Below are positions 1 through 64,000 of a stretch of 64,000 nt of DNA, in pieces. The position numbers and the translations under genes are program-made. This DNA comes from Acidimicrobiaceae bacterium (lineage in GTDB: Bacteria; Actinomycetota; Acidimicrobiia; Acidimicrobiales; RAAP-2), in NCBI GenBank assembly GCA_027314705.1, contig DAHVAJ010000016.1:1-64000 (forward strand), read 5' to 3'. How positions within the stretch are numbered: the first letter of the stretch is position 1; every line of letters begins with the position of its first letter. A model generated the notes under the pieces. The model saw nothing but the letters and a program-made list of their open reading frames with translations, was not told where the DNA came from and did not search any database.

Positions 1-614
1 GACGACCCGGGCCGGACCCGCCACCCGATGAGGTCGAGGCCCAGCTGGTAGAGGTCCATGTACCGGTCCGTCAGGGCGTCGTTGACCCGACGGTGCACCT
101 CGATGAGCCGGGCGTCTGGTGCACCCGCACCGCTCGAGGCCAGGTAGGCGGCGAGGGCGAACTGCATGCTGAGCGAGGAGCGGCCGGCGGCGTCCATGAA
201 GGCGCCGGCCGAGATGCGGATGAGTTCGGCCAGCGCACCGCGGCGGGTGGCCGGATCCGAGACGTCGGCGTGGGGGAGGGCCTCGAGCAGGGCGACCTCG
301 GCGGTGTCGAACTCGGCATCACCCTCGCGCTCGATGACGGTCCGCACCACATCGACGTGGAAGTCGTCGCGGTTCCTCCAGATGCGGTCGATCACCGCCG
401 CGTTGGTGACCTTGACCCCGTGGACCCGCTCCACCTCCTCGAAGACCCGGGTGAACGTCACCCGCTCGGCCCCGAGCGTGAGGCCCTCCTCGAGGAGGAG
501 CCTTGTCCCGGCCTCGAGCAGGAGCTCCCGGAGCTCGGCGCGGGTCCTCCGCCTTCCGCGCTCGGGCGCCGGACCGGGACTCGGTTTGGCACCCGCCGAC
601 CGCTTGGCTTCCAT
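1..614 (-). CDS. TetR-type transcriptional regulator, 3' end cut by window edge
   Basis: About 204 residues are visible with no stop before base 1. A basic start (RGRRRTRAELRELLLEAG) leads into a helical region that reads like the N-terminal DNA-binding part of TetR regulators, with RVTFTRVFEEVERVHGVKV and IDRIWRNRDDFHVDVV where turn and recognition helices would lie. The rest is helical, as in a ligand-binding domain. The ATG at 614 is supported by a TAGCCT hexamer nine bases upstream and the absence of a Shine-Dalgarno sequence, so a leaderless mRNA is likely. It is divergent from the P450 gene and is a plausible local repressor of it. TetR family membership is moderately sure; the ligand is unknown. 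Confidence 0.7.
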   Translation of the reverse strand, partial: MEAKRSAGAKPSPGPAPERGRRRTRAELRELLLEAGTRLLLEEGLTLGAERVTFTRVFEEVERVHGVKVTNAAVIDRIWRNRDDFHVDVVRTVIEREGDAEFDTAEVALLEALPHADVSDPATRRGALAELIRISAGAFMDAAGRSSLSMQFALAAYLASSGAGAPDARLIEVHRRVNDALTDRYMDLYQLGLDLIGWRVRPGS

Positions 615-623
615 CGGGGACCG

Positions 624-629
624 AGGCTA
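624..629 (-). promoter_or_regulatory. -10 element TAGCCT, leaderless start of the TetR gene
   Basis: Read on the minus strand, TAGCCT ends nine bases before the ATG at 614 and no Shine-Dalgarno lies between. Transcription would begin at or next to the start codon. Confidence 0.5.
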
Positions 630-702
630 CCCGGCGCGGGTGCTCCAGGGTGACGCTGTTTCGGCTCCGGGGGAGACCCCCTGTCTCGCCCCGCCGTGGG
701 CG

Positions 703-733
703 CCTGGGTAGGTTGAGGGGCGAGCAACCCAGG
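703..733. promoter_or_regulatory. Inverted repeat around the P450 -10 region
   Basis: CCTGGGT (703-709) and ACCCAGG (727-733) are perfect inverted arms 17 bases apart. They bracket a -10-like TAGGTT at 709-714. The P450 Shine-Dalgarno AGGAGG follows at 735-740. The site lies between the divergent TetR and P450 genes, so it could be the operator of that regulator; this is inference. Confidence 0.4.
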
Positions 734-747
734 TAGGAGGCAGTGCC

Positions 748-2004
748 ATGACCACGACCGACACGGCGATCGATCCACGGGGAGAGATCTTCATCGACCC
801 GGCCGCCTATGCCGACCAGGAGCGTTGGCACGCGATCGCCGCCGAACTCCGGGACGAAGCCCCGGTGCTCCGCTACGAGGCTCCGGACATCTCACCCTTC
901 TGGGCGGTGACCCGCCACGCCGACGTCTTCCGGGTGTCCCGGGACAACGAGCACTTCCTCAACACGCGCAACTCGGTACTCGGCAACGACTCGGCCATGG
1001 AGTTCATCTCCTCGCTGGGGATCGAGCCCAAGACGCTCATCCACATGGACGGCCACGAGCACGCCGTGCACCGGGGTCTGGCCAACCCCTACTTCCGCCC
1101 GCCGGCCGTGGCGGCGCGCCAAGCGGCCATCGATTCCATCGCCGACGAATTCGTGACCAAATTCCGAGAGCTCGACGGACGGTGCGACTTCGCCCAGGAC
1201 ATCGCCGTGCCCTACACGCTGCGGGTCATCATGAGCATCTTCGGGGTGCCGGTGGAGGACGAGCCGACCATGCTCCGCCTCACCCAGGGCATCTTCGGGG
1301 CCGCCGACCCCGAGTACCTCGGCGACCTCGCTGACCCCGTGGCCCTACTGGTCGACACCATCCAGGAGTTCGACGACTACTTCGAGCGCCTCTCGGTGGA
1401 GCGTCGCGCCCGACCCCAGGACGACCTGGCAACGGTCATCGCCACCGGCCAGGTCGACGGCTGCCCCATGGACCGCAACGCCACGCTCTGGTACTACACC
1501 ATCGTGGCCACGGCCGGGCACGACACCACCTCGTACGCCCTGGCCGGCGGGATGGAGGCGCTGGTGCGCCGGCCCGACCAGCTCGCACTCCTCCAGGGCT
1601 CGCCGGACCTGCTGTTCAACGCCGTCGACGAGATGATCCGGTGGACGTCGCCGGTCCGTGCCTTCCTGCGGTACCTGACCGAGCCCGCCGAACTCTCGGG
1701 CGTCGAGATCCCCGCCGGGGAGCGCGTCCTCCTCTCCTATCCGTCGGCCAACCGGGACGAGCGGGTGTTCGACGAGCCGATGACCTTCGCCGCGGACCGC
1801 CCGCACGCCAACCGGATGGTCGCCTTCGGCGGCGGGGAGCACTTCTGCCTGGGTTCAACCTTCGCCCGGCGGGAGCTGCGCACCATCCTGCCGAAGCTGC
1901 TCGCCGCCATCGACACCATCCACCTCGACGGTGAGCCCGAGTGGGCCCAGGCCAACTTCGTGGGCGGGGTCAAGCACCTGCCGGTGGACGCCACCTTCCG
2001 GTAG
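748..2004 (+). CDS. Cytochrome P450 monooxygenase
   Basis: A 418-residue soluble P450 of typical actinobacterial length. The oxygen-activating I-helix motif AGHDTT lies at residues 256-261, the K-helix ExxR is EMIR at 295-298, and the heme-binding loop FGGGEHFCLG at 360-369 provides the axial thiolate Cys367. No membrane anchor is present, so it would work in the cytosol with a ferredoxin and reductase, neither of which is encoded nearby. ATG 748 is preceded by a strong AGGAGG. The neighbourhood (thiolase, crotonase, FadD, sterol-desaturase-type hydroxylase) fits oxidation of a lipid or sterol-like substrate, but the substrate cannot be read from the sequence. The gene ends nine bases from the convergent hydroxylase gene. 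Confidence 0.93.
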   Translation: MTTTDTAIDPRGEIFIDPAAYADQERWHAIAAELRDEAPVLRYEAPDISPFWAVTRHADVFRVSRDNEHFLNTRNSVLGNDSAMEFISSLGIEPKTLIHMDGHEHAVHRGLANPYFRPPAVAARQAAIDSIADEFVTKFRELDGRCDFAQDIAVPYTLRVIMSIFGVPVEDEPTMLRLTQGIFGAADPEYLGDLADPVALLVDTIQEFDDYFERLSVERRARPQDDLATVIATGQVDGCPMDRNATLWYYTIVATAGHDTTSYALAGGMEALVRRPDQLALLQGSPDLLFNAVDEMIRWTSPVRAFLRYLTEPAELSGVEIPAGERVLLSYPSANRDERVFDEPMTFAADRPHANRMVAFGGGEHFCLGSTFARRELRTILPKLLAAIDTIHLDGEPEWAQANFVGGVKHLPVDATFR

Positions 2005-2013
2005 CGGGACCCT

Positions 2014-5880
<3,867 letters not shown>

Positions 5881-5934
5881 GCCTCCGGGCCGGGGCACTG
5901 GCCTCCGGCCGCCGACCGTGGTGGAGTGGGAGGG

Positions 5935-8124
5935 ATGACCCTGCGCCGCGTCCTCGCTGCCGTCCTCCTCCTCTCCCTCGCCGTCCCACTGATCGCCGCC
6001 GCCCCATCGGCCCCCGGCCCGCCTGCCGCGGGCGCCCCCGTGCCCCACCTGCCGCCCACCTCGGAGTGGACGACGTTCGACCAGAACGGACTGCGCAGCG
6101 GGGTGGACGTCTCGGGTGCCTCGTTCTCACCGGCCACGGCGGCGTGGACCTCGCCGGCCCTCGACGGCAGTGTCTACGGGCAGCCCCTGGTGGCCGCCGG
6201 CCGGGTCCTCGCCGCCACGGAGGACAACACCGTGTACGCGCTGGCCGCCGATACCGGCGCCGTCCTCTGGTCGACCCACGTGGGACCGGCCTTCGATCCG
6301 TCGACCGTGGCCGGCCTGTGCGGAGACATCCAGCCCACGGTCGGGATCACCTCGACCCCGGTCATCGACCGGGCCCGTGACGAGGTCTTCGTCGTGGCCG
6401 CCGAGCAGGTCCCCGGGGGCGCTGCCCACCACCTCGTGGGTCTCGACCTGTTCACGGGCGCCATCCTGCTCGACGAGGTGGTCGACCCACCGGGAACGAG
6501 TCCGGCCTACGAACTCCAACGGGCCTCGCTCGCCCTCACCGCCGGTCGGGTGGTCATCGGATTCGGTGGGAACGCCGGTGACTGCGGCCCCTACCACGGG
6601 CTGGTGGTCTTCGCTCCGGAGGACGGCTCGCCCCCGTCGACCTTCACGGTCGCCGCCCAGCCCGGCGACTCGCAGGGGGCCGTCTGGATGGGCGGTGCCG
6701 CGCCGGTGGTCGACGCCGCCGGCGACGTCTGGGTGGCCACCGGCAACAGCGCCGTCACCTCGGCCGGATCGACCTACGACCAGAGCGACGGCGTCCTGCA
6801 CCTCACCCCCACCGGCCAGCTCGTCGACGCCTTCGCCCCGACGTCGTGGCCCTCGGACAACGCGGGCGACGCCGACCTCGGTTCGACCGCCCCGGCCCTC
6901 CTTCCCAACGGGCTCGTCTTCGAGGTGGGCAAGTCGCGTACGGCCTACGTGCTCTCGGGCAGCCACCTGGGGGGGGTCGGGGGTCAGCTCGCCTCGACCC
7001 CGGGGTTCTGCGGAGCCGACCCCTTCGGTGCGTCTGCCCAGCTGGATGGCACCCTGTTCGTCCCCTGCTCTGATGGTGTGCGGGCCGTGACCGTCACCTC
7101 GTCACCTCCGGCAGCCAGCTGGCGTGCCACGAGCGGGGCCCACGGGTCCCCCATCGTGGCCGGTGGACTCGTGTGGTCGATCGGCAACGGCACCCTCTTC
7201 GCCCTCGATCCGTCCACGGGGGCCACCGTCCAGCAGTTTCCCATCGGGAGCGCGGCCTCGTCGTTCCCGTCGCCGGCGGCTGCCGACGGCCTGGTGCTCG
7301 CACCGGCCACCGACCGCATCCACGCCTTCTCCGGTCCGGCCGGCCTGCCCGGTCCACCGGACCCCGGCCCGCCCCGGCCGGGCTACTGGTTCGCCGGCGC
7401 CGACGGCGGTGTCTTCGCCTTCGGCGGTGCCGGCTTCCTCGGCTCGGCCGGGGGCATCCCCCTGGCCAGCCCGGTGGTGGGCATGGCCGCCACCCCCGAC
7501 CACGGCGGGTACTGGCTGGTGGCGGCCGACGGCGGCGTGTTCAGCTTCGGCGACGCCGGCTTCTTCGGCTCCGCCGGCTCCCTCCGGCTGCGGTCGCCCG
7601 TCGTGGGCATGGCCGCCACCCCCGACGGCGGCGGGTACTGGCTGGTGGCCTCCGACGGCGGCGTCTTCGCCTTCGGGGACGCCTCCTTCGAGGGGTCGAC
7701 CGGCGGGCTGCGCCTCAACGCGCCGATAGTGGGCATCGCCGCCGGTCCCGACGACCTCGGCTACCGGCTGGTGGCGTCCGACGGGGGCGTCTTCGCCTTC
7801 GGGGACGCCACCTTCGAGGGGTCGACCGGCGCCCTGCGCCTGGTCCGGCCGGTGGTTGGGATGGCGGCCCTTCCCGGCGGCTCCTGGCTGGTGGCCTCCG
7901 ACGGCGGCATCTTCGCCTTCGGCGGTGCCGGCTTCTTCGGCTCGATGGGGGGCCGACCACTCCACCGCCCGGTGGTGGGACTGGCTGCCACCGTCACCGG
8001 GTCCGGCTACTGGCTGGTGGCCTCCGACGGGGGCGTCTTCGCCTTCGGGGACGCCTCCTTCGAGGGGTCGACCGGGACGCTGATGCTCGCTGCCCCGGTC
8101 GTCGGGCTGGCCGCCGGGCCCTGA
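5935..8124 (+). CDS. Secreted PQQ-type beta-propeller with six C-terminal GYWLVASDGG repeats
   Basis: About 729 residues. A Sec signal peptide (MTLRRVLAAVLLLSLAVPL) is followed, to about residue 460, by PQQ-like propeller blades such as VYGQPLVAAGRVLAATEDN and TVYALAADTGAVLW. After a Pro-rich hinge come six tandem repeats of about 42 residues with the core GYWLVASDGGVFAFGDA-x-F-x-GS. Hydrophobic beta-strand patterning suggests a second propeller. It should act outside the cell, perhaps in adhesion or wall association; no catalytic residues were recognised. The start is uncertain: GTG 5926 is nine bases upstream in frame. The same repeat recurs in the MauA-like protein at 14958-15980, which links the two products. 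Confidence 0.8.
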   Translation: MTLRRVLAAVLLLSLAVPLIAAAPSAPGPPAAGAPVPHLPPTSEWTTFDQNGLRSGVDVSGASFSPATAAWTSPALDGSVYGQPLVAAGRVLAATEDNTVYALAADTGAVLWSTHVGPAFDPSTVAGLCGDIQPTVGITSTPVIDRARDEVFVVAAEQVPGGAAHHLVGLDLFTGAILLDEVVDPPGTSPAYELQRASLALTAGRVVIGFGGNAGDCGPYHGLVVFAPEDGSPPSTFTVAAQPGDSQGAVWMGGAAPVVDAAGDVWVATGNSAVTSAGSTYDQSDGVLHLTPTGQLVDAFAPTSWPSDNAGDADLGSTAPALLPNGLVFEVGKSRTAYVLSGSHLGGVGGQLASTPGFCGADPFGASAQLDGTLFVPCSDGVRAVTVTSSPPAASWRATSGAHGSPIVAGGLVWSIGNGTLFALDPSTGATVQQFPIGSAASSFPSPAAADGLVLAPATDRIHAFSGPAGLPGPPDPGPPRPGYWFAGADGGVFAFGGAGFLGSAGGIPLASPVVGMAATPDHGGYWLVAADGGVFSFGDAGFFGSAGSLRLRSPVVGMAATPDGGGYWLVASDGGVFAFGDASFEGSTGGLRLNAPIVGIAAGPDDLGYRLVASDGGVFAFGDATFEGSTGALRLVRPVVGMAALPGGSWLVASDGGIFAFGGAGFFGSMGGRPLHRPVVGLAATVTGSGYWLVASDGGVFAFGDASFEGSTGTLMLAAPVVGLAAGP
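7378..8121 (+). repeat. Six coding tandem repeats, about 126 bp each
   Basis: Six head-to-tail units begin at about 7381, 7507, 7633, 7759, 7882 and 8008. Each encodes GYW(L/F)VA(S/A)DGGVFAFG, then a short F-x-GS loop and a P(V/I)VG(M/L)AA strand. Nucleotide similarity is high in the VASDGGVFAFG part and lower in the loops, as expected for units kept by recombination and then diversified. Confidence 0.85.
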
Positions 8125-8170
8125 CGGCGTCCCCCGCTCCGGCGGAAATGCCGGTGGCGAGCATCTGTTC

Positions 8171-8176
8171 TAGTTT
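8171..8176 (+). promoter_or_regulatory. Possible -10 (TAGTTT) of the crotonase operon
   Basis: An unusually AT-rich patch between 8164 and 8181 contains TAGTTT and the half-site CTGTTCTAG. The same nine bases, in the opposite orientation, form part of the palindrome in the FadD promoter near 11.49 kb, so a shared regulator is possible. No good -35 is visible. Confidence 0.3.
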
Positions 8177-8233
8177 TCTACGGGGCGCCGTTGCGCCCGG
8201 GGCCGGGCCGGCCGGCACCGAGGAAGGAGCACC

Positions 8234-9028
8234 GTGATCAGCACCGAACACCTGACCTACGAGGTGGTCGGCACGACCGCCGTCGTGACCATGAACCGTC
8301 CGGAGGCGAAGAACGCCCTCTCGGGGCCCATGCTGGTCGGCATGGCCGACGCCTGGACGGAGATCGACGGCAACGACGACATCCGTTGCGCCGTCCTCAC
8401 CGGTGCGGGCGGGACGTTCTGCGCGGGCATGGACCTCAAGTCGATGTCGGGGCCGAGCAACGACGAGGTGGCCCAGCGGATGGCCGAGGACCCGGACCTC
8501 CACTGGAAGGCCCTGCTCCGCCACTACTCGCTGAGAAAGCCGCTCGTCGCCGCAGTCGAGGGGTGGGCGGTGGCCGGCGGGACCGAGATCCTCCAGGCCA
8601 CGGACATTCGGGTGGCCGGCGAGGGCGCCATGTTCGGGGTGTTCGAGGCCCGCCGGGGGCTCTTCCCCCTCGGTGGCTCCACCGTGCGCCTGCGTCGGCA
8701 GATCCCCTTCACCGTGGCCATGGACCTGCTGCTCACCGCCCGGGAGGTCCCGGCCCACGAGGCCAAGGAGATCGGGCTCATCGGCCGGGTCGTCCCGGAC
8801 GGCACTGCCCTCGAGACCGCACTCGGCATCGCCGAGGTCATCGGGGCCAACGGACCCCTGGCCGTCGAGGCGATCAAGGCCTCGGTCAAGGCCACCGAGG
8901 GAATCCCCGAGGAGGAGGCGCTCAAGATGGAGCTCGAATTCGGCTGGCCCGTCTTCGCCAGCGAGGACGCCAAGGAGGGTCAGCGGGCCTTCGCCGAGAA
9001 GCGGACGCCGGTCTACCGGCGCGCGTGA
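8234..9028 (+). CDS. Enoyl-CoA hydratase/isomerase (crotonase) family protein
   Basis: A 264-residue crotonase. The oxyanion-hole segments are FCAGMDLKSM and the VAGGTE turn. Both hydratase glutamates appear conserved in position: one in GGTEILQATDIR and one in FEARRGLFP. The combination supports hydration of trans-2-enoyl-CoA, although GGT instead of GGG and the RRGLFPLGG loop place it in a divergent actinobacterial EchA-like group. The ATG follows GGAAGGAG. Its stop overlaps the next gene as GTGA, so it forms a two-gene operon with the hotdog thioesterase. Confidence 0.88.
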   Translation: MISTEHLTYEVVGTTAVVTMNRPEAKNALSGPMLVGMADAWTEIDGNDDIRCAVLTGAGGTFCAGMDLKSMSGPSNDEVAQRMAEDPDLHWKALLRHYSLRKPLVAAVEGWAVAGGTEILQATDIRVAGEGAMFGVFEARRGLFPLGGSTVRLRRQIPFTVAMDLLLTAREVPAHEAKEIGLIGRVVPDGTALETALGIAEVIGANGPLAVEAIKASVKATEGIPEEEALKMELEFGWPVFASEDAKEGQRAFAEKRTPVYRRA

Positions 9029-9789
9029 GCGACGCTCCGGAGGAGACGACTTCCGACGGGCTCCGCCTGCGGCTCGCCGCTGCGCTCCGCCCCCTCATCA
9101 CCATGACCGTGGCCAGCGAGCTCGACGACGACGCCCTCGCCGCCGCCGTCGACGCCGTCGAGCGGGTCTCGGCGACCCTGTCCGCCCGGGCCGGGGGCCG
9201 GCGCTCGCGCCGTCAACCCGACGTGAGCCAGCCTGCCCAGGAGTTCTTTCCGAACAGCCCCGTGATGGGCCTCCTCAATCCGTTGGCTCCGCCCGTTCGG
9301 GTCCGCGTGGTGGACGGGGTCGACGGTGGCCCCCGCGAGATCCGGGCCGAGGTCTCCTTCGACGACGCCTATGAGGGCCCGCCGACCTGCGTCCACGGCG
9401 GGGTGATCGCCGAGACGTTCGACGAGATGCTCGGGGCGGCCAACATCGTGGCCGGCAGCCCGGCCATGACCGGGACGCTCACGGTTCGCTACCGCCGCCC
9501 GACCCCGCTGAACACGCCGCTGGCCATCGAGGCGCGCTGCACCGGACGCGAGGGCCGAAAGGTCCACACCTGGGGCGGCATCTACCACGGCGAGGTGCTT
9601 ACGGCCGAGGCCGTCGGGCTGTTCATCGAGGTCGGTCCCGAGCGGTTCGTGGCCATCGCCGAGGGCAACGCCGACCGCGCCGACCCCGGGACGCTGGCCT
9701 CCATCCGGGCCGAGGCCACCCAGGCCGACGCCGCCTCCGACGTGCACGGCGTCGTTCCCGAGGACCCCCACCCCGACCGACGCCGCTGA
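9025..9789 (+). CDS. Hotdog-fold acyl-CoA thioesterase (PaaI-like)
   Basis: A 254-residue protein whose C-terminal two thirds form one hotdog domain. The marker CVHGGVIAETFDEMLG contains the HGG turn and the acidic residue used by PaaI-type thioesterases; VRYRRPTPLNTPL is the following strand. The first 80 residues are helical and poorly conserved. GTG 9025 overlaps the crotonase stop as GTGA, so translation is coupled. It probably releases CoA from acyl-CoA intermediates of the same pathway. The stop codon lies within the stem of a strong terminator hairpin. Confidence 0.8.
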   Translation: MSDAPEETTSDGLRLRLAAALRPLITMTVASELDDDALAAAVDAVERVSATLSARAGGRRSRRQPDVSQPAQEFFPNSPVMGLLNPLAPPVRVRVVDGVDGGPREIRAEVSFDDAYEGPPTCVHGGVIAETFDEMLGAANIVAGSPAMTGTLTVRYRRPTPLNTPLAIEARCTGREGRKVHTWGGIYHGEVLTAEAVGLFIEVGPERFVAIAEGNADRADPGTLASIRAEATQADAASDVHGVVPEDPHPDRRR

Positions 9790-9814
9790 CGGCCGCCTGC
9801 CCGGGCCGTCAGCG
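9784..9814. terminator. Bidirectional terminator between thioesterase and FadD genes
   Basis: CGCTGACGGCC and GGCCGTCAGCG form a perfect 11-base stem with a nine-base loop. The stem includes the TGA of the plus-strand gene and faces the end of the convergent minus-strand gene. There is no U-tract, which is common in GC-rich actinobacteria. Confidence 0.75.
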
Positions 9815-9820
9815 GACCGG

Positions 9821-11371
9821 TCAGATCCTGCCGTGCCCCTCCCAGTAGGGGTCGCGCAGCTTCCGCTTGTAGAGCTTCCCGTTCGGGTCGCGGGGCAGGG
9901 AGTCGGTGAAGTCGATCGACCTGGGCGTCTTGAACTTGGCCAGCCGGTCGGCGCAGTAGGCGATGATCTCGGCGGCCAGCGCGTCGTCTGCCTGCACCCC
10001 TTCGACCGGCTCGACCACGGCCTTGACCTCCTCGCCCCAGTCTTCGTTGGGGATGCCGAAGACGGCCACGTCGGCCACCTTCGGGAAGCCCAGGATGACG
10101 TTCTCGATCTCCGCCGGATAGATGTTGGCTCCACCCGAGATGATCATGTCGATCTTGCGGTCGCGCAGGAAGAGGTAGCCGTCCTCGTCGAGGAAGCCGA
10201 CGTCGCCGACTGTGAAGAACTTGCCGATCCGGTTGGACTTCGTCTTCTGCTCGTCCTTGTGGTACGAGAAGTCGCCCGTCTGCATGGCCATGTAGACCGT
10301 GCCGATGACGCCGGGCTCCTCGATCCGGTTGCCCTCGTCGTCGAAGATGGCGATCTCGGAGATGGGCCAGGGCCGTCCGACCGTGCCGGGCTTGGTCAGC
10401 CACTCCTGGGCCGACACCAGCGTCCCGCCCCCCTCGGAGGCGGCGTAGTACTCGTCGATGGCGTCGCCCCACCACTCGATCATCCGGTGCTTCACGTCGA
10501 CCGGGCAGGGGGCGGCGGCATGGATCATGTGGCGCAGCGAGGAGACGTCGTAGCGTGACCGGACCTCCTCGGGCAGGGCCAGGAGGCGGTGGAACTGGGT
10601 CGGCACCATGTGGGAGGTGGTGACTCGGTACTGGTCGATGAGCCGCAGCATCTCCTCGGGAAGCCACTTGTCCATCACGACCACGGTGTGGCCGAGGTGG
10701 ACGGAGGCCCCGCCGAAGCGCAGGACCGCGGTGTGGTACAGGGGCGAACCGACGATGTGGACGTTGTCGTCCTTGGGCTGGATGCCGAAGAGGAACAGGA
10801 TGCCGCACAGTCCGAGGGCTGCCTCCTCGGGCGAGGCGCCAGAGAGCGGCCGGAAGACACCCTTGGGGTTGCCGGTCGTGCCCGAGGTGTAATTCATGAC
10901 GTCGCCGATGGTCCGGTCGCCGGGGTCGCCGACCGGCTGGGCGCCGCGCATCCGGGCGTAGGAACCGAAGCCCACGATCTCGCCCACTGCGAAGCAGATG
11001 GAGGAGGGCAGCTCGGCCTCTTCCGCCGCCTCGAGGGCCACGTCGCTGAACCGCTCGTGGGCCACGAACGCCTTGGCGTCCGAGTCCCGGAGGATGTAGG
11101 CGACCTCGGGAGCCACCAGGTGGTGGTTGATGGGTACGAGGTACCAGCCGGCCTGGAGGCAGGCCAGGTAGAGCTCGAACATCTCCACGCCGTTGGGCAG
11201 CAGGGTGGCCACCACGTCACCGGGCTGGAGATTGAGGCCGCGGAGCCCGTGCACGACCTGGTTCGCCCGCCCGAGCAGTTGACCGGCGGTGTACTCCGTG
11301 CCGTCGGGCGCGACCAGCGCCAGGTGGTCCGGATCTTCGTGCGCCAGTGCCCAAAAGCCGAAATCGGCCAT
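9821..11371 (-). CDS. Acyl-CoA synthetase (FadD-type AMP-forming ligase)
   Basis: A 516-residue ANL-superfamily enzyme that activates a carboxylic acid as acyl-AMP and then acyl-CoA. Motifs in order: the P-loop YTSGTTGNPKGV, YYAASEGGGT in the acyl-binding/adenylation core, TVGDVGFLDEDGYLFLRDR with the ribose-binding Asp, the hinge and SGGANIYPAEIE, and PRDPNGKLYKRKLR carrying the catalytic C-terminal Lys. ATG 11371 has GGGGGAGG upstream. It is divergent from an SDR; its promoter about 110 bases upstream contains a palindrome like a KstR operator. That points to fatty-acid or steroid side-chain activation, by inference. Confidence 0.92.
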   Translation of the reverse strand: MADFGFWALAHEDPDHLALVAPDGTEYTAGQLLGRANQVVHGLRGLNLQPGDVVATLLPNGVEMFELYLACLQAGWYLVPINHHLVAPEVAYILRDSDAKAFVAHERFSDVALEAAEEAELPSSICFAVGEIVGFGSYARMRGAQPVGDPGDRTIGDVMNYTSGTTGNPKGVFRPLSGASPEEAALGLCGILFLFGIQPKDDNVHIVGSPLYHTAVLRFGGASVHLGHTVVVMDKWLPEEMLRLIDQYRVTTSHMVPTQFHRLLALPEEVRSRYDVSSLRHMIHAAAPCPVDVKHRMIEWWGDAIDEYYAASEGGGTLVSAQEWLTKPGTVGRPWPISEIAIFDDEGNRIEEPGVIGTVYMAMQTGDFSYHKDEQKTKSNRIGKFFTVGDVGFLDEDGYLFLRDRKIDMIISGGANIYPAEIENVILGFPKVADVAVFGIPNEDWGEEVKAVVEPVEGVQADDALAAEIIAYCADRLAKFKTPRSIDFTDSLPRDPNGKLYKRKLRDPYWEGHGRI

Positions 11372-11478
11372 GGTGTGCCTCCCCCGTGTGGTCGGTGTGC
11401 CCCGCCTGTCGGGCGCCTGCGGGACCCGGGCCGACTCGGCCGGGGCCGGCGGAGCGGGGTGGCGCCGACCCGGTGGGG

Positions 11479-11508
11479 ACGCTAGAACAGGTTCCAGTAG
11501 ACGGTCAA
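11479..11508 (-). promoter_or_regulatory. FadD promoter with KstR-like palindrome in its spacer
   Basis: On the minus strand the order is TTGACC (11508-11503), an 18-base spacer, then TAGCGT (11484-11479), a good -35/-10 pair. The spacer carries a palindrome at 11482-11497 reading CTAGAACAGGTTCCAG on the plus strand. It fits the TnnAACnnGTTnnA consensus described for the TetR-family sterol regulator KstR. A repressor bound here would block the FadD promoter and could also affect the divergent SDR gene. Confidence 0.6.
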
Positions 11509-11599
11509 CCTCCCTGGCGGCGACCGGGGTGCCGGGCGCGCGTGCACGTGCGGCCCGAGGACCGGCCGACGGACCGACGAGCGCGAGGAGCAGCACACG

Positions 11600-12520
11600 A
11601 TGAGCGGATTCCTGGACGGCAAGGTCGTGGCCATCACCGGCGCCGGCGGGGGGATCGGGCGGGCGGTGGCCCTGGCCGCGGCGGCCGAGGGCGGGCGCGT
11701 GGTCGTGGCCGACATCGGCGTCTCGATGGCCGGGGAGGATCCCACCAGCGACGTGGCCGATGCGGTCGTGGCCGAGATCGCGGCGGCCGGTGGCGAGGCC
11801 GTGGCCGTCGCCGAGAGCGTGACCACGCTGGCGGGCGGCGAGCGGATCATCGGCACCGGGGTCGAGCGGTGGGGCCGGATCGACGGCGTGGTGGCCGTGG
11901 CCGGCATCTTGCGCGAACGCATGCTCTTCAACATGTCCGAGGACGAGTGGGATGCCGTCGTCGAGACCCACCTGAAGGGGCACTTCACGGTGTTCCGGGC
12001 TGCCTCGTCCGTCATGCGAAAGCAGGAAGGCGGCGGTGCGCTCGTGGCCTTCACGTCGGGGGCCTTCGCCGGCAGCGTGGCCCAGGCCAACTACGCCGCG
12101 GCCAAGGGCGGCATCGTCTCGCTCGTGCGCTCGGCCGCCGCCGGGCTCGACCGCTACGGCGTCACGGCCAACGCCATCGCTCCGGTGGCCCGCACCCGGA
12201 TGTCGGCCAACGTTCCCATGGACCTCGCCGAGATGGGCGACCCCGAGGACGTCGCTCCGCTCGTGGTCTACCTGCTCTCCGACCGGGCCCGGCACGTGAC
12301 CGGCCAGGTGTACACGGCCGTCGGCCCCAAGATTGCGGTGTGGAACCAGCCTCGCGAGGTGCGGGCGGTCTACGCCGAGGGCCGGTGGACCCCCGAGCAG
12401 ATCGCCGACCGGCTCGACTCGACCGTCGGCCAGGAACGGATGCCCCTCCTCGACCAGCTCGAGGCCTACCGCCGGGCGGCCGAGACCAAGGCGGCGGCGG
12501 AGGCGCAGGCCGGCTCCTGA
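11600..12520 (+). CDS. Short-chain dehydrogenase/reductase with C-terminal extension
   Basis: A 306-residue SDR. It has the NAD(P) motif TGAGGGIG at 13-20, an acidic residue at the end of beta-2 (VVVADIG) that favours NAD(H), and the catalytic pair Y165/K169 in YAAAK with a Ser near 153. About 50 residues beyond the usual SDR core (from KIAVWNQPREV) form a helical tail. It resembles the dehydrogenase part of peroxisomal multifunctional enzyme-like SDRs that oxidise 3-hydroxyacyl-CoA, so it may supply the step between crotonase and thiolase. It faces the FadD gene across a 228-base region containing the KstR-like site. Confidence 0.85.
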   Translation: MSGFLDGKVVAITGAGGGIGRAVALAAAAEGGRVVVADIGVSMAGEDPTSDVADAVVAEIAAAGGEAVAVAESVTTLAGGERIIGTGVERWGRIDGVVAVAGILRERMLFNMSEDEWDAVVETHLKGHFTVFRAASSVMRKQEGGGALVAFTSGAFAGSVAQANYAAAKGGIVSLVRSAAAGLDRYGVTANAIAPVARTRMSANVPMDLAEMGDPEDVAPLVVYLLSDRARHVTGQVYTAVGPKIAVWNQPREVRAVYAEGRWTPEQIADRLDSTVGQERMPLLDQLEAYRRAAETKAAAEAQAGS

Positions 12521-12533
12521 CCTCGCCGCCCGG

Positions 12534-12899
12534 TCACGGTTCGTCGAGGACGCAGAACTCGTTGCCCTCGGGGTCGGCCAGTACCACCCAGCTCTCGGTG
12601 CCGGTCTGTCCGATCGACGGCCGGGTGGCCCCCAGCGCCTCGAGCCGCTCGACCTCGCGTTCCTGGTCGTCCGGGAGGAGGTCGAGGTGGAGGCGGTTCT
12701 TGCCCGTCTTGACCTCGGGCACGGCCAGGAAGAGCAGTGGCCGGGCGGCGCCGTGGTCGGGATGGACGTCGGGCGGCTCGAGCCACACGTCGCCGTCGTC
12801 GTCGATGCGTGCCTCCCAGCCGAGCGCCGCGGCCCAGAACCCGGCCAGACCGACCGGGTCACGTGCGTCGATGCTCACCGTCTCGATGCGTAGCGCCAT
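12534..12899 (-). CDS. VOC/glyoxalase-like protein
   Basis: A 121-residue single-domain vicinal-oxygen-chelate protein. The start MALRIETVSIDARDP, the central NRLHLDLLPDD with a metal-ligand-type His, and the end SWVVLADPEGNEFCVLDEP are typical of the actinobacterial glyoxalase-like group. Many members lack a known substrate and serve as ligand-binding or resistance proteins. The ATG at 12899 has AGGGGA close upstream; the longer open frame is not credible. It is convergent with the SDR gene with only 13 bases between. Confidence 0.8.
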   Translation of the reverse strand: MALRIETVSIDARDPVGLAGFWAAALGWEARIDDDGDVWLEPPDVHPDHGAARPLLFLAVPEVKTGKNRLHLDLLPDDQEREVERLEALGATRPSIGQTGTESWVVLADPEGNEFCVLDEP

Positions 12900-13023
12900 T
12901 CCCCTGTCCGCTGCCTCACGGTTCGCCTGCCGTCGGGCTGACTCTAGTGGGCTCGGTCGCGGTCGGCGGGGTGTGCGATACCGGGACGGTGCGTCGTGCC
13001 ACCACCTCGGGGCGGCACCTTCG

Positions 13024-13029
13024 TAGAGT
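13024..13029 (+). promoter_or_regulatory. Possible -10 (TAGAGT) of the MauA-like operon
   Basis: TAGAGT lies 50 bases before the ATG of the first operon gene. Transcripts would have a leader of about 43 bases containing the strong GGAGGTGA at 13068-13075. No convincing -35 was found. Confidence 0.35.
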
Positions 13030-13079
13030 TGGGAGGGACGCCCGGGGACGGCGTCTCCACCCAGCCCGGAGGTGAGCTC

Positions 13080-13925
13080 ATGGTCGCACTCGTCGTCGCC
13101 CTCGGGGCCGTGGTCGCCCTGGTGGCCGTCCTGGTGGCCGGTCTGCTCCGGAGCCATGCCGACATCCTGAAGGCCCTGCACGACCTCGGCGTCGGCGTGG
13201 GCGACCCGGTGGAGGGACGGGGTGCCGACGCGCCCGCCGGTCACGGCGCCACCTCGGGGCCGGTGCCCCTCCGCCTCGGTCCTCCGCTCCCGCCCGAGCG
13301 CGATTCGTCCTCGGCGCCCGCCCTGGCGGGCGTGACCCCGTGGGGCGACGCCCTGGCCGTGGCCCCGGCCTCGTCGGACGGCCTCACGCTCCTGGCCTTC
13401 CTCACCACCGGCTGCTCGTCGTGTGCCGGGTTCTGGGAGACGTTCCGACGTTCGGGCACCGTCGGCCTGCCCTACGGCACCCGGGTGGTCGTCGTGACCA
13501 AGGGGCCCGACCGGGAGCTCGCGACCGAGGTGGCCGCCCTCGCCCCGCCGGACCTCCCGGTCGTCATGTCCGGCGAGGCCTGGGACGACTACGAGGTGCC
13601 CGGCTCCCCCTTCTTCGTCCTGGTCGACGGGCGGTCCGGCCGTCGGGTCGGCGAGGGCGTGGCTAACGGGTTCGCGCAGGTGGCCGACCTGGTGCGCCGG
13701 GCCGAGGCCGAGCTCGGGGAGCGCTCGGTCGGCGGCCGGGCCCCGGGCGGGGCCATCGGCATCGACGGGCCGGCGCGCGAGGCGGCCAACGATCGGGAAC
13801 TGCGGGCGGCCGGCATCCTCCCCGGGGACCCGAGCCTGTACCCGAGGAAGCTCGAGGACCTCTACGGACCTGGCGGCTCCGCGGGCGGCGCACCGGCCGT
13901 GGGGCCGGTGGGACGAGCGGGCTGA
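13080..13925 (+). CDS. Membrane-anchored thioredoxin-like protein (MauD/TlpA type)
   Basis: 281 residues. An N-terminal membrane segment (residues 1-22) is followed by a Pro/Ala-rich linker. The thioredoxin-like domain begins near residue 100 with TLLAFLTTGCSSCAGFW; Cys112 and Cys115 form the redox pair. The later segment VPGSPFFVLVD gives the cis-Pro loop (SPFF). The domain should face outside and handle disulfides. ATG 13080 is set by GGAGGTGA. It heads an operon with a MauE-like protein and a Cys-rich MauA-like protein. This mirrors methylamine utilisation, where MauD and MauE are needed to mature the disulfide-rich MauA subunit. Confidence 0.75.
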   Translation: MVALVVALGAVVALVAVLVAGLLRSHADILKALHDLGVGVGDPVEGRGADAPAGHGATSGPVPLRLGPPLPPERDSSSAPALAGVTPWGDALAVAPASSDGLTLLAFLTTGCSSCAGFWETFRRSGTVGLPYGTRVVVVTKGPDRELATEVAALAPPDLPVVMSGEAWDDYEVPGSPFFVLVDGRSGRRVGEGVANGFAQVADLVRRAEAELGERSVGGRAPGGAIGIDGPAREAANDRELRAAGILPGDPSLYPRKLEDLYGPGGSAGGAPAVGPVGRAG

Positions 13926-13927
13926 GC

Positions 13928-14416
13928 GTGCCGGTCCTGCGGGCCCACGGCCTCGAGACGACCCTGCCCTCGGGGTTCGAGGGGCGCATCTTCGTGCGTC
14001 CCTCGGCCGGCGGCGCCGTGGCCCACCCGGTGGCCCACTTCGCCACCTTCCCCCTGCCGTCCACCACCGGCGACTTCGGGGGTGGCGCCGTCTCGCTCAT
14101 GGGGGACACCGACATCTTCGCCGTCCTCTTCGAGTACGGGCCCGAGAGCCTGGGCACGGCGCTCTTCGCCCGCCAGGGGATGCCACGCTCGCTGACGCCG
14201 GACGACTTCCGTCCCTACGTGCTGCGGCGGGGCCTCTCCGGCCAGTCGGGCACCCAGTGGTTCTTCACCGAGGGCGGGAGGCCCTTCACCCTCTACGTCG
14301 TGCTCGGCAGCCACGCCCGACGGGCGCAGCTGGTGCCCCGGGTCAACCAGCTGCTCGCGCCCCTCACCGTCCAGTCGGTGGCACCGGCCGCCGCCCCGGG
14401 GGCCGGATGGAACTGA
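13928..14416 (+). CDS. Unknown 162-residue protein of the MauA-like operon
   Basis: The function is not recognised. The GTG at 13928 lies two bases after the thioredoxin-like stop, and its TGA overlaps the alternative MauE start as TGATG, so it is clearly part of the operon. The protein has no signal peptide, membrane segment or Cys. It looks like a soluble beta-rich domain (GRIFVRPSAGGAVAHPVAHF, DTDIFAVLFEYGPESLG, WFFTEGGRPFTLYVVLGSH) and would stay in the cytosol. A chaperone or targeting role for the exported Cys-rich product is a guess from position alone. Confidence 0.65.
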   Translation: MPVLRAHGLETTLPSGFEGRIFVRPSAGGAVAHPVAHFATFPLPSTTGDFGGGAVSLMGDTDIFAVLFEYGPESLGTALFARQGMPRSLTPDDFRPYVLRRGLSGQSGTQWFFTEGGRPFTLYVVLGSHARRAQLVPRVNQLLAPLTVQSVAPAAAPGAGWN

Positions 14417-14961
14417 TGGGGCCGTACCTGGCGGCTTGTCTGGTCCTGACGGCGGCGGGTGCGGCCAAGACGTTCCGCCCGGGCGACACGGCCCGGGCCG
14501 TGGCTGTGCTCGTCCCCCTCCGGCCCCCCGTCCTCAGGACCGCGGTGCGGGCCGGGGCCGTGGTCGAGGCCGGTCTCGGGGTGGTGGCCGCGGCCCTGCC
14601 GGGTCCGCTCACCGCCGGCGCCGTGGCCCTCTCGTACCTCGGGTTCGCCGGCTTCGTGGGCGTCGCCCGGCTCCGGGGCGGACCCCTCGCCACCTGTGGG
14701 TGTTTCGGTACCCCGGACACGCCGGCCACCCGGCTTCACCTGGTGGTCGACCTCCTCCTCGCCGCCGTGGCCGCGGTGGTGGCCGGCACCATCGCCGCTG
14801 CCCCGCTGCCGTCCCTCCTCAACCAGCAGCCCTGGCACGGTGTACCGCTGGTTCTGCTGGCTCTCGCCTGCACCTGGCTGCTCGGCCTGACGCTCACCGC
14901 GCTGCCCCGGCTCGGTGCCGCCCGCCTCCGGTTGGGCATCACCAGGGGACCCTCCGCATGA
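14407..14961 (+). CDS. MauE/DoxX-like redox-associated membrane protein
   Basis: 184 residues with four to five hydrophobic helices. The MauE/DoxX signature is a GPLATCGCFG turn followed by TRLHLVVDLLLA. The CxCFG pair is the conserved thiol motif, and MauE works with MauD in disulfide formation of methylamine dehydrogenase. The start may be ATG 14407 or ATG 14416; the latter overlaps the previous stop as TGATG. The gene end overlaps the next start as ATGA, so it is translated together with the Cys-rich protein it probably serves. Confidence 0.75.
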   Translation: MELMGPYLAACLVLTAAGAAKTFRPGDTARAVAVLVPLRPPVLRTAVRAGAVVEAGLGVVAAALPGPLTAGAVALSYLGFAGFVGVARLRGGPLATCGCFGTPDTPATRLHLVVDLLLAAVAAVVAGTIAAAPLPSLLNQQPWHGVPLVLLALACTWLLGLTLTALPRLGAARLRLGITRGPSA

Positions 14962-15980
14962 CGCTGGTCGAGCGGGCGTCGGGCTTCCTCGGGGCCCACC
15001 TGTCGCGCCGCAGCTTCATCAACCGCTCGGCCGTGGCCGGGAGCGCCGTGGCCGTCGGGGCCGGCATGGACCTCGTGCTCCGGCCGGGCACGGCCTACGG
15101 CTACGTCTGCACGTGCGGCAACGCCAATTGCGGCTGCGGCTCGACGTGCTGCGCCGGGTTCTCGGAATTCTGCTGCTCGGTCAACGGCGGGTACAACTAC
15201 TGCCCCACGGGCACGGTCATGGCCGGCTGGTGGAAGGCCGACAACTCGTCCTACTGCGGCGGTCCCCGCTACTACATGGACTGCAACGCCACGTGCGGCT
15301 GCACCACCGGGTGCGGCAACGGATGGCAGTTCTGCGACACGGGGTGCGACGGGGTCGCCTGCGGCTGCGGCCCGCAGGGCTGCGACTCGTACGTCACCGG
15401 GTGCTTCCAGTTCCGCTACGGGCAGTGCAACCAGCAGGTCGACTGCCTGGGGCGGATCGTCTGCCGGGTCGTGGCCTGCGTCCCTCCGTGGACGGTCGAC
15501 CCCACCTGTACCACGGCGCTGGCCGTGGACGACAGCACCGCCGAGCAGAACGAACCGTGCTGGACGCCGGAACCTCCGACGCCCCCCCCGCCGCCGTGCC
15601 TCTCGCCGCTCACCCGGTGCGAGACGGCCGGAATGGTGGCCAGCACCGACGGTCGCGGTTACGCCGTGGTGACCGCCTTCGGGGCGTCGCTCCCCTTCGG
15701 CGACTTCCCCTCTGACGGCGACGTCTCGACGCTGCCCCTCAACCGGCCGGTGGTCGGGGCCGCGGCCACGCCGACCGGGGCCGGCTACTGGATGGTGGCC
15801 TCCGACGGCGGCATCTTCGCCTTCGGGGACGCCCCCTTCCACGGCTCGATGGGGGGCCAGCCGCTCAACCAGCCCATCGTCGGGATGGCGGCCACGCCGA
15901 CCGGGGCCGGCTACTGGATGGTGGCCTCCGACGGCGGCATCTTCGCCTTCGCCGCCCCCTTCTACGGTTCCCCCGCCTGA
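14958..15980 (+). CDS. Tat-exported Cys-rich MauA-like protein fused to GYWMVASDGG repeats
   Basis: 340 residues. A twin-arginine signal (SRRSFINRSAVAGSAVAVG) is followed by a domain with 26 Cys between residues 51 and 201. The stretch YCPTGTVMAGWWKADNSSYC with a following YYMDCNATCGC parallels the MauA light chain, where CPPGTKLATASWVASC carries a Trp of the TTQ cofactor; here Trp91/Trp92 take that place. A Pro-rich hinge (about 203-214) leads to three repeats of the GYWMVASDGGIFAFGDA type, the first degenerate and the last short. Tat export fits a protein folded or cross-linked before secretion. No MauB heavy chain or MauG lies in the window, so it is either a scaffold or a new TTQ-like enzyme. 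ATG 14958 overlaps the MauE-like stop. Confidence 0.65.
   Translation: MTLVERASGFLGAHLSRRSFINRSAVAGSAVAVGAGMDLVLRPGTAYGYVCTCGNANCGCGSTCCAGFSEFCCSVNGGYNYCPTGTVMAGWWKADNSSYCGGPRYYMDCNATCGCTTGCGNGWQFCDTGCDGVACGCGPQGCDSYVTGCFQFRYGQCNQQVDCLGRIVCRVVACVPPWTVDPTCTTALAVDDSTAEQNEPCWTPEPPTPPPPPCLSPLTRCETAGMVASTDGRGYAVVTAFGASLPFGDFPSDGDVSTLPLNRPVVGAAATPTGAGYWMVASDGGIFAFGDAPFHGSMGGQPLNQPIVGMAATPTGAGYWMVASDGGIFAFAAPFYGSPA
15762..15951 (+). repeat. 64-bp perfect direct repeat, offset 126 bp
   Basis: Bases 15762-15825 and 15888-15951 are identical and encode the strand and turn around GYWMVASDGGIFAF. Sequence after each copy differs. Perfect identity implies recent duplication or gene conversion within this gene. 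Confidence 0.85.
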
Positions 15981-16049
15981 CGTGTCCGGGCCCCGTCGCC
16001 CCATCGACCGGCCCCTGGCCACCCACCCGACCGACCGAACAGGAGCGCC

Positions 16050-16880
16050 ATGACCTTCACCGTCGCCCTCGCAGCCGCGCCCGTCACCGTCGCCGCTGCC
16101 GTGCGGTCCACGTGGTCGCCGTGCGGCCTCTCCATGCTCTCGACCATCACCCCCTTCGGCGAGCGGGCCAAGGGCCACCGCTACGCCGTCACCGTGACCT
16201 GGTTCGTGCTCGGTGCAGTGGTCGGCGGCCTCTCACTGGGCGCCGTGGCCGCGCTCGGTGCGGCCGGCCTGAGGGCCACCGGTGCGCCGTCGGGGGCCTG
16301 GACCGCCGTCGCCCTGGCGGTCACCCTGGTGACGTTGGCCTCGGAGACCGGCGCGGCCGGGATGCGCCTGCCCGTGCACCACCGGCAGGTGAACGAGCGG
16401 TGGCTCGACGCCTACCGGCCGTGGGTCTACGGTGCCGGCTTCGGCTGGCAGATCGGCTGCGGCCTGGCCACCTACATCACGACGGCAGCCGTCTACCTGA
16501 CCGTGGCCCTGGGCGCCCTCACCGGCAGTCCGGCGGCGGCCGTCGCCCTGGGCGGTCTCTTCGGCCTGGTGCGCGGGGTCGCCGTGATGCTCACGGCGGG
16601 CGTCCAGACGCCCGGTGCCCTGCTCGAGTTCCACCGTCGGTTCGCCGCGGCCGGCCCGGCTGTGGCCCGCGCCGTCACGGCCGTGCTGGTCCTGGCCGCG
16701 CTGGCCCTCCTGGTGGGGTCCCCCGGACCCGCTGCTCTGGCCGTGGTCGGTGGCACCGCCGTGGTCACCGGTGCGTTGCGCCTGGCCAGCCGGTCCCGAC
16801 GGACCCAGGTGGGGGCCCCGACCGGGAGTGCCACTCCGGCCGGGGCGGCACCCACCGAGCAGTCACTGGCCGCCGGCTGA
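16050..16880 (+). CDS. CcdA/DsbD-like two-cysteine membrane protein
   Basis: 276 residues with about six membrane helices. Only two cysteines stand out: Cys25 in STWSPCGLSML within the first helix and Cys137 in WQIGCGLATYIT in a middle helix. A buried Cys in TM1 next to Ser-Pro and another in TM4 is the arrangement by which CcdA/DsbD carry electrons across the membrane. Overall similarity to CcdA is weak, so this is an inferred role. It follows the MauA-like gene by 69 bases on the same strand and would supply reductant to the exported thioredoxin-like partner. A hydrophilic Thr/Pro tail ends the protein. It overlaps the convergent Lgt-like gene by 18 bases. Confidence 0.6.
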   Translation: MTFTVALAAAPVTVAAAVRSTWSPCGLSMLSTITPFGERAKGHRYAVTVTWFVLGAVVGGLSLGAVAALGAAGLRATGAPSGAWTAVALAVTLVTLASETGAAGMRLPVHHRQVNERWLDAYRPWVYGAGFGWQIGCGLATYITTAAVYLTVALGALTGSPAAAVALGGLFGLVRGVAVMLTAGVQTPGALLEFHRRFAAAGPAVARAVTAVLVLAALALLVGSPGPAALAVVGGTAVVTGALRLASRSRRTQVGAPTGSATPAGAAPTEQSLAAG

Positions 16881-17837
16881 CGCCTCGGCCGCGTCCGTTC
16901 CCCGCGGCCCCGGGGTCACCGGCTGGCCGGCCTCGCCGTCCGGCTCCGGCTCCTCGCCCGGCGTCGGCCCCCCGGCCGCCGGGACGCCGGACCGCCACCG
17001 GCGCAGGGGTCCGAGACGGGCGATCAGCAGCACGACCCCGGCCACGGTCAGTCCCACCCCGGCCAGCTGGACGAGGGCCGAGCCGAGATGGCCGGGCTCG
17101 CCGAGCCACAGGTGCTCGTCCAGGTAGCGCTCGATGCCCCAGAGGACCATGCCCACACCGAGGACGATCCCGGCCGGCGGGGGGACCGACCACGCCGCCA
17201 CACCCACATCGGTCGGCTCCCCGGTCGACGCCGGCTCCGAGGCCACTGCCCCGGCCGGGGCCGTGGTGCGGAGCCACCGTTCGACGAGGAGGAGGAGCCC
17301 GAAGATGGTGAAGTCCTCGAGCGACTGGAAGATGGGGACGGGCAGGCGCTTGCCCACCTGGCCGGCGTAGTACATGCCGAACCACTGGTGGGTGGGGTGG
17401 CCGCCCCCGGCCAGCATGAGCTGGGGGCCGAGAAGCCGTCCGAGCCCCCAACAGGCCATGAGGACCGGCGCCATCAGGTCGGCGAACCGGAGGGCACTGA
17501 GTTCCGGGCAGCGACGACGGACGCTGAACACGGCCACGGGCACCGCCAGGATGAGACCGCCGAAGGAGGACAGGCCGCCCTGCCAGACGGCCACGATCTG
17601 GCCGGGGTGGGCCGCATAGTAGGAGGAGTTGGCCAGCACGTGGGCGGCGCGAGCGCCCACCACGGCGGCGACCACCACCCAGAGGAACATGCCCGTCACC
17701 CACTCCCACCGGAACCCTGCCCGCCGCAGCCGGCGCTCGGTGTAGCGGAGCCCGAACCAGAAGGTGAGGGCCAGGCCGATCCCGTAGGTGTGGATCTCGA
17801 GGAACCAGATGTGGAAGGCGACGGGGATGGGTCTCAT
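16863..17837 (-). CDS. Lgt-like membrane protein lacking the catalytic His
   Basis: 324 residues with about seven membrane helices and the order of prolipoprotein diacylglyceryl transferase: HIWFLEIHTYGIGLALTFW, then YYAAHPGQIVAVWQGGLSSF, then CWGLGRLLGPQLM. In E. coli Lgt the essential His103 lies in GGMSFHGG; here the matching position is Phe92 (GGLSSFGG). The usual GRIGNF is GRLLGP, which keeps Arg134 but not the Asn. It is therefore probably not the cell's housekeeping Lgt but a paralogue with altered or lost activity. A hydrophilic tail of about 50 residues ends the protein. ATG 17837 starts the first helix; no clear ribosome site was seen. Confidence 0.65.
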   Translation of the reverse strand: MRPIPVAFHIWFLEIHTYGIGLALTFWFGLRYTERRLRRAGFRWEWVTGMFLWVVVAAVVGARAAHVLANSSYYAAHPGQIVAVWQGGLSSFGGLILAVPVAVFSVRRRCPELSALRFADLMAPVLMACWGLGRLLGPQLMLAGGGHPTHQWFGMYYAGQVGKRLPVPIFQSLEDFTIFGLLLLVERWLRTTAPAGAVASEPASTGEPTDVGVAAWSVPPPAGIVLGVGMVLWGIERYLDEHLWLGEPGHLGSALVQLAGVGLTVAGVVLLIARLGPLRRWRSGVPAAGGPTPGEEPEPDGEAGQPVTPGPRGTDAAEASAGGQ

Positions 17838-17905
17838 GGAGGGTTCCGGCCGCCCGGACAGGCCCGGCAGGTGGGGCCGGTGCAAAGCCGATGGCTCTCA
17901 GTATG

Positions 17906-17925
17906 CCCTACGGGCCCGGGTAGGG
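17906..17925. promoter_or_regulatory. Symmetrical element between divergent Lgt-like and SDR genes
   Basis: CCCTAC and GTAGGG are perfect inverted arms around GGGCCCGG. Each arm yields a -10-like hexamer, TAGGGT on the plus strand and TAGGGC on the minus strand. The site could be a paired divergent promoter or an operator. Confidence 0.35.
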
Positions 17926-17968
17926 TGACGGCGGCAGCCGGCGGCGCGACAGCGGGGGAGGACCGGGG

Positions 17969-18787
17969 ATGGGGACGGTCAGCGGCAAGGTGGCCGTGGT
18001 GACGGGCGGGGCGTCGGGCATCGGACTGGCGACGGCCACCCGGTTGGCCGCCGCCGGGGCCTCGGTCGCCGTGGTCGACCTCGACGGCGGCGCCGCCGAG
18101 CGGGCCGCGGGCGACCTCGGGGGCCTGGTGCTCCAGGCCGACGTGGGCCGCCCGGACGAGTGGCCGGGGATCGTGAGGGCGGTGACCCGCCGGTACGGTG
18201 GGATCGACCTCGCCCACCTCAACGCCGGGGTCACGACGGGGGAAGCGGACGTCACCAAGGTCAGCGACGAGGCCTACCGTCGGGCGACCGGGGTCAACGT
18301 CGACGGCGTCTTCTTCGGTATCCGTGCCCTCGTACCCGTCCTCGAGGCCCGGGGAGGCGGTGGCCTGGTGGCCACGGCCTCGCTGGCGGGACTCATCGGC
18401 TTCTCGCCCGACCCCGTCTACTGCCTCACCAAGCACGCCGTCGTCGGCCTCGTGCGTTCGTTGGCTCCCCAGCTCGCAGCGCAGGGGATCACCGTCAACG
18501 CCGTGTGCCCGAGCCTGGTCGACACGCCGCTGGTGGCCGACGTGAGAGAGGTCCTCGACCGGAGCGGGTTCCCCCTCATCGACGCCGACACGGTCGCCGA
18601 GGCCGTCGTCGGCTGCCTTTCCGGCGAGGAGACCGGACAGGCCCTGGTGATCCAGGCCGGGCGCGAGCCGGTCCCGTTCCGCTTCGCCCGCCCTCCCGGT
18701 CCCCGGGTCGGCGGTCACCGCGGGGGCCTGCCGCCGCCGGAGCTCACCGCCCACGACCAGGGCCGAGGCCCTTCCACCGCCCGGTAG
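17969..18787 (+). CDS. Short-chain dehydrogenase/reductase
   Basis: 272 residues. Cofactor motif TGGASGIG near the start, an acidic VVDLDGG after beta-2 (NAD-preferring pattern), NAG in LAHLNAGV, and catalytic Y/K in YCLTK. GITVNAVCPSLVDTPL is the usual strand 6. The normal C-terminal VDGG lid is replaced by ALVIQAGREPVPF, followed by a 40-residue Pro/Gly-rich tail, so substrate specificity is open. ATG 17969 is preceded by GGGGGAGGA. It stands alone, divergent from the Lgt-like gene. Confidence 0.85.
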   Translation: MGTVSGKVAVVTGGASGIGLATATRLAAAGASVAVVDLDGGAAERAAGDLGGLVLQADVGRPDEWPGIVRAVTRRYGGIDLAHLNAGVTTGEADVTKVSDEAYRRATGVNVDGVFFGIRALVPVLEARGGGGLVATASLAGLIGFSPDPVYCLTKHAVVGLVRSLAPQLAAQGITVNAVCPSLVDTPLVADVREVLDRSGFPLIDADTVAEAVVGCLSGEETGQALVIQAGREPVPFRFARPPGPRVGGHRGGLPPPELTAHDQGRGPSTAR

Positions 18788-18835
18788 GCCGGCGGGAGGG
18801 GACGGGCCTCGGCCGCCGGCCGGTGACCGGACGGC

Positions 18836-20086
18836 CTAGCCCACCACCCGGCCGACGCCGACGAAGCCGCTGCCGGTCCGCACGCCGGTGATCCACACCG
18901 ACGCCCCGGTGTAGGGCGCCTCGATCATCGAACCGCCGCCCACGTACATGGCCACGTGGTCCGAGCCGCCCGGACCGTAGAACAGGAGGTCGCCGGGCTG
19001 GATGTCGGCCAGCGGGATGTGGGTGGTGTCGGCGTACTGCGCCCCCGAGTAGTGGGGGAGGCCGATCCCGACCTGAGCGTAGGCCCACTGCACGAGCCCC
19101 GAGCAGTCGAAGCCGGCCGGAGTGGTGCCGCCCCAGACGTAGGGCACGCCGATCTCCCGTTCGGCCGCCTGCACCGCTCCCGCTGCACCCGCGGCCAGCG
19201 GGGGAGGTGGTGCCGGGGGGATCGGCGCACTCCCGGCCCCGCCCGACGATCCGCCGGACGGCCTCGAGCTCCCGCCACCGGGCGTCACGACCGCCGCGGT
19301 CTGGGCCGCCGCCTGGGCCGCCTGGGCCTGCTGGAGTCGCTGGTTGAAGGCCGCCTGGGCCGCCTGGGCCGCCGCCGCTTCTGCGGCTGCCTTCTGCTGG
19401 GCCACCAGGTTCTGGATGGTGGCGTCGACGCTGGCCAGCGTGGCCTGGTCCTGCTGGGCCAGGGCCGACGCTTGCGACTGCGACTGGGTCAGGTTGTCCC
19501 TGGTCGCCTGGGCCTGGGCCTGCTGTTGCTCGAGCGAGGTCTGGGTGTCCTGGAGGTGGGCCTGGGCCGTGTGGAGGCGGGCGATGGTGGCCGTGACGTT
19601 GCCGGTGGCGATGGCCGAGTACTCGGAGCGGATCCCGCTCGTGTTCACGTTCGAGGTGAAGAGCTGGGTGTCGGTGCTGGTCGTCCCACTGCTCGTGTAG
19701 TCGGCGATGGCCTGGGTCCGGAGCTGGGCCTGGTCCTGGGCCACCTGCTGCTGGTCCTTGGCGAGCTCGGCCTTCGAGGCATCGATCTGGCCCTGCAGCT
19801 GTGAGAGCCGGTAGTCCGCTGCGGTGACCTGGCCGGTGAGCGCCTGGATCTGGGCCTCGTCGGCCTGGATCTTGGCGGTGATGGCGGCGGCCTGGGCGCG
19901 GGCGTTGGCGATGGGATCGGCGGAGGCCGGGCCCGCGGCCGGGAGCATCGAGGCTGCGACCCCCAGGGCCGAGGCCACGGCGACCATGCCGATCGACCGC
20001 CTCGAGGGGGCCGTGTCACTGGTTCGGCGGGCACCTGGCTCGGACGTCGAGGACGGCTCGGCGTGAGTCATACGGGGACCCTTCAT
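18836..20086 (-). CDS. NlpC/P60 peptidoglycan endopeptidase with coiled-coil domain (RipA-like)
   Basis: 416 residues. A basic leader and hydrophobic Ala-rich segment form a long signal peptide ending near ASADP. Residues about 60-250 are a Gln/Ala-rich coiled coil, as in autoregulated cell-separation hydrolases. A Gly/Ser/Pro linker leads to the NlpC/P60 domain with the catalytic Cys in TPAGFDCSGLVQWAY, the His in SDHVAMYVGGG and a third polar residue near MIEAPYTG. It would cut stem-peptide bonds in the wall during growth or division. The start may be ATG 20086 or ATG 20071; the latter has AAGGG upstream. Confidence 0.9.
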   Translation of the reverse strand: MKGPRMTHAEPSSTSEPGARRTSDTAPSRRSIGMVAVASALGVAASMLPAAGPASADPIANARAQAAAITAKIQADEAQIQALTGQVTAADYRLSQLQGQIDASKAELAKDQQQVAQDQAQLRTQAIADYTSSGTTSTDTQLFTSNVNTSGIRSEYSAIATGNVTATIARLHTAQAHLQDTQTSLEQQQAQAQATRDNLTQSQSQASALAQQDQATLASVDATIQNLVAQQKAAAEAAAAQAAQAAFNQRLQQAQAAQAAAQTAAVVTPGGGSSRPSGGSSGGAGSAPIPPAPPPPLAAGAAGAVQAAEREIGVPYVWGGTTPAGFDCSGLVQWAYAQVGIGLPHYSGAQYADTTHIPLADIQPGDLLFYGPGGSDHVAMYVGGGSMIEAPYTGASVWITGVRTGSGFVGVGRVVG

Positions 20087-20174
20087 AGTCGCTCGCCGCC
20101 CTCACGGCAAGGACCCCCCGGCAAATACAGGTGTTGAACAGGGACGTTGTCTGAGGTCGTCCGCCGATCCCCCG

Positions 20175-20197
20175 GGACCGGCCCGGCAGGCCGGTCC
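20175..20197. other. Hairpin-forming inverted repeat between divergent genes
   Basis: GGACCGGC and GCCGGTCC form a perfect eight-base stem with a seven-base loop, between the divergent NlpC/P60 and dienelactone hydrolase genes. It may sit in the 5' leader of the endopeptidase mRNA or act as an operator. Nothing distinguishes the two. Confidence 0.3.
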
Positions 20198-20250
20198 CCC
20201 TCCCCGCCGGGCGACCCCGATCCCAGGCCCTCGTCGACGGGCGTGCGCGG

Positions 20251-20256
20251 TAGGGT
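20251..20256 (+). promoter_or_regulatory. -10 TAGGGT, leaderless start of the dienelactone hydrolase gene
   Basis: TAGGGT ends seven bases before ATG 20264, with no Shine-Dalgarno possible between. Confidence 0.5.
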
Positions 20257-20263
20257 CCGGCCC

Positions 20264-20956
20264 ATGGGCCGACACATCGAGTTCCCGAGCAACGGTTCCA
20301 GCGCGGCCGGCTACCTGGCCGAACCGGCCGGGGGCGCCACCGGCACCATCGGGGTGCTGGTCATCCAGGAGTGGTGGGGCCTCATCGGCCAGATCGAGCG
20401 CACCTGCGACCGCTTCGCCGAGGCCGGGTTCACCGCGCTGGCCCCGGACCTCTACCACGGAGTCACCGTGCCCCTCACCGAGCCCGACGGGGCGGCCAAG
20501 GAGATGATGGCGCTGCGCATGGACGGCGCGGCGAAGGACCTCGGCGGCGCGGTCGACGAGTTGCTGGGGCGGACGGAGCGCGCCGCGGTGGGTGTCGTCG
20601 GCTTCTGCATGGGCGGCGGGCTCGCACTCGTGCTCGCCTGTCAGCGACCGGACGCGGTAGGGGCGGTCGTGCCCGCCTATGGCGTGATCCCCTGGCCCGA
20701 CGCCCGGCCCGACTACGCGGCCCTCGCCGGAGCCGTCCTCGGGCACGTCGCCGAGCTGGACGAGTCGTTCACGCCGGCCATGGCCCGGGAGCTCGAAGCC
20801 GAGCTTGCCGGTCTCGGCAAGGACGTGGTCTTCCACGTGTACCCCGGTACGCATCACGCCTTCTTCAACGAGGACCGGCCCGAGGTTCACGATCCGGCCG
20901 CTGCCGCCCTGCTCTGGGACCGGACGGTCGCCTTCTTGCGCGAGCGTCTGGACTGA
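20264..20956 (+). CDS. Dienelactone hydrolase family protein
   Basis: 230 residues of alpha/beta-hydrolase fold, the usual length for the family. The nucleophile elbow is GFCMGGG, giving a Cys nucleophile as in dienelactone hydrolases. The upstream VLVIQEWWGL matches the QEWWG region that holds the Glu controlling that Cys. The His is in YPGTHHAFFNEDRPE. It would hydrolyse a lactone or ester in the cytosol. ATG 20264 is set by the -10 element seven bases upstream. The next gene begins six bases after its stop. Confidence 0.88.
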   Translation: MGRHIEFPSNGSSAAGYLAEPAGGATGTIGVLVIQEWWGLIGQIERTCDRFAEAGFTALAPDLYHGVTVPLTEPDGAAKEMMALRMDGAAKDLGGAVDELLGRTERAAVGVVGFCMGGGLALVLACQRPDAVGAVVPAYGVIPWPDARPDYAALAGAVLGHVAELDESFTPAMARELEAELAGLGKDVVFHVYPGTHHAFFNEDRPEVHDPAAAALLWDRTVAFLRERLD

Positions 20957-20962
20957 ATCCCG

Positions 20963-22213
20963 GTGAAGGTGCCGGGTCCGGTGGGGGAGTACCTCACGCT
21001 CGGACTGCGCCTCGGCCGCCACGTCGACGGTCTCGTCGACGCCTACTACGGGCCGCCCGACCTGGCCGCGTCCGTCGCCTCCGAGCCGGTGGTCCCCGCC
21101 GGCCGACTCGCTGCCGACGCCCGTGAGCTGCTCGCCGGGGTCACCGGCGGCCGGTCCCTCGGCCCCGGAGAGGGGCAGGATGCGCCGTCACGCCGACGGT
21201 GGCTGATCGCCCAGCTCGAGGGCCTGGCCATGACGGCCGCGCGGTTGGCCGGGGAGCGGATCGCCTACGAGGACGAGGTGGAGGCCTGCTACGGGGTCCG
21301 TCCGGTCCGGGTCGACGACGGGGTCTTCGCCGCCGCCCACCGCCGACTGGCCGAGGTGCTGCCCGGGGACGGCCCGCTGGCCGGGCGGCTCATCGCCTGG
21401 CGCGAGTCCCACGCCGTGCCCGTCGACGTCCTCGGCGCAGCCGTGCGCGTGCTGGCCGAGGACCTACGCGAGCGCACGCGGGCGCTCTTCGGACTGCCCG
21501 ACGGTGAACACGTCGACTTCGAGCTCGTCACCGGCCAGCCCTGGGCCGGATTCAACTACTACCTCGGCGACCTCCGCAGCCGGGTGGCGGTCAACACCGA
21601 CCTTCCGGTGCTGTCGCTCGGGCTCGCCCACCTGGTGGCCCACGAGGCCTATCCGGGCCACCACACCGAGCACACCAGGAAGGAGGTCGGCCTGGTCCGC
21701 GGCCGGCGGTGGTGGGAGGAGTCGATCTTCCTGGTCGGGACGCCCCAGTGCCTGCTGGCCGAGGGGCTGGCCGACCTCGGTCTCGAGGTGGTCCTCGGTC
21801 GTCGGCCCGAGGAGCACGTGGCCGCCCACCTGCGTCCGCTGGGCGTCCGCTACGACCCCGAGGTCGTGGCCGCCGTGGTCGACGCCGGTGAGGCGCTCGG
21901 AGCCGTCCGCCAGAACGCCGCGTTCCGGCTCCACGTCGACGGGGCCGATCCCGGGACCGTCGCCTCCGAGGTGGCCCGTTGGGGCCTGCTACCCCCGGAC
22001 CGCGCGGCCAAGACGGTCGAGTTCCTGACCCATCCGACGTGGCGGGCCTACCTGACCTGCTACGTGGAGGGCCTGCCCCTGTGTCGGGCCTTCGTCGCCG
22101 GCGATCCGGCCCGGTTCGCACGGCTGCTGGGTGAGCAGCTCACGCCGGGCGACCTGGCCGACCAGGTCGCCCGGGACGCCGCCGCACCCGGGACGCCGCC
22201 GCACCGCGGCTGA
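20963..22213 (+). CDS. Putative zinc metallopeptidase with HEAYPGHH motif (DUF885-like)
   Basis: 416 residues, mostly helical. The motif HEAYPGHHTEHTRKE matches the HEA-x-PGHH signature of DUF885-type metalloproteins, where the histidines are likely zinc ligands and the Glu the general base. A downstream Glu in AEGLADLGLE could be the third ligand. There is no signal peptide, so the protein should be cytosolic. Natural substrates of the group are mostly unknown. The GTG at 20963 lies six bases after the dienelactone hydrolase stop, so the two probably share a transcript. Confidence 0.65.
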   Translation: MKVPGPVGEYLTLGLRLGRHVDGLVDAYYGPPDLAASVASEPVVPAGRLAADARELLAGVTGGRSLGPGEGQDAPSRRRWLIAQLEGLAMTAARLAGERIAYEDEVEACYGVRPVRVDDGVFAAAHRRLAEVLPGDGPLAGRLIAWRESHAVPVDVLGAAVRVLAEDLRERTRALFGLPDGEHVDFELVTGQPWAGFNYYLGDLRSRVAVNTDLPVLSLGLAHLVAHEAYPGHHTEHTRKEVGLVRGRRWWEESIFLVGTPQCLLAEGLADLGLEVVLGRRPEEHVAAHLRPLGVRYDPEVVAAVVDAGEALGAVRQNAAFRLHVDGADPGTVASEVARWGLLPPDRAAKTVEFLTHPTWRAYLTCYVEGLPLCRAFVAGDPARFARLLGEQLTPGDLADQVARDAAAPGTPPHRG

Positions 22214-22259
22214 GCGACCACGCCCGGCCGCCGGTTTGGGTCCTGTGTACCCGGGGCCG

Positions 22260-22265
22260 TACGAT
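22260..22265 (+). promoter_or_regulatory. -10 TACGAT, leaderless start of mcl
   Basis: TACGAT ends six bases before ATG 22272; a TTGGGT 18 bases upstream may be the -35. Confidence 0.5.
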
Positions 22266-22271
22266 CGGCCC

Positions 22272-23210
22272 ATGTCCGAACGCTCCCGCACCCTTCCCCG
22301 CCGATCGTGTATGTCCTCGCCCGGCTCGAACGAGCGGTTCCTGGCCAAGGCGCCGACGGTGCCGGCCGACATGAGCTTCCTCGACCTCGAGGACTCGGTC
22401 GCCCCGCTCGAGAAGGAGGCGGCCCGGGCCAAGGTGGTCGGGGCCGTCCGCGACCTGCCGTGGGACGACCGGGTTCTCTGCGTGCGCATCAACGCCTGGG
22501 ACACCGAGTGGACCTACGGTGACGTCATCGAGGTCGTCTCCAACGCAGGGCCGCGCCTCGATGAGCTCATGCTGCCGAAGGTCCAGTCGGCCGCCGAGGT
22601 CGTCGCCCTCGACCTGCTGCTCGCCCAGGTGGAGAAGAGGAGCGGCCTCCCGGTCGGGCACATCGGGATCGAGGCCCAGATCGAGACGACCCGGGGCCTC
22701 ATCAACGTCGAGGAGATCTGCGCCGCCTCGCCCCGTCTCGAGACGATCATCTTCGGGCCGGCGGACTTCGCCGCGTCCATGGAGATGCCGGTGCTCACCG
22801 GCGGGGTGTCCATCCCCGAGTATCCCGGCGACCACTTCAACTACGTCTTCTCGAAGATCCTGATGGCCGGCCGGGCCAACGGGCTCCAGGTCATCGACGG
22901 CCCCTTCCTCAAGATCCGGGAGCTCGACGCCCTGCGCGAGTTCTCGCAGCGGACCCGGGTGCTCGGTTACGACGGCAAGTGGGCGCTCACCCCCGACCAG
23001 GTCGGCGTGCTGAACGAGGTGTACTCGCCCACCCAGGAGCAGTTCGACAGGGCCTGGGACATCCTCGACGCCTACGCCAAGGCCACCGAGCAGGATCGGA
23101 CGGGGGCGGTCATGTTCGGCGACGAGATGATCGACGAGGCCTCGCGCAAGATGGCCACCAAGTTCGTCACCCGCGGCGAGCGGGCCGGGCTCGGCCGCTC
23201 GGCCGGCTGA
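22272..23210 (+). CDS. mcl: Malyl-CoA/beta-methylmalyl-CoA lyase (HpcH/HpaI-CitE type)
   Basis: 312 residues, close to the Streptomyces Mcl proteins. The start SERSRTLPRRSCMSSPGSN, the acidic FLDLEDSVAPLEK, GIEAQIETTRGLINVEEI and IIFGPADFAASM are the CoA- and metal-binding parts of the lyase barrel; GDEMIDEASRKMA is the C-terminal closing segment. In the ethylmalonyl-CoA pathway the enzyme splits beta-methylmalyl-CoA into glyoxylate and propionyl-CoA. The adjacent mcd and the nearby mch make this assignment firmer. It is convergent with mcd across a short hairpin. Confidence 0.85.
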   Translation: MSERSRTLPRRSCMSSPGSNERFLAKAPTVPADMSFLDLEDSVAPLEKEAARAKVVGAVRDLPWDDRVLCVRINAWDTEWTYGDVIEVVSNAGPRLDELMLPKVQSAAEVVALDLLLAQVEKRSGLPVGHIGIEAQIETTRGLINVEEICAASPRLETIIFGPADFAASMEMPVLTGGVSIPEYPGDHFNYVFSKILMAGRANGLQVIDGPFLKIRELDALREFSQRTRVLGYDGKWALTPDQVGVLNEVYSPTQEQFDRAWDILDAYAKATEQDRTGAVMFGDEMIDEASRKMATKFVTRGERAGLGRSAG

Positions 23211-23212
23211 GA

Positions 23213-23228
23213 CCGGCCGGTCGGCCGG
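23213..23228. terminator. Short hairpin between convergent mcl and mcd
   Basis: CCGGCC-GGTC-GGCCGG, a six-base perfect stem with a four-base loop in the 21-base gap between two convergent genes. No U-tract. Confidence 0.45.
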
Positions 23229-23231
23229 GGA

Positions 23232-24848
23232 TCAGCCGGCGGCCATCAGGCGTCGGGCGATGACCTTGAGGCAGAGCGTCTCGTCGGCCCCCTCGAAGAT
23301 GGAGAGCACCCGGGCATCGACGAAGTACCGGCTCACCGGGAACTCCTCGGCGTACCCCATCCCGCCGTGGATCTGCAGCGCCTCGCGGGTGACCCACTCG
23401 GCGGCCCGGCACACGTAGGCCTTGATCATCGAGGCCTCGAGGGTGCCCTCGCCCTTCGACATGAGCCGGGCCACCTCGTAGGAGAACTGCCGTGACGCCT
23501 GGATGAGGACGGCCATCCTGGCCAGCTTTGCCCGGGTCAGCTGGTACTCGACGATGGGCTCGCCGAAGACGACCCGGTTGCGGGCGTAGTCCAGGGCGGC
23601 CTCGTAGGCCGCCTGCATGACTCCGAGGGCCCGTGCCGCGGTCTGGAGCCGGCCATTCTCGAAGCCCTGCATCTGCAGGTAGAAGCCCTTGCCCAGACCG
23701 TCGGTCCCGCCGACGAGGTTGGCGTCGGGGACGAACCAGTCCTCGAAGGCGACCTCGTAGGAGTGCATGCCCCGGTAGCCGAGGGTGTCGATGGCCCGGC
23801 CCTCCATCCGCCCGGCACCGCCCGGCCGCCCGTCGGCCCCCGGCTCCTGGGTGAAGAGGAACCCGTGCCCGTCAGCCCGGGGTTTGGGCACCAGGAAGAG
23901 CGACAGGCCCCGGTGGCTTCGCGAACGGTCGGGGTCGGTGCGGGCCAGCAGCAGCAGGACGTCGGCCCGGGCCGCGAAGGTGCACCAGGTCTTCACGCCG
24001 TTGACCAGCCACCCCCCACCGACTCGGGTGGCCGAGGTGACGAGGCCGGCGACGTCGGAGCCGTAGTCGGGCTCGGTCACGGCCACGGCCCCCATGACCT
24101 CGGCGCTGGCCAGCTTGGGGAGCCACTCCCGCTTCTGGTCCTCGGTGCCCCCGTGGACGATGGCCCGGGTGAGGATCTCGGGCCGTGTGATGAGGGAGCC
24201 GCCGGCCCCGAGCGATCCCCAGGCGAGCTCCTCGGTGGCCACGACCATTCCCAGGTAGTCGGACTCGCCGCCGGTGGCGAAGCCGCCGTACTCCTCGGGG
24301 ACGGACATGCCGAAGCCGCCCATTTCGGCCAGGCCCGAGATGATCTCCTCGGGGATGTCGGTGTTGGCCCGGTGGATGTGCTCGGCCCGGGGCCGGATCT
24401 CCTGCTCGGCGAAGCGGTGGAAGGTCTCGCGGACCAGCTCGAAGTCGGGGTCGAGGTGGCGCGGGCCCTCGGTCTCGGCCAGGGAGGCGAGGAACGCCGG
24501 GTGGCGGTAGGTGGCCACGAACCCCTCGGCCGGGGCCAGCCAGTCGGCGGTCACGCCCCATTCGGCACTCCGGCCCACGGTGCGGGCGGCCAGGTCGCCG
24601 AGGGCGTCGGCGGCGAAGGCGCAGGCGATGCCGGCCTCGACCTCGCCCCGGGCGCCGTAGGCCAGTGCGGCCTGGGCGGTGCGCACGGCGGCGGCGGCGT
24701 GGGAGACGTCGTAGGCCAGGACCTGGGCCAGGTCGGGTCCCCCGGCGGCCTCGACGGCGCCGATCCCGGCGTCGACGACGGACCGGGCCACGGCGACGGC
24801 CGCGGCGGCCGCGTCCAGGTCAGGGGTGGGGCGGGTGTCGGTGGTCAC
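23232..24848 (-). CDS. mcd: (2S)-methylsuccinyl-CoA dehydrogenase-like acyl-CoA dehydrogenase
   Basis: 538 residues, longer than ordinary acyl-CoA dehydrogenases because of an N-terminal domain of about 150 residues, the size and layout of methylsuccinyl-CoA dehydrogenase. The FAD-binding core has GGFGMSVPEEYGGF, AVTEPDYGSDVAG, the helical YARNRVVFGEPIVEYQ, and the C-terminal QIHGGMGYAEEFPVSRYF and IFEGADE. The enzyme oxidises methylsuccinyl-CoA to mesaconyl-CoA, the substrate of the mch product. The GTG at 24848 overlaps the methyltransferase stop as GTGA, yet also has a TAACCT seven bases upstream, so it may have its own leaderless transcript. Confidence 0.8.
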   Translation of the reverse strand: MTTDTRPTPDLDAAAAAVAVARSVVDAGIGAVEAAGGPDLAQVLAYDVSHAAAAVRTAQAALAYGARGEVEAGIACAFAADALGDLAARTVGRSAEWGVTADWLAPAEGFVATYRHPAFLASLAETEGPRHLDPDFELVRETFHRFAEQEIRPRAEHIHRANTDIPEEIISGLAEMGGFGMSVPEEYGGFATGGESDYLGMVVATEELAWGSLGAGGSLITRPEILTRAIVHGGTEDQKREWLPKLASAEVMGAVAVTEPDYGSDVAGLVTSATRVGGGWLVNGVKTWCTFAARADVLLLLARTDPDRSRSHRGLSLFLVPKPRADGHGFLFTQEPGADGRPGGAGRMEGRAIDTLGYRGMHSYEVAFEDWFVPDANLVGGTDGLGKGFYLQMQGFENGRLQTAARALGVMQAAYEAALDYARNRVVFGEPIVEYQLTRAKLARMAVLIQASRQFSYEVARLMSKGEGTLEASMIKAYVCRAAEWVTREALQIHGGMGYAEEFPVSRYFVDARVLSIFEGADETLCLKVIARRLMAAG

Positions 24849-25555
24849 GCCCCAGAGGTTACCGACCCGCCCGCCGGGCCGGGCAGGGTACCGGGAGCGG
24901 TCGTTCCGCCGCCCGAGGGGACCTGGCCCACCACGGTGACCAGCGGGGGAAGCACGACGGGGTCGTCACCGGGGTGGACCCCGGTCAGCACCTCGAGGTA
25001 GTCGGCCACGGGTCCCGAGCCGACTCCGGCCGGTGCCTCGGCCCAGGCGTCGACGAGGGTGACGCCCGCGGCGCGGACGAGCGAGGGGAGGAGGGCCCCC
25101 ACGTCGGGGTGCCGGGCGTCGGGCATCGAGAAGGGCCGACCGCCGACGCGTCCGGCCGAGGTGATCGGCTCCTGGGCGACCACCCACCCGCCGGGACGCA
25201 CGGCCCGGACCATGCGGTCGAGGACCCGTGCCGGGTCCACCACGTGGAGGAGGAGGAAGCGGCAGAAGGCGAGGTCGACCGGCTCGGGCAGGCGCAGGTC
25301 CTCGCCGGCCTGGGTGACGGCCAGGACCTGGCTGTGGGCGGCGGCGACCTCGGCCACCTCGTCGCGGGCACGGGGGTCGCTGTCGACGGCGTAGACCCGG
25401 CCGTCGCGACCGACGAGCTCGGCGAGGGCCACCGAGACGTCGCCCCCTCCGGCCCCGACGTCGACGCACGTCCACCCCGGCCCGATGCCGAGGCGGTCGA
25501 GGGCGGTGACCAGCGGCCGCCGGTAGACGTCGTCCCTCAGACCGCGGAGCTCCAC
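24845..25555 (-). CDS. SAM-dependent methyltransferase (class I)
   Basis: 236 residues. The SAM-binding motif I is VDVGAGGGDVS, an acidic ribose-binding residue follows in VYAVDSD, and motif IV-V is PVDLAFCRFLLLHVVDP. GGWVVAQEP is post-motif II. The C-terminal 30 residues are Gly/Pro-rich. The methyl acceptor is not evident. The GTG at 25555 has a TAACGT six bases upstream. It is translationally coupled to mcd through a GTGA overlap. Confidence 0.85.
   Translation of the reverse strand: MELRGLRDDVYRRPLVTALDRLGIGPGWTCVDVGAGGGDVSVALAELVGRDGRVYAVDSDPRARDEVAEVAAAHSQVLAVTQAGEDLRLPEPVDLAFCRFLLLHVVDPARVLDRMVRAVRPGGWVVAQEPITSAGRVGGRPFSMPDARHPDVGALLPSLVRAAGVTLVDAWAEAPAGVGSGPVADYLEVLTGVHPGDDPVVLPPLVTVVGQVPSGGGTTAPGTLPGPAGGSVTSGA
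24856..24861 (-). promoter_or_regulatory. -10 TAACCT, possible leaderless start of mcd
   Basis: Read on the minus strand, TAACCT ends seven bases before GTG 24848. It lies inside the 3' end of the methyltransferase gene. Confidence 0.4.
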
Positions 25556-25561
25556 GTCTGC

Positions 25562-25567
25562 ACGTTA
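25562..25567 (-). promoter_or_regulatory. -10 TAACGT, leaderless start of the methyltransferase gene
   Basis: TAACGT on the minus strand ends six bases before GTG 25555, back to back with the plus-strand element at 25616. Confidence 0.45.
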
Positions 25568-25615
25568 CCGGCCGGTGCGGCGCCGACCCCGTCCGGCGCC
25601 CGTCCGGCCAGCCGG

Positions 25616-25621
25616 TAGCCT
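25616..25621 (+). promoter_or_regulatory. -10 TAGCCT, leaderless start of the small conserved protein gene
   Basis: TAGCCT ends seven bases before GTG 25629. Confidence 0.5.
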
Positions 25622-25628
25622 CCGGGAC

Positions 25629-26060
25629 GTGAAGGTGACCATGATGCTGTGCGACTCCGCCCAGGTGGCCGACGGGAAGCTCTACCTCCTGGGCGGCGGG
25701 TGGAGCATGACCGGCCCCGATCCCGTCCCCTCGGCCATCGCCCTCAAGATCGACGTGGGCTGGCACGAGGCCGAGGACGCCCACCACTGGGAGCTCTTCC
25801 TGGAGGACGCCGATGGCGCCCCGGTGCTGGTGGACACCGCCGAGGGCCAGCAGCCGATCGAGGTGCGGGGCGAATTCACCGTCGGTCGCCCGCCCGGCAT
25901 CCCCGAGGGGTCGCCGATCGACGTGGCCCTGGCCGTCAACCTCGGACCCCTGCCGCTCCCACCGGGGAGGCGGTACACGTGGCGCATGTCCATCGACGGC
26001 GACTCCCATCCCGACTGGGTGCTGGCCTTCACCACCCGCCCGGCTCCCGACCCGGCCTGA
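25629..26060 (+). CDS. Small conserved protein (DUF6941-like)
   Basis: 143 residues with no known activity. The opening VKVTMMLCDSAQVADGKLY and LLGGGWSMTGP are the recognisable family signature seen in many actinobacteria. The rest is a beta-rich domain with WELFLEDADGAPV and a C-terminal RYTWRMSIDG strand, which suggests an immunoglobulin-like or lipocalin-like sandwich. No signal peptide or membrane segment is present. It lies between the methyltransferase and mch, with its own leaderless-type start; whether it belongs to the ethylmalonyl-CoA pathway is unknown. Confidence 0.75.
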   Translation: MKVTMMLCDSAQVADGKLYLLGGGWSMTGPDPVPSAIALKIDVGWHEAEDAHHWELFLEDADGAPVLVDTAEGQQPIEVRGEFTVGRPPGIPEGSPIDVALAVNLGPLPLPPGRRYTWRMSIDGDSHPDWVLAFTTRPAPDPA

Positions 26061-26108
26061 GGGACCGGGTGGACGCGGCCGCTCTGGACGGGGGTCCCGG
26101 GCCCGGGC

Positions 26109-26114
26109 TACACC
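26109..26114 (+). promoter_or_regulatory. Possible -10 TACACC, leaderless start of mch
   Basis: TACACC ends seven bases before GTG 26122. It differs from TAnnnT at the last position, so support is weaker than at the other sites. Confidence 0.3.
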
Positions 26115-26121
26115 TGTGTCC

Positions 26122-26634
26122 GTGACGACCTATGACCGCCCCTTCGGCCGGTGCTTCGAAGACTTCGCGATCGGCGACGTCTACCGGCACTGGCCCGGCA
26201 AGACCGTCACGGAGGCGGACGACCACTTCTTCTGCATGATCACCATGAACCACCATCCGCTGCACACCAATGCGTGGTTCGCCGAGCACGAGTCGGTCCA
26301 GAAGAAGAACGTGGTCGTCGGCAACCTCGTCTACTCGCTCGTCCTCGGCATGAGCGTCCCCGACGTGAGCGGCTCGGCCATCGCCAACCTCGAGGTCGAG
26401 TCGCTGGTGCACCGGGCGCCCACCTTCCACGGCGACACGATCTACGCGGAGAGCCGGGTCGTCGACAAGGTCGACTCGCGCTCCCGGGACGACCGCGGGG
26501 TCGTGACCGTCGAGACCAAGGGCTTCAACCAGCACGGTGACGAGGTCTGCTTCTTCCGTCGCAAGGTCATGGTGTGGAAGCGGGCGTCGGCACCCGAGCG
26601 CCGGCGCCCGTATCCCGACGACGTCTGGACCTGA
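26122..26634 (+). CDS. mch: MaoC-domain mesaconyl-CoA hydratase-like protein
   Basis: 170 residues, one MaoC hotdog domain. RCFEDFAIGDVYRHWPGKTV, FCMITMNHHPLHTNAWF (holding the hydratase Asn/His segment) and VGNLVYSLVLGMSVPDVSG closely follow the short MaoC proteins encoded in Streptomyces ethylmalonyl-CoA clusters. FHGDTIYAESRV and GFNQHGDEVCFFRRKVMV complete the domain. In that pathway the enzyme hydrates mesaconyl-CoA to beta-methylmalyl-CoA, linking Mcd to Mcl. The GTG 26122 start matches the family N-terminus; the longer upstream frame is not coding. Confidence 0.82.
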   Translation: MTTYDRPFGRCFEDFAIGDVYRHWPGKTVTEADDHFFCMITMNHHPLHTNAWFAEHESVQKKNVVVGNLVYSLVLGMSVPDVSGSAIANLEVESLVHRAPTFHGDTIYAESRVVDKVDSRSRDDRGVVTVETKGFNQHGDEVCFFRRKVMVWKRASAPERRRPYPDDVWT

Positions 26635-26656
26635 GCCCGTCCGGGCGGGTCGGTCG

Positions 26657-27580
26657 ATGACCACCGGCGCGCCGCCGGGCGCGCGTCCGCCCCGGCAGGT
26701 GGCCGCCATCGGCGCGGCCGTGGAGGCGTGGGGCTCGGCCACCGGCCAGGGGTCCCGCCGCCCGGACCTCCCGTGGCGCCGCACCCGCGAACCCTGGCCC
26801 GTCCTGGTCAGCGAGGTCCTGGCCCAGCAGACCCAGGTGTCCAGGGTGCGGCCCGCCTACGGGCGCTTCCTCGCCGCCTTCCCCACGCCGGCGGCGTGTG
26901 CCGGTGCCACCCTCGGTGACGTGCTCCGGGCGTGGGAGGGGATGGGCTACAACCGTCGGGCCCGCAACCTGCACCGGGCGGCCGCCGCCGTGGTGGCCGA
27001 CCACAACGGCTCGGTGCCCGACGATCTCGATGCGCTGCTCGCCCTGCCGGGGGTGGGGCCCTACACGGCCAGGGCCGTGCTCGCCTTTGCCTTCGGCCGA
27101 GACGTCGGAGTCGTCGACACCAACGCCGGACGGGTCCTCGCGCGCGCCGTGGCCGGACGGACCCTCCCGCCGGCCGAAGCCCAGCGACTGGTCGACGCCA
27201 TGGTTCCGCCCGGCCGGGGCTGGTCCTTCGGCCAGGCCCTCCTCGACCTCGGCGCCACCGTGTGCACGTCGCGGGATCCCGCCTGCCCGGCGTGCCCCGT
27301 CCGCCGCCGGTGCCGGTGGGCGGCGGCCGGGCGTCCCACGCCGGACCCGGCCCGGGGCTCGGCCGGCCAGTCGTCGACCCAGCCCCGGTTCGCCGGTTCC
27401 GACCGTGAGGGTCGCGGCCGCCTGGTGGCCGCCCTGTGCTCGCGGCCGCTCGGGGCGGCAGAGGTCGCGGCGGCGGCCGGGTGGCCGGACGACCCCGGTC
27501 GCGCCGCTCGGGTGGCCGAGGCGCTGGTGGCCGACGGGCTGGCCGCCCGGGGCCGCGACGGAGGGCTCTGGCTCCCCTGA
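26657..27580 (+). CDS. mutY: A/G-specific adenine glycosylase MutY
   Basis: 307 residues of the HhH-GPD superfamily. The catalytic Glu is in VLVSEVLAQQTQVSRV, the helix-hairpin-helix is LPGVGPYTARAVLAFAFG, and the catalytic Asp lies in VGVVDTNAGRVLAR. Four cysteines spaced C-x6-C-x2-C-x5-C (VCTSRDPACPACPVRRRC) bind the [4Fe-4S] cluster. The C-terminal NUDIX-like domain is absent; a short winged-helix-like stretch replaces it, as in some actinobacterial MutY. It removes adenine mispaired with 8-oxoguanine. ATG 26657 begins 22 bases after mch, so they may be cotranscribed. Confidence 0.92.
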   Translation: MTTGAPPGARPPRQVAAIGAAVEAWGSATGQGSRRPDLPWRRTREPWPVLVSEVLAQQTQVSRVRPAYGRFLAAFPTPAACAGATLGDVLRAWEGMGYNRRARNLHRAAAAVVADHNGSVPDDLDALLALPGVGPYTARAVLAFAFGRDVGVVDTNAGRVLARAVAGRTLPPAEAQRLVDAMVPPGRGWSFGQALLDLGATVCTSRDPACPACPVRRRCRWAAAGRPTPDPARGSAGQSSTQPRFAGSDREGRGRLVAALCSRPLGAAEVAAAAGWPDDPGRAARVAEALVADGLAARGRDGGLWLP

Positions 27581-27639
27581 GCCGGGTCGCGGGTCGCCGG
27601 CCCGAGCGCGGCGATGGCTCCCGGCGGTTCCGGGTTGGC

Positions 27640-27645
27640 TACGGT
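27640..27645 (+). promoter_or_regulatory. -10 TACGGT before the lipoprotein hydrolase gene
   Basis: TACGGT ends seven bases before an in-frame GTG at 27653, the leaderless geometry seen elsewhere. If the ATG at 27695 is used instead, the leader would be about 42 bases. Confidence 0.4.
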
Positions 27646-27694
27646 GTGGCGTGTGCGCCGACGCGAGGGCGCCGGGTCGACCGGGGGGAGCGGG

Positions 27695-29191
27695 ATGCGG
27701 TCCAGGTTGAGCGATCGGCGACGGCTGCCGCGACGGGCGGTGGCGGTGGCGTTGGCCACCGGGGTGTCCCTGCTGGCCGCCTGCGGGGGTCCGTCCGTGG
27801 TGACGCCCCTGGCGGCTCCGCCGTCGGAGGTGGCCCTCGGGGCGCCGACCTCGGTGCCCGAGGCCGTCCTCACCGTCCCCACGCCGCCCGTCGCCGGCAC
27901 GCCGGCGGTCTACGACAAGGTGCAGGTTCGGCGGTTCGGCAGTCCGGACGCGTCCCACGTGCTCGTCCTGGTGCCCGGCACCAACGGCGGCGCCGGGGAC
28001 TTCGACCTCGTGGCCCCCTACCTCGTCACCCACGTGCCCGACCTGCAGGTCTGGTCGGAGATGCGGCGGGAGGGCGCCCTCCAGGACGAGTCGCTCATCG
28101 AGTCGACCCTGGCCGGCCGGACCACCCCCACCCAGGCCTTCGACTACTACCTGGGCTGGATCGCCGACAAGAGCATCACCCACCACTACCAGCCCCTCGA
28201 CCCGGCCCACTTCGCCTTCGTGGACCAGTGGGGCCTGGCCGTGGCCATGAACGACCTGCACGCCGTGATCGAACGTGCACGCGATGGCGGCCGGCACACC
28301 GTGGTCCTGGGCGGCCACTCCCTCGGCGGGACCGACGCCGCCGCCTACGCCGCCTGGGACTTCAACGGCACCCCGGGCTTCACGACCATCAAGGGGATCG
28401 TCTGCATCGACGGGTGCGCCGGCTCGGCCGGCGCCTTCGGTCCGTCCCCGAGCCTCGCCTCGGTCCAGCAGTCGGTCGCCCAACTGGCCACCAAGGGGCC
28501 CTGGCTCGACCTGCTCGGGGTGGGCCTGCCGTGGGCCACCGGCGCCTTCAGCCAGGTCGGCGCACTCGCCGCCCTCAAGGAACCGACCGCCCCGGCGACC
28601 GCGTTCGAGCAGTTCCCGCTGCTGCCGGCCGAGTTCAAACCACCGGTGCCGGTGACCAACGAAGCCCAACTGGGCTACGCCTTCGACGTGAAGACGTCAC
28701 CGCCGGGCCTCAAGCTCATCCAGGTCCACTCCGGGCACGTGGCCACCTCCGGCGACCCGGCGGGCTGGGTCAACACCGGCATCACGCCCATCCAGAACGT
28801 GGCCGCCGTCTTCGCCCAGGCGCCCCTGGCCGCCGCCGAGTGGTACTACCCCGAGCGGCTCTCCATCGACTCGGGCGCGGCCGCCGGCCTCCAGCAGAAC
28901 GACGTGGCCCAATTCCTCGGCCTTCGCCTGCTGCACACCGCCCAGGTCGACGTGCCCCTCTACGCCTTCCAGACGGCCCTCGGGGGGGCCAACGACGCCG
29001 TGGCCGCCAGCGCCCACGCCTACCAGGCCGAGTCGAGGATCCCGAGCGTGGTCGTGGTCAGCCGCACGTCGACCTACTCCCACCTCGACCCGCTGCTGGC
29101 CACGCCGTCCGAGAACGCCTTCCTGCAGTCCGTCGTCCCCTGGCTCAAGAAGGTCGACGCCGGGGCGGTCCCGCCCTCCTCTTCGTCCTGA
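27695..29191 (+). CDS. Lipoprotein alpha/beta hydrolase (large)
   Basis: 498 residues. A basic n-region and hydrophobic core end in the lipobox SLLAACGG, so the protein should be a surface lipoprotein. The hydrolase core has HVLVLVPGTNGGAG, the nucleophile elbow LGGHSLGGTDAAAYAAW, and a C-terminal VVVSRTSTYSHLDPL where the His likely lies. A long insertion (about residues 230-390) forms a cap. The substrate is unknown. ATG 27695 is preferred because GGGGAG precedes it and the signal peptide has normal length; GTG 27653 is an in-frame alternative with a well-placed -10. Confidence 0.75.
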   Translation: MRSRLSDRRRLPRRAVAVALATGVSLLAACGGPSVVTPLAAPPSEVALGAPTSVPEAVLTVPTPPVAGTPAVYDKVQVRRFGSPDASHVLVLVPGTNGGAGDFDLVAPYLVTHVPDLQVWSEMRREGALQDESLIESTLAGRTTPTQAFDYYLGWIADKSITHHYQPLDPAHFAFVDQWGLAVAMNDLHAVIERARDGGRHTVVLGGHSLGGTDAAAYAAWDFNGTPGFTTIKGIVCIDGCAGSAGAFGPSPSLASVQQSVAQLATKGPWLDLLGVGLPWATGAFSQVGALAALKEPTAPATAFEQFPLLPAEFKPPVPVTNEAQLGYAFDVKTSPPGLKLIQVHSGHVATSGDPAGWVNTGITPIQNVAAVFAQAPLAAAEWYYPERLSIDSGAAAGLQQNDVAQFLGLRLLHTAQVDVPLYAFQTALGGANDAVAASAHAYQAESRIPSVVVVSRTSTYSHLDPLLATPSENAFLQSVVPWLKKVDAGAVPPSSSS

Positions 29192-29207
29192 CGGGCGCCG
29201 GGTCCGG

Positions 29208-29223
29208 ACCGCCTTCAGGCGGT
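29208..29223. terminator. Hairpin over the end of the epoxide hydrolase gene
   Basis: ACCGCC-TTCA-GGCGGT, a perfect six-base stem with a four-base loop whose loop holds the stop codon of the minus-strand gene. It lies between two convergent genes. Confidence 0.5.
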
Positions 29224-30084
29224 GAGGAACCGGAGGATGTGGCCGTTCACCTCGTCCGGTCGCTCGACGTGGAGGAAGTGGCCGGCGCCCTCGACCACCA
29301 CCACCTCCGAGCCCGGGGCGAGGTGGTCGGCGACCGGTCCGACGACCTCGACCCCCATGCAGCCGTCGTCAGCCCCGTGGAGGTAGAGGGTGGGTTGCGG
29401 GGCCACCGTCTCGCCCGCGGCCTGCACTGCCGCCGCGACCGGGTCGTCGGGCGGCCCGGCGAACATGGCCCGGTAGTAGGAGACGGCCGCGGTGAGGTGC
29501 TCGGGGTCGGACAGGGCCTCCTTGACGCGCGCCGCGTCCCGGGTCCCGTCAAAGCCGGGTGACCAGTCGGACCACAGCCGGTCGATGAAGGCGAGACCGT
29601 CCCGGGAGACGGCGTACTCGGCCAGCGGGGTCTGGAACAGGAAGATGTACCAGCTGCGTCGGAGCTGGTCGTAGGCGAAGAAGCCCTCGCCCATGGCCCG
29701 GGGCGGGGGCACGGCCGCGGTGACCACCCGGCGCCACCGGTCCGGCTGGTGGGCGGCCGCGGGGTAGGCCATGAGCGCCCCCCAGTCGTGCCCCACCAGT
29801 ACGGCGTCGCCGTCACCGCCCAGGGCCTCGTGGAGCGCGCCCGCGTCCAGGGCGAGGGTCCCGGTGTCGTAGCGGCCGTCGGCCGGCACCCCCGTCGGGG
29901 CGTAGCCCCGCAGGAAGGGGGCCACGGCCCGGTAGCCGGCCTCGCCGAGGCGGGGCAGGAGATGGCGCCACGTGTGGGGCGTGTCGGGGAATCCGTGGAG
30001 GCAGAGGGCCAGTGGTCCGTCCTCGGGGCCGGACCTGAGGTAGGCGAACTCCAGACCGTTGGCGGTGACGGTGCGCTGGTCCAT
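29215..30084 (-). CDS. Epoxide hydrolase-type alpha/beta hydrolase
   Basis: 289 residues. HGFPDTPHTW is the oxyanion-hole turn and VGHDWGALMAY carries an Asp nucleophile, the hallmark that separates epoxide hydrolases and haloalkane dehalogenases from serine esterases. The cap contains the Tyr-rich YDQLRRSWYIFLF. The His is in EGAGHFLHVERPD, and YLHGADDGCM precedes it. Epoxide hydrolysis is more likely than dehalogenation because the HGFPD form of the oxyanion turn is present, but activity is inferred. ATG 30084 has a TACCCT six bases upstream. Confidence 0.82.
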   Translation of the reverse strand: MDQRTVTANGLEFAYLRSGPEDGPLALCLHGFPDTPHTWRHLLPRLGEAGYRAVAPFLRGYAPTGVPADGRYDTGTLALDAGALHEALGGDGDAVLVGHDWGALMAYPAAAHQPDRWRRVVTAAVPPPRAMGEGFFAYDQLRRSWYIFLFQTPLAEYAVSRDGLAFIDRLWSDWSPGFDGTRDAARVKEALSDPEHLTAAVSYYRAMFAGPPDDPVAAAVQAAGETVAPQPTLYLHGADDGCMGVEVVGPVADHLAPGSEVVVVEGAGHFLHVERPDEVNGHILRFLTA

Positions 30085-30090
30085 GGCCGG

Positions 30091-30096
30091 AGGGTA
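30091..30096 (-). promoter_or_regulatory. -10 TACCCT, leaderless start of the epoxide hydrolase gene
   Basis: TACCCT on the minus strand ends six bases before ATG 30084; it is back to back with the plus-strand TAGCCT at 30124. Confidence 0.5.
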
Positions 30097-30123
30097 GCCG
30101 GCGGCGGTGCCGTCCGTGGCGAC

Positions 30124-30129
30124 TAGCCT
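30124..30129 (+). promoter_or_regulatory. -10 TAGCCT, leaderless start of the MBL-fold gene
   Basis: TAGCCT ends nine bases before GTG 30139. Confidence 0.45.
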
Positions 30130-30138
30130 GCCTCCTCG

Positions 30139-30996
30139 GTGCGCATCACCTTCTTCGGCGTCCGGGGCTCGTGCCCGTGCTCCTCGCAGGAGCAGCGCAA
30201 GTACGGGGGGAACACGTCCTGCATCCTGGTCGAGGTCGACGGCGAGCGACCGCTCATCCTCGACCTCGGTACCGGCCTCAGGGCACTGGGCCACTACCTC
30301 AACTCCTCGCTGCTGACCGCCGGCCGCCCGCTTCGGGCGGACGCCCTCCTCACCCACCTCCACTACGACCACGTGCTCGGGCTGCCCTTCTTCCCTCCCA
30401 TGCGGGACCCCGGCGCCCTGCTCGAGATCCACGGTCCGGCCCAGGACGGCCGGTCGCTGCACGAGGCCATGGCCGCCATGGTCCAGCCACCGTTCTTCCC
30501 CGTGCACATGGCCGACTTCCGTGGCGAGCTCCGTTTCCACGACCTGCACGGTGCGGACGAGTTCGCCCTCGGCAGGACCAAGGTCACCGCCCGGGCCGTC
30601 CCCCACGTGGGTACCACCCTCGGGTTCCGCATCACCGCTGACGACGCCAGCGTGGTGTACCTCCCGGACCACCAGGCGCCGCTCGACCGGTCCACCGTCG
30701 ACGAGGCCGTGCTCTCTCTCTGCGAGGGAGCCGACCTGCTCCTGCACGACGCGCAGTACACCGAGGAGGAGTATCTCGAGTTCTCCGACTGGGGCCACTC
30801 GACGCCGGGCTACGCGGTCCACGTGGCCTACGAGTCCGGGATCCGCCGGCTCGTCCTGTTCCACCACGACCCCGGTCACTCCGACAAGGAGCTCGACCGG
30901 ATGCTGCGGGCGTCCCGGCGGCTGGCCGGAGGGCGCGGCACGCTCGAGGTCGAGGCGGCGGTCGAAGGTGCCACCGTCGAGTTGGGCGAACGGTGA
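30139..30996 (+). CDS. Metallo-beta-lactamase fold protein (phosphodiesterase-like)
   Basis: 285 residues. The start MRITFFGVRGSCPCSS and YGGNTSCILVEVDG is the form seen in RNase Z/PhnP/cAMP-phosphodiesterase-like MBL proteins. The metal-binding motif is LTHLHYDHVLGLPFF; further ligands are the His in RAVPHVG, the Asp in VYLPDHQ and the His in LVLFHHDPGHSD. It probably hydrolyses a phosphodiester, but the substrate is unknown. Its stop overlaps the flavin reductase start as GTGA. Confidence 0.85.
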   Translation: MRITFFGVRGSCPCSSQEQRKYGGNTSCILVEVDGERPLILDLGTGLRALGHYLNSSLLTAGRPLRADALLTHLHYDHVLGLPFFPPMRDPGALLEIHGPAQDGRSLHEAMAAMVQPPFFPVHMADFRGELRFHDLHGADEFALGRTKVTARAVPHVGTTLGFRITADDASVVYLPDHQAPLDRSTVDEAVLSLCEGADLLLHDAQYTEEEYLEFSDWGHSTPGYAVHVAYESGIRRLVLFHHDPGHSDKELDRMLRASRRLAGGRGTLEVEAAVEGATVELGER

Positions 30997-31532
30997 CGTC
31001 CCCGGTGGACGGCACCGCCCCGGTCGACGCCGGCGCCCTCAAGGAGGTCGCGGGGCGGTTCGCCACCGGGATCACCGTGGTCACCGGGATCGACGCCGGC
31101 GAGCCGGTGGGCTTCACCTGCCAGAGCTTCGTGTCGCTGTCCCTCGAGCCGCCGTTCGTGGCCGTGGCCCCGGCCCGGACGTCGACGACCTGGCCTCGGA
31201 TCGCCCGGGCCGGCAGCTTCTGCGTGAACGTGCTGAGCGACCGCCAAGAGGAGTTGTGCAGGGGATTCGCCGTCTCCGGGGGTCCGAAGTTCGACGGTGT
31301 GGCCTGGCATCGGGCGCACGCCACGGGGGCGCCGCTCATCGAGGGCAGCCTGGCCTGGGTGGACTGCAGCATCGAGCTGGTCCACGACGCCGGCGACCAC
31401 GAGCTCATCGTGGGCCGGGTCCTCGGACTCGGCGTCGGCGAGGGCTCGCCCCTCCTCTTCTACCGAAGCCGATTCGCCCGGATGGATCACGACGGCGGCG
31501 CCCGTGGCCGGGCCGACCAGACAGGAGGCTGA
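30993..31532 (+). CDS. Flavin reductase-like FMN-binding protein
   Basis: 179 residues. GRFATGITVVTGID and VGFTCQSFVSLSLEPPFVAV are the FMN-binding split-barrel signature of flavin reductases that feed two-component monooxygenases; GSFCVNVLSDRQEELCRGFA follows. Such proteins supply reduced flavin to oxygenases acting on aromatics or steroids. No oxygenase partner of the flavin-dependent type is in the window. The GTG 30993 overlaps the MBL stop, and the RmlC-like gene follows three bases after its end, so all three form one operon. Confidence 0.88.
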   Translation: MTSPVDGTAPVDAGALKEVAGRFATGITVVTGIDAGEPVGFTCQSFVSLSLEPPFVAVAPARTSTTWPRIARAGSFCVNVLSDRQEELCRGFAVSGGPKFDGVAWHRAHATGAPLIEGSLAWVDCSIELVHDAGDHELIVGRVLGLGVGEGSPLLFYRSRFARMDHDGGARGRADQTGG

Positions 31533-31535
31533 ACC

Positions 31536-32087
31536 GTGGTCAGGATCACCGAGTCGGACGTCATCGCCGACGTCGTCATCGTCGACCCCGAGGCGCACGG
31601 GGACGAGCGCGGCCGGTTCGTCGAGACCTACCGGCGGAGCTGGTTTCCCAAGGGTCGCGAGATGATCCAGGGCAACCGGTCGACGAAGCAGGCCGGCGCC
31701 CTCGTCGGCCTCCACTACCACCTCCACCAGGCCGACTACTGGTACGTCCTGGCCGGTACGGCCCGCGTCGTCCTCCACGACCTCCGCTCGGGCTCTCCGA
31801 CCGACGGGGCCACGCTCGCCCTCGATCTCTCGGGGGACCACGATCGGGGACTCTTCATTCCGCCGGGCGTGGCCCACGGTTTCGCCACCCTCACCGACCT
31901 CACCCTCTGGTACCTGGTCGACGGCTACTACAACCCGGCAGACGAGCTGGGCATGGCCTGGGACGACCCGGCCGTCGCCGCCGACTGGGGGGTGCGGGAC
32001 CCGGTGCTGTCGGCACGCGACCGGGCCAACCCGGGGCGCGACGAACTGCCCGACGCCCTCCGGCCCCGGTGGGGGTTGCGGACCTGA
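31536..32087 (+). CDS. RmlC-like dTDP-sugar epimerase / cupin
   Basis: 183 residues of the dTDP-4-dehydrorhamnose 3,5-epimerase family. DERGRFVETYRRSWFP, QAGALVGLHYHLHQADYW and IPPGVAHGFATLTDL are the family landmarks. True RmlC enzymes carry the catalytic His in GLHxQ; here GLHYH keeps the His but changes the last residue. No other rml genes lie nearby, so the sugar substrate may differ from rhamnose precursors. The GTG 31536 follows the flavin reductase stop by three bases, with AGGAGG upstream. Confidence 0.8.
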   Translation: MVRITESDVIADVVIVDPEAHGDERGRFVETYRRSWFPKGREMIQGNRSTKQAGALVGLHYHLHQADYWYVLAGTARVVLHDLRSGSPTDGATLALDLSGDHDRGLFIPPGVAHGFATLTDLTLWYLVDGYYNPADELGMAWDDPAVAADWGVRDPVLSARDRANPGRDELPDALRPRWGLRT

Positions 32088-32127
32088 GCCCCCGCCGCGC
32101 CGCGGGCCGGGATGGAAGACTGCGGGT

Positions 32128-32946
32128 ATGGCCACCGACCCCGCCGTCCTGCCCGCCCCCGCCGGCCTGGGTGCCCCCGGCGGCCTGGGTGCGCCCGCCA
32201 CCGGGGTGCTCGTCACCGGTGGCGCGTCGGGCATCGGACGGGCCACCGCGCTGGCCCTGGCCGAGGTGGGGCGGCCGGTGGCCGTGTGGGACCTCGACGG
32301 CGACGGCGCCGGGGCGACCGCCGCAGCATGCCGGGAGCTCGGCGTCACCGCCCACGCCGCCCAGGTCGACGTGGCCGACTCGTCCGCCCTGGCCGGTGCC
32401 CTGGCCGAGGTGGCCGGCGCGCTGGGCAGCGTCGGCGGACTCGTCCACGCCGCCGGGGTCTCGGGGGCCATGACCATCGACGGGGTCGACGACGCCTTGT
32501 GGGATGCCACCCTGGGCGTGAACCTGCGGGCTGCCGCCATGCTCTGCCGGGACGTCCTCCCCTGGTTCCGCGCGGCCGGGCCCGGATCGGCGGTGGTGCT
32601 CGTCTCCTCCATCGAGGGCCTCTTCGGCAGTGCGATGCTTCCCGCCTACTGCGCGTCGAAGGCCGGTGTGCTCGGGATCATGCGCTCCCTGGCCCAGCAC
32701 TTCGCCGTCGAGGGATTCCGGGTCAACGCCGTCTGCCCCGGTGCCGTCGACACCCCCTTGCTGGCTCCCGCGTTCGAGCTCCCCGGCTTCCGCCAGCAGC
32801 TCGAGGAGCGCACGCCGCTCGCCCGGGTGTCGGCCCCCGAGGAGATCGCCCGGCCGGTCCGGTTCCTCCTCTCCGAGGAGGCCTCGTTCGTCACCGGGGC
32901 CCACCTGACCGTCGACGGTGGCCTGACCTCGGTGACCGCGATCTGA
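32128..32946 (+). CDS. Short-chain dehydrogenase/reductase with tandem-repeat N-terminus
   Basis: 272 residues. The cofactor motif TGGASGIGRA is followed by an acidic VWDLDGDG (NAD type); the catalytic YCASK and the preceding SSIEG Ser are present, and LTVDGGLTSV closes the fold. The first 25 residues hold a duplicated Gly-Leu-Gly-Ala-Pro stretch made by an 18-base tandem duplication at 32164-32199, not part of the normal SDR fold. A GTG near 32207, just before the first strand, cannot be excluded as the real start. The substrate is unknown. Confidence 0.82.
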   Translation: MATDPAVLPAPAGLGAPGGLGAPATGVLVTGGASGIGRATALALAEVGRPVAVWDLDGDGAGATAAACRELGVTAHAAQVDVADSSALAGALAEVAGALGSVGGLVHAAGVSGAMTIDGVDDALWDATLGVNLRAAAMLCRDVLPWFRAAGPGSAVVLVSSIEGLFGSAMLPAYCASKAGVLGIMRSLAQHFAVEGFRVNAVCPGAVDTPLLAPAFELPGFRQQLEERTPLARVSAPEEIARPVRFLLSEEASFVTGAHLTVDGGLTSVTAI

Positions 32947-33059
32947 AGGCCCCGATCGGGGCACGGCCCCCTTCCGACCAGGGATGACGTGGCCGGTCGC
33001 CCAACCGGCGGGGCAGGTGCGGGCGCCCGCGCCGACCCGGGACGGTGATCGCGGCTTAG

Positions 33060-34037
33060 ATGGTCGGGATGGTCGCCGTGGTCGTGCTCCTGGTCCTGGC
33101 GCTCGGCGTGGTCCTGGTGGTCGCCGTGGTGCGCACGCCGCGCCGTGACGACGTCCATTCCGTGCACGACTACCACGCCGCACTGGGGACGCTCGAGCAC
33201 CTCTCCGACCGAATCGGCCCGACCGAGGCCTACCCGGTCCCCCCCCCGGGGCCCGCCGGGGCAGCGGCGGTCGCCGGGGCCGGCGGAGGCGATCGGGCCG
33301 CCCGGCGCGTGCCGCCGGTGCCGGTCCGGGGGAGTGACCAGTTCCCCGAGCCCGGGGCGCCGATCGTCTTCGACGACGCCCGTCCCGTCGAGCGGGCGGC
33401 CCGTCCCTCCCCTCCGCTGGCGCGCGACGACCGGGCCCAGAGGATCGCCCTCGACTCGATGAACCGCCGGCGCCGTCCGGCGGTCGGTCTCCTCGTGCTG
33501 GGCGCCACCCTGGTGCTCTTCGTCGTGCTGGCCGTGGTGGGCAGCCACCGTGGGCGCCCGAGCGCCCAACGTGCCACCTCCACCACCCGTGTGCCCACGA
33601 CGACCACGAGAGCCAGCAGCGGCACCACGACCCGGACGACACCTCCGCCGCCGACAACGCTGCCGGCGCAGTTCACGGCGAGCTCGACGGCGGCCAACGG
33701 CACCTCCGCCACCTACACCGTCCCCAGCGCCTCCTACCACATCACGGTCCGCGCCAGTGGGGCGTGCTGGATCCAGGCCGCGGCCGTCGGCGGTTCGACC
33801 CTGTGGACGGGCGTGCTCCAGGCCGGCTCGGTGCAGGACATCCCGGCCACCGGGACGGCGACGGTCCAGTTCGGGACGCCGGCCGTCTCGCTCACCGTGG
33901 ACCACGTCCCGGTGGTGCTGCCCCCGTCCTTGCGGACGCCCTTCGTGGCCACGTTCACGCCGCAGCCGGGCGCCGCACCGGCGCCGACGACCACGACGCT
34001 CCCCGGGGGGGCGGCGACCGCCGGTGCCTCCTCCTGA
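33060..34037 (+). CDS. Membrane protein with RodZ-type (DUF4115-like) ectodomain and no HTH
   Basis: 325 residues. TM1 (about 3-24) is followed by RTPRRDD and a Pro-rich cytoplasmic loop. TM2 (about 142-160) is preceded by MNRRRRP, so positive charges place the loop inside and the C-terminus outside. A Thr/Pro-rich spacer leads to YHITVRASGACWIQAAAVGG, TLWTGVLQAGSVQDI and VSLTVDHVPVVLP, matching the exported domain of the cell-shape protein RodZ. The helix-turn-helix that links RodZ to MreB is missing, so any morphogenetic role would work differently. ATG 33060 or ATG 33069 may be the start. Confidence 0.7.
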   Translation: MVGMVAVVVLLVLALGVVLVVAVVRTPRRDDVHSVHDYHAALGTLEHLSDRIGPTEAYPVPPPGPAGAAAVAGAGGGDRAARRVPPVPVRGSDQFPEPGAPIVFDDARPVERAARPSPPLARDDRAQRIALDSMNRRRRPAVGLLVLGATLVLFVVLAVVGSHRGRPSAQRATSTTRVPTTTTRASSGTTTRTTPPPPTTLPAQFTASSTAANGTSATYTVPSASYHITVRASGACWIQAAAVGGSTLWTGVLQAGSVQDIPATGTATVQFGTPAVSLTVDHVPVVLPPSLRTPFVATFTPQPGAAPAPTTTTLPGGAATAGASS

Positions 34038-34040
34038 CGC

Positions 34041-36269
34041 TCAGCTCCCGGAGGCTCCCGGGTAGGGCCGGGCCGCCCGGTCGGCCAGCCCCAGTGCGTC
34101 GAGTACGAAGGCGTAGACGAAGGCCTCGTCGCGCCAGGCGTCGTACCGCCCGGACGGGCCTCCGTGCCCGGCACCGAGCTCGGTCTTGAGCAGCACCCGG
34201 TTGGCCGGGTTGGCCGCCCGGAGCTTCGCCACCCACTTGGCCGGCTCCCAGAAGCCGACGCGCGGATCCGAGAGCCCGGCCGTGGCCAGGATGTCGGGGT
34301 ACCGCACCGGCCGGCCGTCGTCGTCGGTGGCCCGCACGTTGTCGTACGGCGAGTACGACTTCATCACCCGGTAGATCTCGGGGTCCTCGACCGGGTTGCC
34401 CCACTCCTCCCACTCGAGGACGGTGAGCGGGAGGGTGTCATCGAGGATGGTGGTCAGGCAGTCGACGAAGGGAACCTCGGCCACGATGGCCCGGAAGAGG
34501 TCCGGAGCCAGGTTGGCCACGGCCCCCATGAGCAGTCCTCCGGCGCTGCCGCCCCGGGCGGCCAGGCGGTCCGGAGCGGTCCAGCCCTCGTCCACCAGGG
34601 CCCGTGCGCAGGCCACGAAGTCGGAGAAGGTGTGGGGCTTGGCCGCCAGCTTGCCGTCCTCGTACCAGTGCCGTCCGAGCTCGCCACCGCCGCGCACGTG
34701 CGCGATGGCGAAGACGAAGCCGCGGTCGAGGAGGCTGAGGCGGAGCGAGGAGAAGGTCGGGTCCATCGAGGCCTCGTAGGAGCCGTAGCCGTAGAGCAGG
34801 CAGGGCGCGCCGCCCTCCGGGGCGGGTTCCCGGCCGGGCGCGGCCACGAGGTCGGGTCGGTAGACGAGCGAGACGGGCACCAGGGTGCCGTCCTCGGCCC
34901 GGGCCCACCTGCGCTCCGTGCGGTAGCGGGCGGGGTCGAAGCCGCCGAGAACGGACTGGCGCTTGCGCAGGGTGAGCTGGCCGGTGACGAGTTCGAGGTC
35001 GTAGGTCGACCGCGGCGTGGTCAGCGAGGTGTACTCGTAGCGGAGGACGGTGGTGTCGTACTCGGGGTTGGCGCCGCCCCAGACCGTCGAGGGCGACTCG
35101 GGTTGCCCGAGCGCCCTGGACGTCCCCGTGACATGGTCGACGACCCGCATCCGGGTCTCGCCGTCCTCACGCTCGTAGACGGCGAGGTGACCGGCGAAGG
35201 CGTCGACGCCATCGAGGCGCACGCCCGGCCGGCCGGGCAGCACCTCCCGCCAGTGGTCCCGGCCGGGGGCGGCGTCGGGCGCCGCGAGCAGCCGGAAGTC
35301 CTCCGCACCGTCGTTGGTCACGATCAGGAAGCGGGCGTCCCGCCCGAGCGCGGGGTCGCCGCGGTCGTGGTCCACGCTGTACTCGACGTCCTGGCGCCGG
35401 GGCTCGATCACGGCGAAGTCGCCCCACGGGTCGTCGGCGTCGAGCACCCTGACCTCGGAGGACACCTTCGAGTCGAGGCCCAGGACCACGTAGCGGTCGT
35501 CCCGGGTGCGCCCGACGCCCAGGTAGAAGTGCTCGTCGGGCTCTTCGTAGACGAGTTCGTCGCCGGCCGGGTCGGTGCCCACCCGGTGACGCCAGAGCTG
35601 GTGGGGGCGCATGGCCTCGTCGACCCGCACGTAGAACACGGTGGCGTCGTCGTTGCCCCAGGCAGCACCGTGGGAGGTGTCCTCGATGACCTCGGCCGAC
35701 TCGGTCCCGGTGGCCAGGTGGCGGAAGCGCAGGGTGAAGCGCTCGCCGCCGGTCGTGTCCGTGGCGTAGGCCAGCCACCGGTGGTCGGGGCTGATCGCGA
35801 AGGTGCCGAGGGCGAAGTAGCCGTGCCCCTCGGCCAGGGTGTTCTCGTCCAGCAGCACCTCCTCGCCACCGGGCCACGCGGACACGGGGGCGGAGCCCGC
35901 AGGGTCCGGGGGCTCCGGCCCGTCGGCCGCCCGCCGGCAGTGGATGCCGTAGCTCGACCCCTCGACGGTCCGCGAGTAGTACCACCAGGGTCCCTTTCGG
36001 ACCGGCACGGACCGGTCGGTCTCCTCGATGCGGGCCACCATCTCGCGGTAGAGCGCCTCCCGGAGGTCGGCGGTCGAGGCCGTCTGGGCCTCCGTCCAGG
36101 CGTTCTCGGCCTCGAGGTGGGCCAGGACGGCCGGGTCCTCCTGATCGCGAAGCCAGAACCAGTCGTCGGTCCGGACGTCGCCGTGCGCCTCGAGCACCGT
36201 GGGCCGGCGCTCCGGAGCCGGGGGCCGGACCGGAGCGTCCTCGTGGGCGGAACCGGGGGAGTCGGGCAT
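34041..36269 (-). CDS. ptrB: Oligopeptidase B (prolyl oligopeptidase family, S9)
   Basis: 742 residues, the usual size. The N-terminal seven-bladed propeller spans roughly residues 70-440 (blades such as [16 protein letters not shown]). The C-terminal catalytic domain has [31 protein letters not shown], the nucleophile in [12 protein letters not shown], the Asp in [14 protein letters not shown] and the His in [18 protein letters not shown] is a further family marker. It cleaves after basic residues in small cytosolic peptides. There is no signal peptide. ATG 36269 was chosen within a longer open frame because [11 protein letters not shown] leads directly into the family N-terminus. It is divergent from sufB. 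Confidence 0.93.
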
Positions 36270-36340
36270 CCGCACAGGATGGCATGCACGGCGCACCGGC
36301 TCCCTGCCCCCGGCGCACGGGTGCCCGCCCGGAGTTGTTA

Positions 36341-36359
36341 CTATCTGGATAGGGGAAAT
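36341..36359 (+). promoter_or_regulatory. Shared Suf element upstream of sufB
   Basis: CTATCTGGATAGGGGAAAT ends 33 bases before the sufB ATG. Fifteen of 19 positions equal the element on the minus strand before the second sufC (45681-45699), including both outer blocks CTATC and TAGGGGAAAT. CTATC-TG-GATAG is itself a small palindrome. It is probably a site for a regulator common to both Suf arms. Confidence 0.55.
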
Positions 36360-36392
36360 CCACGCCCGCAGACCTGCCGACCAGGAGCCCGC

Positions 36393-37793
36393 ATGACCAC
36401 TGCCGACCTCGACCTCGGGAAGTACAAGCTCGGTTGGTCCGACGAGGAGGACTACGTCTTCAAGCCCAAGAAGGGCCTGTCCGAGGCGATCGTCCGGGAG
36501 ATGTCGATCATGAAGGGCGAACCCGACTGGATGCGCGACTTCCGCCTGCGGGCCCTCAAGCGCTTCGAGCGGAGGCCGATGGCCGCGTGGTTCGCCGTCA
36601 ACATGCCCGACCTCGACTTCGACGATATCTACTACTACGTCAAGCCCACCTCGGGCCAGGTCGAGGACTGGAACGACCTCCCCGACGCCATCAAGTCCAC
36701 CTACGAGAAGCTCGGTATCCCCGAGGCCGAGCGCAAGTACCTCGCCGGCGTGACCGCCCAGTACGAGTCCGAGGTCGTGTTCCACCGCAACCGGGCCGAT
36801 CTCGAGGCGAAGGGCATCGTCTTCTGCGACATGGACACCGCCGTCCGCGAGTACCCGGACCTCGTCCGCAAGTACTTCGGGACCATCATCCCGCCCAACG
36901 ACAACAAGTTCGCCGCGCTCAACTCGGCCGTATGGTCCGGGGGTTCGTTCATCTACGTGCCCCCCGGCGTGGTGGTCGACCAGCCGCTCCAGGCCTACTT
37001 CCGCATCAACGCGGAGAACATGGGGCAGTTCGAGCGCACGCTCATCATCGCCGACCAGGGCGCCCAGGTGCACTACATCGAGGGCTGCTCGGCTCCGGTC
37101 TACACCACCGACTCCCTCCACTCGGCGGTCGTCGAGCTGGTGGCCCTCGAGGGTGCCCGCATCACGTACACGACCATCCAGAACTGGTCCAACAACGTCT
37201 ACAACCTGGTGACCAAGCGGGCCCGGGCCGAGGCCGAGGCCCACGTGGAGTGGATCGACGGCAACATCGGCTCGCGCCTGACCATGAAGTACCCGAGCGT
37301 CTACCTCATGGGCCCCAAGGCCTCGGGGGAGGTCCTCTCGGTGGCCTACGCCGGTGCCGGACAGCACCAGGACGCCGGGGCCAAGATGGTCCACGCCGCC
37401 CCGGAGACGACCTCGACCATCGTGTCGAAGTCGATCGCGAAGGACGCGGGGATCACGACCTACCGGGGCCTCGTGCGTGTCGACGAGGGGGCGAAAGGGG
37501 CGAAGAGCTTCGTCCGCTGCGACGCGCTGCTGCTCGACGACCACTCCGTCTCGGAGACCAAGCCCTACATGGAGGTGGACGAGCGCGATGCCCGCATCGG
37601 CCACGAGGCCACCGTCTCCAAGGTCGGCGACGACCAGCTCTTCTACCTGATGAGCCGCGGACTGTCCGAGTCCCAGGCCATGGGGATGATCGTGAACGGC
37701 TTCATCGAGCCGATCACCCGCACCCTGCCCATGGAGTACGCCGTCGAATGGAGCCGCCTCATCGAGCTGCAGATGGAGGGCTCGATCGGCTGA
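36393..37793 (+). CDS. sufB: Fe-S cluster scaffold protein SufB
   Basis: 466 residues, full length. SufB joins SufC and SufD as the scaffold on which nascent [4Fe-4S] clusters form. The core beta-helix markers are [40 protein letters not shown] and [20 protein letters not shown]. The conserved Cys/His region [20 protein letters not shown] and [20 protein letters not shown] lies at the C-terminal end. ATG 36393 has AGGAG upstream. It is the first gene of the plus-strand Suf arm; its partner sufD lies 1.3 kb on, beyond a minus-strand crotonase gene. Confidence 0.97.
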
Positions 37794-37854
37794 TGCCGGC
37801 CGCCGACCGCCGGCCGCCGGCCACAATGGCGACGAGCCGATCAGGGGAGCCCCG

Positions 37855-38190
37855 ATGTCGATGAGAGAAGAGTGCAAGCACTTCCAGAGCCGGACCTACG
37901 CCTCCGGCGAGGTGGCCCGGTTCTGCATCCTCGACCTCGCCCCCGAGGCCCCGTGGCGCTGCCCGGCCGACTGCCCGTCCTACGCCCCGCGATTGGCCGA
38001 CGTGGGCTGGGACCACGGCACCCTGGTCGAACCGGCCCTCGAACCCATGCCCGAGGTGCCCGGTGAGGAGGCGGCGGCGCTGCTCGACCGGGCCGAGGAC
38101 ATCGTCAACTCGGTGGCCCCCGAGGTGCTCGACGAGGTACGTCGGGAGGACCGCTCCCGGGGTCGCAGGTGGTGGCGTCGTCATCGGTGA
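37855..38190 (+). CDS. Small four-cysteine protein downstream of sufB
   Basis: 111 residues, function unknown. The N-terminal half holds four Cys in two pairs: EECKHFQSRTYASGEVARFC and APWRCPADCPSY. The C-terminal half is acidic and then very basic. Position after sufB, 61 bases downstream with AGGGGAG before its ATG, suggests a role linked to Fe-S assembly, for example as a metal- or cluster-binding accessory. Cys-x3-Cys and the Pro/Arg context would also fit a zinc ribbon. The gene ends inside an 18-base palindrome. Confidence 0.7.
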   Translation: MSMREECKHFQSRTYASGEVARFCILDLAPEAPWRCPADCPSYAPRLADVGWDHGTLVEPALEPMPEVPGEEAAALLDRAEDIVNSVAPEVLDEVRREDRSRGRRWWRRHR

Positions 38191-38201
38191 CCGGTCACCG
38201 A
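38184..38201. other. 18-bp perfect palindrome between convergent genes
   Basis: TCGGTGACCGGTCACCGA is identical to its reverse complement. It covers the TGA of the small Cys protein gene and faces the end of the crotonase gene. It may serve as a terminator cruciform or a protein-binding site. Confidence 0.5.
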
Positions 38202-38224
38202 GGACGACCGGGCGCAGCGTGGGC

Positions 38225-39079
38225 TCAACGGCCGGTGAAGGTCGCCGGCCGTTTCTCGGCGAACGCGGTCATGGCCTCGGCGAGATCGTCGGAGGCCAGG
38301 AACGCCGCGTTCCAGGTGGCCACGTAGTCGAGGCCCTCGGCGACGGTGCGGCCGTCGCCGCCGCTCAGCACGGTCTTCGTTCCCTGCACGGCGAGGGGCG
38401 AGTTGGCGGCGATCTCGGCCGCCATGGTCCGGGCGTCGGCCACCACCCCCGCGGCATCTGCGCTCAGGTGGTTGACCAACCCGATGGCCTCGGCCCGAGC
38501 CGCGGTGATGTCCTTGCCCGTGTAGGCGAGTTCGGCCACGTGCCCGAGGCCGATGATCCCGGGGAGGCGCTGGAGGCTGCCGAGGTCGGCCACGATGGCG
38601 ATCTTCGCCTCTCGGACCGAGAAGAGGGCGTCGGCGCTGGCCAGCCGGATGTCGCAGGCCGCAATGAGGTCGACGCCCCCGCCGATGCAGTAGCCGTGCA
38701 CGGCGGCGATGACCGGAACCGGGCACGCGGCCACCGCCGTCACCGAGTCCTGGAGCCGGAGGATCTCGGCTCGGGACTGCCTGGCCCGGGCGGCCACGGA
38801 GGGTCGACGGGGCTCGTCGCCGCCCGGTTCGCCACCGATGCCCGCCATGGCCACGAGGTCGAGCCCGACCGAGAAGTGCGGTCCCCGGGCGGCGACGACC
38901 GCGGCCCGCACGGAGGGGTCGGCGCCGATGGCCGCCATGGCCACGGGAAGATCGGCCCAGAAGGCCGGCCCCATGGCATTGCGCTTCTCCGGACGGTCGA
39001 GCCAGAGGGTGGCCACGTGGTCCTCGACCTCGAGCGTGAGGACCTCGGAACGGAAGGTGTCGGTGGTCGGTTGGGTCAT
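38225..39079 (-). CDS. Delta(3,5)-Delta(2,4)-dienoyl-CoA isomerase-like crotonase
   Basis: 284 residues. The oxyanion-hole motif is HFSVGLDL and the second is [19 protein letters not shown]. Three acidic residues that define the eukaryotic dienoyl-CoA isomerase ECH1 appear in register: Asp in GGGVD, Glu in VREAKIAI, and Asp in [11 protein letters not shown], with the Glu-to-Asp spacing of eight. This combination favours isomerisation of 3,5-dienoyl-CoA over simple hydration. Such an enzyme allows breakdown of odd-position unsaturated fatty acids. It sits antisense within the Suf arm and has its own leaderless-type start (ATG 39079). Confidence 0.82.
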
Positions 39080-39085
39080 GGTCCG

Positions 39086-39091
39086 AGCGTA
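39086..39091 (-). promoter_or_regulatory. -10 TACGCT, leaderless start of the dienoyl-CoA isomerase-like gene
   Basis: TACGCT on the minus strand ends six bases before ATG 39079. Confidence 0.5.
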
Positions 39092-39138
39092 GGCCGTTGG
39101 GCCCGGACCCGGCCGGAGGCGCCCGGCCGGGCGGTAGC

Positions 39139-40530
39139 ATGGTGGCGGAGGCTCGTCTGGCGGGCCTCCTTGCGCGAGAGGCTCCCGTCCTGACCACGTT
39201 CACCCCTGACGCCGCCGCCGGCCTGCCCGGCGCCCCCTGGCTCCGGGCCCGGCGCGCCGCCGCCGCCGAGATGTTCACCGGCGCCCCCGTGCCCACGGCC
39301 AAGGACGAGGTCTGGCGGTACAGCCGCATCGACGAGCTCGACCTTGGCCGGTTCGCTCCGGCCAGGGTGGTCGCCGCCGCAGGCGGCGACGGGTCCGGGC
39401 CGTCGCCGTCCGACCGGCTGCACGCGCTGGTCGACGCCCTGGGTCCCCGGGCCGGGCTCGTCGTGACCATCGACGGCGTCCTGGCCACCGTGGCCTCCTC
39501 CGTCGACGACGCCGACCTCGTCCTCGGGCGCACCACGGACCTCCCCGACGGCGGCGAGGTCCTCGGCTCCGTGGCGGATGCCGGCCACGACTTCGTCCTC
39601 CTCAACGACGCGTTCGCCCCCGACCCGGTGGTGGTGGACGTGGCCGCCGGGGCCACGGTCGGGCTCCCCGTGGTGGTGGTCCACGTGGTCACCGGACGCC
39701 CGGGATCGGCCGTGTTCCCCCGCACGGCCCTCCGCCTGGGGCCCGGTTCCCGGGCCGGCGTGGTCGAGCTGGTGCTGGCCGCCGACCACGGCCTGCTGGC
39801 GACACCTCCGGGCGGCGCGGTGCCCTCCGCCGCCCGGCCACCCGAACAGCTCGTCGTGCCGGTCACGGAGGTGGCCGTCGGGGAGGGGTCGACCCTCGAG
39901 TACGTCTCCGTGCAGTCCCTCACCGGCGCGACCTGGCAGCTCGCCTACCAGGCCAGCACCATCGGCACCCGGGCCTCGCTCTCGAGCTTCGCCGTCGCCC
40001 TCGGAGGTGGGTACGCCCGGCTGCGGACGGACTCGGCTCTCACCGGCGACGGCGGGACGAGCCGTCTACGCGCCGCCTACCTCGGCTCCGACCACCAGAT
40101 GCTCGATTTCCGCACCCTGCAGGACCACCGGGCCCCCCGGACGGTGAGCGACCTCCTCTTCATGGGCGCGGTGGCCGACACCGCCCACGCCGTCTACAGC
40201 GGCCTCATCCGGGTCCGCAAGGGCGCGGTCAAGGCCGACGCCGTGCAGACGAACCACAACCTCGTCCTCGACGAGGGGGCCCACGCCGACTCGGTCCCCA
40301 ACCTCGACATCGAGGAGAACGACGTCCGCTGCAGCCACGGCTCGACGGTGGGTCCGGTCGACGAGGACCAGCGCTACTACCTGGAGTCGCGCGGAGTGGA
40401 GCCGTCCCGGGCCGAGCGGCTCATCGTGGCCGGCTTCTTCGAGAGCATCGCCGCGCAGGTCCCGCTGGCCGGCGCCCGTCCGCTGGTCGGTAGGGCCCTG
40501 ACGGAGCGGGTGGGGGTGTCCCGTGACTGA
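39139..40530 (+). CDS. sufD: Fe-S cluster assembly protein SufD
   Basis: 463 residues. The N-terminal helical part with PTAKDEVWRYSRIDEL is typical of SufD. The C-terminal core carries AYLGSDHQMLDFRTLQDH, VYSGLIRVRKGAVKADAVQT, NHNLVLDEGAHADSVPNLD and the conserved CSHGSTVGPVDEDQRYYL. It pairs with SufB in the SufBC2D complex. The start may be ATG 39139 or the adjacent GTG 39142. It overlaps the Rieske gene by eight bases, so sufD, Rieske and sufC form a tight unit. Confidence 0.95.
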   Translation: MVAEARLAGLLAREAPVLTTFTPDAAAGLPGAPWLRARRAAAAEMFTGAPVPTAKDEVWRYSRIDELDLGRFAPARVVAAAGGDGSGPSPSDRLHALVDALGPRAGLVVTIDGVLATVASSVDDADLVLGRTTDLPDGGEVLGSVADAGHDFVLLNDAFAPDPVVVDVAAGATVGLPVVVVHVVTGRPGSAVFPRTALRLGPGSRAGVVELVLAADHGLLATPPGGAVPSAARPPEQLVVPVTEVAVGEGSTLEYVSVQSLTGATWQLAYQASTIGTRASLSSFAVALGGGYARLRTDSALTGDGGTSRLRAAYLGSDHQMLDFRTLQDHRAPRTVSDLLFMGAVADTAHAVYSGLIRVRKGAVKADAVQTNHNLVLDEGAHADSVPNLDIEENDVRCSHGSTVGPVDEDQRYYLESRGVEPSRAERLIVAGFFESIAAQVPLAGARPLVGRALTERVGVSRD

Positions 40531-40855
40531 CCCAGGTACCCGGCGCACGGTGCGGCTCTGCGGGCGTTCCGACCTGGCTTCGGGCGAGGCCCGTCGGTTC
40601 GAGGTCGAGGGCGAGTGGATCGCCCTGGTGCGCACCGGGGACGACTTCCATGCCGTGGGCGACCGCTGCAGCCACGAGGACGTCTCCCTCTCCGAGGGCG
40701 ACGTCTGGGTCGAGGAGTGCGAGATCGAATGCGCCAAGCACGGCTCGACGTTCGACTTGCGCACCGGTGCCCCGTGCTCGCTCCCGGCCACCACCGCCAT
40801 CCCCGTCTTCGACGTCGTCGTCGAGGACGGCGACGTCTCGGTGGTCCTGCCATGA
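40523..40855 (+). CDS. Rieske [2Fe-2S] ferredoxin in the Suf operon
   Basis: 110 residues. The Rieske ligands are visible as DRCSHEDVSL (Cys-x-His) and IECAKHGSTFD (Cys-x2-His), about 20 residues apart, as in small ferredoxins of naphthalene-dioxygenase type. It has no membrane anchor. A Rieske protein between sufD and sufC is a known actinobacterial arrangement and may provide electrons for cluster assembly. GTG 40523 overlaps sufD, and the stop overlaps sufC as ATGA. Confidence 0.93.
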   Translation: MTDPGTRRTVRLCGRSDLASGEARRFEVEGEWIALVRTGDDFHAVGDRCSHEDVSLSEGDVWVEECEIECAKHGSTFDLRTGAPCSLPATTAIPVFDVVVEDGDVSVVLP

Positions 40856-41598
40856 GCACCGGCGAGCTCTGCATCGAAGGCCTGCGCGCCGGGATCCCCG
40901 GACGCGAGATCCTGAAGGGTCTCTCCCTCACCGTTCGCAGCGGTGAGGTCCACGCCCTCATGGGCCCCAACGGGTCCGGCAAGAGCACACTGGCCCACGT
41001 CCTCATGGGGCGGCCCGGCTACCAGATCCACGAGGGCGCGGTCACGCTCGACGGCGTCGACCTGCTGGCCCTGCCCACCTGGCAACGGGCCCGGGCCGGG
41101 CTGTTCCTGGCCATGCAGCAGCCGATCGAGGTGCCGGGCGTCAGCCTTGCCGCCTCCCTGGACGAGGCCCGCCGGCCCGTACCCGAGGGCGGGGCCGGGC
41201 CCGTCCCGCCGGACCTCGACGCCGAGCTTCGGGCCGAGGCGGCCCGGATCGGGCTCGAGACGCGGCTCCTCGAGCGCCCGCTCAACGTCGACCTCTCGGG
41301 AGGTGAGCGCAAGCGCAACGAGATCGTCCAGCTCGCCGCGCTCCGGCCCCGTTTCGCCGTGCTCGACGAGATCGACTCCGGCCTCGACGTCGACGCCCTG
41401 GCCGCCGTCGGTCTCCGGGTCCAGGCGGCCACGACCGAGTGGGGACTCGGCGTGCTCGCCATCACCCACTTCCGCCGGCTGCTCGACGTCCTGCGCCCCG
41501 ATGTCGTCCACGTCCTCTCCGACGGCCGCGTGGTGGCCACCGGCGGTCCGGAGCTCGCCGAGCTCGTCGACCGCTCGGGCTACGCCGCCTACGCCTAG
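40852..41598 (+). CDS. sufC: SufC ATPase, plus-strand copy
   Basis: 248 residues, an ABC-type ATPase without membrane domains. Walker A is GPNGSGKST, the signature is LSGGERKRNE with SufC-specific KRNE, Walker B and D-loop are FAVLDEIDSGLDVDAL, and the switch His is in AITHFRR. The Q-loop region (LAMQQPIEVPGV) matches SufC. The middle helical segment is shorter and more Pro-rich than in the second copy at 44891-45655. It completes sufB-sufD-sufC of the plus-strand arm. ATG 40852 overlaps the Rieske stop. Confidence 0.93.
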   Translation: MSTGELCIEGLRAGIPGREILKGLSLTVRSGEVHALMGPNGSGKSTLAHVLMGRPGYQIHEGAVTLDGVDLLALPTWQRARAGLFLAMQQPIEVPGVSLAASLDEARRPVPEGGAGPVPPDLDAELRAEAARIGLETRLLERPLNVDLSGGERKRNEIVQLAALRPRFAVLDEIDSGLDVDALAAVGLRVQAATTEWGLGVLAITHFRRLLDVLRPDVVHVLSDGRVVATGGPELAELVDRSGYAAYA

Positions 41599-41684
41599 TC
41601 CGACGGACCGCGGTCCGCGGGCGGCCCCGACGCCGCCGCTACCGTCGGTCCCTGGCCGGCCCGGACCGTGGTCCCGGTGACGCC

Positions 41685-42947
41685 GTGGGCGGGGACCGGC
41701 CCGACGGCCGTGGGCAGCAGGCGGACGCCGCCGGAACGGCCGTCCCGGACGCCGGCCCGGTGCTCACCCGCAACGAACGCCGGGTGGCGGTCCGACGCCG
41801 GCGCACCTGGCTCGAGCGGGTCCTCGTCGGCGCGATCGTGGTGGTGTCGTCGGTCCTGGTGGCGGTGGGGTCGGGCGACGCCTACCTGCGCTACCGCTTC
41901 GACCAGGTGGCGAAGGTCACGGTCAAGCACCTCCGGGCCGCCCCGGCGGGACTGCCGTTCAACGTGCTGCTCATCGGTTCGGACACGCGCGCCGGCATCA
42001 GCCCGGCCGACCAGACCCACGTCGGCAACCAGGCGAACGCCGGCGGCCAGCGCAGTGACGTGGTGAAGATCGTCCACGTCGTGCCGGCGACCGGCCAGGC
42101 GAGCGTGCTCTCGATCCCCCGGGACACCATGGTGACGGTGGCCGGCGACACGGACCAGACCGGGACGTACGACCGCATCAACGCCACCGACGGCAACGGA
42201 CCCGACCAGCTGGTCCAGACCATCGAAGCCAACTCCGGCGTCCCCATCGCCCACGTGGTCCAGATCAACTTCGTGGGCTTCCGGGGCGCAGTCGATGCCA
42301 TCGGGGGCATCAACCTCGACTTTCCCTACCCGGCCCGTGACGCGTCTACGGGCCTCAACATCCCCACCTCGGGGTGCCAGCACCTCGACGGCGGCGACGC
42401 GCTGGCCGTGGCCCGCAGCCGTCACTTCCAGTACGACAACAACGGGTACTGGCACGACGATCCCACCAGCGACTTCGGGCGCATCCAGCGCCAGAACGCC
42501 TTCCTGAAGGCCCTCGTCGACCGGGCCGAGAAGCAGGACAACCCGTTGACCGTCAACGCCCTCGTCGGTTCGGTGGTCCAGGGCGTGACCGTGGACTCGA
42601 CGTTCACGGTGAAGGACCTCATCACGCTGGCCCAGGAGTTCCACGCCTACTCCTCGGCCTCGCTGGCCACGGCCACCCTCCCGACCTACTCCCAGGCGGC
42701 GTCGCGGTTCCCCGACCTCGGCGCCGTGCTCTACGTGCAGCAGCCCCAGGCCGACCAGGTCGTCACCGAGTTCCTCGGCGGCCCGGCCGAGGTGGCGCTC
42801 ACACCGCCACCCGGTCCCTACGGGCCGGTCCCGACGGCGACCACCACCACGGGCCCCTCCTCCACGGGCGGCGGTGCACCGGCCACCTCGTCGCCGACGC
42901 CCACCACCACGACGATCGAGACGGACGTCGATCCCACACCCTGCTGA
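41685..42947 (+). CDS. LytR-CpsA-Psr (LCP) family wall-polymer ligase
   Basis: About 420 residues. A basic segment (TRNERRVAVRRRRTW) precedes one membrane helix (LVGAIVVVSSVLVAVGSG). The LCP domain outside the membrane has FNVLLIGSDTRAG, RSDVVKIVHVVP, SVLSIPRDTMV, the substrate-binding arginine in FGRIQRQNAFLKALV, and GGINLDFPYPARD. LCP enzymes attach teichoic-acid-like or arabinogalactan polymers to peptidoglycan. The Thr/Ser/Pro-rich tail is low complexity. The start is uncertain between GTG 41685 and GTG 41760. It lies between the two Suf arms without an obvious link to them. Confidence 0.88.
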   Translation: MGGDRPDGRGQQADAAGTAVPDAGPVLTRNERRVAVRRRRTWLERVLVGAIVVVSSVLVAVGSGDAYLRYRFDQVAKVTVKHLRAAPAGLPFNVLLIGSDTRAGISPADQTHVGNQANAGGQRSDVVKIVHVVPATGQASVLSIPRDTMVTVAGDTDQTGTYDRINATDGNGPDQLVQTIEANSGVPIAHVVQINFVGFRGAVDAIGGINLDFPYPARDASTGLNIPTSGCQHLDGGDALAVARSRHFQYDNNGYWHDDPTSDFGRIQRQNAFLKALVDRAEKQDNPLTVNALVGSVVQGVTVDSTFTVKDLITLAQEFHAYSSASLATATLPTYSQAASRFPDLGAVLYVQQPQADQVVTEFLGGPAEVALTPPPGPYGPVPTATTTTGPSSTGGGAPATSSPTPTTTTIETDVDPTPC

Positions 42948-43030
42948 ACCTCAGGTCGCGGCACCGGACGCGGCCGGGCGGGCCGGGGCCGGGGGGGCTT
43001 CGGGACCTCGACGTCCATCTGGAGCGGACC

Positions 43031-43045
43031 GGGCCCCGAGGGCCC
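43031..43045. terminator. Weak GC hairpin between LCP and sufU genes
   Basis: GGGCCC-CGA-GGGCCC, self-complementary arms in the 113-base gap between convergent genes; nothing else was seen in that gap. No U-tract. Confidence 0.3.
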
Positions 43046-43060
43046 CCGGCGTCGCCCCCG

Positions 43061-43564
43061 TCAGGCCGGTGCGCCCGCCTCGTCCAGGGCCTGGGCCAGT
43101 GTGTTCCAACTCAGGGTGGCGCACTTGATGCGTACCGGGAACTTGACCACACCCTGGAGGGCGGCCAGCTCGCCGATCGCCTCGACGTCCACGGCCGCCG
43201 GCTCGGCGTCGTCGGCCGGCGTGCTCCCCTCGCCCTCACCCGCGGCCGGCAGGGTGGCCTCGTGGATCGACATCATGGCCTTGAAGGTGGTGATGAGGTC
43301 ACGGACCTCGGCCACCGGCTTCCCCTTCACGGCCGCCGACATGAGCGAGGCCGAGGACTGGCTGATCGAGCAGCCCGTGCCACCGATCTTGATGTCGCGC
43401 ACCGCATCGTCGGCCATCTCGACGGTCACCACGATCTCGTCACCGCACAGCGGATTGAACCCCTCCGCCCGGACGGCGGGAGGCGACGGCAGCTCGCCGC
43501 GGTTCCGGGGCGAGCGGTAGTGGTCGAGGATGATCTCGCGGTAGAGGTCTTCGAGGCCGGGCAT
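43061..43564 (-). CDS. sufU: SufU, zinc-dependent sulfur transfer protein
   Basis: 167 residues. Three conserved Cys lie in FNPLCGDEI, GGTGCSIS and RIKCATLSW, with the Asp of CGD, the zinc/sulfur-relay set of SufU. The family-typical insertion between the second and third Cys is present and here is extended by an acidic PADDAEPAAVDVE stretch. SufU accepts sulfur from SufS by zinc-ligand exchange. ATG 43564 gives the standard MPGLEDLYREIILDHYR start. It is the last gene of the minus-strand Suf arm. Confidence 0.95.
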   Translation of the reverse strand: MPGLEDLYREIILDHYRSPRNRGELPSPPAVRAEGFNPLCGDEIVVTVEMADDAVRDIKIGGTGCSISQSSASLMSAAVKGKPVAEVRDLITTFKAMMSIHEATLPAAGEGEGSTPADDAEPAAVDVEAIGELAALQGVVKFPVRIKCATLSWNTLAQALDEAGAPA

Positions 43565-43634
43565 CAGACCGAGATCCCTCCATCAACTCGGCGGGGCGGA
43601 CGGAGCTGCAAGGTGGCAGCGTACCGGAGGCCGC

Positions 43635-44894
43635 TCATGCGAAGAACCGGACGGCGGCGGCGAGCGCCTCGACGAGGGCGTCCACATCGCTCTCGTCGCT
43701 GTAGGGGGCGAACGAGGCCCGAGCCGTGGCCGTCACCCCGAGTCGACGCATGAGCGGCTTGGCGCAGTGGTGGCCGGCACGAACGCAGACGCCGTACTCG
43801 TCGAGGATCTGCGAGATGTCGTGCGGGTGGAGGTCGCCGAGGGCGAAGGAGATGACTCCGCCCCGTGCTGCGGCCTCGGGGGGCCCGAACACCGTGAGGT
43901 CCGTGCCGAACCGCTCGTCGAGGGCGGCCAGGGCGTAGCGGGTGAGGTGCAGGTCGTGGTGGCGCACCGCCTCCATCCCGAGGTGCCGGAGGTAGCCCAC
44001 GGCGGCACCCAGGCCGACGGCCTCGGTGATGGGGGGCGTGCCCGCCTCGAAGCGCCACGGGATGTCGTTGGGCGTGAACCCCTCCTTGCGCACGTCGAGG
44101 ATCATCTCGCCACCGCCGAGGAACGGTGGCAGCTCGGCGAGGAGCTCGTCCCTCCCCCAGAGGACTCCGATGCCGGTCGGACCGAGCATCTTGTGGGCGC
44201 TGAAGGCGACGAAGTCTGCTCCGAGGGCGGTGACGTCGGTCGGCAGGTGGGGAACCGACTGGCAGGCGTCGGCCACCACCACGGCCCCGGCGGCGTGGGC
44301 CGCGGCGGCGAGGCGGCTGACCGGATTGAGCGTGCCGAGGACGTTCGACATCACCGTGACGCCCAACAACCTCGCGCCGTCGAGCAGGCGGTCGAGGTCG
44401 TCGAGGACCAGGCGACCCTGTTCGTCGACGGGGAGCCACCGGAGCTCGATGCCCCGCTCGGCGGCCAGCATCTGCCACGGGACGATGTTGGCGTGGTGCT
44501 CCATCTCGGTGAGCACGACGGCGTCGCCCGCCCGGAGGTGGGTGCGCCCCCAGGCGTGGGCCACCAGGTTGATGGCCTCGGTCGCGTTCTTGGTGAAGAC
44601 CACCTCCCGGTCCGGCACACGAGCGCCGATGAACCGACCGACCTCGATGCGGGCCTCCTCGAAGCGCCGGGTCGCCTCCTCGGCGATGGCGTAGACGCCC
44701 CGGTGCACATTGGCATGGGTCGTCTCGTCGTACTCGCGCATGGCATCCAGCACCGCGGTCGGCTTCTGTGAGGACGCAGCCGAGTCGAGGTAGACGATGG
44801 GCCGGCCGTTGACCTCGCGGCCCAGCAGCGGGAAGTCCTTGGCCACGGTGGCCGCGTCGAACCCGCCCGGCCCCGGACCGTCCGTCCGGTTCAT
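43635..44894 (-). CDS. sufS: Cysteine desulfurase SufS
   Basis: 419 residues, PLP-dependent class V fold. PIVYLDSAASSQKP is the N-terminal marker, TEMEHHANIVPW includes the ring-stacking His, the PLP Lys is in DFVAFSAHKMLGPTGIG, and the catalytic Cys is in VCVRAGHHCAKPLM, the short-loop (group II) type that uses SufU. It takes sulfur from cysteine and passes it on as persulfide. ATG 44894 overlaps the sufC stop as ATGA; GTG 44903, three codons upstream, has GAGGG nine bases before it and is an alternative. Confidence 0.96.
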   Translation of the reverse strand: MNRTDGPGPGGFDAATVAKDFPLLGREVNGRPIVYLDSAASSQKPTAVLDAMREYDETTHANVHRGVYAIAEEATRRFEEARIEVGRFIGARVPDREVVFTKNATEAINLVAHAWGRTHLRAGDAVVLTEMEHHANIVPWQMLAAERGIELRWLPVDEQGRLVLDDLDRLLDGARLLGVTVMSNVLGTLNPVSRLAAAAHAAGAVVVADACQSVPHLPTDVTALGADFVAFSAHKMLGPTGIGVLWGRDELLAELPPFLGGGEMILDVRKEGFTPNDIPWRFEAGTPPITEAVGLGAAVGYLRHLGMEAVRHHDLHLTRYALAALDERFGTDLTVFGPPEAAARGGVISFALGDLHPHDISQILDEYGVCVRAGHHCAKPLMRRLGVTATARASFAPYSDESDVDALVEALAAAVRFFA

Positions 44895-45655
44895 GTCCGC
44901 CACGCGTCGTATCCCTCGGCCTCGAGGCGGGCACCGAGCTCCGCGCCGCCCTCAGCCACGATCCGCCCGCCCACCAGGACGTGGACGCGGTCGGCGGCCA
45001 GCTCCTCGAGCATGCGCAGGTAGTGGCTGATGACCAGCACCCCGAGCTCCGGACGGGCGTCGCGCACGGCGCGGACGCCCTTCGCCACCGAGCGGAGGGC
45101 GTCCACGTCGAGTCCGGAGTCGGTCTCGTCGAGGACGGCAAGTTCTGGCTCGAGGAGGGCCATCTGCAGGATCTCGTTGCGCTTGCGCTCGCCGCCCGAG
45201 AACCCCTCGTTGAGGTGGCGCTCGCCGAAGGCCGGGTCCATACCCAGCTTCTCCATCCACTCCATCATGAGCAGCCGTACCTCGAGCACGGAGAGGTCCA
45301 TGCCACGTCGGGCCGAGAGCGCCTGGCGGAGGAACTGGATCACCGGCACCCCACCGATGGCCTCGGGGTGCTGGAAGGCGAGGAAGATGCCGGCCTTGGC
45401 CCGCACCTCGGTGGGCCACCCGGTGATGTCCTCGCCCCGGAACCGGAGGGCACCGGCGGTGACCCGGTAGGCGGGATTGCCGAGGAGCACATTGGCCAGG
45501 GTCGACTTGCCCGAGCCGTTCGGGCCCATCAGGGCGTGGACCCGGCCCGCCTCGACGGCGAGGTCGACCCCGCGGAGGATGGGCTTGCCGTCGACGGCCA
45601 CGTGGAGGTCCGAGATCTCGAGCAGGGGGGCGGCGGGGACGGCGTCGGGCGGCAC
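44891..45655 (-). CDS. sufC: SufC ATPase, minus-strand copy
   Basis: 254 residues. Walker A GPNGSGKST, Q-loop FLAFQHPEAIGGVPV, signature FSGGERKRNE, Walker B and D-loop LAVLDETDSGLDVDAL, and switch His in VISHYLRML. The sequence is the more standard of the two SufC copies in the window. It leads the minus-strand arm sufC-sufS-sufU and presumably shares SufB/SufD with the plus-strand arm. The GTG start at 45655 has a TAGACT -10 six bases upstream, and the shared Suf element lies just beyond. Confidence 0.94.
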   Translation of the reverse strand: MPPDAVPAAPLLEISDLHVAVDGKPILRGVDLAVEAGRVHALMGPNGSGKSTLANVLLGNPAYRVTAGALRFRGEDITGWPTEVRAKAGIFLAFQHPEAIGGVPVIQFLRQALSARRGMDLSVLEVRLLMMEWMEKLGMDPAFGERHLNEGFSGGERKRNEILQMALLEPELAVLDETDSGLDVDALRSVAKGVRAVRDARPELGVLVISHYLRMLEELAADRVHVLVGGRIVAEGGAELGARLEAEGYDAWRT

Positions 45656-45661
45656 GCCGGA

Positions 45662-45667
45662 AGTCTA
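45662..45667 (-). promoter_or_regulatory. -10 TAGACT, leaderless start of the sufC-sufS-sufU arm
   Basis: TAGACT on the minus strand ends six bases before GTG 45655. The Suf element at 45681-45699 covers the spacer and -35 region, a position suited to control. Confidence 0.5.
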
Positions 45668-45680
45668 CCCGCTCTGCCAT

Positions 45681-45699
45681 ATTTCCCCTACGTCGATAG
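45681..45699 (-). promoter_or_regulatory. Shared Suf element upstream of sufC-sufS-sufU
   Basis: On the minus strand CTATCGACGTAGGGGAAAT, 15 of 19 positions equal to the element before sufB, 25 bases from the start codon. Here the surroundings also form an inverted repeat, TTCCCCTA and TAGGGGGAA around CGTCGA. Confidence 0.55.
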
Positions 45700-45767
45700 G
45701 GGGAATACGGCCGTGCGGACGGGATGGGGGCCCCAGGCCCACGCACCATCCCCGCCGGGCCACCCGG

Positions 45768-45773
45768 TACGCT
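45768..45773 (+). promoter_or_regulatory. -10 TACGCT, leaderless start of the glycosidase gene
   Basis: TACGCT ends six bases before ATG 45780. Confidence 0.5.
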
Positions 45774-45779
45774 CCGGGG

Positions 45780-47954
45780 ATGGCCGACCCCTGGACGTTC
45801 GCGGGGCCGGTCACGGAGTTGGGCACCGGCCCGGCGGCGGTGACCCTGGTCGACGAGTCCACCTTCGCCATCAGCGGGGGTGCCGGCGACATCGTGCCGG
45901 GCGGTGCCCAGGGCCTCTTCGTGCGGGACACCCGCATCCTCTCCCGCTTCGAGGTCCTCGTCGACGGCGGGCGCACCGAGTCCCTCTCGGCGGTCACGGT
46001 CGACCCGTTCTCGGCCACCTTCGTCTCCCGCACCCTGCCGGCCCCGGGCCGGGCCGACTCGACCCTCATGGTCTTCCGCAGCCGTCACGTCGGGCAGGGC
46101 ATGCGGGAGGAGCTCACCGTGCGCAACTTTGCCGACGAGGCCACCTCCTGCCGGGTGGAGGTCGTCGTCGACGCCGACTTCGCCGATCTGTTCGCGGTGA
46201 AGGAGGGGCGGGCGGGCACCGAGCCCCACCGCGGCGAGGTCGGCGTCGAGGTGGTCGGGGGCCGGGGGGACGGGGCCCGCTCGCTCCTCCTCACCTACCG
46301 CCGGGGGGCCGTGTCCCGGGGCGTCGAGATCCGTACTGCCGGAGCGACGGCCGCGGTCCCGGGACTCATCACCTACGACATCGTCGTCCCCGCCCGGAGC
46401 CGGTGGACCACCTGCCTCGAGATCGGCCCGGTCATCGACGGCGTCGCCATCGACCCGAAGTACCGGTGCGGCCGCCCGGTCGAGCAGGCCACACCCAGCG
46501 AGCGGCTCGCCGAGTGGCGCCGTCAGGTGCCCCAGGTGGAGACCGACCACCCCGGGCTCAAGCAGGTCATCGCCCGCAGCGCCGAGGACCTCGGTGCCCT
46601 CCGCATCTTCGACCCCGACTTCCCCGAGCGGGTGGTGGTCGCCGCCGGCGCGCCCTGGTTCATGACCGTCTTCGGGCGGGACTCCCTCCTCACGGCGTGG
46701 ATGGCCCTGCTGGTCGACCCCGAGCTGGCCGTGGGGGTGCTCCAGACCCTGGCCCGGTTCCAGGGGCGCGACGTCGACCCCCGCCACGACGAGGAGCCCG
46801 GGCGCATCCTCCACGAGATGCGGTTCGGCGAGGCCGGGTCGCTCTCGCTCGGCGGGGGCAGCATCTACTACGGCACGGCCGACGCCACCCCGCTCTTCGT
46901 CATGCTGCTCGGGGAGCTCCGCCGGTGGGGTGTGGCCCGCGACGTCGTCGACGAGCTCCTGCCCAACGCCGACCGGGCCATCGAGTGGATCGAGCAGTTC
47001 GGAGACGCCGACGGCGACGGCTACGTGGAGTACCAGCGGGCCACCGACCGGGGCCTCGCCAACCAGGGCTGGAAGGACAGCTGGGACGGCATCCGTTATG
47101 GCGACGGCCGCGTGGCCCAGGCGCCCATCGCCCTGTGCGAGGTCCAGGCCTACACCTACGGCGCCTACCTGGCCCGCGCCCACTTCGCCTTCGAAGCCGG
47201 CGACACGTCGGCCTACGAGCGGTTCCGGGCCCGGGCCGCCCAGCTCAAGACGGCCTTCAACCGCGACTTCTGGCTGGAGGACCGGGGGTGGTTCGCCGTC
47301 GGCCTCGACGCCGACAAGCGGCCCATCGACTCGCTGACCTCCAACATCGGCCACTGCCTGTGGGCCGGCATCGTGGACGAGGACAAGGCCGAGCGGGTGG
47401 CCGGGACGCTCACCTCCCCGGAGATGACGACGGGCTGGGGCCTGCGGACCCTGTCGAGCGCGAACGGCGGGTACAACCCGATCAGCTACCACTGCGGTTC
47501 GGTCTGGCCCCACGACACGGCCATCGTGGCCGCAGGACTGGCCCGGTACGGGTTCGACGCCGCCGCCCACCAGCTCATCTTCGGCCTGTTCGACGCGGCC
47601 TCGGCCCAGGGGGGCCGCCTGCCCGAGCTCTTCAGTGGCCTCGACCGCAGTGAGCTCCCCGTGCCCGTGGCCTACCCGACGTCGTGCTCGCCCCAGGCGT
47701 GGGCCGCCGCGTCGCCGCTGCTCTGCCTGCGGACGCTCCTCCGACTCGACCCCTGGATCCCCTACGGCAAGGCGTGGCTCTCGCCGAGCTTGGCCGACGG
47801 CATCGGGTACCTGAAGGTGGCCGGGATCCCGCTCGCCGGGTCGAGGGTCACCATCGAGGTGGGCAACGAGGTGCCCGGGGGGGTGTCGGTCACCGGTCTC
47901 CCTCCCGAGATCGAGGTCGTCCACCGGCCCCGGCGACCGTCGACGGCCGTGTGA
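45780..47954 (+). CDS. Glycogen debranching-type glycosidase (amylo-alpha-1,6-glucosidase)
   Basis: 724 residues. An N-terminal beta-sandwich (GDIVPGGAQGLFVRDTRILS) of the GDE_N_bis type is followed by an (alpha/alpha)6 barrel: VAAGAPWFMTVFGRDSLLTA, YYGTADATPLFVMLLGEL, GLANQGWKDSWDGI and YNPISYHCGSVWPHDTAI. The Asp in GWKDSWD and acidic residues near LPELFSGLDRS are likely catalytic. Enzymes of this group remove glucose at branch points or act on related glycosides; no glycogen genes lie nearby, so the substrate remains open. There is no signal peptide. ATG 45780 follows the -10 by six bases. Confidence 0.88.
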   Translation: MADPWTFAGPVTELGTGPAAVTLVDESTFAISGGAGDIVPGGAQGLFVRDTRILSRFEVLVDGGRTESLSAVTVDPFSATFVSRTLPAPGRADSTLMVFRSRHVGQGMREELTVRNFADEATSCRVEVVVDADFADLFAVKEGRAGTEPHRGEVGVEVVGGRGDGARSLLLTYRRGAVSRGVEIRTAGATAAVPGLITYDIVVPARSRWTTCLEIGPVIDGVAIDPKYRCGRPVEQATPSERLAEWRRQVPQVETDHPGLKQVIARSAEDLGALRIFDPDFPERVVVAAGAPWFMTVFGRDSLLTAWMALLVDPELAVGVLQTLARFQGRDVDPRHDEEPGRILHEMRFGEAGSLSLGGGSIYYGTADATPLFVMLLGELRRWGVARDVVDELLPNADRAIEWIEQFGDADGDGYVEYQRATDRGLANQGWKDSWDGIRYGDGRVAQAPIALCEVQAYTYGAYLARAHFAFEAGDTSAYERFRARAAQLKTAFNRDFWLEDRGWFAVGLDADKRPIDSLTSNIGHCLWAGIVDEDKAERVAGTLTSPEMTTGWGLRTLSSANGGYNPISYHCGSVWPHDTAIVAAGLARYGFDAAAHQLIFGLFDAASAQGGRLPELFSGLDRSELPVPVAYPTSCSPQAWAAASPLLCLRTLLRLDPWIPYGKAWLSPSLADGIGYLKVAGIPLAGSRVTIEVGNEVPGGVSVTGLPPEIEVVHRPRRPSTAV

Positions 47955-47970
47955 GCGGGTCCCGTCCCGG

Positions 47971-48603
47971 TCACCATCCCCGCTCGACCCACTCGGAAAG
48001 GTGGGGTGACTCGGTGCCGATGGTGGTGCCGGCACCGTGCCCGGGCAGGACCAGCGTCTCGGGGTCGAAGGCGGCGAAGAGGCGACGCTCGATCGAGGTG
48101 ATGATGGTGCCGAAGTCGGCGTTCTCGAAGGACGTGTTGCCCGGACCGCCGGGGAAGAGGGTGTCTCCCGTGAACAGGAGCGGCGTGCCCTCGACGGCGA
48201 AGCACATCGAACCGGGCGTGTGCCCCGGGGTGGCGACGGTCGTGACCCGGAGGCGCCCCACCTCGAGGACGGCCTCGTCGTCGAGGAGCTGGTCGTAGGC
48301 CGGCAGCATGTCGGCGTCGGCCGGCGTCACGGCCACGTCGAAACCGGCGTCGCGCACGGCCTCGACGGCCTGGATGTGGTCCCAGTGGCCGTGGGTCTCG
48401 ACGACGCGTCGGACCCCGAGCGCCCGGCACAGGTCGAGCAGGAGGTCGTGCTCGTTGGCTGCGTCGACGAGCAGGGCGTCACCGGTCTGGCGGCACCGGA
48501 CCACGTAGACGTTGTTGTCGACCGGGCCCACCACCACGCGGTGGACCTCGACGGTGCTGTCCTCGTAGTCCACGATCGTCTCGGGGCGGGGTCTCTCGGT
48601 CAC
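47971..48603 (-). CDS. Glyoxalase II-like MBL hydrolase
   Basis: 210 residues. The zinc motif is VETHGHWDHIQAV, with the further ligands in VATPGHTPGSMCF, LLFTGDTLFPGG and LPGHGAGTTIG, the pattern of class-B MBL thioester hydrolases. It lacks the extended C-terminal helical domain of true glyoxalase II, so hydroxyacyl-thioesters are a probable but unproven substrate. The GTG at 48603 is fixed by a GGAGGT site seven bases upstream; a TACGCT at 48629-48624 gives a leader of about 12 bases, so this is a normal leadered gene. Confidence 0.87.
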   Translation of the reverse strand: MTERPRPETIVDYEDSTVEVHRVVVGPVDNNVYVVRCRQTGDALLVDAANEHDLLLDLCRALGVRRVVETHGHWDHIQAVEAVRDAGFDVAVTPADADMLPAYDQLLDDEAVLEVGRLRVTTVATPGHTPGSMCFAVEGTPLLFTGDTLFPGGPGNTSFENADFGTIITSIERRLFAAFDPETLVLPGHGAGTTIGTESPHLSEWVERGW

Positions 48604-48767
48604 GGTCGGCACCTCCTGGCGCGAGCGTAGCGGGGGACCTGCGGGGTGGGACCCGGTCCCGCCCGTCGTTGGCCGACGGCGCGGCGGGTCTGGTAGACAG
48701 ACGGGCACGGCGCCGCTTCCGGTTGCCAGCACGCCCCGAAGCGGGGCACCACACCATGGAGAGCAGG

Positions 48768-49883
48768 ATGAACTTCGCCTTCAGCGAGGAGCAGGACGAA
48801 CTGCGCAGGTCGGTGCGCCGGTTCCTCGACGACAAGTCCCCCGAGGCCGAGGTCCGCCGGCTGATGGAGACCATCGAGGGGTACGACCCGGCGGTCTGGT
48901 CCCAGATGGCCGACCAACTCGGACTCCAGTCCCTCATCATCCCCGAGGAGTTCGGTGGCGCCGGCTTCTCCTACGTGGAGCTCATCGTGGTCCTGGAGGA
49001 GATGGGGGTCTCGTTGCTGTGCGCGCCGTTCTTCTCGACGGTCGCCCTGGCCACGAACGCCCTACTGACCTCAGGTGACCGGGGGGCCCAGGAGCGCCTC
49101 CTCCCCGGCATCGCGGCCGGCGAGACGATCGCCACGCTGGCCTTCACCGAGGACTCCGGACGGTGGGACGCCGAGGGCGTCACGCTCGCCGCCGCGCCGT
49201 CGGGTGACGGCTGGACGCTGGACGGCCACAAGTCGTTCGTGGTCGACGGCCACACGGCCAGCCTCGTGTTGGTGGTCGGGCGCACGGCCGCCGGCCTCTC
49301 GCTCTTCGGCGTCGAGGGGGACGCGCCCGGCCTCACCCGTTCGCCCCTCGCCACCATGGACCAGACCCGCAAGCAGGCCCGTCTCGAGTTCGCGGGAACG
49401 CCGGCCTTCCTCATCGGCACGGACGGCGGTGCCGGAGGCGGTCTGGCCAAGACGCTCGATCTCGCCGCCGTCGCCCTCGCCGCCGAGCAGGTGGGCGGGG
49501 CCCAACGCTGTCTCGACAGCTCGGTCGAGTACGCCAAGACCCGGATCCAGTTCGGCCGGCCCATCGGCAGCTTCCAGGCCATCAAGCACAAGTGCGCCGA
49601 CATGCTCCTCGAGGTCGAGTCGGCCAAGTCGGCTGCCTACTACGCGGGCTGGGCCGCCGCCGAGGACTCCGACGAGTTGCCCGTGGTGGCCAGCCTGGCC
49701 AAGTCGTACTGCTCCGAGGCCTACTTCCACGCCGCAGCCGAGACCATCCAGATCCACGGTGGCATCGGCTTCACCTGGGAGCACCCGGCCCACCTGTACT
49801 TCAAGCGGGCCAAGTCCTCCGAGCTGATGTTGGGTGATCCTTCGTACCACCGCGAGCTTCTCGCCCAGCGCATCGGCATCTGA
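48768..49883 (+). CDS. Acyl-CoA dehydrogenase (FadE-like)
   Basis: 371 residues. MNFAFSEEQDELRRSVRRF is the family N-terminus. FAD and substrate segments are IIPEEFGGAGFSYVEL, ATLAFTEDSGRWD and YAKTRIQFGRPIGSFQAIKH, and IHGGIGFTWEHPAHLYFKR closes it. The catalytic Glu of standard acyl-CoA dehydrogenases is not obvious at the usual place. Together with the short length this recalls subunits of heterotetrameric steroid-type FadE enzymes, though no partner is adjacent. ATG 48768 has GGAG six bases upstream; ATG 48756 is an alternative. Confidence 0.87.
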   Translation: MNFAFSEEQDELRRSVRRFLDDKSPEAEVRRLMETIEGYDPAVWSQMADQLGLQSLIIPEEFGGAGFSYVELIVVLEEMGVSLLCAPFFSTVALATNALLTSGDRGAQERLLPGIAAGETIATLAFTEDSGRWDAEGVTLAAAPSGDGWTLDGHKSFVVDGHTASLVLVVGRTAAGLSLFGVEGDAPGLTRSPLATMDQTRKQARLEFAGTPAFLIGTDGGAGGGLAKTLDLAAVALAAEQVGGAQRCLDSSVEYAKTRIQFGRPIGSFQAIKHKCADMLLEVESAKSAAYYAGWAAAEDSDELPVVASLAKSYCSEAYFHAAAETIQIHGGIGFTWEHPAHLYFKRAKSSELMLGDPSYHRELLAQRIGI

Positions 49884-49952
49884 GCGACCTCCCGTGTCCT
49901 CCGCCGCGCCTGCCCCCCGCCGCGCCCGCCGGTTGGCGGAGCACTGAGCACC

Positions 49953-50558
49953 GTGCGCCGCGCCGCGCCGCTCCTCCTGCTCGGTCTGCTGGCCGTGGCC
50001 GGCCTCGCCGGGGCCACCGTCGGCGCCGTCCAGGCCCCGAACGGAACACCCGTGCCCGAGGCCGTGACCAACACCCTGGCCGCGTCCAACTTCACCGAGG
50101 ACGTCCTCCAGCAGACCTCCCTGGGCAGCCAGACGGCCCACCTCGTCTACGAGGCCCCGGACCGGCTGAGCGGCTACCAGGAGAGCGCCGGACGCCGCAC
50201 CTACGTCGTCATCATCGGCACCGTCGAGTACGTGAGCGAGACCGTCCCTTCGAACACGCCCACGTCGAAGCTCGTCTTCTTCAAACAACAGTCGGCCGGG
50301 GCACCGGCCGTCGATCCGGCCCACAACACCCTGCCCATCTACAAGCAGGCCACGGAGAAGGGGCGCAACGGCGACGTGACCACCTACCGCTACGACCGCA
50401 ACGGCCAGCAGGCCACGCTGGACTACACGGTGGCCGGAGCCTACGTCTCGGTCTTCGACGCCACCATCGTGCACTCCGGGCACGAGAGCATCACCATCAC
50501 CAAGGTGGGCTCGTCGCCGGCCGTCGCCCTGCCCGCCGGGGCGGCAGTCCGGGGCTGA
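49953..50558 (+). CDS. Secreted protein of unknown function
   Basis: 201 residues. A clear signal peptide (VRRAAPLLLLGLLAVAGLAG) is followed by a soluble beta-rich domain without Cys. AASNFTEDVLQQTSLGSQTA, HLVYEAPDRLSGYQ and YVVIIGTVEYVSETV recall the half-barrel of LppX/LolA-like lipid-binding proteins, which use a similar curved sheet. That resemblance is structural intuition only. No lipobox is present, so the protein would be released or wall-associated. GTG 49953 has GCGGAG upstream. Confidence 0.7.
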   Translation: MRRAAPLLLLGLLAVAGLAGATVGAVQAPNGTPVPEAVTNTLAASNFTEDVLQQTSLGSQTAHLVYEAPDRLSGYQESAGRRTYVVIIGTVEYVSETVPSNTPTSKLVFFKQQSAGAPAVDPAHNTLPIYKQATEKGRNGDVTTYRYDRNGQQATLDYTVAGAYVSVFDATIVHSGHESITITKVGSSPAVALPAGAAVRG

Positions 50559-50559
50559 C

Positions 50560-50582
50560 GTCCGACCGCACCGCAGTCGGAC
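50560..50582. terminator. Hairpin between the secreted-protein gene and thiE
   Basis: GTCCGAC-N9-GTCGGAC, a perfect seven-base stem directly after the plus-strand stop, in the 45-base gap between convergent genes. Confidence 0.6.
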
Positions 50583-50603
50583 CACGGTGCCGGCCGGGCG
50601 GCG

Positions 50604-51284
50604 TCAGGTGGCGGCCGTCTCGACGGCTGCCTCGACGGCGTAGCGCAGGGCCCGTGCCGCCGCTCGGGGGTCGTCGGCCAGGACCAGCCACCGCACCACC
50701 ACGAAGTGGCGGGCCCCGGCCGCGGCCAGGCCGGCCACGGTGTCCGGGGTGACGCCCCCCGTCACCCAGACCGGCCACGGCGAGACGGCCACCGCCTCGG
50801 TCAGATAGCCCGGACCCGTGCCGGGCCGCCCGGGTTTGGTCGGCGTGGCCACGACCGGGCCGGCGGAGAGGTAGTCGACGGGCTCGGGGCCCGAGGCGTC
50901 CCCGGTCACGGCGGCCGCGAGCTCGTCCGGAGCGTGCGTGGACAGGCCGACCAGGGCGTCGGCCCCGAGGAGGTCCCGGGCCCGACGCGGGGAGACGTCG
51001 TCTTGGCCCACGTGGACCCCGTCGGCCCCGACCGCGGCGGCGAGATCGGGCCGGTCGTTGAGGACGAAGGGGACGCCGTAGCCGGCACAGACGTCGCGGG
51101 CCACCTCCGCCCGGGCGGCGAGCGCACGGTCGTCGAGGTGCTTCTCGCGCAGCTGGACGACGTCCACGCCCCCCTCCAGGCACCGGCCGATGAAGCGCTC
51201 GAGGTCCGGGCGGTCAGGGGTGCACAGGTAGAGCCGGCGCCCGGCGAGACCCCAGCCGCCGGTCGCCGGGTCCGGGACGCTCAC
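50604..51284 (-). CDS. thiE: Thiamine-phosphate synthase ThiE
   Basis: 226 residues, TIM barrel. DVVQLREKHLDD is the N-terminal pyrimidine-binding motif. FVLNDRPDLAAAVGADGVHV with GQDD carries the Mg-pyrophosphate Asp residues, and SAGPVVATPTKPGRPG is the phosphate loop. It couples the thiazole and pyrimidine phosphates to thiamine phosphate. No other thi genes are in the window. The GTG 51284 overlaps the stop of the HhH glycosylase gene as GTGA, an odd partner for thiamine synthesis. Confidence 0.92.
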   Translation of the reverse strand: MSVPDPATGGWGLAGRRLYLCTPDRPDLERFIGRCLEGGVDVVQLREKHLDDRALAARAEVARDVCAGYGVPFVLNDRPDLAAAVGADGVHVGQDDVSPRRARDLLGADALVGLSTHAPDELAAAVTGDASGPEPVDYLSAGPVVATPTKPGRPGTGPGYLTEAVAVSPWPVWVTGGVTPDTVAGLAAAGARHFVVVRWLVLADDPRAAARALRYAVEAAVETAAT

Positions 51285-51862
51285 CCGCCGCGGGGGAGCT
51301 TGGCCCGGGCCTGGGCCTTCGCCTGCTGCTTGAACTTGCGCACCCTGGCCAGGGCCTCCGGTGAGTCGATGTCGGCCACCGACCGGAAGGCGCCGGCCTC
51401 CGCGTAGGGCCCGGCCGCCTCCTCCCATGCGGGCGGGCGGACGTCGAGCTGCTTGGCCAAGAGGGCCAGGAAGATGCGGGCCTTCTGGTCGCCGAAGCCG
51501 GGCAGCGCCCTGAGGTTGGTGAGGAGCGCGTCACCGTCCGGGGCCGAGGTCCAGATGGCGGCGGCGTCGCCTCCGTAGGATTCGGTCACCGTGGCACAGA
51601 CGGCCTGGACCCGCGCGGCCATCGACCGGGGGTAGCGGTGGAGGGCCGGCTTGGCCGCGAAGACCTCGGCCAGCGCGTCGGGGTCCATGGCGGCGATGGC
51701 GGCCGGGTCGAGCGTTCCGCCGAGGCGGTCGCGCAGGGCGAGCGGCCCGGCGAAGGCCCGTTCGAGGGGGATCTGCTGGTCGAGGACCATGCCGAGGAGC
51801 AGGGCCAGGGGGTCCTCGGTGAGCAGGGCGTCGGCCTCGGGGTCACCGGTGATCCAGAGCAC
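51281..51862 (-). CDS. HhH-GPD-type DNA glycosylase-like protein
   Basis: 193 residues. LLLGMVLDQQIPLERAFAGP resembles the first helix of HhH-GPD glycosylases, and LRALPGFGDQKARIFLALLA is the helix-hairpin-helix. The catalytic Asp expected after the hairpin is not obvious, and there is no Fe-S cluster motif. It is about the size of the uncharacterised actinobacterial HhH-GPD base-excision family. Lys-rich ending KFKQQAKAQARAK. GTG 51862 has a TAGCCT six bases upstream. Confidence 0.8.
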   Translation of the reverse strand: MLWITGDPEADALLTEDPLALLLGMVLDQQIPLERAFAGPLALRDRLGGTLDPAAIAAMDPDALAEVFAAKPALHRYPRSMAARVQAVCATVTESYGGDAAAIWTSAPDGDALLTNLRALPGFGDQKARIFLALLAKQLDVRPPAWEEAAGPYAEAGAFRSVADIDSPEALARVRKFKQQAKAQARAKLPRGG

Positions 51863-51868
51863 CCCCGA

Positions 51869-51874
51869 AGGCTA
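51869..51874 (-). promoter_or_regulatory. -10 TAGCCT, leaderless start of the glycosylase-thiE operon
   Basis: TAGCCT on the minus strand ends six bases before GTG 51862. Confidence 0.5.
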
Positions 51875-51937
51875 GCCGCACGCCCGGCGGAGGCTCCTCC
51901 CGATCAGACGGCGTGCCCGGTCGTGGCCACCGGGCCG

Positions 51938-54715
51938 TCACCGGTCCCAGGGATCGGGGGCGTGTGCATCGATGTCGTAGCGGACCACGGCATCGGCCAC
52001 CGTCGCCTCCGGGATCACCTCGTCACGGGCCAGGCCCTCGAGGACGGCCACCACCAGATGGGCGGCGTCCGTCTCGAAGTGCCGCCGGAGGACGTCCCGC
52101 GTGTCGGAGCGCCCGAACCCGTCGGTCCCGAGGGACGTGTAGCGCCTCGGCATCCACCGGGCCACCTGGTCGGGCACGGAGCGCACGTAGTCGGTCACGG
52201 CCACGATGGGCCCGGCTCCGGCGGCCAGGGACTCGGTGATCCGGGGAATGCGGGCCGGGGTCCCGGGGTGGAGCCGGTTCCACCGCTCGGCCGAGAGCGC
52301 GTCGGTCCGCAGCATCCCGTAGGAGGGGACGGACCAGGCGTCGGCGGAGACCCCCCAGTCGAGGGCGAGCAGGCGCCGGGCGGCCAGCGCCGACCGCCAG
52401 GCCGTGCCCGAGAAGAGGAGCGTGGCCCGGGGCCCGTCGGCCGGCACCGTGGCGCCGGGCACCTCGGCCGGGCCGGTGAACCGGTAGAGGCCGTCGATGG
52501 TGCCCTGACGGACACGGGCGGCCTCGGCGGGGTCGTCGGGCAGGGCGGGCATGACGTAGTTCTCGTTGTAGAGCGTGAGGTACCAGAAGCGGTCCTCGGC
52601 ATCCGGCCCGGTCATCCTGCGGATGCCGTCTTCGACCACGACGGCCACCTCGTAGGCGAAGGCCGGATCGTAGGCCACCACACTCGGGATGACCGACGCC
52701 AGGACGGGGGAGTGACCGTCCTGGTGCTGGAGGCCCTCGCCGTTCAAGGTGGTGCGACCGGCTGTGCACCCGAGCAGGAAGCCCCGGCCCCGGGCGTCGC
52801 CGAGCGCCCAGAGGAGGTCGCCGACCCGCTGGAAGCCGAACATCGAGTAGAAGAGGTAGCAGGGGATGAGCGGCTCACCCCAGGTTGCGTAGGCCGTCGC
52901 CGCGGCCGTGAAGGTGGCCGTCGCCCCGGCCTCGGTGATCCCCTCCTGGAGGATCTGCCCCGACGGGCTCTCCGCGTAGCGGAGGGGCAGGTCGGCGTCG
53001 ACCGACGTGTAGCGCTGGCCCTCGGGCGCGTAGATGTGCGCCTCGCTGATGAGCGGCTCGAGGCCGAAGGTGCGGGCCTCGTCGGAGACGATGGGCACGA
53101 TTCGCCGCCCGATCTCCGGGTCGCGGGTCAGGTTCCGGAGCAGGCGGGCGAAGGCCATGGTGGTCGACACCTCCTGCCTTCCGGAGCCGGCCAGCAGGTC
53201 GGTGAAGGCCTCTGGTGCCGGCGGAGGCAACGGAGCGGCCCGCACCACACGGCGGGGGAGCGGGCCGCCGAGGGCACGGCGACGCTCGGCCAGGTACTGG
53301 GCGGCCGGGCTGTCCGGTGGCGGCCGGAAGTACGGTGGGTACTCGGTGTCGAGGTCCGCCTCGGCGATCTCCTCGTGGAGGAAGAGCCGGTCGCGAAGGG
53401 CTCGGAGCTGGCTCTTGGTGAGCTTCTTGATCTGGTGGGTGGCATTGCGGGCCTCGAGCTCGGGCCCGAGGGTCCATCCCTTCACGGTCTTGGCCAGGAT
53501 GGCCGTCGGCGCCCCGGTGTGTTCGACGGCCGCCCGGTAGGCGGCGTAGAGCTTGCGGTAGTCGTGCCCCCCCCGAGGAAGGCTCTGGAGCTCCTCGTCG
53601 CTCAGGTGAGCGACGAGTTCCAGGAGCCGGGGGTCGGTGCCGAAGAAGTGCTCGCGGATGTAGGCGCCGGACTCGGTGGCGTACTTCTGGTAGTCCCCGT
53701 CGACGGCCTCGTTCATGCGGGCCAGGAGCACCCCGTCCACGTCGCGGGCCAGCAGGGCGTCCCACCGGCGCCCCCACACCACCTTGAGCACGTTCCACCC
53801 CGCCCCGCGGAGGAGGGACTCGAGCTCCTGGATGATCTTGCCGTTGCCCCGCACCGGTCCGTCGAGGCGCTGCAGGTTGCAGTTGACCACCATGGTCAGG
53901 TTGTCGAGGTGCTCGCGACCGGCCATGCCGAGGAGGTCCATCGTCTCGGGCTCGTCGAACTCGCCGTCGCCCACGAACACCCAGATCCGGCTGTCGGCCG
54001 TGTCGGCCAGCCCGCGGGCGCCCAGGTAGCGGGCGAGGCGGGCCTGGGCGATGGCGTTGATGGGCCCGATGCCCATCGAGACGGTGGGGTACTCCCAGAA
54101 CTCGGGCATGAGCCTCGGGTGGGGGTAGGACGAGAGCCCGCCCCCGGCCACCTCGAAGCGGAAGTTGTCGAGCTCCGTCTCGGTCAGACGGCCCTCGACG
54201 AAAGCCCGGGCGTAGATGCCGGGCGAGGCGTGGCCCTGGAAGTAGACCTGATCGCCGGGGCCGTCGTCCTTGCCCCGGAAGAAGTGGTGGAACCCGACCT
54301 CGTAGAGGGCGGCGGAACTGGCGTAGGTCGAGAGGTGGCCGCCGATGCCCTCGGACCGGATGTTGGCTCGGACGACCATCACCGCCGCGTTCCACCGGAT
54401 GTAGGCCCGGATCCTCCGTTCGAGGTGCTCGTCCCCGGGGAACGGGGGCTCCTGGTCGGTGGCGATCGAGTTGACGTAGGGGGTCTGGACCGTCACCGGG
54501 AAGTCGACGTGGCGCCGCTGGGCCTGCTCGAGCAGGCGGGTGAGCAGGTACCGGGCCCGGTTGCGGCCGTGGACGGCCACGATGTCATCGAAGGCGGCGG
54601 TCCATTCGTCGGTCTCGCCGGGATCGAGGTCGGGCAGTTGGTGGCTCACGCCGTCGAAGAGCACTTCCTCATGCTCGCGCGGGTTGACCCACCGGGTAAG
54701 GCACCCGTCGGACAT
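51938..54715 (-). CDS. aceE: Pyruvate dehydrogenase E1 component, homodimeric type (AceE)
   Basis: 925 residues, full length. The TPP motif runs from GDGEFDEPETMDLLGMAG to VVNCNLQRLDGPVRGNGK (about residues 246-285), with the Mg-binding Asp and Asn. Substrate-side segments include PGDQVYFQGHASPGIYAR, SYPHPRLMPEFWEYPTVSMG and LTKSQLRALRDRLFLHEE. The C-terminal pyrimidine and Rossmann domains carry TIMAFARLLRNL-like helices and LYNENYVMPALP. It decarboxylates pyruvate and acylates the lipoyl domain of E2. ATG 54715 (SDGCLTRWVNPREHEEVLF) matches the family start; upstream in-frame codons are not coding. The lpd and E2 genes lie 3.5 kb away on the other strand. Confidence 0.97.
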   Translation of the reverse strand: MSDGCLTRWVNPREHEEVLFDGVSHQLPDLDPGETDEWTAAFDDIVAVHGRNRARYLLTRLLEQAQRRHVDFPVTVQTPYVNSIATDQEPPFPGDEHLERRIRAYIRWNAAVMVVRANIRSEGIGGHLSTYASSAALYEVGFHHFFRGKDDGPGDQVYFQGHASPGIYARAFVEGRLTETELDNFRFEVAGGGLSSYPHPRLMPEFWEYPTVSMGIGPINAIAQARLARYLGARGLADTADSRIWVFVGDGEFDEPETMDLLGMAGREHLDNLTMVVNCNLQRLDGPVRGNGKIIQELESLLRGAGWNVLKVVWGRRWDALLARDVDGVLLARMNEAVDGDYQKYATESGAYIREHFFGTDPRLLELVAHLSDEELQSLPRGGHDYRKLYAAYRAAVEHTGAPTAILAKTVKGWTLGPELEARNATHQIKKLTKSQLRALRDRLFLHEEIAEADLDTEYPPYFRPPPDSPAAQYLAERRRALGGPLPRRVVRAAPLPPPAPEAFTDLLAGSGRQEVSTTMAFARLLRNLTRDPEIGRRIVPIVSDEARTFGLEPLISEAHIYAPEGQRYTSVDADLPLRYAESPSGQILQEGITEAGATATFTAAATAYATWGEPLIPCYLFYSMFGFQRVGDLLWALGDARGRGFLLGCTAGRTTLNGEGLQHQDGHSPVLASVIPSVVAYDPAFAYEVAVVVEDGIRRMTGPDAEDRFWYLTLYNENYVMPALPDDPAEAARVRQGTIDGLYRFTGPAEVPGATVPADGPRATLLFSGTAWRSALAARRLLALDWGVSADAWSVPSYGMLRTDALSAERWNRLHPGTPARIPRITESLAAGAGPIVAVTDYVRSVPDQVARWMPRRYTSLGTDGFGRSDTRDVLRRHFETDAAHLVVAVLEGLARDEVIPEATVADAVVRYDIDAHAPDPWDR

Positions 54716-54752
54716 GGCCGCGACCGGTCTCCCCAGCGGGCATGCTGTCGGG

Positions 54753-55235
54753 ATGCCGCCACCGACCGACGCCGTCACCGTCGTCTACACCGACGGCTCC
54801 TGTCTCGGGAACCCCGGGCCCGGCGGATGGGCCTGGGCCGTCGCCGGGGGACCGTCGGATGCCGGCGCCGAGCCGGGCACCACCAACCAGCGCATGGAGC
54901 TGACCGCCGTGCTGCGCGCCCTCGAGACGCTGCCCGGTCCCCTCCGGGTGGTGAGTGACTCCACCTACGTGGTCAACTGCTTCCGGCAGCGGTGGTGGGA
55001 GGGCTGGCGCCGCCGGGGCTGGCGGAACACGCAGGGACGCCCGGTGGCCAACCGGGACCTCTGGGAGCCGCTTCTCGGCCTCGTCCTCGACGACGGCCGG
55101 TCGGTGTCGTTCGACTGGGTGAAGGGGCACTCCGGCGACCCGATGAACGACCTCGTCGACCGATTGGCTACGGAGGCCGCCGCCCGGATCCAGACCGGAC
55201 GGTCCGGTTTGGGCCTGGGGCGTCCGCTCCCGTAA
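54753..55235 (+). CDS. rnhA: Ribonuclease HI
   Basis: 160 residues. All four catalytic carboxylates are visible: Asp in VYTDGSCLGNPGPGG, Glu in NQRMELTAVLRAL, Asp in VVSDSTYVVN, and Asp in PMNDLVDRLATEAA. The catalytic His is in VKGHSGDP. The basic handle region WWEGWRRRGWRN is present. It cuts the RNA strand of RNA-DNA hybrids. ATG 54753 has a weak -10-like CATGCT six bases before it. Confidence 0.95.
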   Translation: MPPPTDAVTVVYTDGSCLGNPGPGGWAWAVAGGPSDAGAEPGTTNQRMELTAVLRALETLPGPLRVVSDSTYVVNCFRQRWWEGWRRRGWRNTQGRPVANRDLWEPLLGLVLDDGRSVSFDWVKGHSGDPMNDLVDRLATEAAARIQTGRSGLGLGRPLP

Positions 55236-55238
55236 CCT
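55233..55238 (+). promoter_or_regulatory. -10 TAACCT, leaderless start of the HSD10-like SDR gene
   Basis: TAACCT overlaps the rnhA stop and ends six bases before ATG 55245; a TTGGGC 18 bases upstream is a possible -35. Confidence 0.5.
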
Positions 55239-55244
55239 GCGGGC

Positions 55245-56012
55245 ATGGAGATCAACGGAAGTTCAGCCATCATCACCGGCGGGGCCTCGGGCCTGGGCGA
55301 GGCCACGGCCCGCAGACTGGCTGCCGAGGGCGTCCGGGTGACCGTGTTCGACCGCAACGGCGAGCGGGCCAAGGAGGTCGTCGAGGAAATCGGCGGCTCG
55401 GCAAATTACGTCGCCGGTGACGTCACCGACCCCGACGACTGCCAGAAGGCGGTCGACCAGGCCGCCGAGGGAGGCACCCTGCGCATCGCCGTCAACTGCG
55501 CCGGCACGGGCTGGGTCGGCCGGGTCATCAACCGAGACGGCTCCCCCCACGACCTCGGGCCGTTCCAGTTCATCCAGAACCTCAACGTCATCGGCACCTT
55601 CAATGTGATGACCAAGGCGGCCTCGGCCATGGCCACCGTGGAGCCCCAGTCCGACGGTGAACGGGGCGTCATCGTCAACACCGCCTCGGTGGCCGCCTTC
55701 GACGGCCAGATCGGACAGCTCGCCTACTCGGCCTCCAAGGGCGCCGTGGTCGGCATGACGCTGCCGGCCGCCCGCGATCTGGCCGTGGTCGGCATCCGGG
55801 TGTTGGCCATCGCCCCGGGTCTGTTCGACACGCCGCTGCTGGCCATGCTGCCCGACGAGGCCCGCAGCGCCCTGGCCCAGTCGGTCAACTTCCCGAAGCG
55901 CCTGGGCATCCCGTCCGAGTACGGCGAGCTGGTGACCCACATCGCCAAGAACAGCTACCTCAACGCCGAGGTCATCCGCCTCGACGGCGGCATCCGGATG
56001 CCGCCGAAGTAG
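55245..56012 (+). CDS. 3-hydroxyacyl-CoA dehydrogenase-type SDR (HSD10-like)
   Basis: 255 residues. TGGASGLGEATARRL and VTVFDRNGERA (Asp for NAD) begin the fold; NCAGTGWVGRV, NTASVAAFDGQIGQ and YSASKGAVVGMTLP hold the catalytic Ser, Tyr and Lys. The later APGLFDTPLLAMLPDEA and FPKRLGIPSEYGELVTHI are the specific signature of type II 3-hydroxyacyl-CoA dehydrogenases (HSD17B10 group). It would oxidise 3-hydroxyacyl-CoA in beta-oxidation. Confidence 0.9.
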   Translation: MEINGSSAIITGGASGLGEATARRLAAEGVRVTVFDRNGERAKEVVEEIGGSANYVAGDVTDPDDCQKAVDQAAEGGTLRIAVNCAGTGWVGRVINRDGSPHDLGPFQFIQNLNVIGTFNVMTKAASAMATVEPQSDGERGVIVNTASVAAFDGQIGQLAYSASKGAVVGMTLPAARDLAVVGIRVLAIAPGLFDTPLLAMLPDEARSALAQSVNFPKRLGIPSEYGELVTHIAKNSYLNAEVIRLDGGIRMPPK

Positions 56013-56133
56013 GACCGTTCCCACCGGTGCCGCCGCCGGTGGCCGGGGGCCGTCCGGGGCGCTGGCCGGGTCCGCTGCGGCGGTGGTGCGGGCCGGACCG
56101 AGCAGGTGGTCCCGGGCGGTCGAGGTGGGCCGG

Positions 56134-56139
56134 TAGGGT
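56134..56139 (+). promoter_or_regulatory. -10 TAGGGT, leaderless start of the ABC transporter operon
   Basis: TAGGGT ends eight bases before GTG 56148. Confidence 0.45.
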
Positions 56140-56147
56140 CGGACCCG

Positions 56148-57146
56148 GTGACCACCGCTGACGCATCCCTCCACGCCGGTCGGGTGACCGGGGCCGGGGA
56201 GGCCGTCATCCGGACCGAGGGGCTCACCAAGGTCTACGCCGGATCGGACGTCCGGGCGGTGGACGACCTCGACCTGGTGGTGGGCACCGGCGAGATCTTC
56301 GGGCTCCTCGGGCCCAACGGCGCCGGCAAGACCACGACGGCCGGCATGCTCACCACCCGGGTCGTGCCCACCTCGGGCCGCGCCGCCGTCGCCGGCATCG
56401 ATGTCGTCGCCCATCCCGCCCTGGTCAAGCAGTTCATCGGCATCGTGAGCCAGCAGAACACGCTCGACCGGCAGCTCACGGTGCGGGAGAACCTCTACTT
56501 CCACGGCCGCCTCTTCGGCATCCCGGCGGCCGACTCCCGGAGGACGGCCGACGAGCTGCTGGCCCGATTCCAGCTCGACCGGTGGGCGGACGCCTCGGTC
56601 TACGCCCTCTCCGGCGGGATGGCCCAGCGGCTCATGGTGGCTCGGGCCATGTTCCACCGCCCGGCGGTGCTCTTTCTCGACGAGCCCACGGCCGGCCTGG
56701 ACCCCCAGAGCCGACTCGCCCTGTGGGACATCCTTCGCGAGCTGCACGCCGCCGGTCAGACCATCCTCCTCACCACCCACTACATGGAGGAGGCCGACCA
56801 GCTCTGCGACCGGGTGGCGATCATGGACCGGGGCCGCATCCTGGCCCTCGACACACCGGCCGCCCTCAAGCAGCAGGTGGACGCCGACACCATCGTGACG
56901 GTCACGTCGTCGGGCGATCCCCGGGGCCTCGTGGACGCGCTCGACGCCGGCGTGCACGGGGTCACGCACAGCCGCCCCACCGAGCACGGTGCCGTCCTGC
57001 ACGTCAAAGGGACGGAGCGCCTGCTGCCGGCGGTCGTGGGCGTGGCCGAGGACGCGGGCTTCCCCGTGCTGGACCTGGCGGTCACCGAGCCGACCCTCGA
57101 GACGGTCTTCATCAGCCTCACGGGCAAGGAGCTCCGGGACGCATGA
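56148..57146 (+). CDS. ABC transporter ATP-binding protein (DrrA-type exporter)
   Basis: 332 residues. Walker A LGPNGAGKTTT, Q-loop GIVSQQNTLDRQLT, signature YALSGGMAQRL, Walker B VLFLDEPTAGLDPQS and switch His in LLTTHYMEEADQL. The 90-residue C-terminal domain (VTVTSSGDPRGLV to TLETVFISLTGKELRDA) is that of DrrA-like drug and lipid exporters. It energises the permease encoded next, with which it overlaps as ATGA. GTG 56148 is chosen from the -10 geometry and the start of homologous sequence. Confidence 0.9.
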   Translation: MTTADASLHAGRVTGAGEAVIRTEGLTKVYAGSDVRAVDDLDLVVGTGEIFGLLGPNGAGKTTTAGMLTTRVVPTSGRAAVAGIDVVAHPALVKQFIGIVSQQNTLDRQLTVRENLYFHGRLFGIPAADSRRTADELLARFQLDRWADASVYALSGGMAQRLMVARAMFHRPAVLFLDEPTAGLDPQSRLALWDILRELHAAGQTILLTTHYMEEADQLCDRVAIMDRGRILALDTPAALKQQVDADTIVTVTSSGDPRGLVDALDAGVHGVTHSRPTEHGAVLHVKGTERLLPAVVGVAEDAGFPVLDLAVTEPTLETVFISLTGKELRDA

Positions 57147-58033
57147 CGGCCGTCCACGCCGCGACGCCCGCGTCCCCGACCGCCTTCTCGGGGCCAGCGC
57201 CGGGGCGTTCGGCGTTCTCCGCCGGGCGCGCCGCGCTCTGGGCCCTCGTCCTGCGGGACCTCCTCGTGCTTCGCAAGCACCTCTTCGAGTTCGTGGTGCG
57301 CACGCTGGTCCAGCCGTTCCTGCTGTGTTTCGTCTTCCTCTACGTCTTCCCCAAGATCGGCCAGGGCATCGGCGGCGGCCACACCGCCGACGCGCAGTCG
57401 GCCTTCGCCACCGTCCTCGTCCCGGGCGTCGTCGGGATCTCCATCCTCTTCCAGGGCGTCCAGTCGGTGGCTCTCACCATGTCCCAGGAGTTCGGCTACA
57501 CGCGGGAGATCGAGGACCGGGTCCAGGCGCCGTGCCCCATCTGGCTGGTGGCCGTGGCCAAAGTGCTCTCCGGCGCGGCCCAGGGGCTCATCTCGGCCGT
57601 CATCGTGCTGCCCATCGCCTCGGTGGTCCACGCCGAGGGCGTCGAGGCCCGGCTCAGCCTCCACTGGTGGATCATCGTGACCGTCGTGCCCCTGGCCTGC
57701 GTGACCATGGCCTCGCTCGGCCTCCTCCTCGGCACGAGCTTCGAGCCCCGCAACATCGGCCTCATGTTCGGGTTCATCATCCTTCCCGTGACCTTCCTCG
57801 GCGGCACCTACTACCAGTGGACCCGCCTGGCCCCGGTCGAGGCCGGCGGATGGCACTGGCTCCAGATCCTGGTGCTGGTCAATCCCCTCATCTACGTCAA
57901 CGAGGGCATGCGGGCCGCCTTCACCGACGCCGCCCACATGCACCTCTACGTCGTCTACCCGGTGCTGGTGGGCTTCCTCACCGCCTTCCTCGGTCTGGGC
58001 CTCCGCAACTTCCGCCGGCGGGTCCTCTCCTGA
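57143..58033 (+). CDS. ABC-2 type permease
   Basis: 296 residues with six membrane helices. After a disordered N-terminus, LVLRDLLVLRKHLFEFVVRTLVQPF is the cytoplasmic coupling helix and first span. Later landmarks are FGYTREIEDRVQAPCPIW, the loop typical of ABC-2 permeases, and LGTSFEPRNIGLMFGFIILP with GGTYYQWTRL before the last helices. It pairs with the ATPase gene upstream as a two-gene exporter. The cargo is unknown. Confidence 0.9.
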   Translation: MTAVHAATPASPTAFSGPAPGRSAFSAGRAALWALVLRDLLVLRKHLFEFVVRTLVQPFLLCFVFLYVFPKIGQGIGGGHTADAQSAFATVLVPGVVGISILFQGVQSVALTMSQEFGYTREIEDRVQAPCPIWLVAVAKVLSGAAQGLISAVIVLPIASVVHAEGVEARLSLHWWIIVTVVPLACVTMASLGLLLGTSFEPRNIGLMFGFIILPVTFLGGTYYQWTRLAPVEAGGWHWLQILVLVNPLIYVNEGMRAAFTDAAHMHLYVVYPVLVGFLTAFLGLGLRNFRRRVLS

Positions 58034-58186
58034 GCCCGGACGGCCGGTCCGGGGGTGGCCCGGGCGGGGCCACCTCGACGTGACGTCCGGGCCGACGCGG
58101 GCCGCCGGGTCTTTCGACCTGCCCACGGCCGGCCGGCGCCGGTGCGCGCCGCGCCCCGCGTCGTGAGAGCGCCGTTCGTCACCCGG

Positions 58187-58192
58187 TAGGGT
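58187..58192 (+). promoter_or_regulatory. -10 TAGGGT upstream of lpd
   Basis: TAGGGT lies 39 bases before GTG 58232. A transcript from here would have a leader of about 33 bases containing GGAGG directly at the start codon. The 198-base gap 58034-58231 shows nothing else. Confidence 0.4.
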
Positions 58193-58231
58193 GGGGGTGG
58201 TCCGCCACGAGGCGGCGGCTTCCCTCTGGAG

Positions 58232-59719
58232 GTGGTTCCCACGGCACCCGCAGCGCAGGACACGGCACGGGGGGGGACAAGTACCGGCCCGGGGGGGCAG
58301 CAGCACTTCGACATCGTGGTCGTCGGCGGTGGGCCGGGCGGGTATGCCACCGCCCTGTACGCCTCGGCGGCCGGGTTGTCGGTGGCCGTGGTCGAGCTCG
58401 ACAAGGTGGGGGGCACCTGCCTCCACCGTGGCTGCGTGCCGGCCAAGGAGTTCCTGGAGACGGCGGCTGTCGCCCGCACGGTGCGGGGTTCGGCCGAGTT
58501 CGGCGTGTCCGCCGGGCCCGATCCGACCGATCCGACCGTCGACTTCTCGGTGAGCCAGAAGCGCAAGCAGCAGGTCGTGGACCAGCTCTTTGCCGGGCTC
58601 AGCGGGCTGTTGAAGGGCCGGGGGGTCACGGTGTTCGCCGGGTCCGGCACCTTCCTCGGAGACCACCGGGTCCGGATCGCCGGCAACGACGGGGCCACGG
58701 CCGAGATCACCGGGACGGACGTCGTGCTGGCGTCGGGGTCGGTGCCCCGCACGGTCCCCGGGTTCGACGTCGACGGCACCGTGGTCCTGACCTCCGACGA
58801 GTTCCTGGCCCTCGACCGGTTGCCGACCTCGGCCGCCGTGGTCGGTGGGGGGGCCATCGGGTGCGAATTCGCCTCGCTCCTCGCCGATCTGGGGACCTCG
58901 GTCACGGTGCTCGAGGCCCTGCCGTCGATCCTCAACGAGTGCGACGAGGACATCGTCCGGGTCGTGGGGCGTTCCTTCCGTAAGCGGGGGATCGACGTGA
59001 AGTCCGGAGTGGCCCTCCACGGCCATTCGCCCGACCCGTCCGGTCGGGGCACCGTGGTCTCCTACGGCGACGGCGCGCGGCTGACGGTGGAGGCAGTGGT
59101 GGTCTCGGTGGGCCGCCGGCCCCGCACCGAAGGGCTCCTGGCCGAGGGAACCGGCGTGGTCGTCGACGAGCGCGGCTACGTGGTGACGGATCGGTTCCTG
59201 CGCACCGCGGCGGAGGGGGTGTGGGCCGTGGGGGACCTCGTGGCCGCGACCCCGCAGCTGGCCCACGTGGCCTTCGCCGAGGCCATCGTGGTGGTCAAGT
59301 CCATCCTCGGTGAGCCGGTCGCCCCGGTCGACTACACCCGGGTGCCCTGGGCCATCTACTGCCACCCGGAGGTGGCCTTCACCGGGTTGACCGAAGCTGC
59401 GGCCCGGGCGGCAGGTCTCGACGTGGTCGTGAAGAAGGACCCGTTCGGGGGCAACAGCCGGGCCCGCATCCTCGGCGAGACCGACGGCATGGTGAAGGTC
59501 GTGGCCGAACGCCGCCCGGACGGTTCGACCGGCCGGCTCCTCGGCGTCCACATGGTCGGGCCGTGGGTCACCGAGCAGCTCGGCGCCGGCTACCTGGCCG
59601 TCAATTGGGAGGCCACCGCCGACGAAGTGGCACAGTTCGTCCAGCCGCACCCTTCGCTGTCCGAGACGTTCGGCGAGACGGTGCTGGCCCTGACCGGAAG
59701 GGGACTGCACGTTGCCTGA
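58232..59719 (+). CDS. lpd: Dihydrolipoamide dehydrogenase (E3)
   Basis: 495 residues. The FAD motif is VVVGGGPGGYATALYASAAG. The redox disulfide is in GGTCLHRGCVPAKEFLE, the NAD motif is VVGGGAIGCEFASLLADLG, and the second FAD Asp is in GVWAVGDLV. The C-terminal dimer domain holds the catalytic His region in QFVQPHPSLSETFGE. It reoxidises dihydrolipoyl groups of the 2-oxoacid dehydrogenase complexes. The N-terminus has 25 extra residues; GTG 58232 is the only start in frame before the FAD motif, though GGAGG is too close to it. Its end overlaps the E2 gene by eight bases. Confidence 0.95.
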   Translation: MVPTAPAAQDTARGGTSTGPGGQQHFDIVVVGGGPGGYATALYASAAGLSVAVVELDKVGGTCLHRGCVPAKEFLETAAVARTVRGSAEFGVSAGPDPTDPTVDFSVSQKRKQQVVDQLFAGLSGLLKGRGVTVFAGSGTFLGDHRVRIAGNDGATAEITGTDVVLASGSVPRTVPGFDVDGTVVLTSDEFLALDRLPTSAAVVGGGAIGCEFASLLADLGTSVTVLEALPSILNECDEDIVRVVGRSFRKRGIDVKSGVALHGHSPDPSGRGTVVSYGDGARLTVEAVVVSVGRRPRTEGLLAEGTGVVVDERGYVVTDRFLRTAAEGVWAVGDLVAATPQLAHVAFAEAIVVVKSILGEPVAPVDYTRVPWAIYCHPEVAFTGLTEAAARAAGLDVVVKKDPFGGNSRARILGETDGMVKVVAERRPDGSTGRLLGVHMVGPWVTEQLGAGYLAVNWEATADEVAQFVQPHPSLSETFGETVLALTGRGLHVA

Positions 59720-61148
59720 CGTGACCATGCCGCAGCTCGGGGAGACGGTCACGGAGGGGACCGTGACCCGATGGTTCAAGGCCGTGGGTGACCACGTCGA
59801 CCGCGACGAGCTGCTGTTCGAGGTCTCCACCGACAAGGTCGACTCCGAGGTCCCCTCCCCGGCGGAGGGGGTCCTCACCGCCATCCTCGTGGAGGAGGGG
59901 GACACCGTCGACGTCGGGGTCACCCTGGCCGTCATCGACGGCCCCGGCACGCCGTCCGGCAACGGGGCGGCACCGGCGGCCGAGGCCCCGCCCCCCGTCC
60001 CACCGCCGGCCCCCACCCCACCGCCGGCCGCCGCCGCTCCGCCCACCGCGCCGTCGGGCACCACCCTCCCCGACGAGCCGACGACCGCCCCGGCACCGGC
60101 CGCCCCGGCGCGGCCGCCGGGCGCGGCGACCCCCGGGATCGTGCTCTCGCCGGTCGTCCGAAGGCTCCTCACGGACTACGACATCGACCCGGCCGCCATC
60201 CGGGGCACCGGTCTGGGGGGGCGGATCACCCGCAGCGACGTCGAGGCCGTGATCGCCCGCGGGGGTGGCAACCCGTCGCCTGTCCCGAGCATCGCCGGCG
60301 GCGGTGCGCCGCCCGAGCCCGCGTCCGCGGCCCGCCCGGAACCTCCCGAGCCGGCGCGAGCCCAGGCCGGAGCGGCTCCTGTGGCCCCAACGGCGGAGAC
60401 CCCGGCGCCGGCCGGCGGGGCGGCCGGTGCCGGCGGCCGCGACCAGGTCGTGCCCTTCACCAATATCCGGCGTCGCACGGCCGAGCACATGGTGCGGTCG
60501 AAGGCGACCTCGGCCCACACCCTCATGGTGAAGGAGATCGACTACGAGGGCGTCGAGCGGGTGCGACGTGCCTACGGGGCCCGCTTCCGCGAGGAGGAGG
60601 GCTTCAGCCTCACCTACCTCCCCTTTGCCGCCCGCGCCACCGTCGAGGCCCTGGCCGAGTTCCCGCACCTCAACTCCTCGGTCGGCGACGACGCCCTCGT
60701 GGTGCACCACGACATCAACCTCGGCATCGCCGTCGATCTCGACAACGAGGGCCTCATCGTGCCGGTCGTGCACCGGGCCGAGGAGCTCAATCTGCGGGGG
60801 ATGGCGCGACGCATCCACGACGTGGCCGACCGGGCCCGCTCCAAGCGGCTGAGCCTCGACGACATCAGCGGAGGGACCTTCTCGATCACCAACGCCGGCC
60901 CGTTCGGGACGCTCATCACCGGGGCCATCATCAACCAGCCCCAGGTGGCGATCCTCTCGACGGACGGTGTGTCCCGGCGGCCCGTGGTGGTGGAGGGTCC
61001 GGACGGCAGCGAGTCCATCGGGATCCACTCGGTCGGCCTGGTGGCCATGAACTTCGACCACCGCGCCGTCGACGGCGCCTACGTGGGACGCTTCCTCGCC
61101 CGCATGTCGGACATCCTGAACGACCGCGACTGGGCCGGCGAGCTCTAG
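59712..61148 (+). CDS. Dihydrolipoamide acyltransferase (E2) with one lipoyl domain
   Basis: 478 residues. The lipoyl domain (1-80) carries the modified Lys in LFEVSTDKVDSEVPSP. A long Ala/Pro hinge follows, then the E1/E3-binding domain (IVLSPVVRRLLTDYDIDPAA), a second Ala/Pro hinge, and the catalytic core with HTLMVKEIDYEGVERVR and the catalytic NFDHRAVDGAYVGRFL. Only one lipoyl domain is present. In actinobacteria one E2 can serve pyruvate and 2-oxoglutarate dehydrogenases; the nearby aceE supports the pyruvate role. The start is TTG 59712, with AAGGGGA eight bases upstream; GTG 59721 and ATG 59727 are alternatives. Confidence 0.92.
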   Translation: MPDVTMPQLGETVTEGTVTRWFKAVGDHVDRDELLFEVSTDKVDSEVPSPAEGVLTAILVEEGDTVDVGVTLAVIDGPGTPSGNGAAPAAEAPPPVPPPAPTPPPAAAAPPTAPSGTTLPDEPTTAPAPAAPARPPGAATPGIVLSPVVRRLLTDYDIDPAAIRGTGLGGRITRSDVEAVIARGGGNPSPVPSIAGGGAPPEPASAARPEPPEPARAQAGAAPVAPTAETPAPAGGAAGAGGRDQVVPFTNIRRRTAEHMVRSKATSAHTLMVKEIDYEGVERVRRAYGARFREEEGFSLTYLPFAARATVEALAEFPHLNSSVGDDALVVHHDINLGIAVDLDNEGLIVPVVHRAEELNLRGMARRIHDVADRARSKRLSLDDISGGTFSITNAGPFGTLITGAIINQPQVAILSTDGVSRRPVVVEGPDGSESIGIHSVGLVAMNFDHRAVDGAYVGRFLARMSDILNDRDWAGEL

Positions 61149-61196
61149 TCGGGTGGAGCCGCCCGTCGCCCCTGTGAGCTGGCGCCGGAGCGCCCG

Positions 61197-62879
61197 GTGA
61201 GGGTCCGCTGGTTGGGGCGCGTCCCCTACGTGGAAGCATGGGACCTCCAGCGGGCGCTCGCCTCCCGGTCGACCGAGGACTACCTCCTCCTGCTGGAGCA
61301 CCCGGCCGTCGTGACGCTCGGCGTCCACGGTGACCCGGCCCATGTCTTGGTCGACCCCGCGACGGTCGGCGCTGACCTCGTACGGGTCGACCGGGGTGGC
61401 GACGTCACGTACCACGGCCCCGGCCAGCTGGTCGGCTACCCGGTCCGGACCGTCGGGGACGGCCCCCATCGGGGTCCGTCCCACGTGCACCAGGTCGAGC
61501 AGGTGGTCATCGACGCCCTCGTGATGCTGGGGTTGCCGGCGGACACCGTCGGTCGGCTGGACGGGTTCCCGGGCATCTGGGTCACCACCGGGCGGCCCCA
61601 CGACCCCGGTCCGGACGGACCGCGCAAGATCGCCGCCGTCGGCGTGCGTACGGCCCGTGGCCGAACCACCCACGGGTTCGCCCTGAACATCGACCCCGAT
61701 CTGGCCATGTTCTCCCACATCGTCCCGTGCGGGATCCCCGACCGGCCGGTGACGTCGCTCCGAGCCGAGGGCGTCGACGCCACCATGGCCGAGGCCGTCG
61801 ACGCGGTCACCGCCGCCGCGGCCGTCGTCTGGGGCCCGGTGACGGACGTCCAGCGGGTGGTCGACGGGTCCTGGCCCGCGCCCTCACCGGGCGGCTCCCG
61901 CGACGGGTCGCCGGCGGACGGCTCCAGGCCAGTGGCCGTGGCCCTGCGGCGGGGAAACGCCCTCGAACGGCGTCTCGAGCGGGCCGGAGTGGCTCCCGGT
62001 TCGGGCCTCGCCCTCTCGACCCGCAAGCCGCCGTGGCTCCGGGTGGAGGCGGCGATGGCCGACGGGTACCTGGGGCTCCGGCACGACCTGCGGGCCCTCG
62101 AGCTGGTGACCGTCTGCGAGGAGGCCGGCTGTCCCAACATCTACGAATGCTGGGCGGACGGCACGGCGACGTTCATGATCAACGGGGACCGGTGCACCCG
62201 TGCCTGCGCGTTCTGCCAGGTGGACACCCGTCACCCCCTGCCCCTCGACCCGGACGAGCCCACCCGGGTGGCCGAGGCCGTCGTGCGCATGGGGCTCGGC
62301 CACGCCGTGGTCACGTGCGTCGCCCGGGACGACCTCCCCGACGGTGGGGCCGGCGCATTCGCCGCCACCATCGACGCCGTTCGGCGGAGGAGCCCGTCCA
62401 CGTCGGTCGAGGTGCTCATCTCCGACCTGAAGGGCGATGCCGGCAGCCTCGCCGTGGTGACCGATGCCCGCCCCGACGTGCTCAACCACAACATCGAGAC
62501 GGTGGCCCGCCTCCAGCGGGCCGTGCGGCCGTCCGCCGGCTACGCCCGCAGCCTCACCGTGCTGGCCCGAGCGGCCGACGCCGGCCTCACGACGAAGTCG
62601 GGGGTCATCCTGGGCATGGGAGAGCGCGAGGACGAGGTGCTGGCCACGTTGGCCGATCTGGCCGCTGTGGGGGTGGCCGTCGTCACCCTCGGGCAGTACC
62701 TCCGCCCCAGCGCCCGTCACCTGCCGGTGGCCCGCTGGTGGACACCCGAGGAGTTCGACCGGCTGCGCGCCGGGGCGCTCGCGCTCGGCTTTGCCCACGT
62801 CCAGGCGTCGCCGCTCACCCGGTCCAGCTACCACGCCCGCGAGGCCGCCGGTGCCGCTGCGCCGCTCCGGGCCCGGTGA
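61197..62879 (+). CDS. lipB-lipA: Fused LipB-LipA: octanoyltransferase plus lipoyl synthase
   Basis: One uninterrupted 560-residue frame holds two complete enzymes. Residues 1 to about 225 are LipB: LLLLEHPAVVTLG, DRGGDVTYHGPGQLVGYPV, the catalytic Lys144 in KIAAVGVRTARG and the acyl-Cys178 in SHIVPCGI. A Gly/Ser/Pro-rich linker (about 226-247) leads to LipA: RKPPWLRV, auxiliary cluster Cys307/312/318 in VCEEAGCPNIYECW, radical-SAM Cys333/337/340 in CTRACAFC, and the C-terminal cluster ligand in TRSSYHA (542-547). All catalytic residues of both are present. Octanoyl groups could pass to E2 lipoyl domains and be sulfurated by the same polypeptide. It follows the E2 gene by 48 bases. GTG 61197 has CGGAG upstream. 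Confidence 0.93.
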   Translation: MRVRWLGRVPYVEAWDLQRALASRSTEDYLLLLEHPAVVTLGVHGDPAHVLVDPATVGADLVRVDRGGDVTYHGPGQLVGYPVRTVGDGPHRGPSHVHQVEQVVIDALVMLGLPADTVGRLDGFPGIWVTTGRPHDPGPDGPRKIAAVGVRTARGRTTHGFALNIDPDLAMFSHIVPCGIPDRPVTSLRAEGVDATMAEAVDAVTAAAAVVWGPVTDVQRVVDGSWPAPSPGGSRDGSPADGSRPVAVALRRGNALERRLERAGVAPGSGLALSTRKPPWLRVEAAMADGYLGLRHDLRALELVTVCEEAGCPNIYECWADGTATFMINGDRCTRACAFCQVDTRHPLPLDPDEPTRVAEAVVRMGLGHAVVTCVARDDLPDGGAGAFAATIDAVRRRSPSTSVEVLISDLKGDAGSLAVVTDARPDVLNHNIETVARLQRAVRPSAGYARSLTVLARAADAGLTTKSGVILGMGEREDEVLATLADLAAVGVAVVTLGQYLRPSARHLPVARWWTPEEFDRLRAGALALGFAHVQASPLTRSSYHAREAAGAAAPLRAR

Positions 62880-62886
62880 GACCTCG

Positions 62887-64000
62887 GTGAACGCCCTCCC
62901 TCCGGCGGCCGTGGCCGTGCGTCACGACCGGATGGCCCGGGTGCGCCTCCGCATGGAGGAACTCGGGGTCGACGCCCTCCTCCTCTCGCACGGGGCCGAC
63001 CTTCCCTGGCTGACCGGCTACCGGGCCATGCCGCTCGAACGGCTCACCCTGCTCGTGCTGCCGGCCGAGGGGGAACCGGCGCTGGTGGTGCCCGGTCTCG
63101 AGGCCCCCCGGGTACCCGACGCCGGCGACCTCGTCGCCGTGGTGCCGTGGGGCGACGCGGAGGACCCCCTCGACTTGGTCGTCGCCCGGCTGGCCGCGGC
63201 CGGGACCCCCCGTCTGGCCCTCTCCGACCGGGCGTGGGCGGCGACCGTCCTCGCCCTCCAGCGCCGCCTCCCCGACGCCGAATGGCTCGAAGCCTCCCGT
63301 GTGACCGCACCCCTCCGGGCGGTGAAGGACGCCACCGAGGTCGCAGCCCTGCGCGCTGCTGCGGCGGCCGCCGACCGCGTCGCCGCCTCCCTCCAGGCCG
63401 GCGCGGTCCCCCTGGTGGGCCGTTCCGAGGCCGACGTGTCCGCCGACCTCGCCAGGCTGCTCCTCGCCGAGGGCCATCACGAGGTCAACTTCGCCATCGT
63501 GGCCAGCGGTCCCAACGCCGCCAGCCCCCATCACGAGCCGGGCCGGCGGAGGATCGGTCGCGGCGAAACGGTCGTGTGCGACTTCGGCGGGGCGCTCTCG
63601 CTCGAGGGGGAGGTCGGTTACTGCTCGGACATCACCCGAACGGTGGTGACGGGTGAGCCCACGACCGAGGTGCGGGAGTGCTACGAGGTCCTGGGCGCGG
63701 CGCAGAAGGCCGCGGTGGAGGCCGCCCGGGCCGGCGTACCGGCGGCGTCCGTCGACCGGGCGGCCCGTCGGGTCATCGAGGCGGCCGGCCTCGGGTCGCG
63801 TTTCATCCACCGGACCGGGCACGGCATCGGGATCGAGGAGCACGAGGACCCCTACGTGGTCGCCGGCAACGAGGAGGTGCTGCGACCGGGGCACGCCTTC
63901 TCCGTGGAGCCCGGGATCTACGTCCCGGCCCGGTTCGGCATGCGGCTCGAGGACATCGTGGTCGTCGGTGCCGACGGCTCACCCGACGCGCTCAACACCG
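62887..64000 (+). CDS. M24 metallopeptidase (Xaa-Pro peptidase), 3' end cut by window edge
   Basis: 371 residues are visible with no stop. The N-terminal creatinase-like domain (ARVRLRMEELGVDALLL, LPWLTGYRAMPLERLTLLV) precedes the pita-bread catalytic domain. Metal ligands are visible in order: Asp in VVCDFGGAL, Asp in YCSDITRTV, His in FIHRTGHGIGIEEHEDP, Glu in FSVEPGIYVP and Glu in GMRLEDIVVV. It removes N-terminal residues before proline or splits Xaa-Pro dipeptides in the cytosol. GTG 62887 lies seven bases after lipB-lipA, so it is probably cotranscribed. Confidence 0.9.
   Translation, partial: MNALPPAAVAVRHDRMARVRLRMEELGVDALLLSHGADLPWLTGYRAMPLERLTLLVLPAEGEPALVVPGLEAPRVPDAGDLVAVVPWGDAEDPLDLVVARLAAAGTPRLALSDRAWAATVLALQRRLPDAEWLEASRVTAPLRAVKDATEVAALRAAAAAADRVAASLQAGAVPLVGRSEADVSADLARLLLAEGHHEVNFAIVASGPNAASPHHEPGRRRIGRGETVVCDFGGALSLEGEVGYCSDITRTVVTGEPTTEVRECYEVLGAAQKAAVEAARAGVPAASVDRAARRVIEAAGLGSRFIHRTGHGIGIEEHEDPYVVAGNEEVLRPGHAFSVEPGIYVPARFGMRLEDIVVVGADGSPDALNT

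Follow-up and report, generated by a model that had tools for sequence, protein, structure and literature searches.

A LipB-LipA fusion protein for lipoyl assembly is the rule across the class Acidimicrobiia

When two enzymes of one cofactor pathway are found in a single open frame, it has to be asked whether the joined gene is genuine, what the joined protein would do that separate enzymes do not, and how the arrangement arose. The octanoyltransferase LipB and the lipoyl synthase LipA are textbook enzymes, and the two reactions discussed here are those established for their families. In the 64,000-nucleotide stretch of an Acidimicrobiaceae contig that was analyzed here (the window), both are encoded by one gene, lipBA, the product of which we consider very probably to be a bifunctional lipoyl-assembly enzyme with a single origin.

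The frame begins with a GTG codon at 61197 and ends with a TGA at 62877-62879, with no internal stop codons, and the original prediction was right about its coordinates and about the presence of LipB and LipA in one 560-residue polypeptide (Table 1). The same is true of the claim that the catalytic and cluster residues are all intact: H73, K144 and C178 of LipB, the six cysteines of LipA, and S544 of the RSSY motif are present.

Table 1. Features of the lipBA locus, with positions counted along the window.
Feature	Position	Strand	Basis
lpd, dihydrolipoyl dehydrogenase, first gene of the conserved run	58232..59719	+	TIGR01350, 439.8 vs 408.8
E2, 2-oxo acid dehydrogenase acyltransferase: one lipoyl domain, E3-binding domain, catalytic domain	59712..61148	+	profile matches
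GGAG, possible ribosome-binding site, 6 bases 5' of the GTG	61187..61190	+	sequence read; inference
lipBA, fused LipB-LipA, 560 aa	61197..62879	+	single open frame; Pfam, NCBIfam, invariant residues
LipB octanoyltransferase domain, residues 1-212	61197..61832	+	PF21948 9.7e-38; PRK14345, TIGR00214; 1w66, 2qhs
LipB H73 in RGGDVTYHGPGQ	61413..61415	+	invariant, 125/125 fused loci
LipB catalytic Lys K144 (RKIAAVGVR)	61626..61628	+	invariant, 125/125 fused loci
LipB acyl-thioester Cys C178 (VPCGI)	61728..61730	+	invariant, 125/125 fused loci
Linker, residues 213-276, ~64 residues; 225-251 predicted disordered	61833..62024	+	alignment of relatives; AlphaFold2
Conserved linker segment, residues 255-265 (ALERRLERAGV), predicted helix 255-262, runs into RKPPWLR	61959..61991	+	alignment; AlphaFold2
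LipA lipoyl synthase domain, residues 277-550	62025..62846	+	NCBIfam; M. tuberculosis LipA 5exi/5exk, TMt 0.92-0.93
Auxiliary [4Fe-4S] cluster motif CEEAGCPNIYEC, C307/C312/C318, CX4CX5C, sulfur donor cluster	62115..62150	+	invariant Cys; PMC12246082
Radical SAM cluster motif CTRACAFC, C333/C337/C340, CX3CX2C	62193..62216	+	invariant Cys
RSSY motif, S544 = auxiliary-cluster serine ligand	62820..62831	+	sequence; PMC12246082
M24 aminopeptidase/prolidase, 3' of lipBA, runs past the window end	62887..63999	+	profile match

Each half is recognized by the models of its own family. The Pfam LplA-B_cat domain covers residues 11-207 of the fused protein, and NCBIfam places LipB at residues 2-207, where the curated cut-offs are passed (PRK14345, 167.5 bits against 155; TIGR00214, 120.1 against 83.55). 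Both the Lys/Cys dyad and the RGG..T.HGPGQ motif that mark membership in the LipB family are present, and these, along with the fold, are held in common with LipB of Mycobacterium tuberculosis (PDB 1w66) and other octanoyl-ACP:protein N-octanoyltransferases, although the mycobacterial enzyme is a stand-alone protein whereas the LipB described here carries LipA at its C-terminus. For the second half, Pfam finds LIAS_N and Radical_SAM, and NCBIfam assigns residues 275-550 to LipA (TIGR00510, 339 against a cut-off of 310.25; PRK05481, 383 against 203; the curated cut-off of PRK12928 is passed as well). All 125 fused loci keep the six LipA cysteines, and both RSS serines are found in all 123 alignment rows that cover them; in LipA, the auxiliary cluster is the sulfur donor and the RSSY serine is a ligand of that cluster (PMC12246082). 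The fold (TMt up to 0.93), the two cysteine triads and the RSSY serine are shared with M. tuberculosis LipA (5exi, 5exk) and human LIAS (8ugo), both of which, unlike the fused LipA, are stand-alone proteins. Unfused actinomycete LipA carries an N-terminal extension, APEGRKLLR..., in place of which the fused protein has the linker motif RRL..AGV....GL.

Judging by family membership, both steps of de novo lipoyl assembly should be performed by the fused protein. The LipB half would take octanoyl from octanoyl-ACP through a cysteine thioester and pass it to the lysine of a lipoyl domain (of E2 or the H protein), and the radical-SAM LipA half would then place sulfur at positions C6 and C8 by means of its auxiliary iron-sulfur cluster. 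As far as profile searches can tell, lipBA encodes the only LipA of the cell, being the only PF16881 match in the genome as well as its only strong LipB-type match. The lipoylation substrates in the genome are the H protein, of which there is one, and E2; there are five biotin/lipoyl domain matches, some of which may be biotin carriers. The genome also encodes a second, weak LplA/LipB-superfamily protein of 337 aa (L143:1402-2418 on the minus strand; G000:C1:47573-48076; PF21948, 47 bits), which adjoins mraZ/rsmH-like genes, contains RRGSGGGA and GRKVVG motifs and scores far under the LplAB model; this LplA-family gene could contribute to ligation, a possibility that was counted against the bifunctional reading.

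What joining adds to these two activities depends on how the halves are held together. The original prediction described a short low-complexity linker, which is only partly right: only residues 225-251 look disordered, and the remainder of the roughly 64 residues contains short conserved stretches and a predicted helix. Across the class, a segment of the form R-R-L-x-x-A-G-V...G-L-x-[IL]..RKP.W[LM]R recurs, and the tail behind LipB reads [DE]RV..W in many fused members, while the length of the linker in relatives, counted from position 208 to the RKP.W motif, ranges from 27 to 139 residues (median 59), a variation as compatible with a loose tether as with docking. AlphaFold2, run with 63 fused sequences, gave a model with a mean pLDDT of 90.4 and a pTM of 0.91, with pLDDT below 50 at residues 225-251 and the last residues and nowhere else. 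In a chain of two domains, such a high pTM would imply that their relative placement is predicted with confidence, and the model thus suggests that LipB and LipA dock in the fused protein; it fits docked domains and is silent on transfer between their sites. As a docking control, pairs from unfused Actinomycetota, read through the stop codon, yielded a pTM of 0.50, a value that has little bearing on docking, having been obtained from only 11 close sequences and with poorly folded domains.

Under the bifunctional reading, the halves would dock in a fixed arrangement, and the tether would set a 1:1 ratio of LipB to LipA and help the octanoylated domain to rebind at LipA before drifting off; we regard the chances that docking and rebinding belong to the explanation as evenly balanced. 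Direct hand-over between the two sites is plausible, and in its strongest form, a docked two-site machine whose class-specific linker helix positions LipB and LipA for the octanoylated lipoyl domain to swing straight from the first site to the second, it is a tentative proposal and, in our estimate, rather unlikely. The most serious competitor, to which we assign somewhat less than an even chance, is that the joining is just that: the fusion was fixed by loss of a stop codon and kept for equal amounts of the two enzymes, or in the absence of counter-selection, with the halves working independently. The variable length and partial disorder of the linker are in keeping with such independence, as are the ancestral adjacency and shared frame of the two genes, which make the loss of a stop easy; moreover, mean-field couplings (Neff 95) gave no coevolution signal between the halves over background, with inter-domain pairs fewer than random, a result that carries little information. 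Against independent halves stand the docking suggested by the pTM of 0.91, the conservation of parts of the linker across the class, and the lack of a clear fission at the linker in several hundred genomes, from which it seems that separation is disfavored.

It is also conceivable, if improbable, that two proteins result after all, LipA being freed by an internal start or by a protease acting on the linker. Most members have in-frame ATG or GTG codons within the linker, just as such codons are found throughout these genes, and the disordered stretch 225-251 could be cut. However, in-frame starts with ribosome-binding sites are found in the linker of 57 of the 125 fused loci compared with 41-65 of 125 in other stretches, and a stop followed by a restart at the linker is seen in no locus of the fused clade. 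An internal start in the linker was accordingly rejected, there being no enrichment over the domain interiors.

The weakest alternative, a sequencing or assembly error that joined two frames, is practically negligible because the frame recurs, intact each time, in 125 loci from separate public assemblies and surveyed genomes. The loci tested came from a scan of GTDB contigs and from whole-genome surveys; of the 140 that have both halves, 125 hold them in one frame and 15 do not, and a few of the 125 may represent the same organism given that the contig and genome collections overlap. Fourteen of these 15 are not members of the fused clade (they include Dietzia, Rhodococcus and Nocardioides, as well as L077), and in the last, L114, the stop lies within the LipB part rather than at the linker. 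Neither of the outcomes named beforehand as refuting the fusion, an error joining two frames and close relatives that always have two separate proteins, holds: the search for full-length homologues found 125 single-frame loci, with close relatives fused, not split. The fused set spans an isolate (L046, Acidiferrimicrobium), single-cell genomes and single-contig chromosomes, and the gene is present in 187 of the 198 genomes of the order and in 275 of the 296 genomes of the class (202 of the 210 of good quality). In both surveys, the halves share a frame wherever both could be placed, bar a few broken copies. The joined form is the rule across the class, not an oddity. Genomes that appeared to be split, with two or three matches, mostly have two matches in one frame with a divergent linker between them, and the remaining cases are contig ends or broken copies (G055, G021, G128 and G144, for example); a single "internal" stop in G113, G024, G518 and G483 reflects a match that overshoots the true C-terminal stop, and all four are fused.

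Beyond the class, the expectation that LipB and LipA are otherwise separate proteins was borne out in the sampled Actinomycetota: in a phylum-wide draw of 396 genomes, the matches listed from outside Acidimicrobiia are LipA alone or lipB-lipA pairs with at least one stop in the aligned span. The matches listed from plasmid records are of three kinds: separate genes, unannotated places that fall into two pieces, and LipA by itself. Several individual records deserve mention. One member of the order (G067) carries two full-length fused copies (C85:9925-11553 and C3:2085-3707), with identities of 63% and 62% to the window protein, a pair that may reflect a duplication or a mixed bin. A genome of the same family that is 96% complete (G168) has no match to the fused protein, though its relatives have one, which points to an assembly gap or a loss of de novo lipoyl assembly. 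Four loci with records titled Bifidobacterium breve or Acidobacteria (L044, L045, L055 and L019) contain clear fused genes of the Acidimicrobiia type, and the titles look wrong.

The history of the fusion appears to be simple. Fused rows form one group with a support of 100 in the LipA tree and in the LipB tree alike, and a fully supported clade recovered from both halves makes one ancient fusion the simplest history; with the long-branch row L077 kept in, an initial LipA tree called for two changes rather than a single one. LipA and LipB distances within the fused set are correlated (Mantel r = 0.68, with none of 999 shuffles as high). The most economical scenario would be a single fusion at or before the ancestor of the class Acidimicrobiia, most simply once the stop codon separating neighboring, same-frame lipB and lipA was lost, with the fused gene then passed down vertically. 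In unfused Actinomycetota, lipB and lipA are often adjacent and in the same frame with a stop between them, a shared-frame frequency that is biased upward since the search favored loci matching in one piece. With the genes so arranged, the loss of one stop codon would suffice, and this is probably how the fusion arose.

The surroundings of lipBA are conserved as well. E2 overlaps lpd and ends 48 bases 5' of lipBA, such that the genes are probably transcribed together; neither a consensus promoter nor a consensus terminator was seen in this stretch, which is a weak test in a high-GC genome. Sufficient flanking sequence is available for 41 fused loci: all 41 have lpd upstream on the same strand, 31 have E2 upstream, and 19 have an M24 peptidase downstream. 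The position of lipBA behind lpd and E2 is thus real and conserved, whereas the idea that the fusion itself brought about a special coupling of cofactor synthesis to its client complexes is weakened: E2 also precedes lipB-lipA in 10 of the 12 unfused actinomycetotal loci with enough flank, so the order is older than the fusion and the neighborhood was inherited. The unfused neighborhood matches the fused loci in gene order, direction and often frame, and differs in specifying two proteins, with a stop between them, rather than one. In seven fused loci (L022, L030, L034, L035, L038, L042 and L051), lpd directly precedes the fused gene by 45-62 bases and E2 was not found in the flank, the E2 gene having been lost from the run or moved. 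The E2 of the window (59712-61148), in which the lipoyl domain is followed by a long Pro/Ala-rich stretch, is nearest to actinobacterial SucB, yet stays under the model cut-off (370.7 against 423.45), and which complex it serves is uncertain.

UniProt automatic annotation may already label proteins of this type as multifunctional fusions. The NCBIfam family NF053790, LplA_LipA_fuse (bifunctional lipoate-protein ligase/lipoyl synthase), likewise joins an LplA/LipB-superfamily domain to LipA and shows that annotators already know this kind of fusion; its first domain, however, is an ATP-using ligase, unlike the LipB of the fused protein, and the window protein falls outside the family, with 342.2 bits against a cut-off of 800, matched over the LipA part only. 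We found no description of a LipB-LipA fusion in the openly accessible literature, although an earlier mention is possible; a literature search on LipB-LipA hand-over gave none either, and the fusion is not mentioned in the accessible part of the main survey of lipoate assembly (PMC10332631).

For the members of Acidimicrobiia, the lipBA fusion is a molecular marker of the class, and any annotation that names one half of the gene misses the other. Whether a protein-bound intermediate is handed over from LipB to LipA is hard to test with separate enzymes, and a fusion that occurs naturally throughout a class, and whose arrangement is predicted with confidence, offers a single protein for structural, kinetic and linker-cutting tests of this question. 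If docked hand-over is true, the fused protein would represent a naturally occurring lipoyl-assembly machine in which LipB and LipA are covalently joined, kept by a whole bacterial class.
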